From NCBI RefSeq assembly GCF_001296045.1, contig NZ_LJHS01000035.1, positions 1 through 64,000 on the forward strand: a stretch of 64,000 bases of DNA. The letters run 5' to 3'. The stretch comes from Rhizobium sp. AAP43. Its GTDB lineage: Bacteria; Pseudomonadota; Alphaproteobacteria; Rhizobiales; Rhizobiaceae. Both the position numbers and the translations under genes were made by a program. Of the stretch, positions 1 through 64,000 are shown one piece after another (within the stretch, counting starts at the first letter, position 1; each line of letters opens with the position of its first letter). The notes under the pieces are model-generated. The model searched no databases. It was not told the DNA's origin and worked only from the letters and a program-made list of their open reading frames with translations.

Positions 1-75
1 GTTCGCGAAGTCTACAAGGTCAACGCCGACAAGTCGGTGACCCTCGTCAACCGCACGATCTCCAACGCCTCCTGA
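1..75 (+). CDS. C-terminal end of an unidentified protein (5' end outside window)
   Basis: An open frame runs from the first base for 24 codons to TGA at 73-75 and ends ...NRTISNAS. It is followed within 20 bases by a strong terminator hairpin, which supports it as the true end of a rightward gene. Too little sequence is present to assign a family; the tail has no recognisable motif. The next gene, an Lrp-type regulator, is on the opposite strand, so the two units converge on the terminator. Confidence 0.6.
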   Translation, partial: VREVYKVNADKSVTLVNRTISNAS

Positions 76-93
76 CCTCCTCGGGCGACGTGA

Positions 94-128
94 GGCTCCG
101 GGGCTTCGGCCCCGGGGCCAATTTTTTA
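94..128 (+). terminator. Rho-independent terminator
   Basis: An 11-bp GC-rich stem (94-104 with 109-119, one T-G wobble) closes a TTCG tetraloop and is followed by AATTTTTT. It lies 18 bases after the stop at 75. This is a textbook intrinsic terminator for the rightward gene. The convergent Lrp gene ends at 142, just beyond it. Confidence 0.9.
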
Positions 129-141
129 TGCAAGCAATGAC

Positions 142-615
142 CTAGATTGCATAGTCGACTGGAATGGTCAGGCCATTCTTCAGCGTCTCCATCGAGATGG
201 ACGCAGAGACATCAAAGAGCTCGACGCGCTTTACAAGGCGCCGGTAAACGACATCATAGTGCTCCACCCGCGGCAGGACGATCTTCAGAATATAATCGTA
301 ATGCCCCGTCAAACGGTGCGCCTCAACGATCTCCGATATGTCACTGACTGCACGCCGGAATTCCTCGATCCATTCATCCGCATGATGCGCCGTCTTTATC
401 AGGGCATAGACGGTGGTTGGAACACCCGTCTTCTCTCGGTCCAGGACAACGATGCGCCGGGTGATATAGCCCTGCTCCTCAAGCTTCTGAATTCGCCGAG
501 AACAGGCGGAGACCGAAAGTGAGACCCTATCGGCAATGTCCGCGACGCCGACACCTGCATCCCTTTGCAGCATATCCAGAATCTTCCTGTCTCTTTCATC
601 AATCACGCTCATCAC
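142..615 (-). CDS. Lrp/AsnC family transcriptional regulator
   Basis: This 157-residue protein has the family's usual length and layout. An N-terminal winged helix-turn-helix (about 5-60) includes DERDRKILDMLQ and the recognition segment LSVSACSRRIQKLEEQGYI. A C-terminal RAM/ligand-binding fold (about 70-150) includes the segment HRLTGHYDYILKIVLP. Such proteins bind DNA as dimers or octamers and respond to amino acids. The gene is divergent from an Asp/Glu racemase across 155 bases, and Lrp-type genes often control the adjacent amino-acid gene, so the racemase is the likely target (inference). The start could be Met1 or Met2. The ligand cannot be read from sequence. Confidence 0.93.
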   Translation of the reverse strand: MMSVIDERDRKILDMLQRDAGVGVADIADRVSLSVSACSRRIQKLEEQGYITRRIVVLDREKTGVPTTVYALIKTAHHADEWIEEFRRAVSDISEIVEAHRLTGHYDYILKIVLPRVEHYDVVYRRLVKRVELFDVSASISMETLKNGLTIPVDYAI

Positions 616-665
616 TCCCGCGAGTCACAGCAAGCGCGCAAAAATTCAGCGCCAAACACTGATAT

Positions 666-681
666 CGTCGCTGTAACGACG
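666..681. promoter_or_regulatory. Inverted repeat in the Lrp-racemase intergenic region
   Basis: CGTCG-ctgtaa-CGACG is a perfect 5-bp inverted repeat with a 6-base spacer, 51 bases from the Lrp start and 90 bases from the racemase start. Its place between divergent regulator and target makes it a candidate operator. It is short, so chance is possible. Confidence 0.3.
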
Positions 682-770
682 CGACAAGGATCGAAATCTG
701 ACTTCACAATGCATCCTGATCGCGCGGAGCCTCGGGCATCATCAGGACATTCAAGATATGGGAGACAAAG

Positions 771-1484
771 ATGCGGATGATTGGCCTGATCGGTGGGATG
801 AGTTTCGAGAGTTCAGCGGTCTACTACCGCCTCATCAACGAGGCCGTCCGCGCGCAGCTCGGCGGACTCTCTTCTGCCGAGGTCATCATGCATTCCGTGA
901 ATTTCGAAGAGATTGTTGGTCTGCAGAAGGCCGGACGCTGGGCCGATGCCGCAAATCGCCTTGCAGCAGCCGCCGCGGGGCTAGAACGGGCCGGCGCCTC
1001 CTGCGTTCTCATCTGCACCAACACGATGCATCTGGTCGCAGATGCGGTGGAGGGCCGACTTTCCGTACCCCTGATCAACATCATCGACGAAACAGCGGCA
1101 TCCCTGAGAGCGCACGGCGCAAACCGACCTCTCCTTCTTGCCACCCGCTACACGATGGAGCACGGCTTTTACGCCGAGCGCATGCGCCGTCACGGCATCG
1201 AAATCATGGTACCGGATACCAATGGTCGCACAACCACACACGACATCATCTTCAATGAGCTCTGCGCCGGAGAGATCCGTCCGGCCTCACGCGAAGCGCT
1301 CCTGGAGATCGTCGCAAGCGCGAAAGCCAAAGGCGCAGATAGCGTGATCCTCGGCTGCACAGAAATCTGCCTCATCCTCAATCCAGAGCAACTGCCGTTA
1401 CCGGGATTCGATTCCACCGCCATCCACGCCGCGGCGGCGGTAACCTTTTCGCTGGCCGGCAAAGCCGCCATACGCGCGGCCTGA
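771..1484 (+). CDS. Aspartate/glutamate racemase family protein
   Basis: This 237-residue cytosolic protein opens with MRMIGLIGGMSFESSAVYY, the typical start of cofactor-independent aspartate racemases (RacX/YgeA type). Both catalytic cysteines are visible: one in VLICTNTMHLVAD (near residue 83) and one in VILGCTEICLIL (near 190). These act as paired acid/base residues that invert the alpha carbon. GGGAG lies 6 bases before the ATG. The gene is divergent from an Lrp-type regulator and its 3' end converges on pdxJ with 8 bases between stops. The substrate could be Asp, Glu or another amino acid. Hydantoin racemases are a relative, but the GGMS start favours the Asp/Glu group. Confidence 0.9.
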   Translation: MRMIGLIGGMSFESSAVYYRLINEAVRAQLGGLSSAEVIMHSVNFEEIVGLQKAGRWADAANRLAAAAAGLERAGASCVLICTNTMHLVADAVEGRLSVPLINIIDETAASLRAHGANRPLLLATRYTMEHGFYAERMRRHGIEIMVPDTNGRTTTHDIIFNELCAGEIRPASREALLEIVASAKAKGADSVILGCTEICLILNPEQLPLPGFDSTAIHAAAAVTFSLAGKAAIRAA

Positions 1485-1492
1485 GCCCTGCC

Positions 1493-2245
1493 TCACACAA
1501 CCTGGCCACAGGCACGCCGGAACCGTCTGACGGTTTCGGCCATGCCGTATTGCAGCGCATCGGCCGTCAGACCATGGCCGATAGAGACCTCCGCCAGCTC
1601 CGGAATTCTCTTGACCAGTGCCGGCAGGTTGGCAACCGTCAGATCATGCCCCGCATTGACGCCAAGCCCAAGCGCAAGCGCAGCATCAGCAGTCAGACCG
1701 AGACGCTCCACCTCGCGAGACGCTGCCTGAGGATCATCGAAGCAACCGCCGTAAGGCCCCGTATAGAGCTCGACACGCTCAGCACCGGTGGCCTTAGCGA
1801 GCGCCATGGCCTCAGGCCGGCCATCCCCATCGACGAACAGCGAAACCCGCATACCTTTTGCCCGCAGTCGCGCCACGACACGTGCAAGTTCGGTCTGATG
1901 GAGCGATAGATCCCAACCGTGATCGGACGTCGCCTGGGACGGATCATCGGGTACGAGAGTTACCTGTTCCGGCTCGATCTCTTCGCAGAGACTGAGAAAA
2001 TCCTCACTCGGATAGCCCTCGATGTTGAATTCGGCCTGCGGAAAAAGGTCGTCGATCAGCGCACGCAGCACCGGCAGATCGCTGAATCGAATATGCCTCT
2101 GGTCGGGCCGTGGATGCACGGTCAGACCACTGGCGCCGGCCTCCAGCGCCACGCGGCCGAGATCGGCCACGTTGGGCCAGGGAAGGTCACGCCGGTTGCG
2201 GAGCATGGCGATGGCATTGAGATTGACGGAGAGCTGGGTCGGCAT
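1493..2245 (-). CDS. pdxJ: Pyridoxine 5'-phosphate synthase
   Basis: PdxJ condenses 1-deoxy-D-xylulose 5-phosphate with 3-amino-2-oxopropyl phosphate, the last ring-closing step of DXP-dependent vitamin B6 synthesis. The protein is a TIM barrel of 250 residues. Key segments are present: an N-terminal [29 protein letters not shown] (catalytic and phosphate-binding His/Arg), FNIEGYPS (catalytic Glu) and [10 protein letters not shown] (catalytic His). I chose Met at 2245 because the family starts right before LSVN; an upstream ATG at 2293 would add 16 residues unlike any PdxJ. It is not next to acpS or recO as in enterics. It looks monocistronic. Confidence 0.95.
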
Positions 2246-2430
2246 GATCGACTGACTGTCCTGCATGAAAGAATGAAGCGTTACACGCAGCATCTGTAGG
2301 ACATCGGACCGACGAAGACCAACGAGAATCGCAAATCATACGATTGAAGACTTTGATGGGTGGCGAGGAAGACCAACCTCCTAGACTTTAGGGTATTGAC
2401 GAGCCCTGCCCATCCGCTACTCAGTTAACA

Positions 2431-2450
2431 ATTGTGACAAATCGCACAAT
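2431..2450. promoter_or_regulatory. CRP-like palindrome upstream of the 2497 regulator
   Basis: ATTGTG-acaaatcg-CACAAT is a perfect 6-bp inverted repeat. Read as TGTGA-N6-GCACA (2433-2448) it matches the general CRP half-sites TGTGA-N6-TCACA at 9 of 10 positions. It ends 46 bases before the ATG at 2497. Rhizobia carry several CRP/FNR proteins, so which one (if any) binds is unknown. Confidence 0.4.
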
Positions 2451-2496
2451 CGCGCATGCGCGACGCTCGGAATGAACCGAAACGAACGGGACAGGA

Positions 2497-3486
2497 ATGA
2501 CCAACACAGCCAGGATCGAACAGACCAGGGTTGCGGAAGCCTTGCGCCACGTGTTGGCCAGCCGGACATTTGCACGCTCCGAACGCTTACGCTCCTTCCT
2601 GAAGTTCGTCGTCGAAATGGAACAATTGGGCCTCGCGCATCAGCTCAAAGGCTACACGATCGGGATCGACGTCTTCAGCCGTGACGAGGGCTTCGATCCA
2701 GGCACTGACCCGCTTGTGCGCGTCCACGCAGGCAAATTGCGCAAACTGCTGAACCAGTTCTACGCCGATGAAGGACGCAACGAGACCTTGCGCATCCGCA
2801 TACCGCTTGGTGGTTATGTTCCAGTCTACGAGGATACACTCGATACGAACTGGGACAGAGAGGCACAGCCCCTGTCAGCCGTCGCCATCCCGATGTCGTC
2901 AGGCATGCCGGCTTTCACCTCACACAGCACAACCATTGCCGACCTTCCCAACATCACGGTCGTCAATGCTCAGCGCTCTGACCGTCGGGCCGGCATCTTC
3001 CTGCAGGCTTTGGGCACCGAGAGTCACTGGGCCGTTGCGTTGAATGGTCGCCAGGCAGAGCGGCAAGGCCGAGATCAGACTGGGTCAGCCGCATTGCAGT
3101 TCGAACTGCATATCGAAGTGACCGATGATGCATCAGACCGCCTCAGTGTCTGGCTGCGCCACACGGCGAGCAACATAGAGGTTCCAAGCTCTCGCATGTC
3201 GATTGACATAACGGAGGACAATCTGGTGCTGGCCATGGCCGCAAATCAGTTTGCAAGCACGAACCTGACCATCCCCGGCCATGTGTACCGGTTCTGCAAC
3301 AAACGGGGCCTCTCAAGCGGACTGATGCTCTGCCTAGAAGCGACCTACCGCTATAAGCTCGAACAGACAGATGACGCTTTCCAGCAGGCGCGACGCCATC
3401 AGCAGCGCTGGTCCGGCATGCGCGCAAGCAAGGAGCTGATTACCGAAATACCCCGCCTGATTACACTGTCCTGCCTGGCAAACTGA
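2497..3486 (+). CDS. Putative regulator: N-terminal domain of rhizobial TPR/adenylate-cyclase-type regulators with a short C-terminal region
   Basis: The 329-residue protein begins with a roughly 105-residue domain containing LRSFLKFVVE, DPLVRVHAGKLRKLLNQFY and IPLGGYVPVYE. I know this block from the N-termini of many alphaproteobacterial proteins annotated as adenylate cyclase or TPR regulators, where it is thought to bind DNA. Those proteins continue with a TolB-like region and TPR repeats. Here about 200 residues follow, with a faint TolB-like pattern (around 195-290) but no TPRs, so this looks like a shortened version (inference). There is no signal peptide or membrane segment. A CRP-like palindrome lies upstream. 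An unusual MerR-LuxR regulator follows on the same strand 106 bases later. The function is unknown. Confidence 0.7.
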   Translation: MTNTARIEQTRVAEALRHVLASRTFARSERLRSFLKFVVEMEQLGLAHQLKGYTIGIDVFSRDEGFDPGTDPLVRVHAGKLRKLLNQFYADEGRNETLRIRIPLGGYVPVYEDTLDTNWDREAQPLSAVAIPMSSGMPAFTSHSTTIADLPNITVVNAQRSDRRAGIFLQALGTESHWAVALNGRQAERQGRDQTGSAALQFELHIEVTDDASDRLSVWLRHTASNIEVPSSRMSIDITEDNLVLAMAANQFASTNLTIPGHVYRFCNKRGLSSGLMLCLEATYRYKLEQTDDAFQQARRHQQRWSGMRASKELITEIPRLITLSCLAN

Positions 3487-3592
3487 ATCCGACCTCAACA
3501 CCCCGCATTCACGAATTTATTTTACCGATCTCTTATATATGTGTACCCTTAACCATGAAGCGAATCCCTGAACGGCGGATCGGAGGAGCATC

Positions 3593-3658
3593 ATGTCAGA
3601 TTATACGACGACGAAGAGGAAGATGACGAATAGGGCCTATTGGGGAGGGGCAAGATGA
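3593..3658 (+). CDS. Candidate 21-residue upstream peptide coupled to the MerR-LuxR gene
   Basis: ATG at 3593 is preceded by a strong ribosome site (GGAGGAG, 3 to 5 bases upstream). The frame runs 21 codons, starts MSDYTTTKRKM and is rich in Thr, Lys and Arg. Its TGA (3656-3658) overlaps the ATG of the next gene (3655-3657) as ATGA, the usual sign of translational coupling. A second short frame (3555-3626) overlaps it out of phase. The peptide itself resembles nothing I recognise, so it may serve as a translated leader rather than a functional protein. Confidence 0.45.
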   Translation: MSDYTTTKRKMTNRAYWGGAR

Positions 3659-4335
3659 ACGGGGCAAAACCACTGAAAAAGGTCGGAAAGCAGGCTGATC
3701 AGTCGACTGACGATATTTTCCTGCCGGAAATTACACTGCCTCTAGATGCCCCGGCCGAACCGGTGGCCATCGCAGACATGGCCGAATATTTCGGTGTCAC
3801 ACATCGCACGCTGCATTTTTACGAAGAGAAGGGCCTGATAGAGGCATCACGGATTGGCTTGATGCGGATATACCGCCGCCGTGATGTGCTGAGAATGGCG
3901 CTGATAAATGCCTGCCGTGAAATCGGAATGCCGATTTCCGTCATCCAGGATCTGTTTGAGTCGTTGGCAACTGCAAATTCCGTCACCCAAGCCAATGAGA
4001 TGTTTGAAGAGGCTCTGTCCGCTCGGCGAAGGGAATTGACCGCCCATCTGTCGACCGTCCACCGGCAACTTCAACAGATCAGCTCGCTTCTGGTCCAAGG
4101 GGAGGACGACAATCAACCGGCAGCCATCCGTGCTACATCCAACCTCAGCGATGCGGAACTGACCTGCCTGCACCTGATGGCGGAAGGCTTCACCACAACA
4201 CGCATCGCTCGGAAACTCGACTTGAAGTTCGACGAAACCGAAGAAATTGAGCGCCATGTGATCTCAAAGATCGGGGCACAAAATCGCTTTCAGGCCGTCG
4301 CCAAGGCTGTCCTGCTCGGGCTTGTGGCAAACTGA
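3655..4335 (+). CDS. Hybrid transcriptional regulator: MerR-type N-terminus, LuxR-type HTH C-terminus
   Basis: The protein has 226 residues. Residues about 38-105 are a MerR winged helix (VAIADMAEYFGVTHRTLHFYEEKGLI, then the RIYRRRDVLRM wing). Residues about 110-145 form the dimer helix. Residues about 165-225 resemble a LuxR/GerE helix-turn-helix (LSDAELTCLHLMAEGFTTTRIA, ending ISKIGAQNRFQAVAKAV). Two DNA-binding modules in one small protein is uncommon. There is no cysteine cluster for metal sensing. I chose ATG 3655 (GGGGAGGGG just upstream, ATGA overlap with the 21-codon frame); a TTG at 3640 is the alternative. An AT-rich TATATA stretch at 3533-3540 may hold the promoter. The target is unknown. 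Confidence 0.8.
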   Translation: MNGAKPLKKVGKQADQSTDDIFLPEITLPLDAPAEPVAIADMAEYFGVTHRTLHFYEEKGLIEASRIGLMRIYRRRDVLRMALINACREIGMPISVIQDLFESLATANSVTQANEMFEEALSARRRELTAHLSTVHRQLQQISSLLVQGEDDNQPAAIRATSNLSDAELTCLHLMAEGFTTTRIARKLDLKFDETEEIERHVISKIGAQNRFQAVAKAVLLGLVAN

Positions 4336-4507
4336 AAGCGAATGCCTCCAACAACCGGCCGGCAGCGGCCCGGCAGGTTGCAGAAAGACGTGGCAACCAG
4401 CGCTGCGCGACTGCTTTTGCCACCTGTCAAAAATGGAGGAAATGTAACGGGACGTGGCGCGTTGCTGCGACTAGAAGGCACGTGTTGTAATATTTCAGGT
4501 GCTAATC

Positions 4508-5023
4508 ATGTCCTCACTTCTCTCTCGCTACGCGACCCCGCTCACGACGGGCCTCTTTCTTGTTTCCCTGATCTCAGGCATTGCGCTGTTCTTTCACGTC
4601 GGGACCACAGCCTTCCGGGAGATGCACGAATGGCTGAGCATGGTGCTGATCCTGCCCTTCCTGCTGCACATCTGGAAGAACTGGCGCCCGTTCCTCAGCT
4701 ATTTCAAGCGCTTGCCGATGTCCCTTTCACTGGCTCTCTGTCTCGTCGCCGGTCTGGTTTTCGCTTGGCCGGCGATCACGGGCTCGGCCAGCGGTGCCGG
4801 CGGAAATCCCGCCTTTGCCATGATCAACGTCGTCGCCGCAGGCACGCCTGGTCAGGTCGCACCTCTGCTCGGCACATCCGAAGCCGAGGTCGTCACAGCA
4901 CTGAAGGACGGCGGCTTCACCGCCGCCGAGGCGACCAAACCTCTCTCGGAAATCGCCTCAGCCTCCGGCAAGGATACCATGGCCCTGATGGCAACCCTGA
5001 GCGCCATGGGCAACAAGCCCTAA
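4508..5023 (+). CDS. DUF4405 family membrane protein
   Basis: The 171-residue protein has three predicted membrane spans near the N-terminus (about 10-30, 40-58, 73-93), with histidines in FFHVG, MHEW and LLHIWKNW. This pattern fits the cytochrome b561-like DUF4405 domain and suggests heme ligation in the membrane. The last 70 residues are soluble and Ala/Gly/Thr-rich. They include LLGTSEAEVVTALKDGGF, which looks like the small helical repeat often fused to this domain. ATG 4508 is preferred (AGG 8 bases upstream); GTG 4499 is possible. The gene stands alone and converges on the helicase at 5045. The electron-transfer partner is not evident. Confidence 0.75.
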   Translation: MSSLLSRYATPLTTGLFLVSLISGIALFFHVGTTAFREMHEWLSMVLILPFLLHIWKNWRPFLSYFKRLPMSLSLALCLVAGLVFAWPAITGSASGAGGNPAFAMINVVAAGTPGQVAPLLGTSEAEVVTALKDGGFTAAEATKPLSEIASASGKDTMALMATLSAMGNKP

Positions 5024-5044
5024 ATCATTCAGAAAACTTGGCGC

Positions 5045-6175
5045 TCACCGGACGATGGTGAGCGTCTCCGCCGCGCGCGTTACAGCGGTATAAAGCCAGC
5101 GCTCGCGGGTGTCGCGAAAAGCCCAGCTCTCATCAAAAAGCACGACGTCGTTCCACTGCGAGCCCTGTGCCTTGTGGACGGTCAGGGCATACCCATAGTC
5201 GAACTCATCGTAACGTTTGCGCGTCGACCACGGGATCTCCGTGTCGATTTCCTCGAAGGCAGCTTTGAGAAGTTTGATCTTCGCCGCACCCCGATCCATA
5301 TCGTCGTCTTCCGGCTTGATCAGAAGATTGATGCCCGGCTTTACAGTCTCGCGCGACGACGTCATAACCTGCCAGAGGGAGCCGTTCAAAAGCCCCTTCA
5401 CCTGATCGTTGCGCAGGCAGACCAGCTTATCGCCGGCTTGGGGGTATTCGGCCGTGAACCCCTTCAACTCGCGCAGGCGCATATTGTAGCGCCGCCGTGT
5501 CTTATTGGTTCCAACCAGAACCTGATCAGCGTTTAACACCAGCTCTTGCGTCACCTCGTTTTTCGAGATCACCCGCGCTGTCGTTCCATAGTCGCCATGC
5601 ATGATCTCCTTGCCCTCGCGGATATGCATCGCGAGTTGGATGATCGGATTGTCTCGTGCCTGACGGTGGATGTCGGTCAGCAGATAGTCCGGCTCCTGAT
5701 CGGTGAAGAAACCGCCACCGGAGACCGGCGGAAGCTGCCCCGGATCGCCGAGCACCAGGATCGGCGTCCCGAAACTCATCAAATCCCGTCCCAGTTGCTC
5801 GTCGACCATCGAGCATTCGTCAATCACGATCAGCGCCGCCTTGGCAACCGGGCTCTGGCGGTTGATCGAGAACATCGGCGCAATCGATGTCTTGCCAGTA
5901 TCTTCGTCCTCGACGGCCTCTTCTCCGCGCGGACGATAGATCAGCGAATGAATGGTCTTGGCATTGGAGGCACCGCGTGACCGAAGCACCTGCGCGGCTT
6001 TGCCGGTAAAGGCTGCAAACAGCACCTCGCCGTCGACATGTTCGGCGAAATGCTTGGCAAGCGTCGTCTTGCCGGTGCCCGCATAGCCGAACAGGCGGAA
6101 GACCGGAGTCTTTCCGTCTTTCAACCACTTGGAAACGGCCTTGAGAGCCTCATCTTGTTGCGGGGCAAATTGCAT
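5045..6175 (-). CDS. RecD-like ATP-dependent DNA helicase (SF1)
   Basis: This is a 376-residue single-subunit SF1 helicase of the short RecD-like type common in rhizobia, not the RecBCD subunit. Visible motifs: FRLFGYAGTGKTTLAKHF (Walker A, about 25-42), FAAFTGKAA (motif Ia), LIVIDECSMVDEQL (Walker B), LVLGDPGQLPPV (motif III), and near the C-terminus YALTVHKAQGSQW and LYTAVTRAAETL (motifs V/VI of UvrD_C_2). It probably unwinds DNA in replication or repair. Met at 6175 is preferred; an ATG at 6211 would add 12 residues. The gene follows the nitrile hydratase genes on the same strand with a 72-base gap, and no functional link is evident. Confidence 0.88.
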   Translation of the reverse strand: MQFAPQQDEALKAVSKWLKDGKTPVFRLFGYAGTGKTTLAKHFAEHVDGEVLFAAFTGKAAQVLRSRGASNAKTIHSLIYRPRGEEAVEDEDTGKTSIAPMFSINRQSPVAKAALIVIDECSMVDEQLGRDLMSFGTPILVLGDPGQLPPVSGGGFFTDQEPDYLLTDIHRQARDNPIIQLAMHIREGKEIMHGDYGTTARVISKNEVTQELVLNADQVLVGTNKTRRRYNMRLRELKGFTAEYPQAGDKLVCLRNDQVKGLLNGSLWQVMTSSRETVKPGINLLIKPEDDDMDRGAAKIKLLKAAFEEIDTEIPWSTRKRYDEFDYGYALTVHKAQGSQWNDVVLFDESWAFRDTRERWLYTAVTRAAETLTIVR

Positions 6176-6247
6176 GCATAGGTCATGCGCGGATTCGTGG
6201 GCGACTTGCAAGGCAAAAGCCGCCCAAACAAGAACAAATCAAGGACA

Positions 6248-6640
6248 TCAGGCCCGCAGCGGATCGTTGCCGAGTTCGATCGGCTGCCCATGCGGCGTCG
6301 CTTCCGCCGCCCTCTTCCAGCTTTCGGCCAAAGCCTCGACAGTGTCCCGCTCCGCCATGCCCTTCTGCTCCAGAAGACCTGCCAGAGCCGCGACCCACGC
6401 TTCGAAATAATCGGAGCCATCCGCGGCCCGCGCGGGTTTATGGACCTCAACCGAAAGCGCTTGTGCCCATTCAGCCCAGGTGAACACGCCCCTCTCGTGG
6501 AGATGAACTGTCATCGCAAAGGCTTGCGCCTGCCACGGCTCGGCAAAGGTGGGGATGCCCTCCGGCGACTGCGGCAATCCCGGCAACAGGACAAGATCCG
6601 ATATCGTGTCACACGCGTTCAAGATAGCTCTCCCAGGCAT
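6248..6640 (-). CDS. Nitrile hydratase accessory (activator) protein
   Basis: The protein is up to 130 residues. It contains PTFAEPWQAQAFAMTVHLHERGVFTWAEWAQAL, the hallmark of small nitrile hydratase activators, which resemble the beta-subunit N-terminus and deliver cobalt to the alpha subunit by subunit swapping. YFEAWVAALAGLLEQKG follows, also shared with beta. It sits third in alpha-beta-activator order. The ATG at 6640 overlaps nthB by 32 bases; a TTG at 6622, preceded by GGGAGAG, is an equally good start and gives a leader closer to the family norm. Its loss usually leaves the hydratase metal-poor. Confidence 0.88.
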   Translation of the reverse strand: MPGRAILNACDTISDLVLLPGLPQSPEGIPTFAEPWQAQAFAMTVHLHERGVFTWAEWAQALSVEVHKPARAADGSDYFEAWVAALAGLLEQKGMAERDTVEALAESWKRAAEATPHGQPIELGNDPLRA

Positions 6641-7271
6641 CGATCGAGACGGTCAGCCTCGGATCCGCCCCCTCGCCCCAGATTTCAGGCGCTGTGAAGA
6701 CTACGGTGTAAACCCATTCCGGGTTTTCACCCCGCGCATGGGCATTGTCATCCGGAAAGACAAAACCGCCCTGCACGGCCTCAACGATTCCCAACTTCGC
6801 CCGCGCGTAACGCGGCAGTCGCGTGTGACCGGTCGGATGGAAATTCTTCGTCCGCACGTGATCTCCAACGGCAAACCGAGGCGCGGTCTCCACAACACGA
6901 TCGCACGGTCCACCACGTGCCAGCACGCCAGCCACCATGTCGGCCTTCAGGACACGCTTCGGTTCGCGCCCATCCATACGGCTCTGGCCTGTGGCCAGCT
7001 CCTCCGCCGAGACGAAACCGTGCCGCTCAAGCAGCATTTCGACACCGCGTATCCACACTTCGTAATAACTTGCAGACAGATAGGCAGCGGGCGGAATGCT
7101 CTCGCGCGCATGCCGGCTTTCGTCGATCGTCCAGGCGCCGAAAGCGCCACACGACAACGTAATCCCGAGTGCCCGCTTTTCCCACTCGGCATGAAACCAG
7201 GGCTCGTCCACCTCGGGGGCGACCGGACCAAAGCCCATCTGACCGCCAAGATCATGGGGGCCGTTCATCAC
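6609..7271 (-). CDS. nthB: Nitrile hydratase subunit beta
   Basis: This is the 220-residue beta subunit of the nitrile-to-amide hydratase. Family signatures are clear: [16 protein letters not shown] at the N-terminus, [32 protein letters not shown], and in the C-terminal SH3-like barrel [19 protein letters not shown], with a conserved Arg-rich PRYAR segment near the active site. The two subunits form a cytosolic alpha-beta heterodimer. The start overlaps the alpha stop as ATGA (7268-7271), giving coupled, equal synthesis. No amidase gene follows in the window, so the amide product must be handled elsewhere. Confidence 0.95.
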
Positions 7272-7906
7272 CTCACCTCCGGCGACAGTGCAAGCCCGGT
7301 CCCAATCATGGCGTCGCGCGTCACGAGTGCAGCAAGTTGGTCCTCATCAAGGTCCTCGGTGCCATCGGGTCGCATGGGGATGACGAGATAGCGCAGCTCC
7401 GCCGTCGAATCCCAGACGCGCACCCCCATGTTATCCGGCAGATGCGTACCGAACTCGGCCAGCACGCCGCGCGGATCGATGACGGCGCGAGACCGATAGG
7501 CAGGCGCCTTGTACCAGACCGGCGGCAGGCCAAGCACCGACCACGGGTAACAGGAGCAGAGCGTGCAGACGACGAGATTATGAGTCTCCGGCGTATTGAA
7601 TACGGCACGCATATGCTCGCCCTGCCGACCCGTATAACCCAGACTTGCAATTGCGGCGGTCGCATCACGCTTCAACCAGTCGGCAAAATTGGGGTCGCTC
7701 CACGCCTTGGCCACAACTCGTGCGCCATTGCGCGGCCCTACCTTGGTCTCATAGGTGTCCACGATCGCGTCAATGGCCGCCGGATCGATCAGCCCCTTTT
7801 CCGTCAGCAGGGTTTCAAGCGCCCTCACCCGGGCCTGCATATCGGAATAGTGGTTGTCATGGTGATGATCGTGATCGTGATCATGGTCATGATGATGGCC
7901 TGACAT
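7268..7906 (-). CDS. nthA: Nitrile hydratase subunit alpha, cobalt type
   Basis: This is the 212-residue catalytic subunit. The metal claw is [10 protein letters not shown] (Cys114-Cys119). Thr after the first Cys marks the cobalt class; iron enzymes have Ser there. The last two claw residues become Cys-sulfinic and Cys-sulfenic acids after maturation. [17 protein letters not shown] follows as expected. Unusually, the N-terminus holds a run of His and Asp (residues 4-19, ten His), probably a metal-binding tail. AGGAG overlaps the stop of the LysE gene 10 bases upstream, so lysE-nthA-nthB-activator is one transcript (inference from spacing). Confidence 0.96.
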
Positions 7907-7915
7907 GAGAAGCTC

Positions 7916-8509
7916 CTATTTCAGCATGGGCCAGAGGCTGAGGACCAGCAAAATCGCCATGGTGATGTTGAACCATTTCAACCGCACTGGCACGGACAGC
8001 CAGTCTCTCAGAACCGAGCCGAAGCCCGCCCAGGTCGACACGCTCGGAAGATTAACAGCGGCAAAGACTAGGGCGACGATAGCCACTGTCAAAGCATATT
8101 GCTCCGGATTCGGATAGACGGCCATGGCGGTCACCGCCATCACCCAGGCTTTGGGGTTGACCCATTGGAAGGCTGCAGCACCGAAGAAGGACATCGGTTC
8201 GGCCTTTGCCTCACCGTCGCTCATCTGGCGCGACGAACCGATCTTCCAGGCAATCCAGAGAAGATAGGCACCGCCGGCAATCTTGAGGCCGATAAAAGCT
8301 GGCGGATAGGCAGCAAGCACCGCGCCCAGCCCGAGGCCGACACCGAGCAGCAGCGACAGAAAGCCTGCGCCGATCCCGACCATGTGGGGAATGGTCCGAC
8401 GGAAACCGAAATTCACGCTGGAGGCGAACAGCATCATGTTGTTCGGTCCCGGCGTAATCGAGGTGGTGAAGGCGAAAAGAACGAGGGCCAGCATGGTATC
8501 CGCCGACAT
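7916..8509 (-). CDS. LysE family amino-acid/metabolite exporter
   Basis: This 197-residue inner-membrane protein has about six spans. The LysE/RhtB signature TTSITPGPNNMMLFASSVNFG lies at the start, and AFQWVNPKAWVMAVTA in the fourth segment. The family exports amino acids, homoserine lactones or related small molecules by proton antiport. Met at 8509 is preferred because the first span follows at once; an ATG at 8596 would add 29 polar residues. The stop is 9 bases from nthA, so it heads the nitrile hydratase operon. It may export the amide or a derived compound (inference only). Confidence 0.88.
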   Translation of the reverse strand: MSADTMLALVLFAFTTSITPGPNNMMLFASSVNFGFRRTIPHMVGIGAGFLSLLLGVGLGLGAVLAAYPPAFIGLKIAGGAYLLWIAWKIGSSRQMSDGEAKAEPMSFFGAAAFQWVNPKAWVMAVTAMAVYPNPEQYALTVAIVALVFAAVNLPSVSTWAGFGSVLRDWLSVPVRLKWFNITMAILLVLSLWPMLK

Positions 8510-8676
8510 GGATGCAGTCTCCCACAGATTTTCCGGTACCGTAGCTGACCTGTCGCCGGGCGCCAGTGGCATTGTTGTCTTCGTGACAGATTGCACCGCA
8601 TGGGACGCGAAGCTTTGGCTTGCCTCGACATCAGTGGTCGTTATCCTCGAACCGCAACCACGCCGAGGAGCTTGCC

Positions 8677-9522
8677 ATGCATGATGCGATCCCGACCGTT
8701 ACGTTTCCGGACGGCAAGACAGTTCCGGCACTTGGCTGCGGCACATGGATGATGGGAGAGCAGCAGGTTGACGCCAAGGCCGAGGTCGCGGCCGTGCGCC
8801 GTGCGCTCGATCTCGGCATTGGTGTCATCGACACGGCCGAAATGTATGGGGACGGCGGCGCCGAGCGGATCGTCGGCGAGGCCCTCAGGGATCGACGTCA
8901 AGACGCCTTCCTTGTGTCCAAAGTCCTACCCTGGAATGCGAGCTTCGACGGAACGATCAAGGCCTGCCACAACAGCTTGGATAGGTTGAAGACAGACTAT
9001 CTCGACCTCTACCTCCTGCACTGGCGGGGCGAACATCCGCTCGCAGACACGGTTGCGGCCCTGGAAGTGTTGAAGGTAGACGGACACATCCGCGCCTGGG
9101 GTGTTTCGAATTTTGATGTCGAAGACATGGAGGAACTGGTCTCGGTGCCGGGCGGATCGCACTGCGCTACAAACCAGGTCCTGTACAACCTCTCTCGCCG
9201 GGGCGTGGAATTTGATCTTCTTCCCTGGTGCCAGCAGCGGGATATGCCCGTCATGGCCTATTCGCCAATCGAGCAGGGCCGGATCCTCGATCACCCCGAA
9301 CTCATCCATATCGCCAAGGCCTATCAGGCCACACCTGCCCAGGTGGCGCTTGCTTTCCTGCTGGAACGCGATGGCGTCATGCCCATTCCGAAGACTTCCA
9401 ACCTGCAACGCCTGCAGGAAAATCGCGAGGCTGTCGATCTGGACATATCCGACGAAGACTGGGAAAGGCTCGACCTGGCATTCCCACCGCCTCAAGCCAA
9501 ACAGCCGTTGGCGATGCTTTGA
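8677..9522 (+). CDS. Aldo/keto reductase
   Basis: This 281-residue NADPH-dependent (beta/alpha)8-barrel oxidoreductase has [22 protein letters not shown] (catalytic Asp and Tyr), [12 protein letters not shown] (catalytic Lys), [10 protein letters not shown] (catalytic His) and [13 protein letters not shown] (phosphate-binding Lys and Arg). ATG 8677 follows GAGGAG at good spacing; an upstream ATG at 8620 lacks one. It is probably the first gene of a three-gene unit with the SDR-DoxX and DUF2269 genes (31-base then 1-base gaps). The substrate is not predictable; relatives in the 2,5-diketo-gluconate reductase group share the pattern. Confidence 0.93.
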
Positions 9523-9553
9523 TCCGACACGCGCAAGACTGGAATTCCCCGCA

Positions 9554-10852
9554 ATGACAATCCTCGTTCTCGGCGCGACCGGCTTTATCGGCCAGGAAGT
9601 TGTGCTGTCCCTTCAGGCGGCTGGACACCAGACCATCGGCCTTGGCCGCGATATCCGCCAGGTCAAGGCGCGTTTCCCGCAGGCAGCCTTCCCCAGGGCG
9701 GATTGGCAAGCTCGCGACCTCAAATCTCTGCGTGACGCCGCCAGCTGGCTTCCGCTGCTCAAGAGTGTGACTGCGGTGATCAATTGCGCCGGCGCCCTGC
9801 AGGACGGATTGCGCGATGATCTCAAAGCCGTACAGACAGAGGCCATGCTGGCCCTTCAGGCTGCCGCAAATACGCTGCCGATAAAGCCGCTGATCGTCCA
9901 GATATCGGCACCTGCAAATCTTGCCCCCGCGGGCACGCGCTTCATGGAAACCAAGCTGGAAGCCGACCGCGCGCTGAAAGCGTCCGGCCTGCCGCATGTC
10001 ATCCTGCGCCCGACGGTAGTAGTTGGCCGCAATGCCTATGGCGGTACAGCGCTCCTGCGTGCCATAGCCTCCTGTCCCGGCATCCTGCCCTTGGTCGACG
10101 GGGAAACCAGCCTGAACGCCGTCCACGTTACCGACGTCGCCAAGGCCGTCGTCGATGCCGTGGAGGGGCGACTGGATGATGGCTCGGATCTTGTGGTGGC
10201 CGGGCAGCCAACACGAACGCTCAAGGAGATGGCGCGCTTCTACCGTGGCTGGCTAGGGCTGCCCGAGGCACCGGTTGTCAACATACCAACACGCCTGACG
10301 CGCCCGCTGTCGTGGCTCGCGGACATGGCCGGACGTCTCGGCTGGCGCTCTCCGCTGCGCAGCACCGCGACCCGTATCAGCGGCATTGGCGTGGCACCGG
10401 CACCGGATGTGCCGACACGCTGGGCACCGGACCCGATCGTCAGGCTCTCGTCAGAGCCGGCAGCCGTTCAGGACCTCTGGTTTGCCAGGCTCTATCTTCT
10501 GAAGCCGCTCATGATCCTGACGCTTTCCCTCTTCTGGATCACCTCCGGCGTGGTGCCTCTTTTCGATCCCGTTCAGACATCGCTCCGCTTCGGCTCCAAC
10601 CTGCCGCAGACACCCGCTCTTGCCGTCACCATCCTGACCTCGCTCCTCGACATCGCGCTCGGTCTTGCCATCCTCGTCCACCCCTGGGCAAAGCGCGCTC
10701 TGCAAGGCATGATCCTCGTCTCGCTGTCGTACCTCCTCGGGGGCACACTCATCGAACCTGCGCTCTGGCTCGATCCGCTCGGCCCTCTCGTCAAAGTATT
10801 CCCCTCCATCCTGCTGGCCATGGCAACACTCGCTGTCCTGGAAGAGCGCTGA
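9554..10852 (+). CDS. NAD(P)-binding SDR (NDUFA9-like) fused to a DoxX-like membrane domain
   Basis: This is a 432-residue fusion. Residues 1 to about 300 form an extended/atypical SDR: ILVLGATGFIGQEV (nucleotide-binding Gly motif), VINCAGAL, QISAPAN, HVILRPTVVVGRNAYGG and LNAVHVTDVAKAVVDA. The SDR Tyr-x-x-x-Lys is replaced by FMETKLEADRAL, as in NDUFA9/YcfI-type proteins that bind the cofactor without classic reductase chemistry. Residues about 310-430 hold four membrane spans of a DoxX-like domain. ATG 9554 begins exactly at the Rossmann strand. The next gene, DUF2269, is also a membrane protein and lies 1 base away, so the two probably act together at the inner membrane. Confidence 0.88.
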   Translation: MTILVLGATGFIGQEVVLSLQAAGHQTIGLGRDIRQVKARFPQAAFPRADWQARDLKSLRDAASWLPLLKSVTAVINCAGALQDGLRDDLKAVQTEAMLALQAAANTLPIKPLIVQISAPANLAPAGTRFMETKLEADRALKASGLPHVILRPTVVVGRNAYGGTALLRAIASCPGILPLVDGETSLNAVHVTDVAKAVVDAVEGRLDDGSDLVVAGQPTRTLKEMARFYRGWLGLPEAPVVNIPTRLTRPLSWLADMAGRLGWRSPLRSTATRISGIGVAPAPDVPTRWAPDPIVRLSSEPAAVQDLWFARLYLLKPLMILTLSLFWITSGVVPLFDPVQTSLRFGSNLPQTPALAVTILTSLLDIALGLAILVHPWAKRALQGMILVSLSYLLGGTLIEPALWLDPLGPLVKVFPSILLAMATLAVLEER

Positions 10853-10853
10853 C

Positions 10854-11333
10854 ATGCTCGAAGAAATCCTCCGCTTCGTCCACGTCATCGGCGCAACCGT
10901 GCTTCTCGGCACCGGCGCTGGCATCGCCTTCTTCATGCTGATGGCCCATCGCACGGGAAACCCATCCCATATCGCCCATGTCGCCGGCACCGTGGTGATT
11001 GCCGATACGGTATTCACGGCGACCGCGGCGATCCTGCAGCCGATCACCGGGGCATGGCTCGCCCAAGAAATCGGCTGGGACCTCACCTCGGGCTGGGTCT
11101 TCCTATCGCTCATCCTTTATGTCGTCGTCGGCCTCTTTTGGCTGCCGGTCGTCTGGATCCAGATCCAGCTGCGCGATCTCGCCCGTCAAGCTGCGGCTTC
11201 CGGCACAGCGCTCCCGGCGCGCTATGTGAGGCTTTTCCGGATCTGGTTCGCCTGTGGTTTCCCGGCCTTCCTCTCTGTCATGGCCATCCTTTGGCTGATG
11301 CTGACCAAGCCGAACATCGCAATCGGCCTCTAA
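10854..11333 (+). CDS. DUF2269 family integral membrane protein
   Basis: This 159-residue protein has four hydrophobic spans (about 8-30, 50-72, 80-105, 135-157). It fits DUF2269, seen from ILRFVHVIGATVLLGTGAGIAFF with its conserved His, then TGAWLAQ, and RLFRIWFACGFPAF. Its biochemical role is unknown. It follows the SDR-DoxX gene by one base and is almost certainly translated from the same message. In my knowledge of the family, DUF2269 genes often sit beside SDR-DoxX fusions, so the pair may form one membrane redox unit (inference). Confidence 0.82.
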   Translation: MLEEILRFVHVIGATVLLGTGAGIAFFMLMAHRTGNPSHIAHVAGTVVIADTVFTATAAILQPITGAWLAQEIGWDLTSGWVFLSLILYVVVGLFWLPVVWIQIQLRDLARQAAASGTALPARYVRLFRIWFACGFPAFLSVMAILWLMLTKPNIAIGL

Positions 11334-11465
11334 GGTACAGAAAACAGCAAACAGCCCGCAGCCTCTGGATGACAGGCCCTTTACCTCAGTCGCTGAGAAA
11401 ATTAGGAGTTTAACGAAATCCGGAATAGGGGCCGGATGGATTCGCGATTTCATGCAGGGGGCTAC

Positions 11466-11996
11466 ATGGCAAAGCGCAACAAGGGTGGCATCCACCCGAT
11501 CTTGGACAAATCGACATCACGCGTGTTTCACGCACTGGCATCCGATCCGCGCCGGATGATGCTCGCACATCTCGCGCAATCATCGCTGACCGCAGGTGAA
11601 ATTGCCGCGCGCTTCGACATGGCCAAGCCATCAATCTCGCAGCATCTCTCGATTCTGGAAAATGCCGAGCTCATCGAAGGCCGGAAAAAGGGCCAGTTTA
11701 TTCACTACCGCCTGAAGCCGCAGTCTCTGCGCCACGCGCTCGAAGCCATGCTGTCGACGCTTGAGCCAGCGGATGCCGCAGACGCCGTCGGAGAAGACGA
11801 CGTCGTAGCCGCAGCCCCTGTCATCGGATCAGCCAAGCGCCCTCGACCAGACAAGTCCAGCAAAAAGCAGGAGCAATCAGAGAGCGCAGGACAGCCAGCG
11901 AAACGCGCCAAAGAGAAGGCCACAAAAGCGGACGTCGCGCCGCCTTCGCCACCGCAACAGATGGGATTGCTCGACCTCCTCGGCATGGAGGCTTGA
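11466..11996 (+). CDS. ArsR-type transcriptional regulator with a charged low-complexity tail
   Basis: Residues 10-95 form an ArsR-like winged helix: VFHALASDPRRMMLAHLAQSSL, then LTAGEIAARFDMAKPSISQH as the recognition helix and GQFIHYRL as the wing. There are no Cys metal ligands in the recognition helix, so it is not an ArsR/SmtB metal sensor of the usual kind. The last 75 residues are rich in Lys, Ala, Pro and Glu and end in MGLLDLLGMEA, which could be a short docking helix. ATG 11466 sits behind GCAGGGGG; ATG 11436 would add 10 residues. It is a single gene that converges on ilvH across a shared terminator. Confidence 0.85.
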   Translation: MAKRNKGGIHPILDKSTSRVFHALASDPRRMMLAHLAQSSLTAGEIAARFDMAKPSISQHLSILENAELIEGRKKGQFIHYRLKPQSLRHALEAMLSTLEPADAADAVGEDDVVAAAPVIGSAKRPRPDKSSKKQEQSESAGQPAKRAKEKATKADVAPPSPPQQMGLLDLLGMEA

Positions 11997-12010
11997 AAAC
12001 CAAAGCGAAA

Positions 12011-12032
12011 GGGCGACCCCGCAGGATCGCCC
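12011..12032 (-). terminator. Terminator of ilvBH
   Basis: The stem GGGCGA/TCGCCC (12011-12016 with 12027-12032) is followed on the minus strand by CTTTCGCTTTGGTTTT. It lies 29 bases past the ilvH stop. It also falls 15 bases after the convergent ArsR gene, where it could act in both directions. Confidence 0.65.
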
Positions 12033-12060
12033 GTTCACGTTTCGGCAATAACCGAATTCT

Positions 12061-12633
12061 TTACATGCCTTGTGCGCCACGATTCATCGCGGCGATGCCG
12101 GTGCGGCAGACTTCGTTCAGACCAAGCGGCTTCATGATGGAGACGAACTGGTCGATCTTGGAGGATTTCCCGGTGATCTCGAAGATGAAGTGATCGACCG
12201 TCGCATCCACCACCTTGGCGTGGAAGGCATCGGCCAGACGCAGTGTTTCGGCCCGCATTTCGCCTGATGCAACAACCTTCACCAGAGCCACTTCACGTTC
12301 GATCGGCCGCTCCTGGCCCTGCTCGCGGGCGCGGACTGTGAGGTCGACGACGCGATGCACAGGCACGATCCGCTCAAGCTGCGCCTTGATCTGCTCGAGA
12401 ACCGACGGCGTGCCGCGAGTCACGATGGTAATACGCGACAGATGCGCCTCATGCTCCGTCTCGGAAACCGTAAGACTTTCAATGTTGTAGCCGCGACCTG
12501 AGAACAGGCCGATGACCCGGGCAAGCACGCCCGGCTCGTTGTCGACAAGCACAGAGAGCGTATGGCTCTCGATGGCTGCGGTTTCCTTCGCGATGAAATA
12601 GGCCGAACCGGTCGGTTGAAGATGTGCGTTCAT
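12061..12633 (-). CDS. ilvH: Acetolactate synthase small (regulatory) subunit
   Basis: This 190-residue regulatory partner of IlvB/IlvI confers valine feedback and raises activity in the first step of Val/Leu/Ile synthesis. An N-terminal ACT domain (about 20-95) is clear: HTLSVLVDNEPGVLARVIGLF, then SRGYNIESLTVSE-like residues. A C-terminal regulatory fold follows. Met at 12633 is chosen because GGGAGG lies just upstream and the family begins there; an open extension to 12711 overlaps ilvB and is not used. ilvH follows ilvB by 16 bases, so both fall under the attenuator ahead of ilvB. Confidence 0.96.
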   Translation of the reverse strand: MNAHLQPTGSAYFIAKETAAIESHTLSVLVDNEPGVLARVIGLFSGRGYNIESLTVSETEHEAHLSRITIVTRGTPSVLEQIKAQLERIVPVHRVVDLTVRAREQGQERPIEREVALVKVVASGEMRAETLRLADAFHAKVVDATVDHFIFEITGKSSKIDQFVSIMKPLGLNEVCRTGIAAMNRGAQGM

Positions 12634-12649
12634 GGTGTTTTCCTCCCGG

Positions 12650-14428
12650 TCAGACGAGCTGACGACCCTTGGCATCGATGGCATTGGCAACGGCTTCGTC
12701 GGTCGCTTCATCCGGCAAAAGCATCTCGTTATGCGCCTTGCCCGATGGGATCATCGGGAAGCAGTTGGCGAGATTGGCGACACGGCAATCGAAGATGACG
12801 GGTTTGTTCACGTCGATCATCTCCTGGATGGCCCCATCGAGATCCTCGGGCTTTTCACAGCGCAGGCCAACGGCACCATACGCTTCCGCCAGCTTGACGA
12901 AATCAGGCATGGCTTCCGTGTAGGAGTTTGACAGGCGGTTGCCATGCAACAGCTGCTGCCACTGTCGTACCATGCCCATGTACTGGTTGTTCAGAATGAA
13001 GATCTTGATCGGCGCATTATACTGGATGGCCGCCGACATTTCCTGAATGCACATCTGGATCGAGGCGTCGCCGGCAATGTCGATGACCAGGCTTTCCGGA
13101 TGCGCGATCTGCACGCCGAGTGCCGCCGGCAGGCCGTAACCCATTGTGCCGAGGCCGCCCGAGGTCATCCAGCGGTTCGGCTGCTCGAAACCGTAGAACT
13201 GGGCTGCCCACATCTGGTGCTGACCGACTTCCGTCGTGATGTAGGTGTCGCGGTCCTTGGTCAGTTCATAGAGCCTCTGCAAGGCGTATTGAGGCATGAT
13301 GACGTCCTTGGACGGCGAATAGGCGAAGGAATTGCGGGCGCGCCATTTGGTGATGCTCGCATTCCAGTCAGCGGTCTGGTTCGCTTCCGGCTTCTTCGGC
13401 AAGGCGCGCCAGGCTCGGACCATATCTTCGAGAACGCGGCCGATATCGCCGAGGATCGGCACGTCGACGCGGACATTCTTGTTGATCGACGACGGATCAA
13501 TATCGATGTGGATCTTCTTCGAATTCGGTGAGAACGCATTGAGGCGGCCGGTTATGCGGTCGTCGAAACGCGCGCCGATGCAGAGCATCACGTCGCAATC
13601 ATGCATCGCCATATTCGCTTCGTAGGAACCGTGCATGCCAAGCATGCCGAGCCAGTTCTTACCCGAAGCCGGATAGCAGCCAAGGCCCATCAGGGTCGAG
13701 GTGATCGGAAAATCGGTGAGCGAAACAAGCTCGCGCAGCAGCTTGGTCGCCTCAGGCCCGGAATTGACGACACCGCCGCCGGAATAGATGATAGGTCGAC
13801 GGGCACCAGCCATCAGTTGCACGGCAGCGGCGATAGCGCCTGCATCGCCCGACAGCTTCGGCTGATAGCTCTTGGCCGGCTCGTGTGTTTCGGGCGGCGT
13901 ATAGGTACCCGTAGCGAACTGGATGTCCTTGGGGACATCGACGAGGACGGGACCTGGGCGCCCGGACTTTGCAATCCGGAAGGCCTCATGAATGATGCCG
14001 GCAAGCTTGTTGACGTCCTTGACCAGCCAATTGTGCTTGGTGCAGGGCCGGGTAATGCCGACGGTGTCGCATTCCTGGAAGGCGTCAGAACCAATCAGCG
14101 CTGTGGGAACCTGACCCGAGATGCAGACCAAGGGAACGCTATCCATCAGCGCATCCTGCAGCGGCGTTACCGCGTTGGTGGCACCGGGACCGGAAGTGAC
14201 AAGCATGACCCCGACCTTGCCGGTCGAGCGTGCATAGCCTTCTGCGGCATGGCCCGCACCCTGTTCGTGCCGCACGAGAATATGCTGGATATCGTCCTGC
14301 TGGAAGATTTCGTCATAGATCGGAAGGACCGCACCGCCGGGATAGCCGAAGATGTGCTCGACGCCGTTGTCCTTCAGCGCCCGCAGAACGATCTCGGCGC
14401 CCGTCATCTGATTGTCTTTGCCCGTCAT
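12650..14428 (-). CDS. ilvB: Acetolactate synthase large (catalytic) subunit
   Basis: This 592-residue ThDP/FAD enzyme condenses two pyruvates to acetolactate (or pyruvate plus 2-oxobutyrate). Signs: MTGAEIVLRALKDNGVEHIF, FGYPGGAV, RHEQGAGHAAEGYAR (catalytic Glu near 60), the central FAD-binding domain, and the ThDP/Mg motif GDASIQMCIQEMSAAIQYN ending in LNNQYMG (about 450-485). Met at 14428 has GGA upstream; Met at 14407 is a possible shorter start. The message carries a 5' leader with a short Val/Leu/Ile-rich peptide and a terminator 55 bases before the start, so synthesis should fall when charged branched-chain tRNAs are plentiful. Could equally be named ilvI. Confidence 0.97.
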   Translation of the reverse strand: MTGKDNQMTGAEIVLRALKDNGVEHIFGYPGGAVLPIYDEIFQQDDIQHILVRHEQGAGHAAEGYARSTGKVGVMLVTSGPGATNAVTPLQDALMDSVPLVCISGQVPTALIGSDAFQECDTVGITRPCTKHNWLVKDVNKLAGIIHEAFRIAKSGRPGPVLVDVPKDIQFATGTYTPPETHEPAKSYQPKLSGDAGAIAAAVQLMAGARRPIIYSGGGVVNSGPEATKLLRELVSLTDFPITSTLMGLGCYPASGKNWLGMLGMHGSYEANMAMHDCDVMLCIGARFDDRITGRLNAFSPNSKKIHIDIDPSSINKNVRVDVPILGDIGRVLEDMVRAWRALPKKPEANQTADWNASITKWRARNSFAYSPSKDVIMPQYALQRLYELTKDRDTYITTEVGQHQMWAAQFYGFEQPNRWMTSGGLGTMGYGLPAALGVQIAHPESLVIDIAGDASIQMCIQEMSAAIQYNAPIKIFILNNQYMGMVRQWQQLLHGNRLSNSYTEAMPDFVKLAEAYGAVGLRCEKPEDLDGAIQEMIDVNKPVIFDCRVANLANCFPMIPSGKAHNEMLLPDEATDEAVANAIDAKGRQLV

Positions 14429-14483
14429 GCTGTGTTTCCGTCCGCCTTTGTGGATTTGGGGCACGAAGCCCGGTTTTAGGCAT

Positions 14484-14507
14484 AAAAAAAGGCCCCTTGA
14501 GGAGCCT
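14484..14507 (-). terminator. Attenuator terminator of the ilvBH leader
   Basis: On the minus strand the 7-bp stem AGGCTCC/GGGGCCT with loop TCAA runs straight into seven T residues. It lies between the leader peptide and ilvB, 55 bases before the ilvB ATG, which is where an attenuation terminator belongs. Confidence 0.85.
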
Positions 14508-14514
14508 GTCTTCT

Positions 14515-14564
14515 AGCGCATGGGTGGCTGTCGCCGGATGGTCACACCATCCTGCCCATGCGCT
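14515..14564 (-). promoter_or_regulatory. Attenuator pre-emptor hairpins in the ilvBH leader
   Basis: A perfect 10-bp pairing, AGCGCATGGG with CCCATGCGCT (14555-14564 with 14515-14524), encloses a second 7-bp hairpin, GGATGGT/ACCATCC (14536-14552). The first arm lies inside the last leader-peptide codons, right after the Val-Leu-Ile-Val-Val run. A ribosome stalled there would hide it. The alternative antiterminator pairing is less obvious; AGCC with GGCT of the terminator arm is the best I see. Confidence 0.75.
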
Positions 14565-14598
14565 TTCCCACCACGATAAGTACCATCGAGTTTTTCAT
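14542..14598 (-). CDS. ilvB leader peptide (attenuation)
   Basis: The 18-codon frame reads MKNSMVLIVVGKRMGRMV and stops inside the inner hairpin. Codons 6-10 are Val-Leu-Ile-Val-Val, the three end products of the pathway. This is the pattern expected of a branched-chain attenuator peptide. The ATG lies only 7 bases after a good -10 box and has no ribosome site, so the message is probably leaderless, as known for the trpL peptide of Sinorhizobium. Confidence 0.85.
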   Translation of the reverse strand: MKNSMVLIVVGKRMGRMV

Positions 14599-14605
14599 GC
14601 GCGAA

Positions 14606-14634
14606 GTGTTAGACAGAAAGCGCCCAAGCGTCAA
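14606..14634 (-). promoter_or_regulatory. Promoter of the ilvBH operon
   Basis: On the minus strand TTGACG (-35, 14629-14634) and TAACAC (-10, 14606-14611) are separated by exactly 17 bases. Transcription should start at or within a base or two of the A of the leader ATG (14598). Confidence 0.7.
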
Positions 14635-14771
14635 CGCATGTTTCAGGATTATTTTCGCCCTTTTGCGCAGTTTTCTTTCTTCCCCTCCCCTGTGTCCGCC
14701 TCAAGCTCACACCGGCTACACAAAATCTTAAACGGCTTCTTTCATCATGAGGCGAGCAGGGAGAATGATAA

Positions 14772-16814
14772 GTGCCGAACAACGAACAACACGACTCCGC
14801 CGCGGTCAGCGATCAGGATCGCCGCGATGGCATGCGCCCGGGCAACCGGATGCTCGGCCGTGTCGTCGCCTGTAGCGGCTCGCGCGCAACGATTGCAGCC
14901 GTCGCCGAGCGAGGCGGCACCGACCTCACGGAGTTGTGGTCCGTCGGGCGCCTGATCTCGATCGATGTGGGTCGCAACCGGGTCGTTGCCCTCGCCTATT
15001 CCATGCAGACCGAAGGCAAGGATTGGGGTGAGACAGCCGACAACCAGTTCCTCATCGAAGTCGAGCTCCTTGGTGAAGTGAACGTCGGAGATAACGGCTC
15101 CGAACGCTTTTCGACGGGAATTTCCCGCTATCCCTATCTCGGCGCCGTAGCCCACCGCATCCGTGCCTCCGATCTCGTTCGCATCTACGATTCCGGCCAG
15201 AGCGACACCTGCGTCATAGGAAAGCTTACCCAGGACGAAAGCATCGACGCCACGATCCACATTCCATCCATGCTGTCGAAGCACTTCGCCGTTGTCGGCT
15301 CGACCGGCGTCGGCAAATCGACAGCCGTTTCTCTCCTGCTGCGCAAGGCGATCGAAAGCGATCCAAAACTGCGCATCCTGATTCTGGACCCGCACAACGA
15401 GTTTGCCGCCGCCTTTCCAGACCTCGCGGTCGTCGTCGACACCGACACGCTGGACCTCCCCTTCTGGCTGATGCGGCTCGACGAGTTTGCCGAGGTTCTC
15501 TTTCGCGGCCGGCCACCGGTCCCCGAAGAGCTCGATGCGCTCCGCGACCTTTTGCCTGAAGCGAAGCGCAGCTTCCGCGGCAACGAAAACGCCTTGATGC
15601 GGCGCATGGCCGATCGCAATGCGATGACGGCTGACACCCCCGTGCCCTACCGAATGGCAGACCTTCTGGCCCTGATCGATGAACGCATCGGGCGCCTCGA
15701 AGGCCGGGACGAGAAGCCGCATCTGCGCTCGCTGAAGATGCGCATCATGTCGGCGATCAACGATCCCCGTTATCATTTCATGTTCTCCAACAACACGATC
15801 AGCGACACGATCATGGAGACGATCGCCCATGTCTTCCGCATCCCCGGAGACGACCGGCCGATTTCGACCTTCCAGCTGGCCGGGATTCCTTCGGAAGTCG
15901 TGAATTCGGTTGCCTCGGTTCTGTGCCGCATGGCCTTCGAATTGGCGCTGTGGTCCAACGGTGCGGTGCACATGCTCGTGGTCTGCGAAGAAGCACACCG
16001 CTACGTGCCAGCAGATCCAAGCCTCGGCTTCTTCCCGACGAGACAGGCGATTGCCCGTATCGCGAAGGAAGGTCGTAAATACGGCGTGTCCCTCGGCGTC
16101 ATCACCCAGCGCCCGGGCGAGCTTGACCAAACCATCCTGTCGCAGTGCTCGACGCTGTTTGCCATGCGCCTTGCCAATGATCGCGACCAGGAAATCATCC
16201 GCTCGGCCATCCCGGACAGCTCGATCTCGACCACCAGCTTCATCTCTTCCATTGGCAATGGAGAGGCCATTGCCTTCGGGGAAGCCATTTCGGTGCCGAT
16301 GCGCATGCGCTTCAGCCGGGTGGAGCAGTCACAATTGCCAAAGGCGAACGGCCTGACGGTCAAATCCAGCGACGAAACGCCGGATACCGTTGACCTTCGC
16401 TCGATTGTCGGACGCATGCGCTCGGTGGCGCAGCCGGACATTGCCGCATTCCAGCAGAGCGTCGAATCCACCTCTGCTGCGGGTCGAGGCGCCCGCAGCG
16501 GATCCTATGACGATGATGACGCGGATGAATACGGCTCCATGGCTGCCCCTGAAGCACCGGCACCTCAGCCGCCGTCCTATGGTGGTACACCGCGAACCAC
16601 ATTCAGCGCCGCAGATACCCCGCCAATCGAACCCTATCGACCCGACATGCTGCCTCAGGTCGGCCAGCAGGACCTGCGCCCACGATCGGCGTTATCGGGA
16701 TTGACTGGTGGCGAACCGGCTTTCGGCAGCGCTCCCGTGCGGCGCGAGAACGGTCCGTCATTGCGGGAAAGCCTGCTCAAGAAGCCACTTTCGACGCTCT
16801 ACAAACGGGATTGA
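14772..16814 (+). CDS. HerA-like ATPase (DUF87) with a HAS-barrel and proline-rich tail
   Basis: This is a 680-residue protein. Residues about 15-110 look like a HAS barrel (RMLGRVVACSGSRATIAAV). A HerA/FtsK-type P-loop ATPase follows with KHFAVVGSTGVGKSTAVSLL (Walker A, near 175), LILDPHNEF, MLVVCEEAHRYVP (Walker B, near 400) and GVSLGVITQRPGELDQTILSQC (sensor/arginine region). HerA ATPases form hexameric DNA-pumping motors. In archaea they work with NurA, but no nuclease gene adjoins here. The last 140 residues are Pro/Ser/Asp-rich and probably disordered, ending RESLLKKPLSTLYKRD. GTG 14772 is preceded by GGGAGA, 8 bases away. It stands alone between ilvB and miaA. Confidence 0.87.
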   Translation: MPNNEQHDSAAVSDQDRRDGMRPGNRMLGRVVACSGSRATIAAVAERGGTDLTELWSVGRLISIDVGRNRVVALAYSMQTEGKDWGETADNQFLIEVELLGEVNVGDNGSERFSTGISRYPYLGAVAHRIRASDLVRIYDSGQSDTCVIGKLTQDESIDATIHIPSMLSKHFAVVGSTGVGKSTAVSLLLRKAIESDPKLRILILDPHNEFAAAFPDLAVVVDTDTLDLPFWLMRLDEFAEVLFRGRPPVPEELDALRDLLPEAKRSFRGNENALMRRMADRNAMTADTPVPYRMADLLALIDERIGRLEGRDEKPHLRSLKMRIMSAINDPRYHFMFSNNTISDTIMETIAHVFRIPGDDRPISTFQLAGIPSEVVNSVASVLCRMAFELALWSNGAVHMLVVCEEAHRYVPADPSLGFFPTRQAIARIAKEGRKYGVSLGVITQRPGELDQTILSQCSTLFAMRLANDRDQEIIRSAIPDSSISTTSFISSIGNGEAIAFGEAISVPMRMRFSRVEQSQLPKANGLTVKSSDETPDTVDLRSIVGRMRSVAQPDIAAFQQSVESTSAAGRGARSGSYDDDDADEYGSMAAPEAPAPQPPSYGGTPRTTFSAADTPPIEPYRPDMLPQVGQQDLRPRSALSGLTGGEPAFGSAPVRRENGPSLRESLLKKPLSTLYKRD

Positions 16815-16818
16815 GAAA

Positions 16819-17733
16819 TCAGTCGAGCGAGATGCTGGCCGGGTCAACGCGCCGCCAGCTGTCATCCATTTGATTTCGAAACCAGGTCATTTGCCGCTTG
16901 GCATAGTGGCGAGTCGCCGTCGCTGCAGAGACAACGGCTTCCTCACGGGAGACCTCCCCCCTCAACATCGCCTGGATCTGGCTGACGCCGATGGCCCGCA
17001 TTGCTGGCAGGTCAGGCGAAAGCTGCATGGCAAGCAGGGCTTTGACCTCATCAATCGCACCACTGTCCATCATGACTGAAAAACGCCGGTCGATGCGTCC
17101 GTAGAGTGTCGCGCGGTCGGGCAGGACCACCAGCTTCTCGGCCCGATCCGGATCGATCAGGCAAGGACCGGTCTTTGCCTGCAATTCGCGGATCGAAGAC
17201 CCGGTCGCCTCTAGGATCTCCAATGCCCTGACGATCCTCTGGCCATCGCGGGCCTGAAGCTTTTCGGCAGTCCTCGGATCGCGTTCAATCAGGCACTGAT
17301 AGAGCGCTTCCGGCCCCTCCTGAAGCAAACGGGTTCGGTATCGCTCGCGGATATCGGCCGGGATTGCCGGCATGTCTGAAAGACCACCAGTCAGCGCCTT
17401 GAAATAGAGCCCGGTTCCACCGACGATGACAGGCAATCGCCCCACATCCCGCAGCTCTTCGAGCAACACCGTGACATCCCGAAGCCACTCGCCTGTCGAG
17501 TAGGGCCTGGACGCCGGCACATGGCCGTACAGACGGTGATCAACGCCTTGCATTTCCGCGTCATCAGGGCGCGCAGTCACGACTTGCAGCGTATCATAGA
17601 CCTGCATGCTGTCGGCATTGATGACCACACCGCCGGTGCGACGGGCGAAGGCCAGGGCAATTGCAGACTTGCCGCTCGCGGTCGGCCCGGTTATCAGGAT
17701 CGCATCTTTTTTGTCGTCAGGATCTTCCATCAT
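16819..17733 (-). CDS. miaA: tRNA dimethylallyltransferase
   Basis: MiaA transfers dimethylallyl to A37 of tRNAs reading UNN codons. The 304-residue protein has the P-loop ILITGPTASGKSAIALAFA at the start, then INADSMQVYDTLQVVTARP (catalytic Asp), HRLYGHVPA, VIVGGTGLYFKALTGGLS and RATRHYAKRQ-like residues with MTWFRNQ at the C-terminus. ATG 17733 or the adjacent ATG 17730 is the likely start, overlapping the divergent serB start at 17732. An ATG at 17775 would put the start inside serB and lacks a ribosome site. The gene ends 4 bases from the convergent HerA-like gene. Confidence 0.96.
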   Translation of the reverse strand: MMEDPDDKKDAILITGPTASGKSAIALAFARRTGGVVINADSMQVYDTLQVVTARPDDAEMQGVDHRLYGHVPASRPYSTGEWLRDVTVLLEELRDVGRLPVIVGGTGLYFKALTGGLSDMPAIPADIRERYRTRLLQEGPEALYQCLIERDPRTAEKLQARDGQRIVRALEILEATGSSIRELQAKTGPCLIDPDRAEKLVVLPDRATLYGRIDRRFSVMMDSGAIDEVKALLAMQLSPDLPAMRAIGVSQIQAMLRGEVSREEAVVSAATATRHYAKRQMTWFRNQMDDSWRRVDPASISLD

Positions 17734-18622
17734 GGCTCTCGTTGCCACGCTTATCGCCAATCCGTCAAATCCCATTCTGAGCGTCGCGCTGGCCGAAAAG
17801 GCAGCAGACGCAGTCGGGTCGCGCTACCTCTACTGGCTGGCCGACGGCGTGGCTTGCGATATTGCACTTCCCGATGGGACAGATGGAGAGCGGGCAGACA
17901 AAATCCTGCGTGAGATTGTTGCGGGCCTGCCCGTCGATATCGCGGTCCAGGTCGCAGAAGACCGGCGCAAGTCTTTCCTGATTGCCGACATGGATTCCAC
18001 TATGATCGGCCAGGAATGCATCGATGAACTTGCCGCAGAAGTTGGCTTGAAGGATAAAGTCTCTGACATCACCGCCAGGGCCATGAATGGCGAGATTGCC
18101 TTCGAACCGGCGCTTCGCGAACGCGTTGCACTCCTGAAGGGCTTGCCGATCGGCGTGGTCGATGAGGTCATCGCCAACCGCATCACATTGACGCCAGGCG
18201 GCATGGAACTGATCGCAACCATGCGCGCCCGGGGATACCATACCGCCCTCGTCTCAGGCGGGTTTACGGTCTTCACCTCACGCATCGCCGCAACGCTCGG
18301 CTTCCACGAAAATCGAGCCAATGTGTTGATCGAGGAGAACGGTGTTCTCACCGGTGAAGTCGCCGAGCCAATCCTCGGACGTCAGGCCAAGGTCGACGCC
18401 CTGCTCGAGATCAGCGAACGCCTCGGCATTACGCCGGCAGACGTCATCGCGGTTGGCGACGGTGCGAATGACCTCGGAATGCTGGGCGTGGCAGGATCCG
18501 GCGTCGCACTCCACGCCAAACCAGCCGTCGCCGCAGAGGCGAAGATCCGCATCGACCACGGCGACCTCACCGCCCTCCTTTACCTGCAAGGCTATCGTAA
18601 GTCCGAATTCGTCTCCGGCTGA
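17732..18622 (+). CDS. serB: Phosphoserine phosphatase
   Basis: SerB releases phosphate from O-phospho-L-serine, the last step of serine synthesis. This 296-residue HAD enzyme has an N-terminal ACT-like region (1-80), then ADMDSTMIGQECIDELA (motif I, Asp86 and Asp88), LVSGGFTVFTSRIA (motif II Ser), a Lys in GRQAKVDALLEI, and AVGDGANDLGMLGVAGSGVA (motif IV Asp pair). MALVATLIANPSNP is the usual rhizobial N-terminus, so ATG 17732 is used and not the open extension to 17606. The start overlaps that of miaA on the other strand, so the two promoters must lie inside each other's coding region. Confidence 0.96.
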   Translation: MALVATLIANPSNPILSVALAEKAADAVGSRYLYWLADGVACDIALPDGTDGERADKILREIVAGLPVDIAVQVAEDRRKSFLIADMDSTMIGQECIDELAAEVGLKDKVSDITARAMNGEIAFEPALRERVALLKGLPIGVVDEVIANRITLTPGGMELIATMRARGYHTALVSGGFTVFTSRIAATLGFHENRANVLIEENGVLTGEVAEPILGRQAKVDALLEISERLGITPADVIAVGDGANDLGMLGVAGSGVALHAKPAVAAEAKIRIDHGDLTALLYLQGYRKSEFVSG

Positions 18623-18630
18623 GACATTCC

Positions 18631-19176
18631 ATGGAGATCGTCACGGAACGTCTTGTCCTTCGAAACTGGCAGGAGGAAGACCGGAACCTGTTCCGCGAGA
18701 TCAACCGGGACAGCAAAGTGATGGAGTTCTTTCCATATCGCCGGACGCATGGCGAGGCCGACATGATGATGGACAGGATTCGAGACCAGATTGCGCAATC
18801 CGGCCTCGGCCTTTTTGCGTTAGCCGACCGCCATACCAATGAAGCGATGGGTTTTTGCGGGGTGAGCCCCGCCGTTCTTCCGGGTATCCTTCCAGCCGAT
18901 GCCTACGAGATCGGCTGGCGCACAGCCACCCGTTTCTGGGGCAAGGGTTTTGTTACGGAAGCAGCGTCGGCTGTTCTTGACCATGCCTTCAACAATCACC
19001 GGCTGAAGGAAATTTTTGCTTTCGCCGTTGCCCATAATCGCCGTTCGATTGCCGTCATGGAACGGATCGGGATGCACCGACTGGAGGGCAGGGATTTCGA
19101 TCATCCCCTTGTGCCAGTTTCCCATCCGCAGCTGAAACCCCACATTCTCTACAGGGCCACCCCCAATAATGCGTGA
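18631..19176 (+). CDS. GNAT N-acetyltransferase (RimJ/RimL type)
   Basis: The protein has 181 residues. TERLVLRNWQEEDRNLFREIN at the start and GWRTATRFWGKGFVTEAASAVLDHAF (acetyl-CoA pyrophosphate loop) mark the Acetyltransf_3 group, followed by AVAHNRRSIAVMERIGMHRLEGRDFDHP. Members acetylate ribosomal protein N-termini, amino-acid analogues or antibiotics, so the substrate is open. It starts 8 bases after the serB stop and is probably co-transcribed with it. The family call is firm; no specific role is claimed. Confidence 0.9.
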   Translation: MEIVTERLVLRNWQEEDRNLFREINRDSKVMEFFPYRRTHGEADMMMDRIRDQIAQSGLGLFALADRHTNEAMGFCGVSPAVLPGILPADAYEIGWRTATRFWGKGFVTEAASAVLDHAFNNHRLKEIFAFAVAHNRRSIAVMERIGMHRLEGRDFDHPLVPVSHPQLKPHILYRATPNNA

Positions 19177-19248
19177 AATATCCGAAAAGCCGACAACGCT
19201 AACGGAAGAATTCAGACGCATTTAAGCATTCCCTCCTATAATTACCCC

Positions 19249-21639
19249 ATGCAAACACCGACAATGAACGCTCGGCCAGGCACCATGGCGAATTGGTATC
19301 AGCGCTTCCTCCATCTGGGGGAAGAAGGTCAGTCGCGGGACGAGGCTCCGCGTGTCCGGGCGATTCGCATGGCGATCGTTGCTGGAAATACGCGTTGGAT
19401 GATGGCCGCAAACCTCCTGAATGCGGTCGTCACGATGGGGGCCTTCTGGGATAGCCCCGCAGCACTTCGTGTGAATATTGTCTGCTCCATCCTTGTTGCA
19501 TTTGCCCTTCTGGCAATCTGGTCATCACATCGTCGCCGTCATCTGCCGCCACGAGACACCGCAAGCATTCGCGGAACACGGCGTGCCGTGATGCATGCCG
19601 CCCTTCTCAGCGGGTTGTGGGCCGCCATCGACGTGGTCGCGTACGCGCAAGCAGACGAGACGCAAAGATTGATTCTGATGGCGCTGACAGTGGGTATGGC
19701 TGGCGGCGGCGGCTTCGCTCTCGCCACGATCCCGCCAGCGTCGATTGTCTTCTGCGTGACGATCGGGGCCGGTGCCGTCCTTGCACTCGCCAGTTCGCCA
19801 TCGGTATTCAACATCTACCTTGTCGCACTGTATGTCATCTTTGCCGCCATCATCATCAGGTCGTCCCTCAGCGTCTGCCACAGCCTGACCGAACGCGTCC
19901 GCGCCAAAATGGCAGCAGATGAACAGCGTGACGTTATTGGGCTGCTCCTCAACGACTTTGAGGAAAACGCCGCCGACTGGCTCTGGGAGACAGACGACAA
20001 CCTGCATCTCGCACGGATTTCGAACAGACTGAGCCAACAGCTCGACGTGCCGGAAAACCTCCTCCTCGGCAAGCGACTGCAAGATATCATGCCGTTCGCG
20101 AGTTCGAGCCTGAACGGTATGGAAGGCATGGACTGTCGCGAGCAGTTCATCATTCGCCTGGAAGCGCGTCAGTCGTTCCGCGATATCGACATCTGCATCG
20201 AGATCAACGGTGAACTGGCCATATGGTCGATGACCGGCAAGGCGGTCACGAATGCAGAAGGGCGATTCCTGGGTTATCGCGGGGTTGGCCGCGATGTGAC
20301 GGCAAACCGTGAGGCAAGGATGCGCATAGAGCATCTCGCCAGACACGATTCGCTGACGGAACTCGGAAACCGTGTCCTTCTCGGAGAAGATCTCGCGCGC
20401 GCAGTCACGAGACTTGAACGGTTCGGCGACAGCTTTTCAGTGCTCCTGCTCGATCTCGATCGGTTCAAACAGGTCAATGATACCCACGGGCATGCCGGTG
20501 GCGATGAACTCCTGCGCGAAATCGCCAAGACGCTCAGGCAGCTATGCGGAGAAGACTGTACCCTCGCCCGCCTTGGCGGTGATGAATTCGCCATACTGCA
20601 GATGTCCATCAACGATGCGCGCACCTCAAGTCTTCTGGCGTCTCGCATCATAGAGCGCCTCGAGAAGCCCTTCCACCTGAGCACGGGCACAGCAATGATC
20701 GGCGTCAGTATCGGCATTGCCTTCGCGCCCACTGATGGCACGAGCGGCGACCAACTGATGCGCCACGCCGACCTCGCTCTTTATCGAGCAAAGGAGGACG
20801 GTCGAAACAGATATCACTTCTTCGACCAGTCGCTTGACGCAGCGTCCCGCCGCCGCAACTTGATCGAAAACGAGCTCGCGCTCGCCGTTTCCCAAGGCAC
20901 ACTCGAACTCAGGTTCCAGCCGCTCGTATCCACACAAAGCGGGCAAGTGGTCGGTGCGGAGGCACTGCTGCGTTGGCGTCACTCGCAACTTGGACCGATC
21001 AGCCCGGCGGAATTCATACCGATTGCTGAGGAAACCGGTATGATCACCAGCATCGGCGCCTGGGTCCTTCGGGAAGCCTGCAAACTTGCCGCACGCTGGC
21101 CATCCCATCTTCGTGTTGCCGTCAATCTGTCCTCCCGGCAGTTCCTGAGCCCCGGGCTTTTGCCACTGGTCGAGAGCGCCCTGAAAAACAGCCAGCTTCC
21201 ACCCGAACGCCTCGAACTGGAAGTGACTGAAAGCCTGTTGATGGACTCAACGCTTGGTCTTGAGCATACGATCAAGGCGCTGCGCGGCTTGGGGCTAAAG
21301 ATCGCCCTGGACGATTTCGGGACCGGTTACTCCTCGCTCAGCTATCTGCGACGCTACACCTTCGACAAGCTGAAGATTGACCAGTCCTTCATCTCCGATA
21401 TCGAGACCAATCGGGAGGGACGGGCAATCGTCGAATCGATCATCCGGCTGGCCCGAGATCTGAACATGGTGGTGGTGGCGGAAGGCATCGAAACCGAGGG
21501 CCAGCGCGAACAACTTCGCACGCTCGGTTGCGAACAGCTCCAGGGTTACCTTCTCGGAAAACCGATGCCGGTATCAGAATTCGAAGCCCATGTCGCAAAC
21601 CAGCTGGCTCTGGCACCGGTCAAGCGGCTGACCGCCTGA
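19249..21639 (+). CDS. Membrane-bound GGDEF-EAL protein (c-di-GMP synthesis/breakdown)
   Basis: This is a 796-residue protein. Residues about 45-205 hold several membrane spans in two blocks. A PAS-like sensor follows (about 235-350, DWLWETDDNLHLARISN). The GGDEF domain (about 360-525) has an intact active site, ARLGGDEFAIL near 441, and substrate-binding residues DLDRFKQVNDTHGHAGGDELL. The EAL domain (about 535-790) has GAEALLRWRH near 569, LELEVTESLL, ALDDFGTGYSSLSYL and KIDQSFI, so phosphodiesterase residues look complete. Both activities may therefore be possible, with the PAS and membrane region deciding. It probably acts in the motility-to-biofilm switch. It is convergent with degP (3-base gap). 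Confidence 0.95.
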   Translation: MQTPTMNARPGTMANWYQRFLHLGEEGQSRDEAPRVRAIRMAIVAGNTRWMMAANLLNAVVTMGAFWDSPAALRVNIVCSILVAFALLAIWSSHRRRHLPPRDTASIRGTRRAVMHAALLSGLWAAIDVVAYAQADETQRLILMALTVGMAGGGGFALATIPPASIVFCVTIGAGAVLALASSPSVFNIYLVALYVIFAAIIIRSSLSVCHSLTERVRAKMAADEQRDVIGLLLNDFEENAADWLWETDDNLHLARISNRLSQQLDVPENLLLGKRLQDIMPFASSSLNGMEGMDCREQFIIRLEARQSFRDIDICIEINGELAIWSMTGKAVTNAEGRFLGYRGVGRDVTANREARMRIEHLARHDSLTELGNRVLLGEDLARAVTRLERFGDSFSVLLLDLDRFKQVNDTHGHAGGDELLREIAKTLRQLCGEDCTLARLGGDEFAILQMSINDARTSSLLASRIIERLEKPFHLSTGTAMIGVSIGIAFAPTDGTSGDQLMRHADLALYRAKEDGRNRYHFFDQSLDAASRRRNLIENELALAVSQGTLELRFQPLVSTQSGQVVGAEALLRWRHSQLGPISPAEFIPIAEETGMITSIGAWVLREACKLAARWPSHLRVAVNLSSRQFLSPGLLPLVESALKNSQLPPERLELEVTESLLMDSTLGLEHTIKALRGLGLKIALDDFGTGYSSLSYLRRYTFDKLKIDQSFISDIETNREGRAIVESIIRLARDLNMVVVAEGIETEGQREQLRTLGCEQLQGYLLGKPMPVSEFEAHVANQLALAPVKRLTA

Positions 21640-21642
21640 ACG

Positions 21643-23292
21643 CTATTCCAGCGGCACTGCGACAAGCTTCAGATTGCCGGATTTATCGGCGATCATCAGA
21701 TATCCGCTCCGACGGCCCTCGCCCTTGATGGAGGTCAGCTTCTCGGCAACCTGCTGGGGCGTCCGCATGAACTCCTGCGCCACTTCAACAATCACGTCAC
21801 CGACCTTGAGGCCTTTGCCCTCGGCCTTGGAACCGGGCAGAACGCGGGTGATCAACACACCTTCAACGCCCTCGGAGATCCCGAAAGCCGTCCGCTTGGC
21901 GTCATCAAGGATCGAGATCTCGACGCCTATCAGACCCTCCGTGACGGGTGCTGCGTTGGCAGCGTCGGGCGCTTGCGGCTCAGTGACCTCCTGTTCAGTC
22001 TCGTCACCAGGAACCTGTTCGCCATCAGGCTCTACACCGGGATCGGCATTGGGATCTGTGCCCTGATCTGCATCCGGATTGGAACCGTCAGTCTCGGGTT
22101 CGGCAGGCGTCGATGGCTCGTCACTGGCATTGGTGGCAGCGTCGTCTTTCAGTTCGCCGAGCGTGACCTTGAGAGACTGCTCCTTGCCGTCGCGCAGCAC
22201 GACCACATCCAGCGCCTCGCCGATCGGACTTTCGGCCACGATCCGGGTCAGGTCGCGGGTCTCGCCGATATCGCGGCCGTTGAAGCGGATGATAACGTCA
22301 CCGACGACGATCGGCCCCTTCTCGACCGGACCACCCTCAACCACGCCACTGATCAACGCCCCCTTGGGGCGCGGCAGGTCAAGGCTGCGGGCCAACTCGT
22401 CGGAGACAGGCTGGATGCGGACGCCGAGCCAACCGCGGCGCGTCTCGCCGAACTCGATCAGCTGCTTGACGATGTTTTCAGCAAGCTCTGTCGGTACGGC
22501 AAAGCCAATACCGATCGATCCACCGCTTGGCGAGATAATCGCCGTATTGATGCCGATGACTTCGCCGTCCATGTTGAACAGCGGGCCGCCGGAATTGCCC
22601 TTGTTGATGGCTGCATCGGTCTGGATGAAGTTGTCGTACGGGCCGGCATTGATGTTACGACCGCTAGCAGAAATGATGCCGACTGTGACCGAGCCTCCGA
22701 GACCGAAGGGATTGCCGATGGCCATGACCCAGTCACCAATGCGCATCTTGCGGGAATCACCGAACTTGACGGCAGTCAGCGGCTGCGGCGGCTCGACCTT
22801 GAGCACGGACAGGTCGGTCTTCGTGTCGGTCCCGATCAGTTTCGCCTTCAGTTTTGAACCGTCGGAAAAGATCACCTCGATATCATCGGCGCCCTCGATG
22901 ACGTGATTGTTGGTGACGACGAAGCCGGCCGGATCGATCACAAAGCCGGAACCGAGCGAATTCACTCGGCTGTCGCTGTCGCCCTCTTCCCGGTTTCGGT
23001 AGAAGTCCTCGAACAATTCTTCGAAAGGCGACCCTTCCGGCACTTTTGGCACCGGTCCCTCGCCCTCTTCCTTGACGCTCTGCGAGGTCGAAATATTGAC
23101 CACCGCGCCGAGAAGACCGGATGCCAGGTCCGCGACAGACTCGGGACCTTTCGCCTCAACGGCGGTTGGCACAGTAACGGTACCCCCACCCAGCACACTG
23201 CCGAGGATCAGAGCCGGCAGAATGATTCGCGACGTACGGGCGGAGTAAAACATCGGCGTCCTCGTTGAATTGTCAGACTTCATTGCGAACAT
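21643..23292 (-). CDS. degP: Periplasmic serine endoprotease DegP/HtrA family
   Basis: This 549-residue protein has a signal peptide ending near VEA-KG (residue 48). The protease domain carries the triad His130 (VVTNNHVI), Asp160 (DTKTDLSVLK) and Ser234 (NKGNSGGPLF). PDZ1 (about 285-380) and PDZ2 (about 455-545) are separated by an unusual 70-residue acidic linker rich in Asp, Glu, Pro and Asn (about 382-450). It degrades or refolds damaged envelope proteins. Start: Met1 (23292) or Met4 (23283); neither has a clear ribosome site. It lies downstream of hflK-hflC, but a strong terminator and 263 bases separate them, so it probably has its own stress-controlled promoter. Confidence 0.93.
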   Translation of the reverse strand: MFAMKSDNSTRTPMFYSARTSRIILPALILGSVLGGGTVTVPTAVEAKGPESVADLASGLLGAVVNISTSQSVKEEGEGPVPKVPEGSPFEELFEDFYRNREEGDSDSRVNSLGSGFVIDPAGFVVTNNHVIEGADDIEVIFSDGSKLKAKLIGTDTKTDLSVLKVEPPQPLTAVKFGDSRKMRIGDWVMAIGNPFGLGGSVTVGIISASGRNINAGPYDNFIQTDAAINKGNSGGPLFNMDGEVIGINTAIISPSGGSIGIGFAVPTELAENIVKQLIEFGETRRGWLGVRIQPVSDELARSLDLPRPKGALISGVVEGGPVEKGPIVVGDVIIRFNGRDIGETRDLTRIVAESPIGEALDVVVLRDGKEQSLKVTLGELKDDAATNASDEPSTPAEPETDGSNPDADQGTDPNADPGVEPDGEQVPGDETEQEVTEPQAPDAANAAPVTEGLIGVEISILDDAKRTAFGISEGVEGVLITRVLPGSKAEGKGLKVGDVIVEVAQEFMRTPQQVAEKLTSIKGEGRRSGYLMIADKSGNLKLVAVPLE

Positions 23293-23476
23293 AAGGCGGA
23301 AAGAGCAATGGCAAAATCACAATTGCCGGAATACGCTACAACCTGCTTGCGACCAGATCTTGTCATTTGCCCGGAGAGATGAAAATCGTTGGAGGCGTGT
23401 AGGCGTCAGGGATCGTGGCGATTTCTGAAAGTGAATCCCCACGTCATGACAATCCACAGGCCCCAGAACGAAACAA

Positions 23477-23500
23477 GGGGCTGGCGGCAGGGCCAGCCCC
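23477..23500 (-). terminator. Terminator of hflKC
   Basis: The perfect 8-bp stem GGGGCTGG/CCAGCCCC (23477-23484 with 23493-23500) is followed on the minus strand by TTGTTTCGTT. It lies 56 bases past the hflC stop and separates hflKC from degP. Confidence 0.8.
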
Positions 23501-23555
23501 TCGATGTTTTGAATGATAGCTCCCGCCCCATGGCAAGAGCCGCACCGGTCAAAGT

Positions 23556-24509
23556 TTAATTGCTGGCCGGCGCTTCCGGTGCACCAGGAGCGGCTGGAGC
23601 AACCGGAGCCGCACCACCCGTCGTCCCGCTCGAACCTGCACCGCTATTGAAGTAGCGGAAGAAGTCCGAATCGGGCGACAGCACCATGGTCGTGCCCTGA
23701 TTGCTCATGGAGCCGACATAGGCACGCATCGAACGGTAGAAGGCGAAGAAATCCGGGTCGCGCTGGAAGGCATCGGCAAAGATGCGGTTCCGCTCAGCAT
23801 CGCCCTCACCGCGCAGGATTTCCGAATCGCGCTGCGCATCCGCCTGCAATTCGACGACCTGACGGTCGGCGATCGCGCGACGGCGCTGGCTTTCCTCATT
23901 ACCGCGGGCGCGGATGAATTCCGCCTCAGCCAGACGCTCGGCCTTCATGCGCTGGAAGGTCTGCTGCGACACTTCCTGCGTCAGATCGGTCCGGCGAATG
24001 CGCACGTCGGTCACCGCAAGCCCGAGGCTCTCGGCAGCCGCCTGCAGATCATTGCGGACATCCGACATCATCGAGCCGCGTTCTTCCGAAAGCGCAGCAT
24101 CGAAGTTGCGCAGGCCGTAGACCCGTCGCAGAGCCGCATCGAGGCGGGTACGAAGGCGCGATTCTGCGGCCTCCCGGTCTCCCGATACCGTTTCGCGGAA
24201 GCGACGGGCATCGGTGATGCGGTAGACGGCGAATGCGTCGACTTCATAGAACGCGCCGCCGCGAACCTGGACACGAATGTCCGGAAGATCGAAGCGCAGT
24301 GCACGGTCCTCGACATACTGGACCCGATCCGCGTCCATGAAGGCAAACGGCAGCTTGAAGTAGATACCCGGCTCTGCCTTGACGTCCTGGATCTGGCCGA
24401 AACGCAGAACGATGGCCTGTTCACGCTCGTTGACCACGAAGATCGAGGAATAGGCGAAGAACAGAACGGCGCCGAGCGCGATGATGAAATAGGGAAGGCG
24501 GTTCGACAT
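23556..24509 (-). CDS. hflC: Protease modulator HflC
   Basis: This 317-residue inner-membrane protein has one N-terminal span (YFIIALGAVLFFAYSSIFVV) and a periplasmic SPFH/band-7 domain (VNEREQAIVLRFGQIQD, then the long helical arm MKAERLAEAEFIRARGNEES). HflC and HflK form a large ring-cage around FtsH that restricts access to membrane substrates. The Ala/Pro/Gly-rich tail (last 30 residues) is typical of rhizobial HflC. Met at 24509 starts one base after the hflK stop and fits the family; an in-frame extension to 24572 lies inside hflK and is not used. Confidence 0.95.
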   Translation of the reverse strand: MSNRLPYFIIALGAVLFFAYSSIFVVNEREQAIVLRFGQIQDVKAEPGIYFKLPFAFMDADRVQYVEDRALRFDLPDIRVQVRGGAFYEVDAFAVYRITDARRFRETVSGDREAAESRLRTRLDAALRRVYGLRNFDAALSEERGSMMSDVRNDLQAAAESLGLAVTDVRIRRTDLTQEVSQQTFQRMKAERLAEAEFIRARGNEESQRRRAIADRQVVELQADAQRDSEILRGEGDAERNRIFADAFQRDPDFFAFYRSMRAYVGSMSNQGTTMVLSPDSDFFRYFNSGAGSSGTTGGAAPVAPAAPGAPEAPASN

Positions 24510-24510
24510 G

Positions 24511-25635
24511 TCAGTTGCCTCCCGTGGTGGTCTGGCCGGCGGGCTGGTTGCCCGGCTGGCGCGTGATCTCATTGAGCGGCAGATAAGGCACGACGCCTTG
24601 CTTCTCGTCGATGATCACCTTGTTGGAGTTGCGCAGCACGTTTTCCATGGTTTCGAGATAGATGCGCTGACGGGTCACATCAGGTGCCTTGCGATATTCG
24701 TCGTAGATCGAGACGAAACGCTGAGCCTCACCTTCCGCTTCCTTCACCACCTGATCCTTGTAGGCGGCGGCTTCTTCCCGAATCTGGGCTGCCTGACCAC
24801 GGGCCTGCCCGAGGCGCTGGTTGGAATACTGGTTGGATTCTTCGACGAAACGGTCTTCGTCCTGCTGCGCACGCTGTACTTCTTCAAAGGCCTCGGCCAC
24901 TTCACGCGGCGGCGCGGCGTCTTCAATCGGAACCGCGTTGATCGCGATGCCAGCACCGTAATTGTCCATGGTGCCCTGGATGATAGCACGAACCTGGGTC
25001 GAAATCTCTTCGCGATTGTCACGGAAGACGTCCTGTGCAGGACGACGGCCAACCACTTCACGCATGGCGCTTTCGGAGACCTGCTGAAGCGTCTGGGCCG
25101 GATCTTCGAGGTTGAACAGATAGGCCTGCGGATCAGAAACCGTGAACAGAACCGAGAACTGGACGCTGACGATGTTCTGGTCGCCACTGAGCATCAGGCC
25201 TGCGCCCGGATTGCTCGACGTGGCGCGGCTCCCGACATTCTGCTGCTGCTCGGTCACCTTGACGATCTCGACCTGCTCGACCGGCCAGAGATGGAAATGC
25301 AGGCCCGGCATGGCAAGCTCTTCCTTCGGCTTGCCGAATTGAAGTTCGACGCCGCGCTCATCAGGCTGGACGGTATAGATCGACTGAACGACCCAGAAAG
25401 CGACCAGCACGAGACCCACGATCACAAAGGCGCCGCCGTTGAAGCCACCCGGCACGACGTTCTTCAGCCGATCCTGACCCCGGCGGATCAGATCTTCGAG
25501 GTCTGGCGGCTGATTGCCGCCACCACCGCCACCGCCGCGCGGGCGGTTCGGCCCCTGGCCCCAGGGACCCTGATTATTGCCGCCACCGCCGCCCCATGGA
25601 CCGCCGCCGCCGCCGTTCTGATTGCTCCAGGGCAT
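24511..25635 (-). CDS. hflK: FtsH protease activity modulator HflK
   Basis: This 374-residue protein has a cytosolic N-terminus made mostly of Gly, Asn, Pro and Trp (about 1-45), one membrane span (GGAFVIVGLVLVAFWVVQSIY, about 65-85), then an SPFH domain (VQPDERGVELQFGKPKEEL) and a coiled arm (RGQAAQIREEAAAYKDQVV). It pairs with HflC in the periplasmic cage over FtsH. The Gly-rich head is a family trait and is probably disordered. The gene follows folA by 157 bases on the same strand, and hflC follows by one base, so K and C are co-translated. Confidence 0.95.
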   Translation of the reverse strand: MPWSNQNGGGGGPWGGGGGNNQGPWGQGPNRPRGGGGGGGNQPPDLEDLIRRGQDRLKNVVPGGFNGGAFVIVGLVLVAFWVVQSIYTVQPDERGVELQFGKPKEELAMPGLHFHLWPVEQVEIVKVTEQQQNVGSRATSSNPGAGLMLSGDQNIVSVQFSVLFTVSDPQAYLFNLEDPAQTLQQVSESAMREVVGRRPAQDVFRDNREEISTQVRAIIQGTMDNYGAGIAINAVPIEDAAPPREVAEAFEEVQRAQQDEDRFVEESNQYSNQRLGQARGQAAQIREEAAAYKDQVVKEAEGEAQRFVSIYDEYRKAPDVTRQRIYLETMENVLRNSNKVIIDEKQGVVPYLPLNEITRQPGNQPAGQTTTGGN

Positions 25636-25792
25636 TCATACCTCTTTGTGTGAAAAATTCGCTCCCGAGTCCTCGAGCCGCCCGGCATCATCGAAACGCG
25701 CCATGCGGAAGGTTGAAGAGGTTATAGGTATACGGCATCGTGCTTTCAACGCGAGCCGCTCAACTTCTTGCAGTCACAAGGCAAAATTTGCG

Positions 25793-26317
25793 TTATCGGG
25801 GCATTCTGCGACGGTATATCGCGTATCTCGTCGGGTAATTGTCGACTGGGCCGGCCGGAATTTGCATTTCACTAACCATTTCGAAGACAGCGTCATCTAT
25901 CGCTGGGAAATGCGTATCTCCCTCGAGATCGGCTTCGACATGGGTGACGCAAAGCACATCAGCCAGCGGCAAGGTTTGGCGATAGATCTCCCCCCCGCCA
26001 ATGACACAGATCTCGTCAACACCTGCGGCCCGGGCCAGCTCACGCCCGCGCTCCAACCCTTCTTCCACGCTCCGCACCGTCTCGACGCCCGGCATGGCGA
26101 ACGTCGCATTGCGGCTGACAATCACATGCGGCCGACCCGGCAGCGGCTTGGACCCGAAGCTCTCGAAGGTCTTCCGCCCCATGATCAGGGGCTTGCCCAT
26201 GCTGAGTGCCTTGAAGCGCTTGAGATCGGTAGACAAGCGCCACGGCATGTCCCCGTCACGCCCGATCACGCCGCTCTTGGCAACCGCGACGATGATGGCC
26301 GTCTTGATCGTGGTCAT
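25793..26317 (-). CDS. folA: Dihydrofolate reductase
   Basis: This 174-residue NADPH-dependent enzyme regenerates tetrahydrofolate. Motifs: IIVAVAKSGVIGRDGDMPWRLS (substrate loop), the acidic active-site Asp in STDLKRFKALSMGKPLIMGRKTFES, PLPGRPHVIVSRN, and ICVIGGGEIYRQTLPLAD (cofactor Gly motif). It follows thyA by 21 bases; thymidylate synthase makes the dihydrofolate that FolA reduces, so the pair is a functional and probably transcriptional unit. Length and motifs are normal for a chromosomal, trimethoprim-sensitive type enzyme, though sensitivity is not read from sequence. Confidence 0.97.
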   Translation of the reverse strand: MTTIKTAIIVAVAKSGVIGRDGDMPWRLSTDLKRFKALSMGKPLIMGRKTFESFGSKPLPGRPHVIVSRNATFAMPGVETVRSVEEGLERGRELARAAGVDEICVIGGGEIYRQTLPLADVLCVTHVEADLEGDTHFPAIDDAVFEMVSEMQIPAGPVDNYPTRYAIYRRRMPR

Positions 26318-26338
26318 GCTTTCACCCCCGTCGCCGCA

Positions 26339-27133
26339 TCAAACAGCGATCGGCGCCTTGATGCTTGAATCAGATTCATAACCGACGAGCGTAAAGTCCT
26401 GATATTTGAATGAAAATATATCCTTGACATCAGGGTTGATCTGCATGACCGGCAGTGTTTTCGGCGTGCGGGTCAATTGCAGCTGAGCCTGCTCGAAATG
26501 ATTGGCATAGAGATGCGCATCGCCGAGCGTATGGACAAAATCGCCAGGCTTCAGCCCCGTGACCTGAGCGATCATCATCGTCAGCAAAGCATAGGAGGCA
26601 ATGTTGAAGGGCACGCCGAGAAAGATGTCAGCAGATCGTTGATACAGCTGGCACGAAAGCTTTCCATCGGCGACATAAAACTGGAACAGGCAATGACATG
26701 GCGGCAGAGCCATGTCATCGACGAGGGCCGGATTCCAGGCGGACACGATATGGCGGCGCGAATTCGGATTGGTCTTCAGCCCTTCGATAAGCTGGGCGAT
26801 CTGGTCGATATGCCCCCCGTCATAATCAGGCCAGGACCGCCATTGCGCGCCATAGACCGGCCCAAGGTCACCGTTCTCATCGGCCCACTCGTCCCAGATG
26901 CTGACCCCGTTCTCACGCAGATAGGCAATATTAGTCTCGCCCTTCAGGAACCACAGGAGTTCGTGAATGATCGACTTCAGATGCAGCCGCTTCGTCGTGA
27001 TGACGGGAAACCCTTCAGACAGATCGAAGCGCATCTGGTGCCCAAAGATCGACCGCGTACCGGTCCCAGTTCGATCGCCGCGATCGGTACCCGTTTCGAG
27101 CACGTGTTTGAGAAGGTCGTGATACTGCTGCAT
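26339..27133 (-). CDS. thyA: Thymidylate synthase
   Basis: This 264-residue enzyme converts dUMP to dTMP with methylene-tetrahydrofolate. The catalytic Cys146 lies in [14 protein letters not shown], at the same residue number as in E. coli. Also visible: [17 protein letters not shown] (phosphate-binding Arg), [43 protein letters not shown] (dUMP and folate contacts) and DAHLYANH. ThyA rather than ThyX is therefore used, and thymidine kinase is also present in this window for salvage. It heads the leftward thyA-folA unit and is divergent from the ssrA gene. Confidence 0.98.
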
Positions 27134-27251
27134 GAGCCCGTCCGGATTCGTTTTCGGCCCCTACCATACCGCCAAGCGCCGGTGAGACCAAGCTGCAGCA
27201 GGACTTATCCCCGGCCACCGCTTGTCCCATTCGCGAAGTTTTCGCATCCCT

Positions 27252-27280
27252 CTTTTCATCGCCGCGTGAAACACCTATAT
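27252..27280 (+). promoter_or_regulatory. Candidate promoter of ssrA
   Basis: CTTTTC (27252-27257) and CTATAT (27275-27280) are 17 bases apart; the rhizobial housekeeping consensus is CTTGAC-N17-CTATAT. The start would fall near 27287, just before a short hairpin (27289-27304) that would form the 5' leader of the tmRNA precursor. Confidence 0.55.
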
Positions 27281-27321
27281 CACTCGTGCCGGGGCTTGCT
27301 CCGGCTATGGCAATAAACGGT

Positions 27322-27600
27322 CGGTGTAATAAACCTATTGGACCCGGGGGCGGTACCCGGCGCCTCCACCAAAAACCGGTCGGATCTGATCTCTTATCAG
27401 GCCGGCTTTTGATGGGGGCGAAATAGGATCGACAAGGGCGTAAAGATCGAACTTTTGCTCGGCATGATACCGCCGTTATCGGGTCACAAGTGTAGTTGCA
27501 AACGACAACAACGCTAAGGGTTATGCTCTCGCTGCCTAATGGCGGTGCGGGAAATCCGAACCAAGTCCTCTAGGTTAGCCCCTTGAGGCGGGGTCCGAAG
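27322..27600 (+). ncRNA. ssrA: Permuted two-piece tmRNA (SsrA)
   Basis: tmRNA rescues stalled ribosomes and tags the nascent chain. The gene is circularly permuted as in alphaproteobacteria. The acceptor piece comes first: T-arm CCGGG/CCCGG (27345-27360), acceptor strand CGCCTCC (27361-27367), then ACCA (27368-27371). A spacer hairpin (27372-27413) follows and is removed. The coding piece starts GGGGGCGAAATAGGATCGAC at 27414, whose first seven bases pair with the acceptor strand. The tag frame 27498-27539 (GCA resume codon) encodes ANDNNAKGYALAA and stops at TAA. AACCTATTGGAC (27332-27343) pairs with GTCCTCTAGGTT (27565-27576) with one internal mismatch, joining the two pieces. The outer ends are approximate. 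sspB follows. Confidence 0.95.
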
Positions 27601-27630
27601 GCACCTGGCAACAGAAGCCTTCACCTTTCC
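27597..27630 (+). terminator. Possible ssrA terminator
   Basis: The 6-bp stem GAAGGC/GCCTTC (27597-27602 with 27617-27622) is followed by ACCTTTCCC. The T tract is weak, so it could instead be a 3' processing hairpin. Confidence 0.4.
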
Positions 27631-27790
27631 CGACTTTCACTCCGTCATTTTCTCCATGCCGCCCCGCCTATCAGCGGTTCGGAAAATGGTGTATCCTGTC
27701 TCGACGCAATCCTCTCGGCGGGGCTTTTCCAGCATCGTCCGCCGTGGCATATAGCCCGCAAACAGGCATGACAGAGAAAGACAGATTCTG

Positions 27791-28294
27791 ATGGGGCACG
27801 ACCACATTCGCTACGACATTCTGGCCCAGGACGCGCTTCGCGGCGTCATTCGCAAGGTCTTGAGCGAGGTGTCTGCCACCGGCCGGTTGCCGGGTGATCA
27901 TCACTTCTTCATCACCTTCCTGACAGGTGCGCCCGGTGTGCGTATTTCCCAGCACCTGAAGTCGAAATATGCCGAGCAGATGACAATCGTGATCCAGCAC
28001 CAGTTCTGGGAACTGAAGGTCACCGACAGTCTCTTCGAAGTTGGCCTCTCCTTCTCGGACACGCCCGAGAAGCTCGTTATCCCGTTCAATGCGATCCGTG
28101 GCTTCTATGACCCGTCGGTGAATTTCGAACTGGAATTCGACGTGCCGCTGGTTGAGGAAGAAGAAGACAGCGCAGAGATCACCGCCTACCCTGTCGATGC
28201 TGTGGCCAAGACGGAAGAAGGTGAAGCGCCCAAGTCTGAAGAAAAGAAGGAAGGCTCCGTCGTATCACTCGACGCCTTCCGCAAGAAGCAATAG
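27791..28294 (+). CDS. sspB: SspB-alpha, ClpXP adaptor for SsrA-tagged proteins
   Basis: This 167-residue protein has an N-terminal tag-binding fold (about 1-120: HIRYDILAQDALRGVIRKVL, HHFFITFLTGAPGVRISQHL, MTIVIQHQFWELKV, FSDTPEKLVIPFNAIRGFYDP). An acidic, disordered linker follows, then the C-terminal motif VVSLDAFRKKQ that docks on the ClpX zinc domain. SspB holds SsrA-tagged chains and hands them to ClpXP. Here it lies 190 bases after ssrA itself, so tag-maker and tag-reader are neighbours. The ATG at 27791 follows GATTCTG; the ribosome site is weak. DUF4169 and RHH genes follow on the same strand. Confidence 0.94.
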   Translation: MGHDHIRYDILAQDALRGVIRKVLSEVSATGRLPGDHHFFITFLTGAPGVRISQHLKSKYAEQMTIVIQHQFWELKVTDSLFEVGLSFSDTPEKLVIPFNAIRGFYDPSVNFELEFDVPLVEEEEDSAEITAYPVDAVAKTEEGEAPKSEEKKEGSVVSLDAFRKKQ

Positions 28295-28334
28295 CCGTAC
28301 GGACGCGCAGCGGCTGAGGATCGGGAGAGCCTTT

Positions 28335-28523
28335 ATGGCAGACGTGGTCAATCTCCGACAGTTTCGCAAGGCAAAGGCCCGTGACGAAAAGCAGGCGCTT
28401 GCCGAGCAGAACCGCATAACCTTCGGCCGGACCAAAGACGAAAAGACGCTGACCCGGACGCTGAATGAAAAGGCTGCCCGGGATCATGCGCAAGGGCGGC
28501 TCGAAAAGTCCTCGGACGATTGA
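28335..28523 (+). CDS. DUF4169 family small protein
   Basis: This highly charged 62-residue protein begins MADVVNLRQFRKAKARDEK and continues with a Lys/Glu/Arg-rich helix (ITFGRTKDEKTLTRTLNEKAA). That start is the DUF4169 signature. The start at 28335 follows GGGAGAG. It lies 40 bases after sspB. Its VVNLRQFRK segment closely resembles the ClpX-docking tail of the neighbouring SspB (VVSLDAFRKK), which hints at a common partner (inference). It was partly hidden inside a longer out-of-context reading frame. Function unknown. Confidence 0.85.
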   Translation: MADVVNLRQFRKAKARDEKQALAEQNRITFGRTKDEKTLTRTLNEKAARDHAQGRLEKSSDD

Positions 28524-28575
28524 GCGCCACGCCAACGCACACGTGCGCGACAGGATCTTCCACAAGGGATGAGCA

Positions 28576-28824
28576 ATGCCTCGGAAGCAGTCCATCACCC
28601 TTCATGGCCACCGCACCAGCTTCTCGATTGAAGGTCCGTTTCTCGATGAGCTGCGCGCAATCGCAACTGAGCGCGATCTGAGCTTTGCAGCGCTTGTGGC
28701 CGAGGTCGATGAAAATCGCCCAGACGGCGCCAATCTTTCATCGGCCTTGAGGCTTTATGTCCTCAATGTCGTCAAAGCCCGCGCTGCAGCACCTAACCAG
28801 CCATTCCCCACCCCGGTCAGTTGA
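28576..28824 (+). CDS. Ribbon-helix-helix domain protein
   Basis: The 82-residue protein carries an RHH fold: beta strand QSITLHGHRTSFSIE, helix PFLDELRAIATERDLSFAALVAEV, then helix NLSSALRLYVLNVVKARA. In alphaproteobacteria this group (RHH_4) is annotated as a DNA-binding or Arc-like regulator, but no target is known. It is the fourth gene after ssrA-sspB-DUF4169, 52 bases downstream of DUF4169. Its stop overlaps the convergent AsmA gene by 8 bases. Confidence 0.85.
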   Translation: MPRKQSITLHGHRTSFSIEGPFLDELRAIATERDLSFAALVAEVDENRPDGANLSSALRLYVLNVVKARAAAPNQPFPTPVS

Positions 28825-31800
28825 CGCCGGGAAGCCCCTCGAAACGCACATCCGGCAATGGCTGCCGCACCACACGCTCTGCAGGCGGCGTCGGCAGTGC
28901 AGGTGCGGGTATCACGCTCTGTGTCGTTGGTTCGGCAGCAGGCGGCGCTGGCTGAGCCTGCCCCTGGTTTGCTTGTTGCTGCTGGGCAGCGGCAGCCTCC
29001 TCGGCTGCCTGCTTCTCCGCAGCGGCCTTTGCCTCTTCTTCCCGCTTCGCGCGCTCGGCGTCCAGACGAGCTCGCTCTTCAACGCGTGACCGCGTGAGCG
29101 CCGCCTCGCGCCTCAAGCGCTGCTTCTCCAAGACGCTGGATTGAAGCGCCTCGACACGACGACGTTCGGCCTCAAAGGCCCGCAGAGATAGAAAATTGGT
29201 AAGTTCCGTAACATCGAAACCAACGGCGGGATTGACGGCCTGGCCTGTGACGAAGAGACGGAGGGCAGGTTCCGCCCCCTCCATGGCCGCATCGCCTGCC
29301 GCAAGTGCCGCCCGCAATGCGGCTTCAACTTCACCTGTCGACAGATCGATCCGGAGGTCACCGGCGAGCTTGGCGGCCTCTGTCTCGAACGACGCGTTCT
29401 GTACGCGAAGAACCCGATCCGACAAGGCGACAGACAGCTGCAGGCCATCCAGATTGCTTCCACCCTGCGTAGCTGACGCTTCAACCAGTCCCTGCACGGC
29501 GGTCTGGTCGATCTTGGTTCCGAGCGCATCCGCCTGTTTGATGATCTCCGGCATGATGGCGAAATTTACACCGGACAGTTCAAGGCGCGGGAATTGCAGT
29601 TGGCCTGATCCATTGGCCGCACCGATCAATTCACTGGCACTAGCGCCAGCGCCTTCCGCATTGAAGGTAAGGTCTGCCCGGCCAACCAGAGCAGATGAAC
29701 GCTCCAAGCCACGCTCTGTGCGCAAACTGTCAATGGTGCGCGCCACGTCCGCACCCTTCACGTCGAGCCGCATTTGCATAAGCCCTGCCCCATCTGCATT
29801 GGAAAGTGCCACCCGTCCGGCCACAGCACCGCCCAGCCATTCACCCTTGGCGGCCTGCAAAACGAGCTCCCCCGACTTAAGGCTGAGGGAACCGGAAAAA
29901 TTCGCCACCGCCTCAAGCATCCCGATCCAGAGACGGCCGGCGGTCAGCTCAACGGCAACGTCGACTGGCGGCAAGGATCGCCCGAGCGGCGCGCCGGACA
30001 ATGCGCCAGTTTGGGGATCGCGCAGTGGGCCGATGATGGTTTCAGCCAGCCAATCCAAATCAATCTGGTCGGCGGCGAGCGTTCCTATCAGCATCGGACG
30101 GGGCTGGGTGAGGTCGACCTGCAACTTGCCCTTCACCGGCTGGTCGGCGATCGTCGCGGTAAAATCATCCAGCACGATTTTGCCCGCATCGAAACGCAAG
30201 GCGACATTCCCCTTGACGGGCAGTCCAACTTCCAGCGCGGGAAGATTGCTCTTGAGCGCCATCAGATAAGGAGCAAAATCGGTACTGTCGACACCAATGG
30301 TCCAGTTGCCGGACGTGGGCAGTGCGCCGTCAAACCCAGCCGCTTCGCCATTCAGCGCAACGCGCGTCTCACGCCCCGCATACGAGAGTGTAACCGCGGC
30401 AAGCTTTGGATCTGTCGAATCGACCTTGAGGGTCAACGTTCCGCCGTCCCCGATTGGATAGGGTAATGGGTCTAGACCCATCTGACCGAGAAGGATCAAT
30501 CCGTCGTCATTCTGAAGACTAACATCCAGCACTCGCTCCGCAGCATCAGGCTGGCGGAAATTGCTGTTGCTATAGCGCAAGGAAACCTGACTTGCGTTCG
30601 CTCGGCCATTGCCCGTCACCGTCAGTGACGATGCCTCGTCCACCACCACGTCGAAGGTGACATCCGTGTCTGCATAAAATGGTGCGGCAGCGGACAGTCT
30701 CCCCAACACCGTCGTTTCCGGGAAGCGCTGCTTTACGAGCTCGATGAACCGGCTCGGATCAGTTGCGGTGAACGTTGCTCTAGCCTTACCCTTGGGCTGC
30801 GCACGACTGCCCTCAAGCATGCCCGTTACTCTTAAGGCAGCACCTTCAACATTCCCGATGTTCAGGCGTTCCACATCGAGACGACCGCCTGTATAACGCA
30901 GGATGGCATCGACCTTGCCAGCCGTGACGCCCAGAGCAACCATCTGATCGATTTCGAGCCGTGCTGCGACCTTCTTCGCCAGGATCTGCTCGGCATCGTC
31001 TTGGCCGGTTACGAGGGCGGCAATCGCCCGTGCCGCATCGAGATCGAGCATCTTGCCCGCCAGATCAAGCGACAGGCTGCTTTCGCCATTCTTTGGCGAT
31101 TCCCGTTCAAGACGACCTTTCAACGGATCCGCACCGACCGCCAATTCAAGATTTTCAAACCGCTGCAATTCCGGCGTCAGGTTGACCTTGGCCGAAAGGC
31201 CGGCCGACTTCAGCTGACGGATAGCGGGATCGACTTGGCCCGAGAGCCATGTCGCGAGTCCGGAAGGCTGGGTCGAGGCAATCAGCAGATCCCCTTCGAA
31301 CGAAGGCGAACCCGCAAGCATCAACCGACCCTTCGCTTCCACCTGCGTGCGTCCGGGCAATACGGCAACTGCATTCTCCACCGTCCAGCCCTGTCCATCC
31401 GGGCGGACATCCAGCTGGATGTCGCGAAAGACGGAATCCCCGGCAACGATCGCCGGCAGGCGTAAACGCGCCTGCCCCGGCACTTTCGGGATCGGGATCT
31501 CGGCTGCTGTCTTGAGCAGGATGTCGAGCCTGCGCTGCAGCGACATTGTGCCGACCCGCGAGGTTTTCGCGCGGGTTCCTTCAGCCGCAAGCTTTGCGAC
31601 ATCGACCTGCTGCCCTTCCGCGACCAGGCGAAATTCGGGTTTTGCACCGGTATCGAGTTTAGCCTCCCCGGTAATCACGTAAGGGTCTTTCGTATCGCCG
31701 ATTTCCATGCGGTACGAGGCGATGGAAATGCTTTCATTCGTCAATTCGACATCACCGCGGATGCGCGGCTCCGGAACCTGAGGATCACCCTTCTCGGCTG

Positions 31801-32548
31801 TCTCACCAACGGAAGTCCGCAGCTGTGCGTCGAACCGGCCCTGATAGACAGGGCGCTCCTCCCTCAAGGCCAGCGAACCATCAACCTGCACGCTGAAGGG
31901 ACGGGCGTCTGGCTCGAGGCGCAGCCTGAGGGGCAAGGCGTCACTGGCGATCTCGGCGGTGTTGAGCGTGAAATGACTCGCCTCGCCGTCCAGGACGGCG
32001 CGCCCGTCAATCGCCCATGGGCCAGCGAGCGACCGTGCAGAGACATTCGCGTCGAGACCGGTGATCAAGCGGTTGCGACCAGTCTGCTGGTCGATGAATT
32101 CAATCTGACCACCGGTGACGGTGACCTTTTCCAGAACGACGATGCGGGCCGGCATGCTCGGCTTGCTGCCGCGCAACCAGTCGAGCGTACCATCCTGCAG
32201 AAGGCGGATCCGAGCCTTTGGCTCATCGATGCGCATGTCGAAAATCCGCACCTCACCCGAAAGCAAGGGGGCCAGTTCTGCGTCGAGCGAAAATCGCGCG
32301 ACATGGACGAGCGGCGAACCGTCGACATCCGTACCCACGGTCACGTCTTCCATCGTCAGGGAGGGAAATGGCAGCAACCGCGCGCTGACCGCACCGTGAA
32401 CTGTAACCTTCTTGCCGAGAATTTGGCTCGAACGATCCTCGAACTCCTGGCGGAAACTCGTCCAGTCCACGAAAAAAGGCGCGAAAAGGGCCACGAAGAG
32501 TGCAATGACGAGAAGGCCGCCAAGCGTAACCAGAATGCGTCCAAGCAC
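28817..32548 (-). CDS. AsmA family envelope protein
   Basis: This very large protein (1243 residues) has one N-terminal membrane span (LVTLGGLLVIALFVALFAPFFVDW) and a long repetitive beta-rich periplasmic body. FFVDWTSFRQEFEDRSSQ and KVTVHGAVSARLLPFPSLTMEDV are the AsmA N-terminal signature; AsmA_2-type segments follow. The last 120 residues are a charged coiled coil rich in Ala, Glu and Arg, then a Gln/Pro stretch. AsmA-like proteins are thought to bridge inner and outer membrane and help lipid transport or outer-membrane assembly. It is monocistronic. It is longer than E. coli AsmA (617) but usual for rhizobia. Confidence 0.9.
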   Translation of the reverse strand: MLGRILVTLGGLLVIALFVALFAPFFVDWTSFRQEFEDRSSQILGKKVTVHGAVSARLLPFPSLTMEDVTVGTDVDGSPLVHVARFSLDAELAPLLSGEVRIFDMRIDEPKARIRLLQDGTLDWLRGSKPSMPARIVVLEKVTVTGGQIEFIDQQTGRNRLITGLDANVSARSLAGPWAIDGRAVLDGEASHFTLNTAEIASDALPLRLRLEPDARPFSVQVDGSLALREERPVYQGRFDAQLRTSVGETAEKGDPQVPEPRIRGDVELTNESISIASYRMEIGDTKDPYVITGEAKLDTGAKPEFRLVAEGQQVDVAKLAAEGTRAKTSRVGTMSLQRRLDILLKTAAEIPIPKVPGQARLRLPAIVAGDSVFRDIQLDVRPDGQGWTVENAVAVLPGRTQVEAKGRLMLAGSPSFEGDLLIASTQPSGLATWLSGQVDPAIRQLKSAGLSAKVNLTPELQRFENLELAVGADPLKGRLERESPKNGESSLSLDLAGKMLDLDAARAIAALVTGQDDAEQILAKKVAARLEIDQMVALGVTAGKVDAILRYTGGRLDVERLNIGNVEGAALRVTGMLEGSRAQPKGKARATFTATDPSRFIELVKQRFPETTVLGRLSAAAPFYADTDVTFDVVVDEASSLTVTGNGRANASQVSLRYSNSNFRQPDAAERVLDVSLQNDDGLILLGQMGLDPLPYPIGDGGTLTLKVDSTDPKLAAVTLSYAGRETRVALNGEAAGFDGALPTSGNWTIGVDSTDFAPYLMALKSNLPALEVGLPVKGNVALRFDAGKIVLDDFTATIADQPVKGKLQVDLTQPRPMLIGTLAADQIDLDWLAETIIGPLRDPQTGALSGAPLGRSLPPVDVAVELTAGRLWIGMLEAVANFSGSLSLKSGELVLQAAKGEWLGGAVAGRVALSNADGAGLMQMRLDVKGADVARTIDSLRTERGLERSSALVGRADLTFNAEGAGASASELIGAANGSGQLQFPRLELSGVNFAIMPEIIKQADALGTKIDQTAVQGLVEASATQGGSNLDGLQLSVALSDRVLRVQNASFETEAAKLAGDLRIDLSTGEVEAALRAALAAGDAAMEGAEPALRLFVTGQAVNPAVGFDVTELTNFLSLRAFEAERRRVEALQSSVLEKQRLRREAALTRSRVEERARLDAERAKREEEAKAAAEKQAAEEAAAAQQQQANQGQAQPAPPAAEPTTQSVIPAPALPTPPAERVVRQPLPDVRFEGLPGVN

Positions 32549-32622
32549 CGAATGCAGCTCCCTTGTCTGTCCCGCGCAGGGTAACGAAATTCACCTGCCG
32601 GGCAACCTGCGAACTTTCGCAG

Positions 32623-34032
32623 TCAGGTGTGAAAGATTTTTCCCGGATTGAAAATTGAGTCCGGATCGAGCGCCTTTTTAACCGAGCGCATGACCGGCAA
32701 GGCAGATCCGAGTTCCTCGGCCAAATAGCTCATCTTACCCTGACCAATGCCATGTTCGCCGGTACAGGTCCCGTCCATTGCCAAAGCTCTCGCATTCAGT
32801 CTTCCGATAAACGCCTCCGCTCTCTCAACATCTGCGGCATCCTTGTCATCGAACAGCAGCAATACATGGAAATTGCCATCGCCCGCATGACCCACGATCG
32901 GCGCGAGCAGTCCTTCGGCGCGAATGTCGGCCTGTGTTTCTGCCACGCACTCGGCCAGCCGCGAAATCGGCACGCAGACATCGGTCGACAGCGCGGCCAG
33001 AGCCGGCTGAAGTGCACGGCTCGCCCAATAGGCGTTGTGCCTTGCCTTCCAGAGTTGCGCCCGTTCCTCGGCATTGGTCGTGTAATGAAACGCTTTGCAC
33101 CCAAAATCCGCCGCGATTGCGGCAAACTGCTGGGATTGCAGCGCTACCGACTCCTCCGTCCCGTGAAATTCGAGGAACAAGGTCGGTTGTTCGGGGTAGC
33201 TTAGATTGGAATAGGCATTGCAGGCCCGCATCTGCATCTCGTCGAGTAACTCGATGCGCGCCACGGGAATGCCAAGCTGGATGGTCATGATCACGGCATT
33301 GCAGGCGTCTTCGAGCGAGGGAAAGGCGCAGACGCCACCGCTGATTTTTTCCGGGATGCCCTGCAGCCTGAGCGTAATCGAGGTGATCAGACCAAGCGTG
33401 CCTTCAGAGCCAACGAAAAGTCGAGTAAGATCATACCCGGCCGAGGATTTGCGCGCCCGGTGCGCGGTGCGGATTTCCTCACCATTGGCCGTGACGACTG
33501 TGAGCGCCAGAACATTGTCCTTCATCGTGCCATACCGCACGGCATTGGTGCCGGAGGCCCGCGTGGCCGCCATCCCGCCAAGCGAGGCATTGGCACCCGG
33601 ATCAATCGGAAAGAACAATCCGGTATCGCGCAGGTAGGTATTGAGCTGCTCGCGCGTCACACCGGGTTCGACGGTACAATCGAGATCTTCCGGATTGACA
33701 CTCAGGATCGCGTTCATGCGGCTGAAATCAACCGAAATCCCGCCGGAGGGTGCATTGACCTGCCCTTCCAGCGACGTGCCTGTGCCGAAGGCGACGATCG
33801 GCACGCGATGTTTGGCGCAAAGCCGGACAACCGCCTGAACGTCTTCGGTGCTTTCAACGAAGACAACGCCGTCCGGCAACTGGGACGAGAGATAGGTCGT
33901 GGTGTGGCTATGCTGCTCGCGAAACGACTGGCCTGTCTGAAATCGCGAACCGAACAAGGAAGCCAGCGCGTCCAGAACGGCGGCGATCCCTTCTTCATTG
34001 CGCGGTCCCTGGATCACGTCCTTTCGGGCCAT
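32623..34032 (-). CDS. FAD-linked D-2-hydroxyacid (D-lactate/glycolate type) dehydrogenase
   Basis: This 469-residue flavoprotein has an FAD_binding_4 domain (about 35-215): VPIVAFGTGTSLEGQVNAPSG (pyrophosphate loop), GLFFPIDPGANASLGGMAATRASG and FVGSEGTLGLIT. A FAD-oxidase C domain follows with metal-site motifs GHAGDGNFHVLL and CTGEHGIGQGK. This is the GlcD/Dld cytochrome-type D-lactate dehydrogenase group, which oxidises D-lactate or glycolate and passes electrons to quinone or cytochrome c. Met at 34032 is preferred over 34050. It lies upstream of AsmA and downstream of the RND genes, all leftward, but wide gaps suggest separate units. The exact substrate is open. Confidence 0.92.
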   Translation of the reverse strand: MARKDVIQGPRNEEGIAAVLDALASLFGSRFQTGQSFREQHSHTTTYLSSQLPDGVVFVESTEDVQAVVRLCAKHRVPIVAFGTGTSLEGQVNAPSGGISVDFSRMNAILSVNPEDLDCTVEPGVTREQLNTYLRDTGLFFPIDPGANASLGGMAATRASGTNAVRYGTMKDNVLALTVVTANGEEIRTAHRARKSSAGYDLTRLFVGSEGTLGLITSITLRLQGIPEKISGGVCAFPSLEDACNAVIMTIQLGIPVARIELLDEMQMRACNAYSNLSYPEQPTLFLEFHGTEESVALQSQQFAAIAADFGCKAFHYTTNAEERAQLWKARHNAYWASRALQPALAALSTDVCVPISRLAECVAETQADIRAEGLLAPIVGHAGDGNFHVLLLFDDKDAADVERAEAFIGRLNARALAMDGTCTGEHGIGQGKMSYLAEELGSALPVMRSVKKALDPDSIFNPGKIFHT

Positions 34033-34144
34033 GGTTCGAAACTCCCACATTCATGCTTGGCAGCTGCCCGCTCGGGCATGCGCCAAGCTATGGGATAGGC
34101 ATACCGATTCGTCCACCCGCATCCAACCGATAGGACGGCAGCTA

Positions 34145-37100
34145 TCACTCGGCCGCCGCGCGCGCCGGCAGACCGGGATCGTTCGCCCCAAGCAAGGTCG
34201 CATCCTGCAGCTCGGAATGGAACTTCGCTTCCTCATCCGCATGCGGCTTCGAAAACCGCGCCAGAAGCAGATAGGCCACAGGGGTAATGAACAACGTCAC
34301 GACCGTCGCAAGGCCCAGGCCGCCAACGATAACCCAGCCAAGCGCGATACGCGCTTCGGCACCCGCGCCCTGCGCCAGGACCAACGGGAAACCGCCCAGC
34401 ACAGTGGCGATCATCGTCATCATCACCGGCCGCAGGCGGATCGCGCAGGCGCTTTCGATCGCTTCACGCACCCCTGCCCCGCGATCACGCAGCTGATTGG
34501 CAAATTCGACGATCAGGATCCCGTTCTTCGCCATGACGCCGACCAGAAGCACGAGGCCGATCTGGCTGTAGACGTTGAGGCTCGAGCCCGTGACAAGCAA
34601 TGCAAAGACAGCGCAGGCGAGACCAAGCGGCACCGTTGCCATGATGATCAGTGCGGAGATCACGCTTTCAAATTGCGCGGCGAGCACGAGGAAAATGATG
34701 GCAATGGCGAAGCCGAAAGTCAGCGCCATGCCAGAGGCATTCTCCTGCAGCGTTGCCGCCTCGGACAGTGGCATCAAACGGGAGCCTGGCGGCAGAAGAG
34801 GTTCGGCAATCTGCTCCAGTGCCTCAACAGCCTGCCCAAGTGAAACGCCTTCCGGCAAACCGGCGGAAAACGACACTGCAGCCAACTGCTGTTCGCGGGA
34901 GAGCTGAGGCGCGACCGCCCGCTCCTCAAGCTTGGCGATGGTCGACATCGGCACCACCCGCCCGTCAGAAGTGGTCAGGAAGATGTTTTCAAGATCAGTC
35001 GGATCATTGATTGGCTGGGTGCTGGAGACGAGCCGAACGGGGATTGATTTGCCGTCGACGAAGACATCAGTGACCGAGCGGCCTTCGAGAAGCGCTTGGA
35101 GCGAAGTTCCGATTGCATCAATGTCCACGCCAAGATCAGAGGCGCGCTCACGATCGATGGTCACCGAGATCTGCGCCTGGTTCGGTTCGTTATCGAGCCG
35201 CGGCGTGTCGAACATCGGATTATCGCGCATGGCTTCGACAACCTTGATCGCAGCTTCGGTCAGGCGCTCATGACTGCTTCCAACCATCGCCATCTGCAGC
35301 CCGTTGCCGCCACCGCGAATGCGCAAGCTGTTTGCCTGGATCGCATTGCCGCGGAGCGCCGGCACGCTGGCGGCGGCGGCATTGACGTCCTGAACGATCT
35401 GATCCTGCGAACGCTCGCGGTCTTCCCATGGAGCGAGCGTCAGAATGAGGAGAGCACTGTTGGTCGCCCCCTGCCCCGAAATCGAAAACACGTTGGCGAT
35501 CTCGCCGGCATCCACCAGCGGCTGCAGGTTTTCCTCAACCCTCTGCAACTGGTCACGGGTGTAAGCAAGGCTGGACCCCTGCGGCGTCGAGAGCCGCATG
35601 GTCACCATGGACCGGTCTTCGCGCGGCGTCAGTTCGTTCGGAATGGTCTGGAACGTCATGAAAGCAGCGGCAGAAAATATCGCGGCCACCACCACAACGA
35701 TCAGCGGATTGCGCAGGCAGGCGCCAAGCGTCCGGCGATACAGGTTGGCGAAACCGTCACCAAAGCGCGTCAACAAACCCGGCTTTGGCGCATGGGCACG
35801 AGTGAGCATGCGAGACGCCATCATTGGGCAGAGCGTGAGCGCCGTAACGGATGACAGAAGCACGGCCAGCGCCAGCACGAAGCCGAATTCTCGAAAGAGG
35901 CCGCCCAGCTGACCGGGCAGGAAAGACAAAGGCACGAAGACAGCCGCAAGGGTCGCGGTCGTGGCCAAGACGGCGAAGAACACTTCCTGCGTGCCAAGCA
36001 CGGCCGCCGCCCGTGGTCCCATGCCTTCAGCCCGTCTTCGCACTATGTTTTCCAGAACGACAATCGCATCGTCGACGACGAGGCCCGTCGCCAAAACGAT
36101 CGCCAGCAATGTCAGGATATTGATCGAGAAGCCGGCGACATAGATCGCCGCCAATGTACCGATCAGCGCAACAGGCATGGTAAGGGCCGGGATCAGCGTG
36201 GCGCGCCAATCGCGCAGGAAAAGATAGAGAACCACGACGACGATGGCAGCCGACAGCAAAAGCGCAAGTTCGACTTCGTGCAGCGCCCCTTGAATAAACA
36301 CGGCATCATCGCTGCTGATGACGATGCGAGTGCCGTCGGGCAGCACGCCTTTCAACTCCTCGACGGCGGCGGTCACACCCGCAGAGATGCTGAGCGTGTT
36401 TGACTGCGCCTGGCGCAAAATGCCGAGGCCAACACCCTGAACGGAGTTGGACCGAAGCGACGTCGACCCATCGTCCGGGCCAAGTGTGATCGTGGCAACG
36501 TCGCGCAAACGCACGCGATCGCCGATCAGTACGTTTTCGAAATCCTCGATCGTGGAAAGGCTTGCGGTGGCACGCACCACAATGTCCTGCGTCATCGATT
36601 CGAGGGAGCCAGCCGGCACATCGAGCGATGCAGATTGCAAAGCATCGGAGAGGTCCGCGACAATCAAGCCGCGGCTTGCAAGCGCCGCCTGATTGACGTC
36701 GATGCGGAAGACCTTCTCCTGGTCACCGTAGATCTGGACGTCTGCCACCCCCTCGACGGCGGCAAAGCGGTCTGCAATCTCGTTGTCGACAAGATCAGTC
36801 AGGTCTTCCATGCTCAGCGACGAGGAGGTTACCGACAGACGCATGATCGGCTGCGCATCGGAGTCGGCCTTCACAATGCGCGGTTCCTCGGCATCGTCAG
36901 GCAAGCTGTTGGTTACCCTGCCGAGCGCATCGCGCACGTCGTTGGCAGCAACGGCGAGATCGACACTGTCGTTGAATTCGAGCGTGGTCCGACTTGAGCC
37001 GAACTGCGAACGCGACGACATCGACTTCAACCCGCTGACACGGGCGAGTGCACCTTCGATGACGGTTGTCACCTCCTGGTCCATGGTTTGGGCCGAGGCG

Positions 37101-37294
37101 CCGTCATAATCGACACTGACCGAAATCACCGGCTGGTCGACATCCGGCAATTCGCGGACTTCGACGCCGGCAAGCGCCGCCAGACCGGCAACAACCAGAA
37201 GCGTGTTGAGCACCGCCGCCAGCACCGGCCGGCGAATGAAGGTCGCAGTAAAACTGCGCGATCCGTCAGACGGGGGCAATTCGCTCGTGCTCAT
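34145..37294 (-). CDS. RND-type efflux permease (AcrB/MexF-like)
   Basis: This 1049-residue inner-membrane proton antiporter has the usual 12-span, two-half RND plan. The N-terminus reads FTATFIRRPVLAAVLNTLLVV; VSVDYDGASAQTMDQEV is the porter start. The proton-relay Asp pair lies in LATGLVVDDAIVVLENIVRRR. FSINILTLLAIVLATG and, in the second half, VGVMAKNGILIVEFANQLRD are family signatures. Absence of heavy-metal relay residues points to drug/organic export (HAE1 family). Its start overlaps the stop of the adaptor gene as ATGA. No outer-membrane TolC gene or regulator lies beside it. Confidence 0.95.
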   Translation of the reverse strand: MSTSELPPSDGSRSFTATFIRRPVLAAVLNTLLVVAGLAALAGVEVRELPDVDQPVISVSVDYDGASAQTMDQEVTTVIEGALARVSGLKSMSSRSQFGSSRTTLEFNDSVDLAVAANDVRDALGRVTNSLPDDAEEPRIVKADSDAQPIMRLSVTSSSLSMEDLTDLVDNEIADRFAAVEGVADVQIYGDQEKVFRIDVNQAALASRGLIVADLSDALQSASLDVPAGSLESMTQDIVVRATASLSTIEDFENVLIGDRVRLRDVATITLGPDDGSTSLRSNSVQGVGLGILRQAQSNTLSISAGVTAAVEELKGVLPDGTRIVISSDDAVFIQGALHEVELALLLSAAIVVVVLYLFLRDWRATLIPALTMPVALIGTLAAIYVAGFSINILTLLAIVLATGLVVDDAIVVLENIVRRRAEGMGPRAAAVLGTQEVFFAVLATTATLAAVFVPLSFLPGQLGGLFREFGFVLALAVLLSSVTALTLCPMMASRMLTRAHAPKPGLLTRFGDGFANLYRRTLGACLRNPLIVVVVAAIFSAAAFMTFQTIPNELTPREDRSMVTMRLSTPQGSSLAYTRDQLQRVEENLQPLVDAGEIANVFSISGQGATNSALLILTLAPWEDRERSQDQIVQDVNAAAASVPALRGNAIQANSLRIRGGGNGLQMAMVGSSHERLTEAAIKVVEAMRDNPMFDTPRLDNEPNQAQISVTIDRERASDLGVDIDAIGTSLQALLEGRSVTDVFVDGKSIPVRLVSSTQPINDPTDLENIFLTTSDGRVVPMSTIAKLEERAVAPQLSREQQLAAVSFSAGLPEGVSLGQAVEALEQIAEPLLPPGSRLMPLSEAATLQENASGMALTFGFAIAIIFLVLAAQFESVISALIIMATVPLGLACAVFALLVTGSSLNVYSQIGLVLLVGVMAKNGILIVEFANQLRDRGAGVREAIESACAIRLRPVMMTMIATVLGGFPLVLAQGAGAEARIALGWVIVGGLGLATVVTLFITPVAYLLLARFSKPHADEEAKFHSELQDATLLGANDPGLPARAAAE

Positions 37295-38523
37295 CGGACA
37301 GCAACCTCGGCAGTAGATTTCAGCTCTTCAGCATTGGCGACGTTAACGGGGCCGTTTTCGCGCACGCGCTGCAGGCCTTCCACCGCCACCAGATCGCCTT
37401 CGTTCAGCGGCGCATCGACAAGAACCTGGTCTGAATTGCGCTGGATAATCCGAACGCGCGTCTTCACCGACTTTTCCTCGACGACCTGCCAGACGAAGGC
37501 GCCCTCACCGTCCCACTGCACGGCCAGAGGATTAACGGACGGGTAGCGATCCCCCTCGAAGCGCATGCTGACACCAAACGACATGCCGGCGCGCAACATG
37601 TCATCGACGTTGTCGATCCGTGCCCTGACGCGCATGGTGCGGCTTGCCGGATCGACACGGCTGTCGACGGCGTCAATTACACCGGAGAACACCTGCCCGG
37701 GACGCGAAACCGACGTGGCCTCCACCGGGAGACCCGGTCGCAGTGCCGTGGCGAACCGTTCCGGCGCCCAGAAATCGACGAGCAACTGCGAGCGGTCATC
37801 CAGCGATACGATGGAGGTTGAAGTGGTAACATTGTCACCGACATTGACCGCGACAATCCCGATGACACCGTCGATCGGCGCTGCAATCTGACGGCGCTTG
37901 AGGTTCAACTCGGCTGTGGTCAGCTGCAGTTGCGCTTGCTCCTCGGCAATCTCGGCGTCCAGCACCTCAAGGCGCGAAAAACTCCGCAGGTTGCGATAGG
38001 ATTCGGCGCGTTCCGTGGCGCTGCGCAGGGCAACGGCCGCCTGATCACGCAAGATCACCTGCTCTTCACTGTCCAGTCGGGCGATCACATCGCCCTTTGC
38101 CACCCGCTTGCCGGAGTCGACCAAAATCTCCGAAATCGTGCCCGAAGCCTGCGGCATGACCGTCACGGCGGCCATCGCCACACCGTCACCGATCGCACTC
38201 AGTCGGTCATTGACGACCCCCATGGAAACACGTTCGGCAGCAATCAAGATCGACTGATTGCCACGCCGCTGCCCTCCGCCTTGGCCTGCCCCTTGCCCAG
38301 CACCGCGGGCCTGGCCCTGGGCACCTCCAGGGGCCCCAGCCCCACGCTTGGGCTGCGCATCACTGCCCTCGGCATTCAACGGACCAGACAGCATCGACAC
38401 GACACGCTCCGGCGCGCCCATCTGAACAAGCGTCCGGGCCGCTTCGGGGGAAAGCCAGATCCATCCGGCAAGGGCAACCAGCAGAAGAAGACAGGTCGTG
38501 GCAAGTTGCTTCCAGAAGGGCAT
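37291..38523 (-). CDS. RND efflux periplasmic adaptor (membrane fusion protein)
   Basis: This 410-residue protein has an N-terminal anchor or signal (LATTCLLLLVALAGWIWL). A Gly/Gln/Ala-rich region (about 60-90) is followed by a lipoyl-like domain (VTVMPQASGTISEILVDSG, KRVAKGDVIARLDSEEQ), an alpha-hairpin, and the barrel domains (QIAAPIDGVIGIVAVNVGDNV). This is the MexE/AcrA adaptor that links the permease to an outer-membrane channel. It is co-transcribed with the permease (4-base overlap). The 279-base region upstream, shared with the divergent uvrD gene, holds no regulator gene, so control is probably by a distant TetR or LysR protein. Confidence 0.93.
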   Translation of the reverse strand: MPFWKQLATTCLLLLVALAGWIWLSPEAARTLVQMGAPERVVSMLSGPLNAEGSDAQPKRGAGAPGGAQGQARGAGQGAGQGGGQRRGNQSILIAAERVSMGVVNDRLSAIGDGVAMAAVTVMPQASGTISEILVDSGKRVAKGDVIARLDSEEQVILRDQAAVALRSATERAESYRNLRSFSRLEVLDAEIAEEQAQLQLTTAELNLKRRQIAAPIDGVIGIVAVNVGDNVTTSTSIVSLDDRSQLLVDFWAPERFATALRPGLPVEATSVSRPGQVFSGVIDAVDSRVDPASRTMRVRARIDNVDDMLRAGMSFGVSMRFEGDRYPSVNPLAVQWDGEGAFVWQVVEEKSVKTRVRIIQRNSDQVLVDAPLNEGDLVAVEGLQRVRENGPVNVANAEELKSTAEVAVR

Positions 38524-38802
38524 GCTGGGCTCCGGTCGGTCATCAAACGTTTGGAGACAAGTATTGTGCGTTGCACCTCAAAGGCAATGTATGGAATGCA
38601 AGCTTACTGATTTGTAATATCACGCGATTTCACGCCGCCGTGATCGACGGCCTCATACCTTCCCAAGGTCGCAAGTGGGAGACGGCAAACGATAGCATGC
38701 GGCCAGCAAGGTCGCGAGAAAAATGGCACATCAGCAGTGGACGGGAATAAAACCAGAACGCCCGCACTGGCCTTTCCAACCCGAATCACTACATTGGGCC
38801 GC

Positions 38803-41277
38803 ATGAGTAACGGTTTTGACGACATTCCCTTCTTCGACGAAGAGCCGGCACCACGCAAGAAGAGCATCGAACCTGCGCCTGCCCCACCGGCAGCAGGGGG
38901 TGGTCTTGGAATTGCGGCGCGCGCCATGGCGGCTCGCGATCAGGCACGCGCACCCGACTATCTGTCCGGCCTGAACCCCGAGCAACGTGAGGCCGTGGAG
39001 ACCGTCGACGGTCCCGTCCTCGTGCTGGCAGGCGCTGGCACAGGCAAGACACGCGTTCTCACCACCCGCATCGCGCATATTTTGGCAACCAACAGCGCCT
39101 TCCCGAGTCAGATCCTCGCCGTCACCTTCACCAACAAGGCGGCACGCGAGATGAAGGAGCGCATTGGCCTCCTCGTCGGCGGACAGGTGGAGGGCATGCC
39201 CTGGCTCGGCACATTCCACTCGATCGGCGTCAAGCTGCTGCGCCGCCATGCAGAACTGGTCGGCCTGTCGTCGGATTTTACGATTCTCGATACGGATGAC
39301 GTTGTCCGGCTGATCAAACAGTTGATCCAGGCCGAAGGCATCGACGACAAGCGCTGGCCGGCCAAGCAGTTCGCCGGCATGATCGATGGGTGGAAGAACA
39401 AGGGCCTGGACCCGGCGCAAATCCCCGAGGGTGATGCCCGTGCCTTCGCAAACGGCAAGGGACGCGAACTCTATGCCGCTTACCAGAACCGATTGAAGAC
39501 GCTGAATGCCTGTGATTTCGGTGACCTTCTTCTGCATCCGATCCGCATGTTCAAGGCCAATCCGGATCTCCTGAAGGAATATCACCAGCGGTTCAAATAC
39601 ATCCTGGTCGACGAGTATCAGGACACCAACACCGCTCAGTACATGTGGCTGCGGCTGCTTGCCCAGCGTCCGCCGGGCGTCGCACAGAATGTCTGCTGCG
39701 TCGGCGACGACGACCAGTCGATCTATGGCTGGCGCGGCGCGGAAGTCGACAACATCCTGCGTTTCGACAAGGACTTCCCCGGCGCAAGGGTCATCAAACT
39801 CGAGCGCAATTATCGCTCGACCGAACATATCCTCGGCGCTGCCGGCCATCTGATTGCCCATAATGAAGGCCGCCTCGGCAAAACGCTTTTCACCGACCGT
39901 GTCGACCCGAATGACGAGAAGGTCGTGGTTCACGCCGCTTGGGATTCGGAAGAGGAAGCCCGTGCCGTCGGCGAGGAAATCGAGCAGCTGCAGCGCAACC
40001 AGCATCCGCTAAACAACATGGCGATCCTGGTGCGCGCCTCCTTCCAGATGCGCGAGTTCGAAGATCGCTTTGTCACGCTTGGCCTGAACTACCGCGTCAT
40101 CGGCGGCCCGCGCTTCTATGAGCGGCTCGAAATCCGCGATGCCATGGCTTATTTCCGGCTCGTCTGTCAGCCAGCCGACGACCTCGCTTTCGAGCGCATC
40201 GTCAACACGCCGAAGCGCGGCCTCGGCGACACGACGATCCGCAATCTGCACGACTATGCCCGGGCGCGCGACATCCCGATGCTCGCGGCAGCGGGCGACA
40301 TCATCGAGACCGACGAGTTGAAGCCGAAAGCCCGCAAGGCGCTTTTCGATGTCGTCACCGATTTCCGTCGCTGGCAATCCCTGCTGGACAATACACCGCA
40401 TACCGAGCTTGCCGAGCAGATTCTCGATGAGAGCGGCTACACCGCGATGTGGCAGAATGACAAATCCGCAGAAGCGCCGGGGCGGCTTGAGAACCTGAAG
40501 GAACTCATCCGCTCGATGGAAGCCTTCGAAAGCCTGCGCGGCTTCCTCGAACACGTCTCGCTCGTAATGGATGCCGAGACCAATGAAAACCTCGACGCCG
40601 TCTCGATCATGACGCTGCATTCCGCCAAGGGTCTGGAATTCGAAACAGTCTTCCTGCCCGGCTGGGAAGAAGGACTGTTTCCGCATCAGCGCGCGCTCGA
40701 CGAAGGCGGCCGGTCTGGCCTCGAAGAGGAACGCCGCCTCGCCTATGTTGGCATCACCCGTGCCAAGCGCCGCTGCCATATCTGGTTTGTCTCGAACCGC
40801 CGCATCCACGGCCTGTGGCAGTCAACCATGCCGTCGCGCTTCCTCGACGAATTGCCGCCCGCCCATGTCGAGGTGGCCGAAACCGAGACCAGCTATGGCG
40901 GCTATGGCCGAAACCCCTATGGCCAGTCGCGCTTCGACAAGCAGGAGCCGTTCCAGAACAGCTATTCCACGCCGGGCTGGAAGCGAGCTCAAGCCAACAA
41001 GACCGACGCCACGCGCGATAATTGGGGGAGCCGTTCCGGTCACGCCGTCGAGCGCATCGGCTATGGCGAAAGCGGACCACGGGCAAAAACCATCGATGGC
41101 GAACTGGTGGCGAAGTCAACCACATCCGAGCCGTCACGCTATTCAGTCGGCGACCGCGTCTTCCACATCAAATTCGGCAACGGAAACATCGCATCGATCG
41201 AAGGCAACAAGCTGACGATCGATTTTGATCGCGCCGGCCAGAAGCGGGTTCTGGACGGGTTCGTCGCACCGGTCTGA
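38803..41277 (+). CDS. uvrD: ATP-dependent DNA helicase UvrD/PcrA
   Basis: This 824-residue SF1A helicase has a 50-residue polar head, then LNPEQREAVE (Q motif), LAGAGTGKTRVLTTRIAHIL (Walker A), AVTFTNKAAREMKERI (Ia), YILVDEYQDTN (Walker B, DEYQ), VGDDDQSIYGWRGAEV (III), LERNYRST (IV), TLHSAKGLEFETVFLPG (V) and LAYVGITRAKRR (VI). It translocates 3'-5' in nucleotide-excision and mismatch repair. The tail is Gly/Tyr-rich and ends with a Tudor-like module (GDRVFHIKFGNGNIASIEGNKL) that in PcrA/UvrD binds RNA polymerase. ATG 38803 is preferred; GTG 38737 would add 22 residues. Confidence 0.96.
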   Translation: MSNGFDDIPFFDEEPAPRKKSIEPAPAPPAAGGGLGIAARAMAARDQARAPDYLSGLNPEQREAVETVDGPVLVLAGAGTGKTRVLTTRIAHILATNSAFPSQILAVTFTNKAAREMKERIGLLVGGQVEGMPWLGTFHSIGVKLLRRHAELVGLSSDFTILDTDDVVRLIKQLIQAEGIDDKRWPAKQFAGMIDGWKNKGLDPAQIPEGDARAFANGKGRELYAAYQNRLKTLNACDFGDLLLHPIRMFKANPDLLKEYHQRFKYILVDEYQDTNTAQYMWLRLLAQRPPGVAQNVCCVGDDDQSIYGWRGAEVDNILRFDKDFPGARVIKLERNYRSTEHILGAAGHLIAHNEGRLGKTLFTDRVDPNDEKVVVHAAWDSEEEARAVGEEIEQLQRNQHPLNNMAILVRASFQMREFEDRFVTLGLNYRVIGGPRFYERLEIRDAMAYFRLVCQPADDLAFERIVNTPKRGLGDTTIRNLHDYARARDIPMLAAAGDIIETDELKPKARKALFDVVTDFRRWQSLLDNTPHTELAEQILDESGYTAMWQNDKSAEAPGRLENLKELIRSMEAFESLRGFLEHVSLVMDAETNENLDAVSIMTLHSAKGLEFETVFLPGWEEGLFPHQRALDEGGRSGLEEERRLAYVGITRAKRRCHIWFVSNRRIHGLWQSTMPSRFLDELPPAHVEVAETETSYGGYGRNPYGQSRFDKQEPFQNSYSTPGWKRAQANKTDATRDNWGSRSGHAVERIGYGESGPRAKTIDGELVAKSTTSEPSRYSVGDRVFHIKFGNGNIASIEGNKLTIDFDRAGQKRVLDGFVAPV

Positions 41278-41306
41278 GACGACATGCACGCAGGCCGAGG
41301 AGCGCT

Positions 41307-41906
41307 TCAAGCGCTCTTCAGCACTTCCTCGGCCGCAAACGCGGCCTGCCAGTGGCGGCGGCAGAGCGACATATAGGTCTCGTTGCCACCAATCATCACC
41401 TGGGCGCCATCCTTGAGCGCCTTGCCGTCCTCGCCCATGCGCACAACCATGGTCGCCTTTCGTCCGCAATGGCAGATGGACCGCGCTTCGGTCAATTCGT
41501 CAGCGATGGCCAGCAGCCCCTGGGAACCGGGAAAGAGTTCACCGCGAAAATCGGTGCGCAATCCATAGGCCATGACCGGAATGTCCAACGCATCAACGAT
41601 CTGCGCCAATTGCCAGACCTGATCCGCCGTCAGGAACTGCGCTTCATCAACAAAGACGCAGGACAAAGGCGATGCCATGTGATCGGCCTTTACGGCAGCG
41701 AACAGGTCGTCTTCAGGCCCGAAGGCATCGGCTTCGGCCTTCAACCCGATGCGGGATCCGATCCAGCCTTTACCGACGCGATTATCGATTGCGCTGATGA
41801 AGGTCGCGACCCGCATGCCGCGCTCTTTATAGTTGTAGGCCGCCTGAAGAAGAAGCGTCGATTTGCCAGCATTCATGGTGGCATAGATGAAATGGAGCTT
41901 GGCCAA
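41307..41906 (-). CDS. tdk: Thymidine kinase
   Basis: This 199-residue type II thymidine kinase phosphorylates salvaged thymidine. Signs: AKLHFIYATMNAGKSTLLLQA (P-loop), VFVDEAQFL (Walker B), MAYGLRTDFRGELFPGS, and zinc ligands in CHCGRKATMVVR with a later CRRHW. The family begins right at AKLHF, and the codon there is TTG (41906), so I take TTG as start; upstream in-frame ATG at 42008 would add 34 unrelated residues. No strong ribosome site is visible. The 3' end converges on uvrD, with the short hairpin GAGCGC/GCGCTC (41300-41316) over the stop. Confidence 0.9.
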   Translation of the reverse strand: MAKLHFIYATMNAGKSTLLLQAAYNYKERGMRVATFISAIDNRVGKGWIGSRIGLKAEADAFGPEDDLFAAVKADHMASPLSCVFVDEAQFLTADQVWQLAQIVDALDIPVMAYGLRTDFRGELFPGSQGLLAIADELTEARSICHCGRKATMVVRMGEDGKALKDGAQVMIGGNETYMSLCRRHWQAAFAAEEVLKSA

Positions 41907-42020
41907 ATGCGGGTTCGCTGTCTGTGAGGTTTCCGTCTGGCCCCAATAAAGGACGTGGCCCGCGTGGCGCAAGCGCGACACCGGGTTGCCAACAGCAACT
42001 GCACACAAGATTCAAACAAA

Positions 42021-42047
42021 AGCCCCCTCGACGCGTCGAAGGGGGCT
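42021..42047 (-). terminator. Terminator of the DUF6074 gene
   Basis: The 8-bp stem AGCCCCCT/AGGGGGCT (42021-42028 with 42040-42047), extended by CGACG/CGTCG pairs, is followed on the minus strand by TTTGTTTGAATC. It lies 26 bases after the stop at 42073. Confidence 0.8.
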
Positions 42048-42072
42048 CATACTTGGCGACGAAGAGAGAATA

Positions 42073-42336
42073 TCAGCCTTGCGCGGCTTCATCCCGGTGC
42101 AGCCACATCAGCTCGATCTGAACTGCTGCCTGAAAGTCCATAACCTCGGCGCGCATTTCGTCGTCCGGGCAGCCGAGAGCCAGCAGTTCCTGACCGAGCC
42201 CGCGGCAGGTCGCCTTCCAGAATTGTTCGGCTGCATGGCCATTCAGCTTGTCGAGTTCGACGGCCGAACGCCGGACCAGGTCCCGACGGCTCGCGAGTGG
42301 AAAGAAGGCGATGGTCGAAACAGTCTGGCCAGTCAT
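42073..42336 (-). CDS. DUF6074 family small protein
   Basis: This 87-residue protein begins MTGQTVSTIAFFPLASRRDLVRRSA and continues with a helix-rich body (ELDKLNGHAAEQFWKATCRGLGQEL, then MDFQAAVQIEL). The FPLASRRDLVRR start and the later CRGLGQEL pattern match DUF6074, a short family common in rhizobia. Function unknown. It may start at 42360 (an extra 8 residues); I prefer 42336 because the family begins at T-x-x-x-AFFPL. It has its own terminator and lies between tdk and the PQQ-dehydrogenase, all leftward. Confidence 0.65.
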   Translation of the reverse strand: MTGQTVSTIAFFPLASRRDLVRRSAVELDKLNGHAAEQFWKATCRGLGQELLALGCPDDEMRAEVMDFQAAVQIELMWLHRDEAAQG

Positions 42337-42446
42337 GGCGGATACACCCATGCAAAACATCCTCAGGTAACAGCATGGGTTTAGAATCAGATGGTTAACG
42401 TTCCGTTTCGAGTCGAACCCAATCCTTTGGAGGTGTTCCGAATACA

Positions 42447-42473
42447 GACACGCCCGGCATGGCCGGGCGTGTC
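42447..42473 (-). terminator. Terminator of the PQQ-dehydrogenase gene
   Basis: The perfect 12-bp stem GACACGCCCGGC/GCCGGGCGTGTC (42447-42458 with 42462-42473) closes a 3-base loop. It lies 20 bases past the stop at 42494. The T tract after it is short, but the stem is very strong. Confidence 0.75.
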
Positions 42474-42493
42474 GAAAGTCAGGTTTTGAAGGC

Positions 42494-44845
42494 TTAATCA
42501 GCCAGCGTATAAGCGATCACATAATCGCCCGGCTTGGTGCCGACGGAGCCATGCCCGCCCGCGACCATGACGACATATTGCTTTCCGTTGTCGAGCGCGT
42601 AGGTCATCGGCGTTGCCTGACCGCCGGCGGGCAACCGGGCTTCCCACAACTGGTCGCCAGTCGTTAGATCGTAGGCGCGTAGATAGTCGTCAACCGCGGC
42701 ACCGAGGAACGCCACGCCGCCCTTTGTGATCATGGGGCCGCCGATCCCGGGTACCCCGACCTTGAACGGCAGCGGCAGCTGCGTCATGTCGTAAACCGTG
42801 CCATTGCGATGCTGATAGGCTATCTTGCCGGTACGAAGGTCAGCACCTGCAACAGTCCCCCATGGTGGCGCCTGGCAGGGAATGCCGAGCGGCGACAGGA
42901 ACGGCCCCATGACAACACCATAGGATGCACCCTCGTTGCGATTGAGACCCTGCTCCGAACCCGTTGCACCTTCCACCTTTGGCGGAATGTCCGCACGCGG
43001 AACCAGCTTGGACGTGAAAGCGAGATAGGTCGGCATGCCAAACATCACCTGACGCTCAGGATCCACCGCAACCGAGCCCCAGTTGAAGGTGCCGAAATTA
43101 CCGGGATAGACGAGCGTGCCCTCAAGCGATGGCGGCGTATACTGACCCTCGTAACGCAGTTGCCGGAAGGCAATGCGGCACATCATCTGGTCGACGATGC
43201 TAAGGCCCCACATGTTGCGCTCTTCAAGCGTTGGCGGGCGGAAGGTCAAACCGGAGATCGGCTGGGTCGGGGCGGCAAAATCATCCGCGATGGCGCCGCC
43301 AGGTGCCGGTAGTTCGGTAACAGGAATGATCGGCTCGCCGCTGCGTCGGTCAAGCACATAGATATCCCCCTGCTTCGTCGGCCCGACGAGAGCGGGAACC
43401 ACCTGACCTTCAGCATTGGTGATGTCCAGAAGGACTGGCTGTGCGGGCACATCCATATCCCAGAGATCGTGGTGGACGGTCTGGCGCACCCAGCGATCTC
43501 GACCCGTATTCACGTCGAGGGCCACGATCGACGAGGAATGCCGCTCCACCGCCTCGGTCCGTCCCATGCCAAGTTGGTCGGGCGTGCGATTGCCAAGCGG
43601 GATGTAGACAAGCCCGAGTTCTTCATCGACCGAAAAGACCGACCAGCTGTTCGGCGAGTTGGCCGTATAGGTTTCACCTGGCGCCAGCGGTTCTGTCCGC
43701 TCAGGATTGCCGCTGTCCCAGTTCCACAAAAGCTCGCCAGTGTTGACATCGAAGGCGCGAATGACGCCCGAGGGAGACTGGATTGAGTAGTTGTCGTTGA
43801 CGGCGCCACCGACGATGATCTTGTTGCCGACGACGACCGGTGGCGACGTCGAATAATAATAGCCCGCAGGATTGAAAGGCATGTTTGCTTCGAGCTGCAG
43901 CATGCCATTGTCGGCGAAACTTTCGCACACGGTCCCATTCGTCGCATCAAGTGCGATCAGTCGCGCATCTGACGTCGGCAGGTAGACACGGGTGGCGCAG
44001 GCGGCACCGGGTGTCGCCGTTAGATCAGCATAATAAGTCACGCCCCGGCAGGTCTGGTGCTGACGATCCGGGTTTAGTCCGGCATTGGGATCATATTTCC
44101 AGATTTCCTTGCCAGTTTCCGCATTGATGGCGATCGCCCAATTGTGCGGCGTGCAGAGATAGAGGGTATTGCCAACCTTGAGCGGCGTCACCTGATAGGT
44201 CGTCTCGCCCACATCCTGCGGCAGCTTGACGTCGCCGGTCTGATAGGTCCAGGCGACCTTGAGATCCTTGACGTTCTCCGTATTGATCTGCGTCAGAGGC
44301 GAATAGCGCTGACCGAACTGCGTGCGGCCATACTGATGCCAGTCCCCATCGGGAATGTCATTGCCGAGATTGGGCGCGGCCACGACCTGATCGGTTGGAA
44401 GCTGGCCTCGACGATCATAGGGGTCGCTCAGCAGTGAAATGCCCGCGACCACCACCGACAGCAAAACAGGCAGGCCGAGCGCTAAAAATCCGACGTTCCA
44501 GCGGCCAGTCTGCCGATCGGGGTGCAAACCTCGGCGCAGTGGCGGCAGCATCAACCAGAGACCGAGGACAACGACCAAGCCACCGCGCGGTCCAAGCTGC
44601 CACCAGTCAAAACCAACCTCGTAAACAGCCCAGATGAGGCTGCCAACGATGAAGGTGCCGTAGAGCCAGAGCGCTTCAGCGCGCCGCCTGTACAGAAGGA
44701 ATGCGGTAGCCAGAAACACCATACCGGCAATGAAGTAATAGGCGCTGCCACCAAGCAGAAGCAATTGTGCGCCGCCGCCGCCGAGCACAAGGCCCAGCAA
44801 GCCGAAGACGACCGCAGTAAGGGTCAGGAGCATGTTCAAGTCCAA
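42494..44845 (-). CDS. gcd: Membrane-bound PQQ-dependent dehydrogenase (glucose/quinate/shikimate family)
   Basis: This 783-residue protein has about five N-terminal membrane spans (1-135), then a periplasmic eight-bladed PQQ propeller. Signs: GDWHQYGRTQFGQRYSPLTQIN (family start), HNWAIAINAETGKEIWKYD (W-docking motif), VYLPTSDARLIALD, NSWSVFSVDEELGLVYIPLGN, VHHDLWDMDVPAQPVL (PQQ/calcium region) and GGPMITKGGVAFLGAAVDDYLRAYD. It oxidises aldoses (e.g. glucose to gluconate) or quinate and passes electrons to ubiquinone. It needs PQQ; no pqq genes lie in this window. Length fits glucose dehydrogenase (about 796). The exact substrate is not certain. Confidence 0.93.
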   Translation of the reverse strand: MDLNMLLTLTAVVFGLLGLVLGGGGAQLLLLGGSAYYFIAGMVFLATAFLLYRRRAEALWLYGTFIVGSLIWAVYEVGFDWWQLGPRGGLVVVLGLWLMLPPLRRGLHPDRQTGRWNVGFLALGLPVLLSVVVAGISLLSDPYDRRGQLPTDQVVAAPNLGNDIPDGDWHQYGRTQFGQRYSPLTQINTENVKDLKVAWTYQTGDVKLPQDVGETTYQVTPLKVGNTLYLCTPHNWAIAINAETGKEIWKYDPNAGLNPDRQHQTCRGVTYYADLTATPGAACATRVYLPTSDARLIALDATNGTVCESFADNGMLQLEANMPFNPAGYYYSTSPPVVVGNKIIVGGAVNDNYSIQSPSGVIRAFDVNTGELLWNWDSGNPERTEPLAPGETYTANSPNSWSVFSVDEELGLVYIPLGNRTPDQLGMGRTEAVERHSSSIVALDVNTGRDRWVRQTVHHDLWDMDVPAQPVLLDITNAEGQVVPALVGPTKQGDIYVLDRRSGEPIIPVTELPAPGGAIADDFAAPTQPISGLTFRPPTLEERNMWGLSIVDQMMCRIAFRQLRYEGQYTPPSLEGTLVYPGNFGTFNWGSVAVDPERQVMFGMPTYLAFTSKLVPRADIPPKVEGATGSEQGLNRNEGASYGVVMGPFLSPLGIPCQAPPWGTVAGADLRTGKIAYQHRNGTVYDMTQLPLPFKVGVPGIGGPMITKGGVAFLGAAVDDYLRAYDLTTGDQLWEARLPAGGQATPMTYALDNGKQYVVMVAGGHGSVGTKPGDYVIAYTLAD

Positions 44846-45033
44846 TCATATATCGAAATAAGACCATCCCCCGTTAAGCGATGGCGACCTGTGCCAAACG
44901 TGGCAAATCCGCAATTGTTCCTTTTTCGCCAACCTCAGGACAGGCCACGTTTTGGCAGCAAGAAATCAGGATGCCGGCCTTGATTGGAAGAGCGGCACTT
45001 GCCATCTTGCACCGCACACAGATGGAGCGCGAC

Positions 45034-45654
45034 ATGACCAAGGCCTTGCTGCTGATCGATATTCAGAACGGTTTCTGCCCGGGTGGAAACCTGCCGGTCG
45101 CAGAGGGAGCGGACATCGTGCCGATCGCCAACAGCCTGATGAACAGTGGCCACTATGATCTTGTCGTCGCTTCGCAGGACTGGCATCCGGCCAATCACGG
45201 CAGCTTTGCATCTCAGCATCCAGGCAAGACACCCTTCGATATGGGCGAGCTTTCCGGCCAACCTCAGGTGATGTGGCCGGACCACTGCGTGCAAGGCACA
45301 CCGGACGCCGAATTTCATCCAGAGCTGAACGTAAGCGCCATCGAATACGTCCAGCGCAAGGGAGAGAACCCGGCCGTCGACAGCTACTCCGCCTTCCGCG
45401 ACAACGACCGATCCGCCCTGACCGGCCTTGCAGCGTATCTGCGCGACCGAAACGTCACGGAACTCGACATCATGGGGCTCGCCACAGACTACTGCGTGCA
45501 ATTCTCGGCGCTTGATGCAGTCGACATGCTGCCAGGCGTGAAGATCCGCCTGATTGCGGATGGCTGCCGTGGCATTGATCCGAAGGGTGTTGACGATGCT
45601 CTCTCCACCATGCGCGCTGCGGGCGTCGAGATCATCCAGAGCAGCGACATCTGA
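45034..45654 (+). CDS. pncA: Nicotinamidase
   Basis: This 206-residue enzyme hydrolyses nicotinamide to nicotinate in the NAD salvage cycle. The catalytic triad is visible: Asp in LLLIDIQNGFCPGG, Lys in YVQRKGENPAVD and Cys in LATDYCVQFSALDA. The metal site SQDWHPANHGSF (Asp, His, His) and the WPDHCVQGT segment are typical. ATG 45034 follows GGAG at 7 bases; earlier in-frame starts lack one. It is a single rightward gene with its own terminator. Isochorismatases share the fold, but the metal motif and the DYCV context fix the call. Confidence 0.95.
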   Translation: MTKALLLIDIQNGFCPGGNLPVAEGADIVPIANSLMNSGHYDLVVASQDWHPANHGSFASQHPGKTPFDMGELSGQPQVMWPDHCVQGTPDAEFHPELNVSAIEYVQRKGENPAVDSYSAFRDNDRSALTGLAAYLRDRNVTELDIMGLATDYCVQFSALDAVDMLPGVKIRLIADGCRGIDPKGVDDALSTMRAAGVEIIQSSDI

Positions 45655-45660
45655 GATTGT

Positions 45661-45699
45661 AGGCGGAAGCGCAAAGCATCTGTGCGATTGCCTTTTTTT
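45661..45699 (+). terminator. Terminator of pncA
   Basis: The imperfect hairpin AGGC...CGCA / TGCG...GCCT (45661-45693) leads directly into seven T residues. It begins 7 bases after the pncA stop. Confidence 0.6.
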
Positions 45700-45749
45700 G
45701 CGCCACGCGTTAGAGCCCAGCCGAAGACTTAAGAGGGAGGACGCCGCAT

Positions 45750-46622
45750 ATGGACGTCATCACCACGATCGCCGAATTGCGGGAAAGGCTGAAGCCGCAC
45801 CGCCGCGCCGGCCAGACGATCGGCTTCGTACCGACCATGGGCTACCTGCACCAGGGCCATCTGACTCTGGTCGGAAATTCGAAGTCTGAAAACGACGTGA
45901 CGGTCGTCTCGATCTTCGTCAATCCGTTGCAATTCGGCCAGAACGAGGATCTGGAGAAATATCCGCGCGACCTGGAACGCGACAGGGCCTTGCTCGAAGA
46001 GGGTGGCGTTGACATTCTCTTCGCACCGACGGTCGCCGACATGTATCCGCAACCGATGCAGACGGTCGTTGACCTGCCGAAACTCGGCTCGGAGCTCGAA
46101 GGCGAAGCCCGCCCCGGCCACTTTGCCGGCGTCGCCACCGTGGTGACGAAACTGTTCAACATCGTCCAGCCCGATGCCGCCTATTTCGGCGAAAAGGACT
46201 ATCAGCAGGTCACGATCATCCAGAAAATGGTGGAGGATCTCGCCCAGCCGGTCAGGATCGTTCCGGTGGCAACCGTGCGCGAACCCGACGGCCTCGCCTG
46301 CTCGTCCCGCAATGTCTATTTGTCGGCGAAGGAACGGGCTGCGGCCGTGATCGTGCCAAAGGCCCTTGCCGAAGCCGAGCGACTGCTCTTGAACGGCATC
46401 CGCGATGCGAAAGCGCTGGAAGCAAAACTTACCGACTACTTGCGCCGCGAACCCCTGGCCAATCCCGAAGTGGTCGCGATCCGCAATCCCCGCACGCTGG
46501 AGCGTATGGAGACGATCGACGGCCCTGCGCTGGTGCTTCTCTATGTGCGCTTCGGCGCGACTAGACTTCTCGACAACCGCATTATCGGCCAAGCGGCCGC
46601 CACCGGCATGGAGGCCGCGTAA
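45750..46622 (+). CDS. panC: Pantoate-beta-alanine ligase
   Basis: PanC joins pantoate and beta-alanine with ATP to form pantothenate. The 290-residue protein has [19 protein letters not shown] (HIGH-like nucleotidyl motif), [55 protein letters not shown] and [12 protein letters not shown] (KMSKS-like region). AGGGAGG lies 9 bases before the ATG. panB follows after 2 bases, so both steps share one message. AzlCD genes for branched-chain amino-acid export lie downstream; PanB draws on the valine precursor ketoisovalerate, so the context is consistent. Confidence 0.97.
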
Positions 46623-46624
46623 CC

Positions 46625-47452
46625 ATGAGCACCCCCCCACGTCAGAAGCGTTTCACCCCGGCGGACATCTCGGCCCTCAAGGGCATCCGGCCGATCGTAT
46701 CGCTCACGGCCTATACGACGCCGGTCGCGCGGATTCTCGACAGGCACTGCGACCTTCTCCTGGTCGGCGACAGCCTCGGCATGGTGCTCTACGGCATGGA
46801 CACAACGGTCGGCGTCAGCATGGACATGATGATCGCCCATGGTCAGGCGACCATGCGCGGTGCCTCCCGTGCCTGCGTCATCGTCGACCTGCCCTTTGGC
46901 TCCTATCAGGAGAGCAAGGAGCAGGCGTTCCGCAACTCCGTTCGCCTGATGAAGGAAACGGGCTGTGACGGCGTCAAGCTTGAGGGCGGCGAGGAAATGG
47001 CAGAAACTGTGGCCTTCCTGGTCAGCCGCGGTGTTCCTGTCTTCGGTCACATCGGACTGATGCCGCAGCAGGTCAACACATCCGGTGGCTATCGCTCCAA
47101 GGGTCACAGCGAAGCGGAGCAGGACAAGATCCGGCGCGACGCCCGCGCCATCGATGAAGCAGGCGCCTTTGCCATGGTCATCGAAGGCACGGTGGAGCCG
47201 CTGGCCCGCGAAATCACCGCCAATGTTGCAGCAGCCACGATCGGTATCGGGGCGTCACCTGCCTGTGATGGTCAGGTCCTCGTCTCCGACGACATGCTCG
47301 GCCTGTTCAACGAGTTCAAGCCGCGTTTCGTGAAGCACTTCTCAGCGCTGGCCAATGTCATCGACAAGGCCGTCGCTGACTATGCTGAGGAGGTGAAGGC
47401 ACGCAGCTTTCCGGGGCCGGAACACACATTCCAGATCCGGACGAAGAAATAA
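46625..47452 (+). CDS. panB: 3-methyl-2-oxobutanoate hydroxymethyltransferase
   Basis: PanB adds a hydroxymethyl group from methylene-tetrahydrofolate to 2-oxoisovalerate, the first committed step to pantothenate. The 275-residue TIM barrel shows [38 protein letters not shown] (metal Asp), [24 protein letters not shown] (metal and catalytic Glu), [14 protein letters not shown] and [21 protein letters not shown]. The length is normal for the family. It is second in the panC-panB pair. The 3' end converges on the DUF2164 gene 15 bases away. Confidence 0.97.
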
Positions 47453-47467
47453 GCGCTACCGGAGCGG

Positions 47468-47728
47468 TCAGCGATCCGTTGGCTGCTCCATCTCGAACAG
47501 CGCGTCGTTGATCTCATCAACTTGCCGCGCAAGAAGCGCCTGAGCATCTCTCAGACCCTCATTGTAAAAGTGCGGACCGATAAGCGCCGCCACCGCTTCG
47601 ACAAGACCCTCGGCCTCAAAGCGGCCGATGTCGAGGGCCAATTCATCGCTCAAATGTGCCTTGATCTTCAGGGCGACCTTTTCCAGCGCCTGCCTGTCCA
47701 GCGTCTTGTCGATACCGTCTCGGGCCAA
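47468..47728 (-). CDS. DUF2164 family small protein
   Basis: The 86-residue cytosolic protein has two helical blocks: KIKAHLSDELALDIGRFEAEGLVEAVAALIGPHFYNEGL and RDAQALLARQVDEINDALFEM. The pattern D-E-x-x-x-DIGxFEAEGL...IGPHFYNxGLxDA is the DUF2164 signature. Function is unknown; the short acidic helices could form a small dimer. It is a single leftward gene between the convergent panB and the divergent azlC. Confidence 0.85.
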   Translation of the reverse strand: MARDGIDKTLDRQALEKVALKIKAHLSDELALDIGRFEAEGLVEAVAALIGPHFYNEGLRDAQALLARQVDEINDALFEMEQPTDR

Positions 47729-47866
47729 TGCCGGATCTCCTTTCTGCCGCTATGAACGCGGTCGAGCCATGTCTGGGCATCAATCCTTCTGGCCGTTCCA
47801 TCAAACCTATTGGTTTGCGGAGCACGGGCGAACAGGTTAGCTGAAGATGCGACACGAGAGAACAGC

Positions 47867-48571
47867 ATGTCCCGTTCAGACTTTTTCGAGGGCGCCATCC
47901 GCGCCCTGCCCGTCATCATTTCCGCCGGCCCCTTCGCCATCCTCTTTGGCGCTGTTGCGGTCGCCAATGGCCAGACTGTCGCTGAGGCGACGCTGATGAG
48001 TGCGACCGTCTTTGCCGGTGCCAGCCAATTGGTCGGCATCGAGCTTTTCGGCCAAGCCGTGCCTATGTGGGTGATCGTGCTGTCGATCCTTGCGGTGAAC
48101 TTTCGCCACATCCTTTACTCTGCAGCGATCACGCCCTTCATGGACCATTTCACCGGGCCACAAAAGGCGCTGAGCTTTTTTCTCCTGACCGATCCGCAAT
48201 TTGCCGAAACGCTCTCGCGTGGCGAAGCCGGCAGGCCAGTGACCTTCTCCTGGTATTTCGGTTTCGGCGCGATGATCTACATGCCCTGGGTGATCCTGAC
48301 CTCCGTAGGCGGGCTGGTCGGATCGATCATGGGAGACCCGGCATCGTGGGGGATCGACATCCTCCTTCCGCTCTATTTCATGGGACTGGTGCTCAGTTTT
48401 CGCCGGCGTGACAATTTCCTCACCATCGTCGTGGTCAGTGCCGCCGTTTCCATTCTCGCGCAGCATCTGGTCGGCTCACCCTGGCACATCAGCATCGGAG
48501 CACTTGCCGGCATAGCACTCGCAGCGCTTTTGCCGCCACCACGCCGCGAGCAGAAGGAGGCTGCGCAATGA
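47867..48571 (+). CDS. azlC: AzlC family permease (branched-chain amino-acid exporter subunit)
   Basis: This 234-residue integral membrane protein has GAIRALPVIISAGPFAILFGAVAV, MSATVFAGASQLVGIELFG and AVNFRHILYSAAITPFMDHF, the AzlC signature block. Further spans follow to the C-terminus. AzlC and AzlD form a two-subunit exporter for branched-chain and related amino acids. ATG 47867 starts the signature; a 19-residue extension to 47810 is out of character. The stop overlaps the azlD start as ATGA. The pair is near panBC and may relate to valine-family balance, though its substrate is unproven. Confidence 0.93.
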   Translation: MSRSDFFEGAIRALPVIISAGPFAILFGAVAVANGQTVAEATLMSATVFAGASQLVGIELFGQAVPMWVIVLSILAVNFRHILYSAAITPFMDHFTGPQKALSFFLLTDPQFAETLSRGEAGRPVTFSWYFGFGAMIYMPWVILTSVGGLVGSIMGDPASWGIDILLPLYFMGLVLSFRRRDNFLTIVVVSAAVSILAQHLVGSPWHISIGALAGIALAALLPPPRREQKEAAQ

Positions 48572-48879
48572 GCACCCTTCTCACCCCTTACATGACAATG
48601 CTGATTGCAGTGGCAGCAGCCGCAACCTTCCTCACCAGGATCGGCGGTTATTTTCTCGTCAAGCGGTTGGAAGTCATGCCGCCACGGCTGGAAGCCGCGC
48701 TGAACGCCGTGCCGGCAGCCGTTCTGACCACGCTCGTCGCGCCGGCCTTCTTTTCTGGCGGCCTTGATGTAAAGGCCGCGATGCTCGCGGCCCTCCTGGT
48801 CGGTTTTCGTTTTTCCGCAATCCCGATCCTGATCACCGGCTGGGCCGTGGTAATGCTGGCCCGCCAGTTTCTCGTCTAG
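48568..48879 (+). CDS. azlD: AzlD domain protein (branched-chain amino-acid exporter subunit)
   Basis: This 103-residue protein has three to four spans. It shows AAAATFLTRIGGYFLVKRLEV, then ALNAVPAAVLTTLVAPAFF and KAAMLAALLVGFRFSAIPILITGWAVVML, the pattern of AzlD/YgaH small subunits. It is translationally coupled to azlC (4-base overlap). AzlD needs AzlC for export. It converges on the aminopeptidase P gene 29 bases downstream. Confidence 0.92.
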   Translation: MSTLLTPYMTMLIAVAAAATFLTRIGGYFLVKRLEVMPPRLEAALNAVPAAVLTTLVAPAFFSGGLDVKAAMLAALLVGFRFSAIPILITGWAVVMLARQFLV

Positions 48880-48908
48880 TCGCGCACGGGGTTGCGCCAA
48901 GCCTCCGG

Positions 48909-50744
48909 TCAGCGCCCGAAAGGCTCTGTCGCCTGCTCGAGCCAGGCTTTAACCGAGGCATCCTCGATCAACGGCAGCAGCGCCGCGCGTGTCTGGGCGT
49001 GATAGTCGTCGAGCCAGCGCAGTTCGTCCCGCGTCAACAGATCTTCAACAATCAGCTGACGATCGATTGGCACGAAGGTTAGTGTCTCGAAGCCGAGCAT
49101 CGGCTGATCCCCGCCGTCGATCGCCTCAGCCTCCCGCACATAGATCAGGTTTTCAATCCGGATGCCGAAGCTACCGGGGCGATAATAACCCGGCTCGTTA
49201 GACAGGATCATACCGGGCAGTAGTTCCTGCGTCGACAGACGCGCAATCCGCTGTGGCCCTTCGTGAACGGAGAGATAGGAACCGACGCCGTGGCCCGTGC
49301 CATGGGCAAAGTCGGCTCCAGCCTTCCACAGCGCTATACGAGCGAGCGGATCGAGATCGCAGCCACGCGTTCCCTTTGGAAAACGGGCCGTGCTGATCGC
49401 AATCATGCCCTTCAGCGCCAGCGTGAAGAAACGCCGCTGCTCGTCTGAGACCGAGCCAACTGCGACCGTCCGGGTAATGTCGGTCGTGCCGTTCACATAT
49501 TGCGCACCGGAATCGATCAGGAACATCTCGCCATCGTTGATGCTCCGATCGCTATCCGTCGTCACACGGTAGTGCATGATCGCGGCATGTTCGCCGGCAC
49601 CGGCAATGGTTTCAAAGGACAGATCCTTGAGCGGGTTTTGCATCCGCTCGCCGACCCGCAATCGGCTCCCTTCGAGTGCCTTTGCAGCCGCAATTTCGGT
49701 CAGGCTGCCAGGCGGCTGCGCACCGAACCAGTGCAAGAACTCGACGACGGCCACCCCGTCCTGAAGATGTGCGGCAGCGGACCCGTTGAGCTCCGTCTTG
49801 TTCTTCACCGCCCGGCCAAGCTTTGCCGGATCATCGCCTTCGATGACCTCTCCACCAAAGGTGCGGATCATGAAGATGAGGGCAAACGAGGTCAGGTCGG
49901 GATCCACAAGGATTCGGCGCCCGCCCGCTGCAAGCTCTTCAAGACGTTTGGCAAGGAGGCTTGGATCGACCAGTTCGCAGAGGTCGCCGAGATAGAAGCC
50001 GACATCCGAATTGATCTTGCGGCCGTCGACAAAGAGTTGGGCCTTGCCGTTGGCGGTGATGATCGCACGCGAAAGCGGATGCGGCGTGTGCGGAACGTCG
50101 GCACCGCGAATATTGAAGATCCACGCCACAGACGAGGGATCGGTCACCAGCACCGCATCGAGCTTCTTGTCCGAAAGTTCGCGTGCGATGCGCGATAGCT
50201 TTTCTCCGGCCGGCATGCCGGCGAGCGATTCTCTCTGTATGGACACAGGTCCAAGCGGCTCGGCCGGGCGATCTGTCCACAAACGATCGACAGGATTAAA
50301 CGGCAGAAGCACGAGCGTGCCCCCCTTGTCCGCCAGCGCCCTTTCTATACGGCGCACTTCGGCGCCTGTATGCATCCAGGGATCGAGACCGAGGCGAAAG
50401 CCAGCATTGGCATGGGTCAGGATCCACTTATGCGGTGGCTCGCCGACAAGATCCCCGCGCGTGAAGACGGTGGTATCGACCTGCTGGTCAAGTTGGGTCA
50501 CATAACGACCGTCAACAAAGACGATTGCCGAACTCTCGGTGACCAACAACTGGCCCGCAGAACCGGTAAAGCCCGTTGCCCACAAAAGCCGCTCGGCAGA
50601 GGCTGGAACATACTCACCAAGGAATTCGTCAGAGCGCGGCACGAGGATGGCGTCGACCGCCAGTTCGGTAAAAAGCCCTCTCAGCGCAGCGATCCGCGCC
50701 TTGCCGTGCTCGGGTGTGGATTTGACGTCGAATGACTGAAACAT
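48909..50744 (-). CDS. Aminopeptidase P family Xaa-Pro metallopeptidase
   Basis: This is a 611-residue three-domain enzyme of the long (eukaryote-like) type. Two creatinase N-terminal domains come first (about 1-165 and 170-315: DAILVPRSDEFLGEYVP, FTGSAGQLLVTES, DAVLVTDPSSVAWIFNIRG). The C-terminal pita-bread peptidase domain has the dinuclear metal ligands: Asp in FLIDSGAQYVNGTTDITRT (both Asp), His in HGTGHGVGSYLSVHEGP, Glu in LSNEPGYYRPG and Glu in GIRIENLIYV. It removes N-terminal residues before proline. Met at 50744 is preferred over 50759. It is a single leftward gene. Confidence 0.95.
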   Translation of the reverse strand: MFQSFDVKSTPEHGKARIAALRGLFTELAVDAILVPRSDEFLGEYVPASAERLLWATGFTGSAGQLLVTESSAIVFVDGRYVTQLDQQVDTTVFTRGDLVGEPPHKWILTHANAGFRLGLDPWMHTGAEVRRIERALADKGGTLVLLPFNPVDRLWTDRPAEPLGPVSIQRESLAGMPAGEKLSRIARELSDKKLDAVLVTDPSSVAWIFNIRGADVPHTPHPLSRAIITANGKAQLFVDGRKINSDVGFYLGDLCELVDPSLLAKRLEELAAGGRRILVDPDLTSFALIFMIRTFGGEVIEGDDPAKLGRAVKNKTELNGSAAAHLQDGVAVVEFLHWFGAQPPGSLTEIAAAKALEGSRLRVGERMQNPLKDLSFETIAGAGEHAAIMHYRVTTDSDRSINDGEMFLIDSGAQYVNGTTDITRTVAVGSVSDEQRRFFTLALKGMIAISTARFPKGTRGCDLDPLARIALWKAGADFAHGTGHGVGSYLSVHEGPQRIARLSTQELLPGMILSNEPGYYRPGSFGIRIENLIYVREAEAIDGGDQPMLGFETLTFVPIDRQLIVEDLLTRDELRWLDDYHAQTRAALLPLIEDASVKAWLEQATEPFGR

Positions 50745-50820
50745 GACATGCCTGCACAATGAATGGGAATCCTGCGTCGCTTATAGCAACTCGCTACCTG
50801 CCTGCCCATCCACCTCATGG

Positions 50821-50885
50821 GATGGACCTGCCGTCCATCGGGCTGCCCCGCGCCCTTGTCCAAATTTTCAACATCGCTCATGTTG
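50821..50885. promoter_or_regulatory. Two inverted repeats upstream of the DUF1127 gene
   Basis: GATGGAC-ctgcc-GTCCATC (50821-50839, 7-bp arms) and CAACAT-cgctc-ATGTTG (50869-50885, 6-bp arms) both have 5-base spacers. They lie 120-185 bases before the DUF1127 start in a 260-base intergenic region. They may be operators or hairpins in a long 5' leader. No clear promoter is visible. Confidence 0.35.
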
Positions 50886-51004
50886 CTATGCAGCATACGC
50901 AGGCCTCCCGTGAGGGAAGCCCTCTGCCTGAACGCCCGCATTTCCCCTATATCAGGGTCATCACCGGCGCTGTTGATGCGCTGCAACCGAAAAGGATCAG
51001 AGAG

Positions 51005-51178
51005 ATGGCACAGTCTTTCCTGCGCACTGCCTTCAACAATCTTGTCGAAGCACGTCAACGCCGCGCCGACCTCTATGCCACCGGCGCCCTGCTCTCGCTC
51101 GACGACGCCTCGTTGAAGGCCATCGGCGTCACCCGCGAAGAACTCCGCCGTCGTCCGGCCCAGCGCGCTATTTTCTGA
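51005..51178 (+). CDS. DUF1127 domain small protein
   Basis: The 57-residue protein reads MAQSFLRTAFNNLVEARQRRA, then LLSLDDASLKAIGVTREELRR, with the typical Arg-rich DUF1127 helix pair and LDDxxLKxIGVTRxEL. Several DUF1127 proteins in alphaproteobacteria bind RNA or affect phosphate and carbon control. The ATG at 51005 follows AGAG. It is preceded by 260 bases with two inverted repeats, and a strong terminator lies 92 bases downstream. Its arginine count suits a nucleic-acid-binding role (inference). Confidence 0.85.
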   Translation: MAQSFLRTAFNNLVEARQRRADLYATGALLSLDDASLKAIGVTREELRRRPAQRAIF

Positions 51179-51269
51179 GACTTACCGCGCTCCCGGCGCG
51201 CTTACGAGTAGTATCCGCTTGAGCCGCTGTCGTTGGGCTCGCGGAATGGCACTCGACATGTGGTGCCCA

Positions 51270-51298
51270 AGGCGGCTCAGCGATGAGCCGCCTATTCT
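51270..51298 (+). terminator. Strong terminator downstream of the DUF1127 gene
   Basis: The perfect 9-bp stem AGGCGGCTC/GAGCCGCCT (51270-51278 with 51285-51293) is followed by ATTCTTTTG. It lies 92 bases past the DUF1127 stop, leaving room for a short untranslated RNA between them. Confidence 0.85.
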
Positions 51299-51335
51299 TT
51301 TGCATGACGCAAGCTTTGCAAACTGACGTTAGGGA

Positions 51336-52220
51336 TCAACCCTTGCCTTGCGTGAAGTGGATGGTCACCCAGCCATTGCGCCAGATCGTTCGCACATGAG
51401 AAAGGCCAGCGCCGCTGTAGGCCGATATCACCTTCCAGCGCTGTGCCGCCAGAATACCCGACAGGATTACCGAGCCGTCCTTGGCCAGATGCTGCACCAG
51501 CTGCGGTGCCATCTTGATAAGAGGTCGCGCCAGAATATTGGCAATGATCAGATCAAAGGGCGCGTGCTGGGCGAAAGCGGTGGAATGGAAGCCAGGCGCA
51601 GTTCGAAAATCGATCCCCTCGACGACCTTGTTGCGTCTAGCGTTGTCGCGCGCGACACGCACCGCGATCGGATCGATATCCGTCGCCAGCACCGGCACCT
51701 TGATCATCTTGCGCACCGCGATGGCCAGAACACCGCTGCCGGTGCCCAGATCCAGCGCGTTACGGACTTTGCGCGAGCGTACCACGGTCTCAATCACTTC
51801 CAGGCAACCGGCCGTCGTGCCGTGATGGCCCGTACCGAAGGCCTGACCGGCATCGATTTCGATCGCAAGATCATGCGGCTGCACCTTGTCGCGGTCGTGC
51901 GAACCATGCACCAGGAAGCGCCCTGCCCGCACCGGCTTCAAGCCTTCAAGCGACTTGGCGATCCAGTCAATGTCGGGAATGATCTCGCGCGCCACGATAG
52001 CGTCGGGAAAATCCTCCTTGATGCAACCCTCGAAGCGCGGCCGGACCTCATCCTCGTCCTCGGCCATCATATAGATGGACGCCTCCCAGATATCGGCCTT
52101 TTCATCGACCTCGGTCGTTGCGATCGCAAAATCCTCTTCCCCGAAAGCCAGGCTCATCAGGTCGAGAATACGATTTGCACCATCTTCTGTCGTGGAGACG
52201 TAAAGGCGGATTTCACTCAA
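51336..52220 (-). CDS. prmA: Ribosomal protein L11 methyltransferase
   Basis: This 294-residue SAM-dependent enzyme trimethylates L11. It has an N-terminal L11-binding domain (about 1-80) and a Rossmann methyltransferase: DAGQAFGTGHHGTTAGCLEV (family motif), NALDLGTGSGVLAIAVRKM (SAM Gly motif), LATDIDPIAVRVARDNARRN (acidic loop), FDLIIANILARPLIKMAP (NxLxxPL motif) and ILSGILAAQ. The length is usual. It is leftward, and an intergenic palindrome separates it from the Sco1 gene upstream, so it probably has its own promoter. Confidence 0.96.
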   Translation of the reverse strand: MSEIRLYVSTTEDGANRILDLMSLAFGEEDFAIATTEVDEKADIWEASIYMMAEDEDEVRPRFEGCIKEDFPDAIVAREIIPDIDWIAKSLEGLKPVRAGRFLVHGSHDRDKVQPHDLAIEIDAGQAFGTGHHGTTAGCLEVIETVVRSRKVRNALDLGTGSGVLAIAVRKMIKVPVLATDIDPIAVRVARDNARRNKVVEGIDFRTAPGFHSTAFAQHAPFDLIIANILARPLIKMAPQLVQHLAKDGSVILSGILAAQRWKVISAYSGAGLSHVRTIWRNGWVTIHFTQGKG

Positions 52221-52296
52221 GCGCGCAGTCCTTAAAGTTCAATGGTCCGCCATGCGGTACAACGCCGGCACCGGCAAGGCAACCGCTAGCGCATCG

Positions 52297-52324
52297 CCGC
52301 GAAAATCGGAACGGATTTTCGCGG
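52297..52324. repeat. Intergenic palindrome of rhizobial repeat type
   Basis: CCGCGAAAATC-ggaacg-GATTTTCGCGG is a perfect 11-bp inverted repeat (52297-52307 with 52314-52324), flanked by GCATCG and GGCGCC. It resembles the short GAAAATCG/CGATTTTC palindromes scattered between genes in rhizobial chromosomes. It lies between prmA and the Sco gene, where the stem could also act as a terminator, though no T tract follows. Confidence 0.55.
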
Positions 52325-52365
52325 GCGCCAATGCTCCATTTTTCGGAAAAGCCCAGCCGTCGCCC

Positions 52366-52965
52366 TCAACCCTTTTTCAGGTTCTCAAGCTTCTTGATCG
52401 CCGTTTCAGGATTCTCACCATAGGCGATCGTACCTTTGAAACGCCCATCAGCGTCAAGCAGGAAGACAGATGCGGTGTGATCCATGGTGTAGTCGCCGTC
52501 GGGCTGCTTTTCATCAAGCGGGATCTTCTTGGCATAGACCCGGAAGCCCTTCACAACCTCCGCAACCTTGGCCGGGTCGCCTCCGATTCCCGTGACCCGG
52601 TCGGTAACGTTGGAGATGTAGGTTCCCAGCAGTTCCGGCGTATCGCGCTCCGGATCGACCGTAATGAAATAGGCCTGCAGACCCGTCTTGTCAGGGTCGA
52701 CCTGCTTCAGCCAGCTGTCGAGTTCAAACAGCGTCGTCGGGCAGACTTCCGGGCAATGGGTGAAGCCGAAGAAAAGCGCTGTCGGCTTGCCGCGAAACGC
52801 CTGCTCGGTAATCGGCTGACCGCGCTGGTCAACCAATTGGAACGGCACGCCGAACGGCCCCTCCGCGATCTGCTCGCTGGAGCGCGTGACGGAAAATGTC
52901 AGCCATGCGAGCAGTCCGGCCATGGCCAGGACGCCTGCCCAGAGAATGATCCTTACCGTTTTCAT
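52366..52965 (-). CDS. SCO1/SenC family protein (copper/thiol chaperone for cytochrome oxidase)
   Basis: The 199-residue protein has an N-terminal membrane anchor (IILWAGVLAMAGLLAWLTF) and a periplasmic thioredoxin fold. It carries FFGFTHCPEVCPTTLFEL (the CxxxC copper/thiol motif), FITVDPERDTP and the conserved His in YTMDHTASVFLLD. Sco proteins deliver copper or keep CuA thiols reduced during cytochrome oxidase assembly. Met at 52965 begins the anchor; an open extension to 53031 is not used. Upstream, a 51-residue membrane peptide gene ends in a terminator 119 bases before it. Confidence 0.93.
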   Translation of the reverse strand: MKTVRIILWAGVLAMAGLLAWLTFSVTRSSEQIAEGPFGVPFQLVDQRGQPITEQAFRGKPTALFFGFTHCPEVCPTTLFELDSWLKQVDPDKTGLQAYFITVDPERDTPELLGTYISNVTDRVTGIGGDPAKVAEVVKGFRVYAKKIPLDEKQPDGDYTMDHTASVFLLDADGRFKGTIAYGENPETAIKKLENLKKG

Positions 52966-53082
52966 TAGGCGAGCCTCGTATCTGTTATGCTTCGCCTCGC
53001 GGATACCCTCGCCAGGATGTCTGCGCAACAATTACCCGACGCGGACCACGAGACGGCGCGCATTTGTCACGCCCAAGGAAAG

Positions 53083-53103
53083 AAAAGGCGCAGCCAGCCT
53101 TTT
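53083..53103 (-). terminator. Terminator at the end of the 51-residue membrane peptide gene
   Basis: The perfect 7-bp stem AAAAGGC/GCCTTTT (53083-53089 with 53097-53103) with a 7-base loop continues on the minus strand as TTTTCTTTCC. It overlaps the stop codon at 53102-53104, so transcription ends right after the small frame. Confidence 0.75.
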
Positions 53104-53257
53104 ACAAACAGTAAGCCAGGCCGCTATCGATCAGCGAAATGAAGATCGCCGAACCATGCTGCATCCAGCCAATGAAGGCCAAGGCACAGACAAGCAATGT
53201 CGCCGTGGTAACCAGGGCGATCGTCAGGATCTTGTCACGCTGAAGAGTTCTGAACAT
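53102..53257 (-). CDS. Unannotated 51-residue membrane peptide
   Basis: A short leftward frame starts at ATG 53257 and reads MFRTLQRDKILTIALVTTAT. A hydrophobic core of about 21 residues (ILTIALVTTATLLVCALAFIG) is followed by a second, shorter hydrophobic stretch (SAIFISLIDSGLAYCL). It predicts one, perhaps two, membrane spans with a positively charged N-terminus inside. A terminator overlaps its stop, and an FNR/FixK-type box lies 60 bases upstream, so it looks like a complete, regulated gene. Next downstream is a Sco1 gene; a role with respiratory oxidases is plausible but unproven. No family recognised. Confidence 0.6.
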   Translation of the reverse strand: MFRTLQRDKILTIALVTTATLLVCALAFIGWMQHGSAIFISLIDSGLAYCL

Positions 53258-53317
53258 GCGTCATATTACAAGATTTAGGCTTGCAGAAAAGGCAAACAAG
53301 CGGAACGGCAACGAGAT

Positions 53318-53331
53318 TTGACTGATATCAA
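53318..53331. promoter_or_regulatory. FNR/FixK-type anaerobox between divergent genes
   Basis: TTGACTGATATCAA matches the FNR/FixK consensus TTGAT-N4-ATCAA at 9 of 10 defined positions. It sits in the exact middle of the 133-base divergent region: 60 bases from the membrane-peptide start (53257) and 59 bases from the DUF2189 ATG (53391). It could control both under low oxygen. Confidence 0.65.
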
Positions 53332-53390
53332 GGAAGAGAATGCGCTTTTGTAGCCAAGTATGATGCGCATCCGAGTCTTGGGAGGGACAA

Positions 53391-54182
53391 ATGGAACAGC
53401 AGGCTTTGAACGGCGCCGTACTTCGCAAACCTCAGATCCATCGGATCAGGGTGTCCGACGTGTTCGCGAGTTTTGCCGCAGGCTGGCAGGACTTTCGCGC
53501 CTACCCCCTGTTCGGCATATTCTTCGGCAGCATCTATGCCCTCGGCGGACTGTTTATAGCCGTAATGCTAACGCGCTATCATATGCCGTGGATGATCATC
53601 CCGGTCGCCATCGGCTTCCCCCTTGTCGGGCCTTTTATCGCTGTCGGCCTTTACGAGATCAGTCGAAGGAGGAACCAAGGAGAGGCGATCACCTGGCGCG
53701 GCGTTCTCGCCGAAGTGTTCCGCCAGCGCGAACGCCAGATGTCGTGGATGGCCTTCGTCGTGCTGTTCATCTTCTGGATCTGGATCTACCAGGTCCGCCT
53801 CCTCATGGCCCTCTTCCTTGGCTTTCGCATTCCATCGACGCTCGAAGGTTTTGCACATGTCGTGACCCAGACACCGGAAGGCATTCTGTTCCTCCTGGTC
53901 GGCACCATCGTCGGCGCGGTCCTCGCGACCGTCCTGTTCAGCGTGACTGTCGTCTCCATGCCGCTTCTCCTGGAGCACGAGTTGGACTTCATCACGGCGA
54001 TGCTGACCAGCATTCGTTGCGTGATCGAGAACCCGATACCCATGCTTCTCTTCGGTGCAATCGTAGCCGGGGCCGCCATCGGCGCGCTGGTCCCGGCATT
54101 CCTCGGTTTGCTTGTGGTACTGCCGATCGCCGGTCACGCAACGTGGCATCTTTACCGAAAAGCCGTCACCACAGACCCGTGA
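53391..54182 (+). CDS. DUF2189 family integral membrane protein
   Basis: This 263-residue protein has about six spans. The head KPQIHRIRVSDVFASFAAGWQDFRAYPLFGIFFGSIYA and the block PLVGPFIAVGLYEISRRRNQGE are the DUF2189 signature. Further spans at about 115-140, 155-190 and 215-250 follow. Members are predicted membrane proteins of unknown role, often near respiratory genes in alphaproteobacteria. GGGAGGG lies 8 bases before the ATG. The FNR/FixK-type box 60 bases upstream suggests microoxic control, which would fit a link to respiration (inference). Confidence 0.85.
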   Translation: MEQQALNGAVLRKPQIHRIRVSDVFASFAAGWQDFRAYPLFGIFFGSIYALGGLFIAVMLTRYHMPWMIIPVAIGFPLVGPFIAVGLYEISRRRNQGEAITWRGVLAEVFRQRERQMSWMAFVVLFIFWIWIYQVRLLMALFLGFRIPSTLEGFAHVVTQTPEGILFLLVGTIVGAVLATVLFSVTVVSMPLLLEHELDFITAMLTSIRCVIENPIPMLLFGAIVAGAAIGALVPAFLGLLVVLPIAGHATWHLYRKAVTTDP

Positions 54183-54399
54183 CTATGGGACTGAAGAGCT
54201 ACTCTGGGAGGCACTAGGCTACCCCAGGAACAACCGTTAGCTCCGATTTAACCAATATAAGCGATTCTTCACGTAGCCGGGAATCGCTGCGAACACGCGC
54301 GCCTTCCCGCCAGATCTGGAACTTGGGCGTATGCGGCACCGCCTCGAGATGCCGCAGCTTGATGGGGACGTAATGCCACAGATCAAATCCGGTCACGGA

Positions 54400-56337
54400 A
54401 TGTCGGTGAAGCAACGCATACTGACTCTGGCAGCAGCCGCAATCCTGGGTATAGGTACCATGCTGGGGATTGGTTGGTACCAGAACACGAAGCTTGATTC
54501 AGCACTCAATCACTCCATCGAGATCCAGAACGAGGTCGAGCGGATCAATGAAATGAGGTTGGCAAACGCCAACATGGTGCTGGCAGCAATGGACAGCATT
54601 ATCGACCGTGGTGAAGGCAAGATCCAACCTGATCGCGTGACAATCATCGATGGTGCCTTGACCCTGCTGCGGGACAATTTGCCATCCCTCAAGGCGATTG
54701 CTGCGGAAACAAATGCCAGTGCACTCCTCGACAACTATGACGCCGACATCGCCGAACTGAGGAAGGCAGTCCAGGTCGACCTTCCGCGCCTTATCGAGAC
54801 CGGCGCACCCGAAACAGAATTCGGCGCTATCGATGACGCCATTGACGGAGCCGGAGAGCGCGTATCCAACGCACTGAACCAGTTGTCCAAAGAGGGCGGA
54901 AATCTCGTCGAGCAAAATGTGGCCGAGGCAACATCGCGCAGCAGCCAGTCCCTCATCTTCCAGCTTGTGACCGGCGCCATCGCGTTTCTGACCGTTATGC
55001 TTCTGCAATTGCTTCACGGCAATTCCATCGTCAACGGCATCCGAGCCGTGCGCTCGAGCATGCAGCGCATCGTTGACGGCGATTATCAAACCGATGTCGA
55101 CGGGAGCGAACGGCAAGACGAGATCGGCGACATGGCTCGTTCGGCGGAAATCTTCCGACAGGCAGCGATCGAAAAGCAATCCCTCGAGAGCCGGACATCC
55201 GCCGAGCGCCTTCTCACGGAACAGCAGCGCGAAAGCCGTGCGGCGGCCCTCGATGCAGACACCCGCGCCTTGCGGGCGGCCGTAGACGCGCTCGCTACAG
55301 GCCTCATGCGTCTTTCCGATGGTGATTTGACGACGGAGATCGTAACACCCTTCCCGACCGATCTGGAGCGCCTGCGCCACGACTTCAATGCCGTCAGCAT
55401 CAAGCTTCGCGCAGTCATGCAGGAGATCACGGTCAACAGCAGCTCGATACGGGCAAACAGCTTGCAGATGCGTGCGGCAGCCGATGACCTCGCCAAGCGC
55501 ACCGAACAACAAGCCTCGTCGTTGGAAGAAAGTTCAGCCGCACTCGCGCAGTTGACTGCAACCGTACATAGTGCGGCAGAGCGTGCAGAAGAGGCATCAC
55601 GTCTCGTGGCACAGGCCAAGGACAGAGCCGAGGAATCCGGCGCTGTGGTCAATGATGCCACATCTGCAATGGGACGCATCCAGGATGCGTCGAGCGAGAT
55701 CGGCAAGATCATCAACGTCATCGACGAAATCGCCTTCCAGACAAATCTCCTAGCCTTGAATGCGGGCGTCGAGGCCGCAAGGGCGGGAGAAGCCGGTAAG
55801 GGCTTCGCGGTCGTGGCTCAGGAAGTCCGGGCTCTGGCAGGCCGCGCAACGGACGCGGCGCGGGACATCAAGGCCCTGGTGAACAGATCGACACTCGAAG
55901 TGCGCTCCGGGGTCGAATTGGTGACCGCCGCTGGACAAGCATTGAGCGGAATCGGCGAAGAAGTTCTGAGAATCAACGATCTCGTTAAGGCAATCGTTAC
56001 CAGCGCACGTGAACAATCAACGGGACTGAGCGAGATCAATTCAGCCGTCGGGCAAATGGATCAGGTCACGCAACAGAATGCCGCGATGGTGGAGCAGACC
56101 AATGCGGCAAGCCATACCTTGGCGAGCGACGCAGAAGGTCTCACGCGCCTTGTCGGGCAGTTCAAGATGAACGGAACTGACCCTGCTCATGCAGAAAGAG
56201 CACAGCCGGCGAGAGCGGATGTGAGACCTGAAGCACCTCGTCCCCGCGCTGCTATTGGCGCGGTACCGAGATACAACCGTAGCGCCATGGCATCGGCCAA
56301 CCATGCCCCGGCGCAAGAACACTGGGAAGAGTTCTGA
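54400..56337 (+). CDS. Methyl-accepting chemotaxis protein with a C-terminal CheR/CheB docking motif
   Basis: This is a transmembrane receptor of about 645 residues. An N-terminal span ([20 protein letters not shown]), a four-helix periplasmic ligand domain (about 35-185) and a second span ([19 protein letters not shown]) are followed by HAMP segments (about 205-350). The signalling hairpin shows [20 protein letters not shown] and [22 protein letters not shown]. The last residues, HWEEF, match the xWxxF tether that recruits CheR/CheB in E. coli receptors. The start could be 54400 or 54373 (GGGG 5 bases upstream). cheW follows by one base, so the two are co-translated. Ligand unknown. Confidence 0.92.
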
Positions 56338-56338
56338 A

Positions 56339-56803
56339 ATGAGCAATGCAATCAAGCAATCCGGCGCCTATCTGGAAATCGTATCCTTCCATCTCGGCGA
56401 CCAGGAATTCTGTATCGACATCATGGCGATCCGCGAAATTCGTGGCTGGGCGCCCGTGACGCCGATGCCCCATACTCCGCCTTACGTCCTCGGCCTCATC
56501 AACCTTCGCGGCGCGGTGATCCCGGTAATCGACATGGCGTGCCGCCTGGGCATGAAGATGACCGAACCCTCAGAGCGCGCTGCCATCATCGTCACCGACA
56601 TTGCCGGCAAGCTGGTTGGCCTCCTGGTCGAACAGGTTTCCGACATGATGACGATCAAAAGCGAAGACCTGCAGCCGGCACCGGAGATCATTCCGGAAGC
56701 CCAGCGCGCCTTCTGCCGCGGCATTGTCGCCCTCGAAAAGTCGATGGTTTGCTTCCTGAACCTCGACACCGTCATTGCAGACGAACTGGCTCAGGCAGCC
56801 TGA
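56339..56803 (+). CDS. cheW: Chemotaxis coupling protein CheW
   Basis: This 154-residue SH3-like double barrel couples receptors to the CheA kinase. Signs: LEIVSFHLGDQEFCIDIMAIREI, WAPVTPMPHTPPYVLGLINLRGAVIPVIDM (receptor- and CheA-contact surface), IVTDIAGKLVGLLVEQVSDM and FCRGIVALEKSMVCFLNLD. It begins one base after the MCP stop and ends with a terminator. No cheA, cheY, cheR or cheB lies here, so this MCP-CheW pair must join the main che system encoded elsewhere. Confidence 0.96.
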   Translation: MSNAIKQSGAYLEIVSFHLGDQEFCIDIMAIREIRGWAPVTPMPHTPPYVLGLINLRGAVIPVIDMACRLGMKMTEPSERAAIIVTDIAGKLVGLLVEQVSDMMTIKSEDLQPAPEIIPEAQRAFCRGIVALEKSMVCFLNLDTVIADELAQAA

Positions 56804-56828
56804 CATCATCCGACGCTCTTCCCGGAAC

Positions 56829-56863
56829 ACCAGCCTCGCCCAAAGCGGGGCTGGTGTTTCGTT
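56829..56863 (+). terminator. Terminator of the MCP-cheW operon
   Basis: The stem ACCAGCC/GGCTGGT (56829-56835 with 56849-56855), extended by CGC/GCG pairs, is followed by GTTTCGTT. It begins 26 bases past the cheW stop. Confidence 0.8.
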
Positions 56864-57046
56864 CTGCGTAACGCACCGTAAGCGCAAAGCATCACATCGC
56901 CCCGGCGATCAAATATATCAACAAATCAAGATTAGTTATTATTAATAAATATCTTAAGGTGAAGTGGAACTCGAAAGGCAGACGCACGTTTCTCCATAGC
57001 TTCAGACGAAGCGAAAGTTTTTGTACGGAACCCAAGGAGAAATACC

Positions 57047-57415
57047 ATGAATTCTGCTGTTAAACTCGCTCTCGCCGGCGCCATGTCGATCACTTCGCTC
57101 TCGGGCGTAGCCATGGCCCAGACCACTGCTCCGGCAGCGCCAATGGTCGACTCGACAACCACCACTGGTTCCACCACCATGACGGATGGCGTTAGCATCA
57201 TCCGCCTTGACAGTCTGGACAATGACCAGGGTCGCCAGGAGCATACGCGCCTCGAGCAGCTCACCAAGGATCAGGCCGCTATGGCTGAAGCCCAGTCCGA
57301 AGTTGGCGCCGATCCGGCCCTGATGCAGGCCCTGCAGGCCCAGAGCGTCGAAGCCACCAATGTCATTGACGTTGAAACGGCTGCAAACGGCGGCAAGATC
57401 GTCTACGTCAAGTAA
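57047..57415 (+). CDS. Small exported protein of unknown function
   Basis: The 122-residue protein opens with MNSAVKLALAGAMSITSLSG and a clear signal peptide cleaved after AMA (residue 24). The mature part starts with a Thr/Ala/Pro/Ser-rich stretch (about 25-48), then an ordered domain (SIIRLDSLDNDQGRQEHTRLEQLTKDQAAM, ending NVIDVETAANGGKIVYVK). It has no cysteine. It looks periplasmic. AAGGAG lies 8 bases before the ATG. An AT-rich region 60-120 bases upstream probably holds the promoter, and a strong terminator follows. I do not recognise the family. Confidence 0.8.
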   Translation: MNSAVKLALAGAMSITSLSGVAMAQTTAPAAPMVDSTTTTGSTTMTDGVSIIRLDSLDNDQGRQEHTRLEQLTKDQAAMAEAQSEVGADPALMQALQAQSVEATNVIDVETAANGGKIVYVK

Positions 57416-57438
57416 CGATGAACATTTCCCCATCGAAG

Positions 57439-57470
57439 CCCTGGAGCCCATCGGCTCCGGGGTTTCTTTT
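57439..57470 (+). terminator. Terminator of the exported-protein gene
   Basis: The 10-bp stem CCCTGGAGCC/GGCTCCGGGG (57439-57448 with 57453-57462, with wobble pairing) is followed by TTTCTTTT. It lies between the convergent exported-protein and creA genes. Confidence 0.85.
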
Positions 57471-57481
57471 GCAACTCCGAC

Positions 57482-57976
57482 TCAGGGCTTGTCCTTGGTC
57501 CAAACGACCTTCTGATCAAACAGGGGTACAGTCGAAATCGCCATTTTCGCTGAACCGTCGACAACCTGGCGCGAATGAATGAGATAGATCAGCGTGTCGT
57601 TGGTCTTGTCGTAGATCCTGTTCACATACAGTGATTTCCAGATGATCGAGCGGCCCTCGCGAAACACCTCCTCACCCTCTTCTGAAAGATCGATATCACC
57701 AATCTCGATCGGACCGGTCTGGCGGCAGGCGATCGAGTTGTTGGAGGGGTCCTCAAACCAGTTGCCCTTGCTGAGCCGGTCAATGATCGACCGGTCGAAA
57801 TAGGTGACGTGGCAGGTGACGCCCTTCACCTCGGGATCGCTCACGGCCTCGATGATGATGTCGTTGCCGACCCAGTCGACACCAACCTGGCCCACCACTT
57901 CGGCAGTCGCCAGAGCGGGGGCAAGAGCGAACAGCATGACCAGTCCGGATTTCAGCAGGCGATTGTTCACAGCCAT
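57482..57976 (-). CDS. creA: CreA family periplasmic protein
   Basis: This 164-residue exported protein has the signal SGLVMLFALAPALATA, then VGQVGVDWVGNDIIIEAVSDPEVKGVTCHVTYFDRSI, the CreA signature. IACRQTGPI and KTNDTLIYLIHSRQVVDGSAKMAISTVPLF follow. Two cysteines (in VTCHV and IACRQ) may form a disulfide. CreA is widespread in proteobacteria; despite its name from the E. coli creABCD locus its role is unclear. Here it is not near a CreBC system. It converges on the exported-protein gene and follows the exonuclease gene by 50 bases on the same strand. Confidence 0.92.
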   Translation of the reverse strand: MAVNNRLLKSGLVMLFALAPALATAEVVGQVGVDWVGNDIIIEAVSDPEVKGVTCHVTYFDRSIIDRLSKGNWFEDPSNNSIACRQTGPIEIGDIDLSEEGEEVFREGRSIIWKSLYVNRIYDKTNDTLIYLIHSRQVVDGSAKMAISTVPLFDQKVVWTKDKP

Positions 57977-58026
57977 TCAGGCCTCCATGGAATTGCACTA
58001 TGAAGACGTAGGCACTCACGACTTCG

Positions 58027-58656
58027 TTACAAGGCTCGGCGAAGCGGCTTCGAAACGGAGCAAGCCTGATAGCCGGTTGGGTGCAACCTTCCCGGTGTTA
58101 AACTGATAACGCGCGCAAGATCCAACACATGATCAACGCCCTTTTCGCGAGCCATGGCGATGGACGCTGCCGCACAGACAACGGCATCTTCAGCGGCATT
58201 GTGATGGACGAAGCGCAGACCGAGATGACCGGCCAGAATATTGAGTTTGTGGGAAGGCAAGTGTGGCCACACCTTTTGGGCCATCTTGACCGAACAGAGA
58301 TAGCTGAAACTCGGATAAGCCAGACGATAGACGTCCAGTGATGCTCGCCAGACGGAAAAATCGAAGGCCGCATTGTGGGCAATCATGGTCGCCCCGGCAA
58401 AGTCATCAGCGAACTCGTCCATGACCTCCGGAAATTCAGCAGCATCTTCGACATGCTCGGGTCGGATGCCATGAATCGCGATGTTGAACGACGAAAACCG
58501 CATCGATTTCGGACGGATCAGACGCTCTTCGACGCGCGTCACCGCCCCGCCTTCAATCCAGGCAAGCCCGACCGAACAGGCACTACCCCGTTCCTCATTG
58601 GCCGTTTCAAAATCGATGGCAATCGTTTTGCCGGAGGGAATAGAGATATTCGACAT
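58027..58656 (-). CDS. 3'-5' exonuclease (DnaQ/RNase T fold)
   Basis: The 209-residue protein has all three exonuclease motifs: Exo I TIAIDFETANEERGSACSVG (Asp-Phe-Glu), Exo II MIAHNAAFDFSVWR (Asp), and Exo III RFVHHNAAEDAVVCAAASI (His...Asp, DEDDh type). HKLNILAGHLGL is typical. It resembles short proofreading-like exonucleases of the DNA polymerase III epsilon group. It probably trims DNA or RNA 3' ends, but the partner is unknown. The tail after residue 185 (SLTPGRLHPTGYQ...) is extra and not part of the fold. creA lies downstream by 50 bases. Confidence 0.92.
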   Translation of the reverse strand: MSNISIPSGKTIAIDFETANEERGSACSVGLAWIEGGAVTRVEERLIRPKSMRFSSFNIAIHGIRPEHVEDAAEFPEVMDEFADDFAGATMIAHNAAFDFSVWRASLDVYRLAYPSFSYLCSVKMAQKVWPHLPSHKLNILAGHLGLRFVHHNAAEDAVVCAAASIAMAREKGVDHVLDLARVISLTPGRLHPTGYQACSVSKPLRRAL

Positions 58657-58934
58657 GACCTCGGCTTAAACCTTCACCAGGATTCGGACAACAACCGTGG
58701 TGAAAAGGCGGACCGCGCAACACAGTTGACACGGCATGCAACCCAGACAATGATCACGCCATGATTGCAAACCGCTCGGCAAACGTGACGCTTCACCTAA
58801 CCACCGTTCTCATGGGAAAACGGTGCAGGAAGCGCGTGTCTGAAAGCTGAATTGCCTTCATAGCCCGCCAACCCTGCCCAATCGAGCAGGGTCGCAAATT
58901 GTCTCTGCTCCTGTCCCATTCAAGAAGAGTAGAG

Positions 58935-59477
58935 ATGAACGATATGACATCCCCCAGTCCGATTGCCCCTGACGCCCGATGGCCCGCAGATCTGCGTATA
59001 AGGGCTATCCGTCCTGAAGATGCTGACGACATGGCCGCCTTGCAGAGCCTTCCCGGCTTTCGCTGCGGGACCCTTCGGATGCCATACCCTTCCGCGCCGA
59101 ACGTGAAGAAACATATCGAGGGCATGGCCCCGAATGCCGTTTCACTTGTTGGCTTCATAGGCGACGTCATGGTCGGCAATGCCGGACTAAACCAGATGAC
59201 TGGACGGCGAAGCCACACAGCCAGCATAGGCATGGGAGTTCACGATCTCTACCAACGGCGCGGCATTGGCAGAGCCTTGCTGGGCGAACTCGTGGCGATT
59301 GCCGAAAACTGGCTCAATCTCCACCGTCTGGAGTTGACCGTTTACACCGACAACCTGTCCGCGATCGCGCTCTATGAAAGCTTCGGATTTGAGCGGGAGG
59401 GCATTCACCGAGCTTACGCATATCGCGACGGCGCTTTTGTCGATGCTCTGGCGATGGCCAGGCTTCGAAAGCTGTGA
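58935..59477 (+). CDS. GNAT N-acetyltransferase
   Basis: The 180-residue protein shows LRIRAIRPEDADDMAALQSLPGF, then the acetyl-CoA motif VHDLYQRRGIGRALLGELVAIA (Q-R-R-G-I-G) and LELTVYTDNLSAIALYESFGFEREG. The pattern fits the YhhY/phosphinothricin-type Acetyltransf_1 group; the substrate cannot be set. ATG 58935 follows AAGAGTAGAG; an ATG at 58899 would add 12 residues. It is a single rightward gene with a hairpin terminator, preceded by 278 bases in which I see only a weak TTGACA-N17-AATGAT promoter-like pair (58726-58754). Confidence 0.92.
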   Translation: MNDMTSPSPIAPDARWPADLRIRAIRPEDADDMAALQSLPGFRCGTLRMPYPSAPNVKKHIEGMAPNAVSLVGFIGDVMVGNAGLNQMTGRRSHTASIGMGVHDLYQRRGIGRALLGELVAIAENWLNLHRLELTVYTDNLSAIALYESFGFEREGIHRAYAYRDGAFVDALAMARLRKL

Positions 59478-59495
59478 GGATGGCAAATTACCCCA

Positions 59496-59525
59496 GGCTG
59501 GAGACCGGCTCGCGGCTCTCCAGCC
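59496..59525 (+). terminator. Terminator of the GNAT gene
   Basis: The perfect 9-bp stem GGCTGGAGA/TCTCCAGCC (59496-59504 with 59517-59525) lies 18 bases past the stop and is followed by TTCACC and later CTTTT. The T tract is displaced, so strength is uncertain. Confidence 0.55.
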
Positions 59526-59661
59526 TTCACCATAGTCTCCCTTTTCCGTCCTGCCCCCTATACTTTCGAGGCGTCTGCGAGTAGGAACGGCCCAACATAC
59601 CCGCAATCGGCGGGCGCGGTGCCTTGGCCCGCTCTGGTGACCCATTTCGAAAGACGAACCG

Positions 59662-61707
59662 ATGACTGATTTTGACGGCATCGTCCCGGCGATTGCCGAG
59701 GCCTTGCGCAAACGTGGCTACGACACCCTTACGCCCGTGCAGCAGGCGATGATTGATCCCGAACTTGAAACGCGCGATGCACTCGTGTCGGCGCAGACAG
59801 GTTCCGGCAAGACCGTAGCCTTCGGGCTTGCCATGGCGCCGACTTTGCTTGGCTCGGATCAGCGTTTCGGACGCGCTGGTGCACCTCTCGCTCTGGCCAT
59901 CGCCCCGACGCGCGAACTTGCAATGCAGGTCAAGCGCGAACTCGAATGGCTCTATGCCGAAGCCGGCGCCATCATCGGCTCCTGTGTTGGCGGCATGGAT
60001 GTGCGCACCGAGCGCCGCGCCCTTGAACGCGGTGCCCATATCATTGTCGGCACGCCGGGTCGCTTGCGCGACCACATCACCCGCAAGGCCCTCGACCTGT
60101 CGCAGCTGCGCGTCGCCGTGCTCGACGAAGCCGATGAAATGCTCGATCTCGGCTTCCGCGAAGATCTCGAATTCATCCTCGAAGAGGCGCCCGCCGATCG
60201 CCGCACGCTGATGTTCTCGGCGACGGTTCCCCGTTCGATCGCAGATCTGGCCAAGAGCTATCAGCGGGATGCCCGCCGCATCGAGACGGTTTCTGAAAAG
60301 AAGCAGCATGTCGACATCGAATACCGCGCGCTCGTCGTCGCCAATCCGGACAAGGAAAATGCGATCATCAACGCGCTGCGCTTCTACGAGGCGCGCAACG
60401 CCATCGTGTTCTGTTCGACCCGCGCTGCGGTCAACCACCTGACAGCCCGCCTCCACAATCGCGGCTTCTCCGTCGTGGCACTCTCGGGCGAACTCTCCCA
60501 GAACGAGCGTACGCATGCCCTTCAGGCCATGCGTGACGGTCGCGCCCGCGTCTGCATCGCAACCGATGTTGCGGCCCGCGGGATCGACTTGCCTGGCCTC
60601 GAACTCGTCATCCACGCCGACCTGCCGACCAATTCCGAAACCCTGCTCCACCGCTCAGGCCGAACCGGGCGTGCGGGCAACAAGGGTGTGTCGGCCCTCA
60701 TCGTTCCGGTCGGCGCACGCCGCAAGGCAGAACGTCTGCTCGGCGGAGCCAATGTCAGCCCGACCTGGGCCCTGCCGCCCTCAGCCGACGAAGTACAGGC
60801 GCGTGACGACGAGCGTCTGCTTGCAGACCCATCGCTGCAAGATGCGCCGGCAGAAGACGAAGCCGCAATGGTCGCGACCCTGCTTGAAACCCACGGCGCC
60901 GACAAGGTTGCCGCCGCCTATCTGCGCCTACAGCGCGGCCATCGCTCGCCGCCGGAAGACCTGATCCCGGTCAACATGGAACAGCAGCGCAAGTCCCGCG
61001 AGATGGACGACCCGTCCAAGGCACCACCCCGTCCGCGCGCTGAACTCGGTCGCAGCCAGTGGTTCTCCGTCTCCGTCGGTCGCCGCCAGAGCGCCGAGCC
61101 GCGCTGGCTGATCCCGATGCTTTGCCGCAATGGCGGCATCACCAAGAATGAGATCGGCGCGATCCGCATCCAGCAGGAAGAAACCTTCATCGAAATCGCT
61201 GAAGACGGCGTCGAGACCTTCACCAACACGCTCGGCCAGAACATGACGCTGGAACGGGGCGTGCGCGTGTCGAAGGTGGAAGGCGTGCCGGACTTCAATG
61301 CACCGCAGAAGGATCGCCCTGCCCGTCCGCCGCGCGACGAAAACTTCAAGCCGCGCGATGACAAGCCCTATGCGGCCAAGAAATCCTTTGGCGAAAAGAA
61401 GCCCTATGGCGACCGCTATGCCGGTGGGGAAAAGAAGCCCTACGACAAGAAGCCGATGGGCGACAAGCCGTATGCCGACAAGCGCCGCGACCCGCTTGCC
61501 GCCAAGGATGCCGAAGTCTGGGGTGATGCGCCAGCACGTGCGCCGCGCGAGGACTGGGCGTCGCGCAAGCCCGCCGGCCGCGACGACCGTCCTGCCTATG
61601 CTGGCAAGAAGCCAGGCGGCCCGGGCGCTCCGCGTGATCGCGCCAAGCCTGGCCGCCCCGACAAGCCAGGCGGCTTCTCGAAGAAGGGCCCCAAGCCCCG
61701 CGGCTAA
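59662..61707 (+). CDS. DEAD-box RNA helicase with DbpA-type RNA-binding domain
   Basis: This 681-residue protein shows RGYDTLTPVQQAMI (Q motif), VSAQTGSGKTVAFGLAMAP (motif I), APTRELAMQV (Ia), VGTPGRLRDHI (Ib), AVLDEADEMLDLGF (II), LMFSATVP (III), AIVFCSTRAAVNHL (IV), ATDVAARGIDLPGLELVIH (V) and LLHRSGRTGRAGNKG (VI). A DbpA-like RNA-binding fold follows (about 450-535, QWFSVSVGRRQSAEPRWLIPM). A Lys/Tyr/Pro-rich tail of 140 residues has KKPYGDR-like repeats and is probably disordered. It resembles DeaD/CsdA, which helps 50S assembly and mRNA unwinding in cold. It is a single gene. Confidence 0.95.
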   Translation: MTDFDGIVPAIAEALRKRGYDTLTPVQQAMIDPELETRDALVSAQTGSGKTVAFGLAMAPTLLGSDQRFGRAGAPLALAIAPTRELAMQVKRELEWLYAEAGAIIGSCVGGMDVRTERRALERGAHIIVGTPGRLRDHITRKALDLSQLRVAVLDEADEMLDLGFREDLEFILEEAPADRRTLMFSATVPRSIADLAKSYQRDARRIETVSEKKQHVDIEYRALVVANPDKENAIINALRFYEARNAIVFCSTRAAVNHLTARLHNRGFSVVALSGELSQNERTHALQAMRDGRARVCIATDVAARGIDLPGLELVIHADLPTNSETLLHRSGRTGRAGNKGVSALIVPVGARRKAERLLGGANVSPTWALPPSADEVQARDDERLLADPSLQDAPAEDEAAMVATLLETHGADKVAAAYLRLQRGHRSPPEDLIPVNMEQQRKSREMDDPSKAPPRPRAELGRSQWFSVSVGRRQSAEPRWLIPMLCRNGGITKNEIGAIRIQQEETFIEIAEDGVETFTNTLGQNMTLERGVRVSKVEGVPDFNAPQKDRPARPPRDENFKPRDDKPYAAKKSFGEKKPYGDRYAGGEKKPYDKKPMGDKPYADKRRDPLAAKDAEVWGDAPARAPREDWASRKPAGRDDRPAYAGKKPGGPGAPRDRAKPGRPDKPGGFSKKGPKPRG

Positions 61708-61845
61708 TCGGTCGCGAGGCTGAGACAACGGGCCGGACCGACATGGCAATGCCATGACCGGGCGGTCCACGATCTCACCTTCAAATGGAATGGAACAATA
61801 AGGTGGCTCCCGCATTGTGCGACATCGGCACGAGCGGGGACCGTC

Positions 61846-62712
61846 TTGACACAAAACATATTGCGCGATCAGGCGGCTTGTACCGACCGCTTCGTGAAAG
61901 GGCTTGCTCGCGGACTGGCGGGCGCCCTTCTGTTTTCCCTGCCTATGCTGATGACCATGGAGATGTGGCATCTCGGGTTCTCCGTAGAGCGCGCGCGGCT
62001 TCTCCTTCTTCTCCTCATCAACCTCCCTCTGCTTCTGTTGCTATCCCACCGTATTGGCTTTGAGCGAACGAGCAGCTGGGCGGAATCCGCTCGAGATGCG
62101 ATCGTGGCCTATGCCATGGGCATTCTCGCCAGCGCCTTCATCCTGATCATCCTCGGGGTGATGACGCCGGACATGCCGCCAAACCAGTGGATTGGCATGA
62201 TCGGCATCCAGGCCGTCCCGGCAAGCATTGGCGCCTTGCTCGGACGCAGCCAGCTCAGCATGTCGTCAGACGAGGATAAGGAAGACGAAGAGCAAGGCGA
62301 TGAAGAGGCGGACCGAGGCACGAGCTATGCAACAGAACTCTTCATGATGGCCGTCGGTGCGCTCTTCCTCTCGCTTAACCTTGCGCCGACCGAAGAGATC
62401 ATGTTGATCGCCTACAAGATGAGCCACCTGCACGCACTGGCATTGGTCGTCCTGTCCTTGTCGGTCATGCACGGCTTCGTCTATTCGCTCGCCTTTCGTG
62501 GCGGTCACAGCGTGGAAGAAGGCGCGGACAGATGGCACGCTTTCATCCGCTTCACCTTGCCCGGCTACGTCGTCGCATTTGCCGTCAGTTACTACAGCCT
62601 TTGGACCTTTCAGGGGCTGGACGATCTGGCAGCCATCGAGATCGTGCTCGCTGTTATCGTCCTCACTTTTCCAGCAGCTATCGGCGCTGCTGCTGCCCGG
62701 CTCATCCTCTAG
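61846..62712 (+). CDS. TIGR02587 family integral membrane protein (DUF2391)
   Basis: The 288-residue protein has about seven spans in two groups, divided by an acidic cytosolic loop (SSDEDKEDEEQGDEEADRG, about 145-163). FVKGLARGLAGALLFSLPMLMTMEMWHLGF at the start and LFLSLNLAPTEEIMLIAYKMSHLHALALVVLSL in the second half are the TIGR02587/DUF2391 signature. Function unknown. I chose TTG 61846, with GGGGA 5 bases upstream; no ATG or GTG start fits. The TIGR02588 gene follows after 8 bases. The two families are usually found together, so they probably form one membrane complex. Confidence 0.87.
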   Translation: MTQNILRDQAACTDRFVKGLARGLAGALLFSLPMLMTMEMWHLGFSVERARLLLLLLINLPLLLLLSHRIGFERTSSWAESARDAIVAYAMGILASAFILIILGVMTPDMPPNQWIGMIGIQAVPASIGALLGRSQLSMSSDEDKEDEEQGDEEADRGTSYATELFMMAVGALFLSLNLAPTEEIMLIAYKMSHLHALALVVLSLSVMHGFVYSLAFRGGHSVEEGADRWHAFIRFTLPGYVVAFAVSYYSLWTFQGLDDLAAIEIVLAVIVLTFPAAIGAAAARLIL

Positions 62713-62720
62713 GAGTTTCC

Positions 62721-63131
62721 ATGACACTTGATCGCAAAGGGAAGAATGCGGAAACTTCCAATCCCCTGTGGATCGAGTGGGGCACTGGCATCGTTTCGCT
62801 TGTTCTCGTCGCCGGTCTGATTGGCTGGGTCGCAGTCGATCTGGTCTTCGCCAAAGACAATCCTCCGGACCTCACAGTGGGTGTCACCGCAGTCGACAAA
62901 GTTGAATCCGGTTGGCTTGTCCGATTCGAAATCGCGAACATGGGCTCGCAAACCGCTGCGGAAGTCCAGGTTGAAGGCAATCTTGAAGCCAGTGGAGAAA
63001 CTGTTGAAGAAGCATCAGCCACAGTCGACTACGTCCCCGGACAATCTAAGGCACGGGGCGGCCTGATCTTTTTCCAAAATCCGGATGAGATGCAACTTAC
63101 CTTACGCGCTGTCGGCTATCGACAGCCATGA
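62721..63131 (+). CDS. TIGR02588 family membrane-anchored protein
   Basis: The 136-residue protein has one N-terminal span (WIEWGTGIVSLVLVAGLIGWVAVDLVF, about 17-43) and then a soluble beta-rich domain (LTVGVTAVDKVESGWLVRFEIANMGSQTAAEVQVEGNLEASGE) that looks like a small Ig-like fold on the periplasmic face. AGGAG lies 6 bases before the ATG. It is co-transcribed with the TIGR02587 gene (8-base gap). Function unknown. The pair deserves joint study because they nearly always co-occur. Confidence 0.87.
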   Translation: MTLDRKGKNAETSNPLWIEWGTGIVSLVLVAGLIGWVAVDLVFAKDNPPDLTVGVTAVDKVESGWLVRFEIANMGSQTAAEVQVEGNLEASGETVEEASATVDYVPGQSKARGGLIFFQNPDEMQLTLRAVGYRQP

Positions 63132-63370
63132 GAAAGCGCTGGCGGAAATGCAATCTGAAGTTTTAAATTTACGAAGTATTAATCGATGCCGCACTAAAAA
63201 TCATCGAAGAGTATTTCAGGTCGGCTTCGACTCCCATGACAGCCAGACCAGTCAAAACTCGTCGGGTGATAAGGCATAAATTGCAAAGCGATTGATCACT
63301 AACCAGACGGTGCGGCAGGGGCAAGGGCCGACCGAATGGGTTGACGAACTTCATTGCGCGAAGAAGATCG

Positions 63371-64000
63371 ATGCTCAAAAATCGTATCGAAGAATGGATC
63401 ATTCGGGATATTGGCCCGACCGAGTTCGACAACTGGGACAATGTCATGCGCTTTGCGCTACGCTTGTCCGTCAGGATCGCGCTCGTTGCCTGTGGCATGG
63501 TTGCCGGCATTCTTGCGCTGATGCATCACTTCGAGCTTCTCCTCAATCCCCTGTGGCGCGATCTTGCGATCGGTTGCTGTATCGCAGCATTGGTCGGGTT
63601 CAATCTGACGATGATCGCATCAATGTATATGGGCTATGCCGTCATCCATCTGGCCAAGACACGCCTTGAATTCCAGCAATTGAGCCGGACGGATATGCTC
63701 TCTGGACTCCTCAATCGGCGGGCTTTCATTGAAGAGATGTCAGGTATCGACCGCGGTCAACTTCTCGTGCTCGACATAGATCGTTTCAAGCAGATCAACG
63801 ACAAATTTGGTCACATGGCGGGAGACGACGTGATCGTCGCCGTTGCCACGATGTTGCGGGAAATGATCGACACGCCGCACAAGGTCGCCCGGATCGGCGG
63901 CGAGGAATTCGCAGTCCTTTTTGTCGGCATCGATGGTTCAGAAGCCTTGTCCCGCGCTGAAAAGATCCGCCGCATCGTGGAATCCAACACAACCCAGCTG
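63371..64000 (+). CDS. Diguanylate cyclase (GGDEF), cut by the window end
   Basis: The first 210 codons are present. The N-terminal part has two membrane spans (IALVACGMVAGILALMHHFEL and DLAIGCCIAALVGFNLTMI). The GGDEF domain follows from about residue 105 (SRTDMLSGLLNRRAFIEEM, LVLDIDRFKQINDKFGHMAGDDVI) with an intact active site ARIGGEEFAVL. It should make c-di-GMP. No inhibitory RxxD motif is seen in the part present. The C-terminus lies beyond base 64000. The 239 bases before it are AT-rich and hold no other gene. Confidence 0.93.
   Translation, partial: MLKNRIEEWIIRDIGPTEFDNWDNVMRFALRLSVRIALVACGMVAGILALMHHFELLLNPLWRDLAIGCCIAALVGFNLTMIASMYMGYAVIHLAKTRLEFQQLSRTDMLSGLLNRRAFIEEMSGIDRGQLLVLDIDRFKQINDKFGHMAGDDVIVAVATMLREMIDTPHKVARIGGEEFAVLFVGIDGSEALSRAEKIRRIVESNTTQL

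Follow-up and report, generated by a model that had tools for sequence, protein, structure and literature searches.

An element upstream of ilvB in Rhizobium sp. AAP43, found within a 64,000-nucleotide window (the whole stretch of DNA that was analysed), is very probably a ribosome-sensed transcription attenuator of ilvBN, in which an apparently leaderless leader peptide would read the supply of valine, leucine and isoleucine. The element is a member of Rfam family RF02502 (Atu_C8), whose model it matches over its full length (14475..14596, minus strand; model positions 1-122 of 122) with 123.4 bits and an E value of 6.8e-27, the curated gathering score being 50. The promoter spacing, the conserved codons, the hairpin P around the stop codon, the terminator and the position before ilvB can all be read from the sequence itself, and they include the two features taken here to mark an attenuator, a conserved short ORF with a Val/Leu/Ile run and an intrinsic terminator between leader and ilvB. 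By computation, the ilvB leader has no antiterminator of the classical trp type.

All parts of the element lie on the minus strand of the window. The -35 element TTGACG (14629..14634) and the -10 element TAACAC (14606..14611) were read from the sequence; the latter stands 17 nt after the former and 7 nt before the leader ATG, and an exact TTGAC is present in promoter spacing in 74/74 ilvB elements of the family sample described below. The apparently leaderless leader ORF (14542..14598; ATG at 14598-14596, stop at 14544-14542) has 18 codons, MKNSMVLIVVGKRMGRMV, followed by TGA. It carries the control codons Val-Leu-Ile-Val-Val (GTA CTT ATC GTG GTG; 14569..14583), which are assigned from sequence and conservation. 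An outer stem of 10 bp, here called P (14515..14564; 5′ arm 14564-14555, 3′ arm 14524-14515), encloses the stop codon together with an inner hairpin of 7 bp (14536..14552), which has the stop codon at its loop and is assigned from the fold and from paired changes in relatives. The minimum-energy fold also contains a small third hairpin, GGC-GACA-GCC (14526..14535), which turns the structure upstream of the terminator into a three-way junction. The intrinsic terminator, AGGCUCC-UCAA-GGGGCCU plus a U run (14484..14507), has its stem at 14507-14490 and seven T at 14490-14484, and its T run is separated by 55 nt from the ATG of ilvB at 14428. This ATG was chosen for the putatively controlled gene, ilvB (12650..14428, minus strand), and an in-frame GTG lies at 14464; the frame encodes an acetolactate synthase large subunit of 592 aa in which all three TPP-enzyme domains are present. 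Translation identifies a neighbouring minus-strand frame (frame extent 12061..12711) as an ilvN-like acetolactate synthase small subunit, and the order ilvB-ilvN is annotated in Sinorhizobium meliloti. A sequence-only reading of the same DNA had placed the promoter, spacer, gap to the ATG and leader frame correctly to the base, and its outer stem, inner hairpin, seven-T terminator and distance to ilvB are as it stated; the third hairpin was absent from its list of parts.

The element folds with a z of -4.73, and none of 200 dinucleotide shuffles was equally stable. When both strands of the 64-kb window were scanned for this layout (TTGAC-16..18-TA-5..9-ATG-ORF of 8-30 codons), the leader element was the sole place returned, with a terminator present there too, and the same pattern returned nothing in 20 first-order Markov windows. 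A generic sigma-70 scan, which accepts a -10 box only if its final base is T, listed no promoter at the ilvB leader, where TAACAC ends in C; the promoter assignment rests on conservation in relatives. Elsewhere in the window, a divergent HerA-like (DUF87) gene (14772-16814) begins approximately 140 bases from the ilvB promoter, a neighbour that the S. meliloti annotation shares. An ordinary permuted alphaproteobacterial tmRNA gene is found at 27249-27625.

To see how widely the element occurs, RF02502 was searched in samples of the order and of the family, the latter (f1) being taken as Rhizobiaceae in the wide sense, a name that we infer. A match at E<=0.01 was found in 245/397 genomes of the order sample, over the cut-off in 72, and in 0/14 control genomes; at E<=1e-6, 239/247 genomes of the family sample had one. 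The eight family genomes without a match measure 1.2-2.6 Mb, and some genomes that small do carry the element. The AAP43 genome has a single place over the cut-off, other weak places (L002-L008) scoring under 23 bits, and in Sinorhizobium meliloti Ak57 the element precedes annotated ilvB-ilvN. We fetched 134 elements and used 133, having dropped one at a contig end with no usable element (L094); these 133 comprise best-scoring places, chosen second copies and chosen families, and are not a random sample. Downstream of them lies ilvB in 123 cases and a different gene in 10. Some genomes have two ilvB-like genes, each with its own copy of the attenuator (L117/L118 in G455, L057/L119 in G536 and L063/L013 in G023).

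The element belongs to an already known family, and the leader peptide of alphaproteobacterial ilvB is credited to a 2004 paper, that of Vitreschak et al., in passages of two later articles (PMC1273637, PMC2573895), one of which also credits it with a cis element of S. meliloti ilvIH (PMC2573895). These ilvB and ilvIH systems, as outlined in those passages, share with the present element a leader peptide before acetolactate synthase. Similarly, part of a further article describes the Caulobacter ilvBN leader as an attenuation system with tandem Ile and Val codons, citing Tarleton et al. 1994 (PMC4117421). In the open-access literature we found no paper that names Atu_C8 as an attenuator of a transporter gene, and RF02502 was listed in one benchmark. 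The name Atu_C8 is said to go back to an Agrobacterium sRNA survey by Wilms in 2012. Rfam labels the family "Gene; sRNA" and describes it as a "Rhizobiales sRNA", whereas the same full-length match is read here as a leader of ilvB, or of a transporter gene, with an internal ORF. In our analysis the label would fit a stable terminated transcript and says nothing on targets.

We consider it very unlikely that the element acts in the first place as an independent regulatory sRNA or small mRNA, with control of ilvB secondary. Besides the Rfam type, such a role could draw on the 3′ arm base that stays U where the 5′ arm turns A-U into G-U in 11/70 sequences, and on a partial account of S. meliloti, in which rnTrpL and peTrpL act in trans (PMC7298713). 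However, the 123 elements that precede ilvB carry control codons of that very pathway. A second role of the RNA or peptide in trans, as suggested by the sequence-only reading, may exist alongside.

The sequence-only reading had also proposed that the Val/Leu/Ile leader of ilvB is apparently leaderless, and the sequence layout in the family sample supports this. The leader starts 5-8 nt past the -10 box in 74/74 family ilvB elements (8 nt in 58 of them and 7 nt in 12), and the window element itself, at 7 nt, combines a promoter spacing that would place the start at its AUG with the lack of a Shine-Dalgarno sequence. An SD-like motif precedes 3/94 leaderless-type elements as compared to 25/28 long-UTR elements, the promoter being unrecognised in 11/133. 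The edge of the RF02502 model falls at the third base of the leader ATG, which fits a start at the AUG, although it is here a model edge and not a mapped end. In S. meliloti, 171 leaderless transcription starts have been mapped according to part of one report (PMC3616915), and its trpL is described in an excerpt of another as leaderless and translated (PMC10117765). As far as these partial sources go (PMC7298713, PMC10117765), trpL/rnTrpL resembles the present element, each being a terminated RNA that begins with a leader ORF of the leaderless type. Outside the family sample, a longer 5′ UTR with a Shine-Dalgarno sequence is found in several families. Leaders of ilvB look leaderless in 6/8 cases in family f23 (two unread), 2/2 in f28, 1/1 in f22 and 1/3 in f16, and are of the long-UTR type in 11/11 cases in f6, a family that we call Devosiaceae by inference since its transporters cluster with the proteins from two named Devosia. 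Since both start types are found within the order, and even within f16, the leaderless and long-UTR forms have switched within the order.

A leader frame is present in 133/133 elements; the start picker prefers frames with at least three V/I/L residues, so that the V/I/L count over all 133 is not independent. In the family sample the best 6-residue window holds at least four V/I/L residues in 74/74 ilvB leaders, against the picker's preference for at least three. When the family leaders of ilvB and transporter genes were anchored on the motif R-M/V-G, which was possible for 78/79, the last control position was Val in 78/78 and the three positions before it were L, I or V in 78/78, 77/78 and 78/78. 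The distance from the last V/I/L codon to the GCGC of stem P is exactly 5 nt in 104/133 elements. In 55/79 family elements GGA directly follows the last V/I/L codon, which looks like a constraint on the nucleotides or like a slow codon.

Hairpin P and the terminator are kept along with the codons. Stem P has at least 8 bp in 130/133 elements, with 36 distinct 5′ arms, a length that approximately 14% of mononucleotide shuffles also reach (shuffles were mononucleotide for the stem P, pairing and z tests alike). The stop codon falls within P in 133/133, the search itself having placed P near the stop codon, and a terminator is present in 132/133, 4-11 nt from P. Among 70 aligned family elements, 8/22 consensus pairs show at least one two-sided change; for two pairs of the inner stem such a change is present in 28/70 and 20/70 sequences, and the outer stem is nearly invariant. 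The alignment suggested by the sequence-only reading as a check thus returned both conserved Val/Leu/Ile codons and inner-stem pairs that change on both sides, and the loss of codon run and terminator in close relatives, which it had named as grounds for giving up the idea, was not seen.

As we picture the mechanism, RNA polymerase would start at the leader AUG, or a base or two from it, and a ribosome would load on this 5′-terminal AUG without a Shine-Dalgarno sequence and read the 18 codons. With ample charged Val, Leu and Ile tRNA, the ribosome would reach the stop codon inside P and transcription would end at the terminator, giving an RNA of roughly 115 nt that would correspond to Atu_C8 of Rfam. 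When branched-chain amino acids are scarce, the ribosome would stall on Val-Leu-Ile-Val-Val, a run ending 5 nt before P, and more read-through into ilvBN would be expected. Our guess is that P serves as the hairpin of the read-through side, acting by timing or closeness and not by shared bases. A look-alike ilvB leader in Streptomyces coelicolor, in which substituting the codons gave no response according to part of the report (PMC1262725), counts against this mechanism.

The sequence-only reading had seen no obvious antiterminator pairing and thought it possibly unusual. This is supported for the family, where as a rule no antiterminator of normal strength could be detected. Our energy test took the gain from pairing the 5′ arm of the terminator with upstream sequence, in RNA that does not yet extend to the 3′ arm and has a ribosome sitting on the last control codon. 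The E. coli thr, leu, trp, ilvL and ivbL attenuators gain -8.4 to -14.5 kcal/mol in this test, which shrinks to 0 to -0.9 once the ribosome has reached the stop codon; E. coli his, at -2.2 kcal/mol and -3.7 at the stop, is a known attenuator that the test misses. The trp leader of AAP43 itself, located by a TrpE protein search, served as an internal control and gains -10.7 kcal/mol, or -0.5 with the ribosome at the stop. This leader (L242:1137, contig C45) looks leaderless, with TATCAC, 7 nt and ATG, and reads MKIVSKTFAWWWAR. Thus, within the one genome, the trp leader has a clear antiterminator by energy and the ilvB leader has none. The 74 family ilvB elements gain 0 to -3.9 kcal/mol (median -1.3), much as in the stop state (median -1.7), so that a conventional antiterminator by this test, at -4 kcal/mol, is found in 0/74 as compared to 5/6 E. 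coli attenuators. The same threshold is reached by 1/5 family transporter copies and 3/54 elements of other families, the latter count rising to 20/54 once the ribosome reaches 6 nt further. Across 11 ribosome positions, no more than 5/79 family elements reach -4 at any one, single elements attaining -15.3 or -15.6 kcal/mol at one position.

Other approaches gave a similar picture. A shuffle z below -1.5 was obtained for 0/79 family elements, 3/54 others and 6/6 E. coli controls, in a test that also misses the AAP43 trp leader (z -0.13) and is hence weaker than the energy test. Native pairing partners hardly do better than swapped ones (-8.81 vs -8.65, sd 0.11), and four leader segments compared with either terminator arm showed no pairing excess, with 0-2 elements below z -2 per class. 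When 11 elements were folded with the 5′ side masked as by a ribosome, the terminator stayed in the minimum-energy fold at every mask in 10; in the remaining one, the transporter copy L028, another pairing takes the 3′ arm of the terminator from the 40-nt mask on, also with the ribosome at the stop. Sixteen elements truncated before the terminator 3′ arm and masked by a ribosome formed short pairings only, and the unmasked truncated RNA sometimes pairs the terminator arm with bases just before P (for example in L015). A helix GGGA:UCCU closing P was tried as a further candidate and rejected, as it gives a general gain at no ribosome position.

These results bear on two other accounts of the switch. 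In the first, the element is a classical trp-type attenuator, with P as pre-emptor and a standard antiterminator forming on stalling, which we regard as unlikely. The order of parts is indeed that of textbook attenuators, and the best shared partner of the terminator 5′ arm in a column scan of the 70 aligned elements, GGGC:GCUC, is available in 96% of them (GGGC at nt 42-45), AGCC pairing with GGCU in some of the 16 truncated elements. Moreover, a gain of at least -4 is obtained for 18-20/54 elements of other families when the ribosome is allowed to extend 12-15 nt beyond the last control codon. Against this account, the pairings of the terminator arm in the family amount to only 3-4 bp, and the energy test, the z test and the swapped partners described above all speak the same way. 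The absence of a strong alternative pairing implies either that read-through is controlled otherwise, or that an antiterminator exists that is weak or acts via contacts unseen by these tests. The sequence-only reading had called the hairpin a pre-emptor; the hairpin is present and is at most a candidate for this role, and in the long-UTR transporter leaders considered next the matching hairpin overlaps the terminator and looks antiterminator-like.

In the second account P is itself the antiterminator, as proposed for actinobacterial ilvB: an upstream stall would let P form and P would hinder the terminator, and a ribosome at the stop codon would melt P. We give this a substantial chance, if one somewhat short of even. 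P follows the control codons and encloses the stop codon, and in six long-UTR transporter leaders (L153, L154, L156, L157, L160 and L231) P includes part of the terminator arm. At best these six gain -6.7 to -9.7 kcal/mol, a value that a ribosome at the stop reduces to 0 to -2.2, and on these computed energies P is a plausible antiterminator in them. The same logic has been proposed, in the portions of the reports available to us, for M. tuberculosis ilvB1 (PMC13236596) and C. glutamicum ilvBNC (PMC11857589). According to the same portions (PMC11857589, PMC13236596), the actinobacterial leaders share with the rhizobial ones the branched-chain codons, a hairpin formed on an upstream stall and a terminator following it, but there the hairpin and terminator overlap or are mutually exclusive, whereas in the rhizobial family they are separate. 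Indeed, P and the terminator stand 4-11 nt apart and coexist in the folds of the window element and its relatives, and exclusion would therefore have to be steric or kinetic. Furthermore, the six long-UTR cases gain only 0 to -2.3 kcal/mol when the ribosome footprint is set to extend 12 nt beyond the last control codon, so that a stall further upstream or a smaller footprint would be needed.

The 10/133 elements that do not precede ilvB are located upstream of a gene for a major facilitator superfamily, Bcr/CflA-like efflux transporter (L015, L062, L064, L066 and L067 in family f1; L026-L029 and L032 in f6). A stretch of one transporter matches Pfam MFS_1, and of two full proteins scanned against the NCBIfam Bcr/CflA efflux model (cut-off 200.9), that of L028 scored over it (214.8 bits) and that of L015 under it (178.9 bits); the best solved match of the L028 transporter is "Multidrug resistance protein D" (2gfp). 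The transporter leaders are richer in Val than ilvB leaders (70% vs 47% of V/I/L residues in f1 and f6), and all 10 are leaderless in layout, including the five of f6, whose eleven ilvB leaders are of the long-UTR type. A transporter copy in the AAP43 genome itself was ruled out, given its one RF02502 place over the cut-off and a closest transporter that is 37% identical. In E. coli K-12 the efflux gene emrD (L239:2391-3501) lies approximately 0.9 kb from the ivbL-ilvB leader, which is probably a coincidence.

To broaden the search, we built a model from 17 elements, ten of them transporter copies (L015 being the same locus as L146), and applied it to 80 named transporter loci. It finds the element just upstream in 8 of them at E<1e-27, namely in Mesorhizobium sp. 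WSM4311, Rhizobium lusitanum, R. sullae, Rhizobium sp. R634, two Rhizobiales isolates and two Devosia. The Rfam model, run on 11 of the 80 loci, finds the element in L146, L148, L150 and L151 (all four of the strong model cases it was given) and in 0 of the other 7; it also finds it in plasmid records of R. gallicum, R. etli and R. lusitanum. A scan blind to the 17-element model detected a V/I/L-rich leader with a terminator upstream in 7/80 loci as compared to 3/1978 random stretches. Five long-UTR cases were added by eye (L153, L154, L156, L157 and L160), for which the 17-element model gives E values of 0.15, none, none, 0.0083 and 0.28 and of which the Rfam model finds none; in L153 and L156 the enrichment of the leader in V/I/L is only loose. 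Against the association, neither model nor scan shows a leader of this kind at most of the 80 loci. On a protein tree of 82 rows, 18 of them labelled with a leader, 4 changes suffice as compared to 16.6 when labels are shuffled (0/500 as low), a result that near-copies favour.

Among plasmids in PLSDB, the best transporter match lies at 60-80% identity in 10 records, and the element stands just upstream in 9/9 among the matches listed. A Burkholderia cenocepacia record (L231:2341-2442) carries a Val-rich leader, MKTTCFIVVVHRRRVR, and a terminator before a transporter relative, with 29.5 bits and an E value of 2e-6; it is the only case seen outside alphaproteobacteria, and Rfam does not list it. 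A close transporter relative on a Pseudomonas hygromyciniae plasmid (L230) is without the leader. Two transporter relatives have a TPP riboswitch (RF00059) upstream instead, on Agrobacterium tumefaciens pAt2 (L232:2312-2428, 74.6 bits) and on a Mesorhizobium mediterraneum plasmid (L233:2336-2452, 75.4 bits), the transporter frame of the latter being interrupted. Acetolactate synthase is a TPP enzyme.

We put forward only tentatively, as a conjecture with perhaps one chance in three behind it, that a larger class of attenuators exists to which the ilvB element belongs as one branch, and that this class, which in its rhizobial form needs no base-shared antiterminator, also controls a clade of Bcr/CflA-like transporters. 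Rhizobiaceae and Devosiaceae may have exchanged the transporter and its leaderless attenuator as one module, and Val starvation would then switch on a pump. We found no earlier report of a transporter attenuator in the open-access literature, a search in which the name Bcr/CflA was not covered, and this branch is a more novel lead than the ilvB element.

Read in this way, an Rfam family catalogued as sRNA gains a definite role, and the leaderless layout emerges as the rule for the ilvB leader in the family sample. They also raise a sharp question, namely how an attenuator works without a strong alternative pairing. If the transporter branch is real, it would link the sensing of amino-acid starvation with a drug-pump-like gene; the pump might then expel natural compounds that inhibit acetolactate synthase or the charging of valyl-tRNA, its leader sensing the damage and not the drug.
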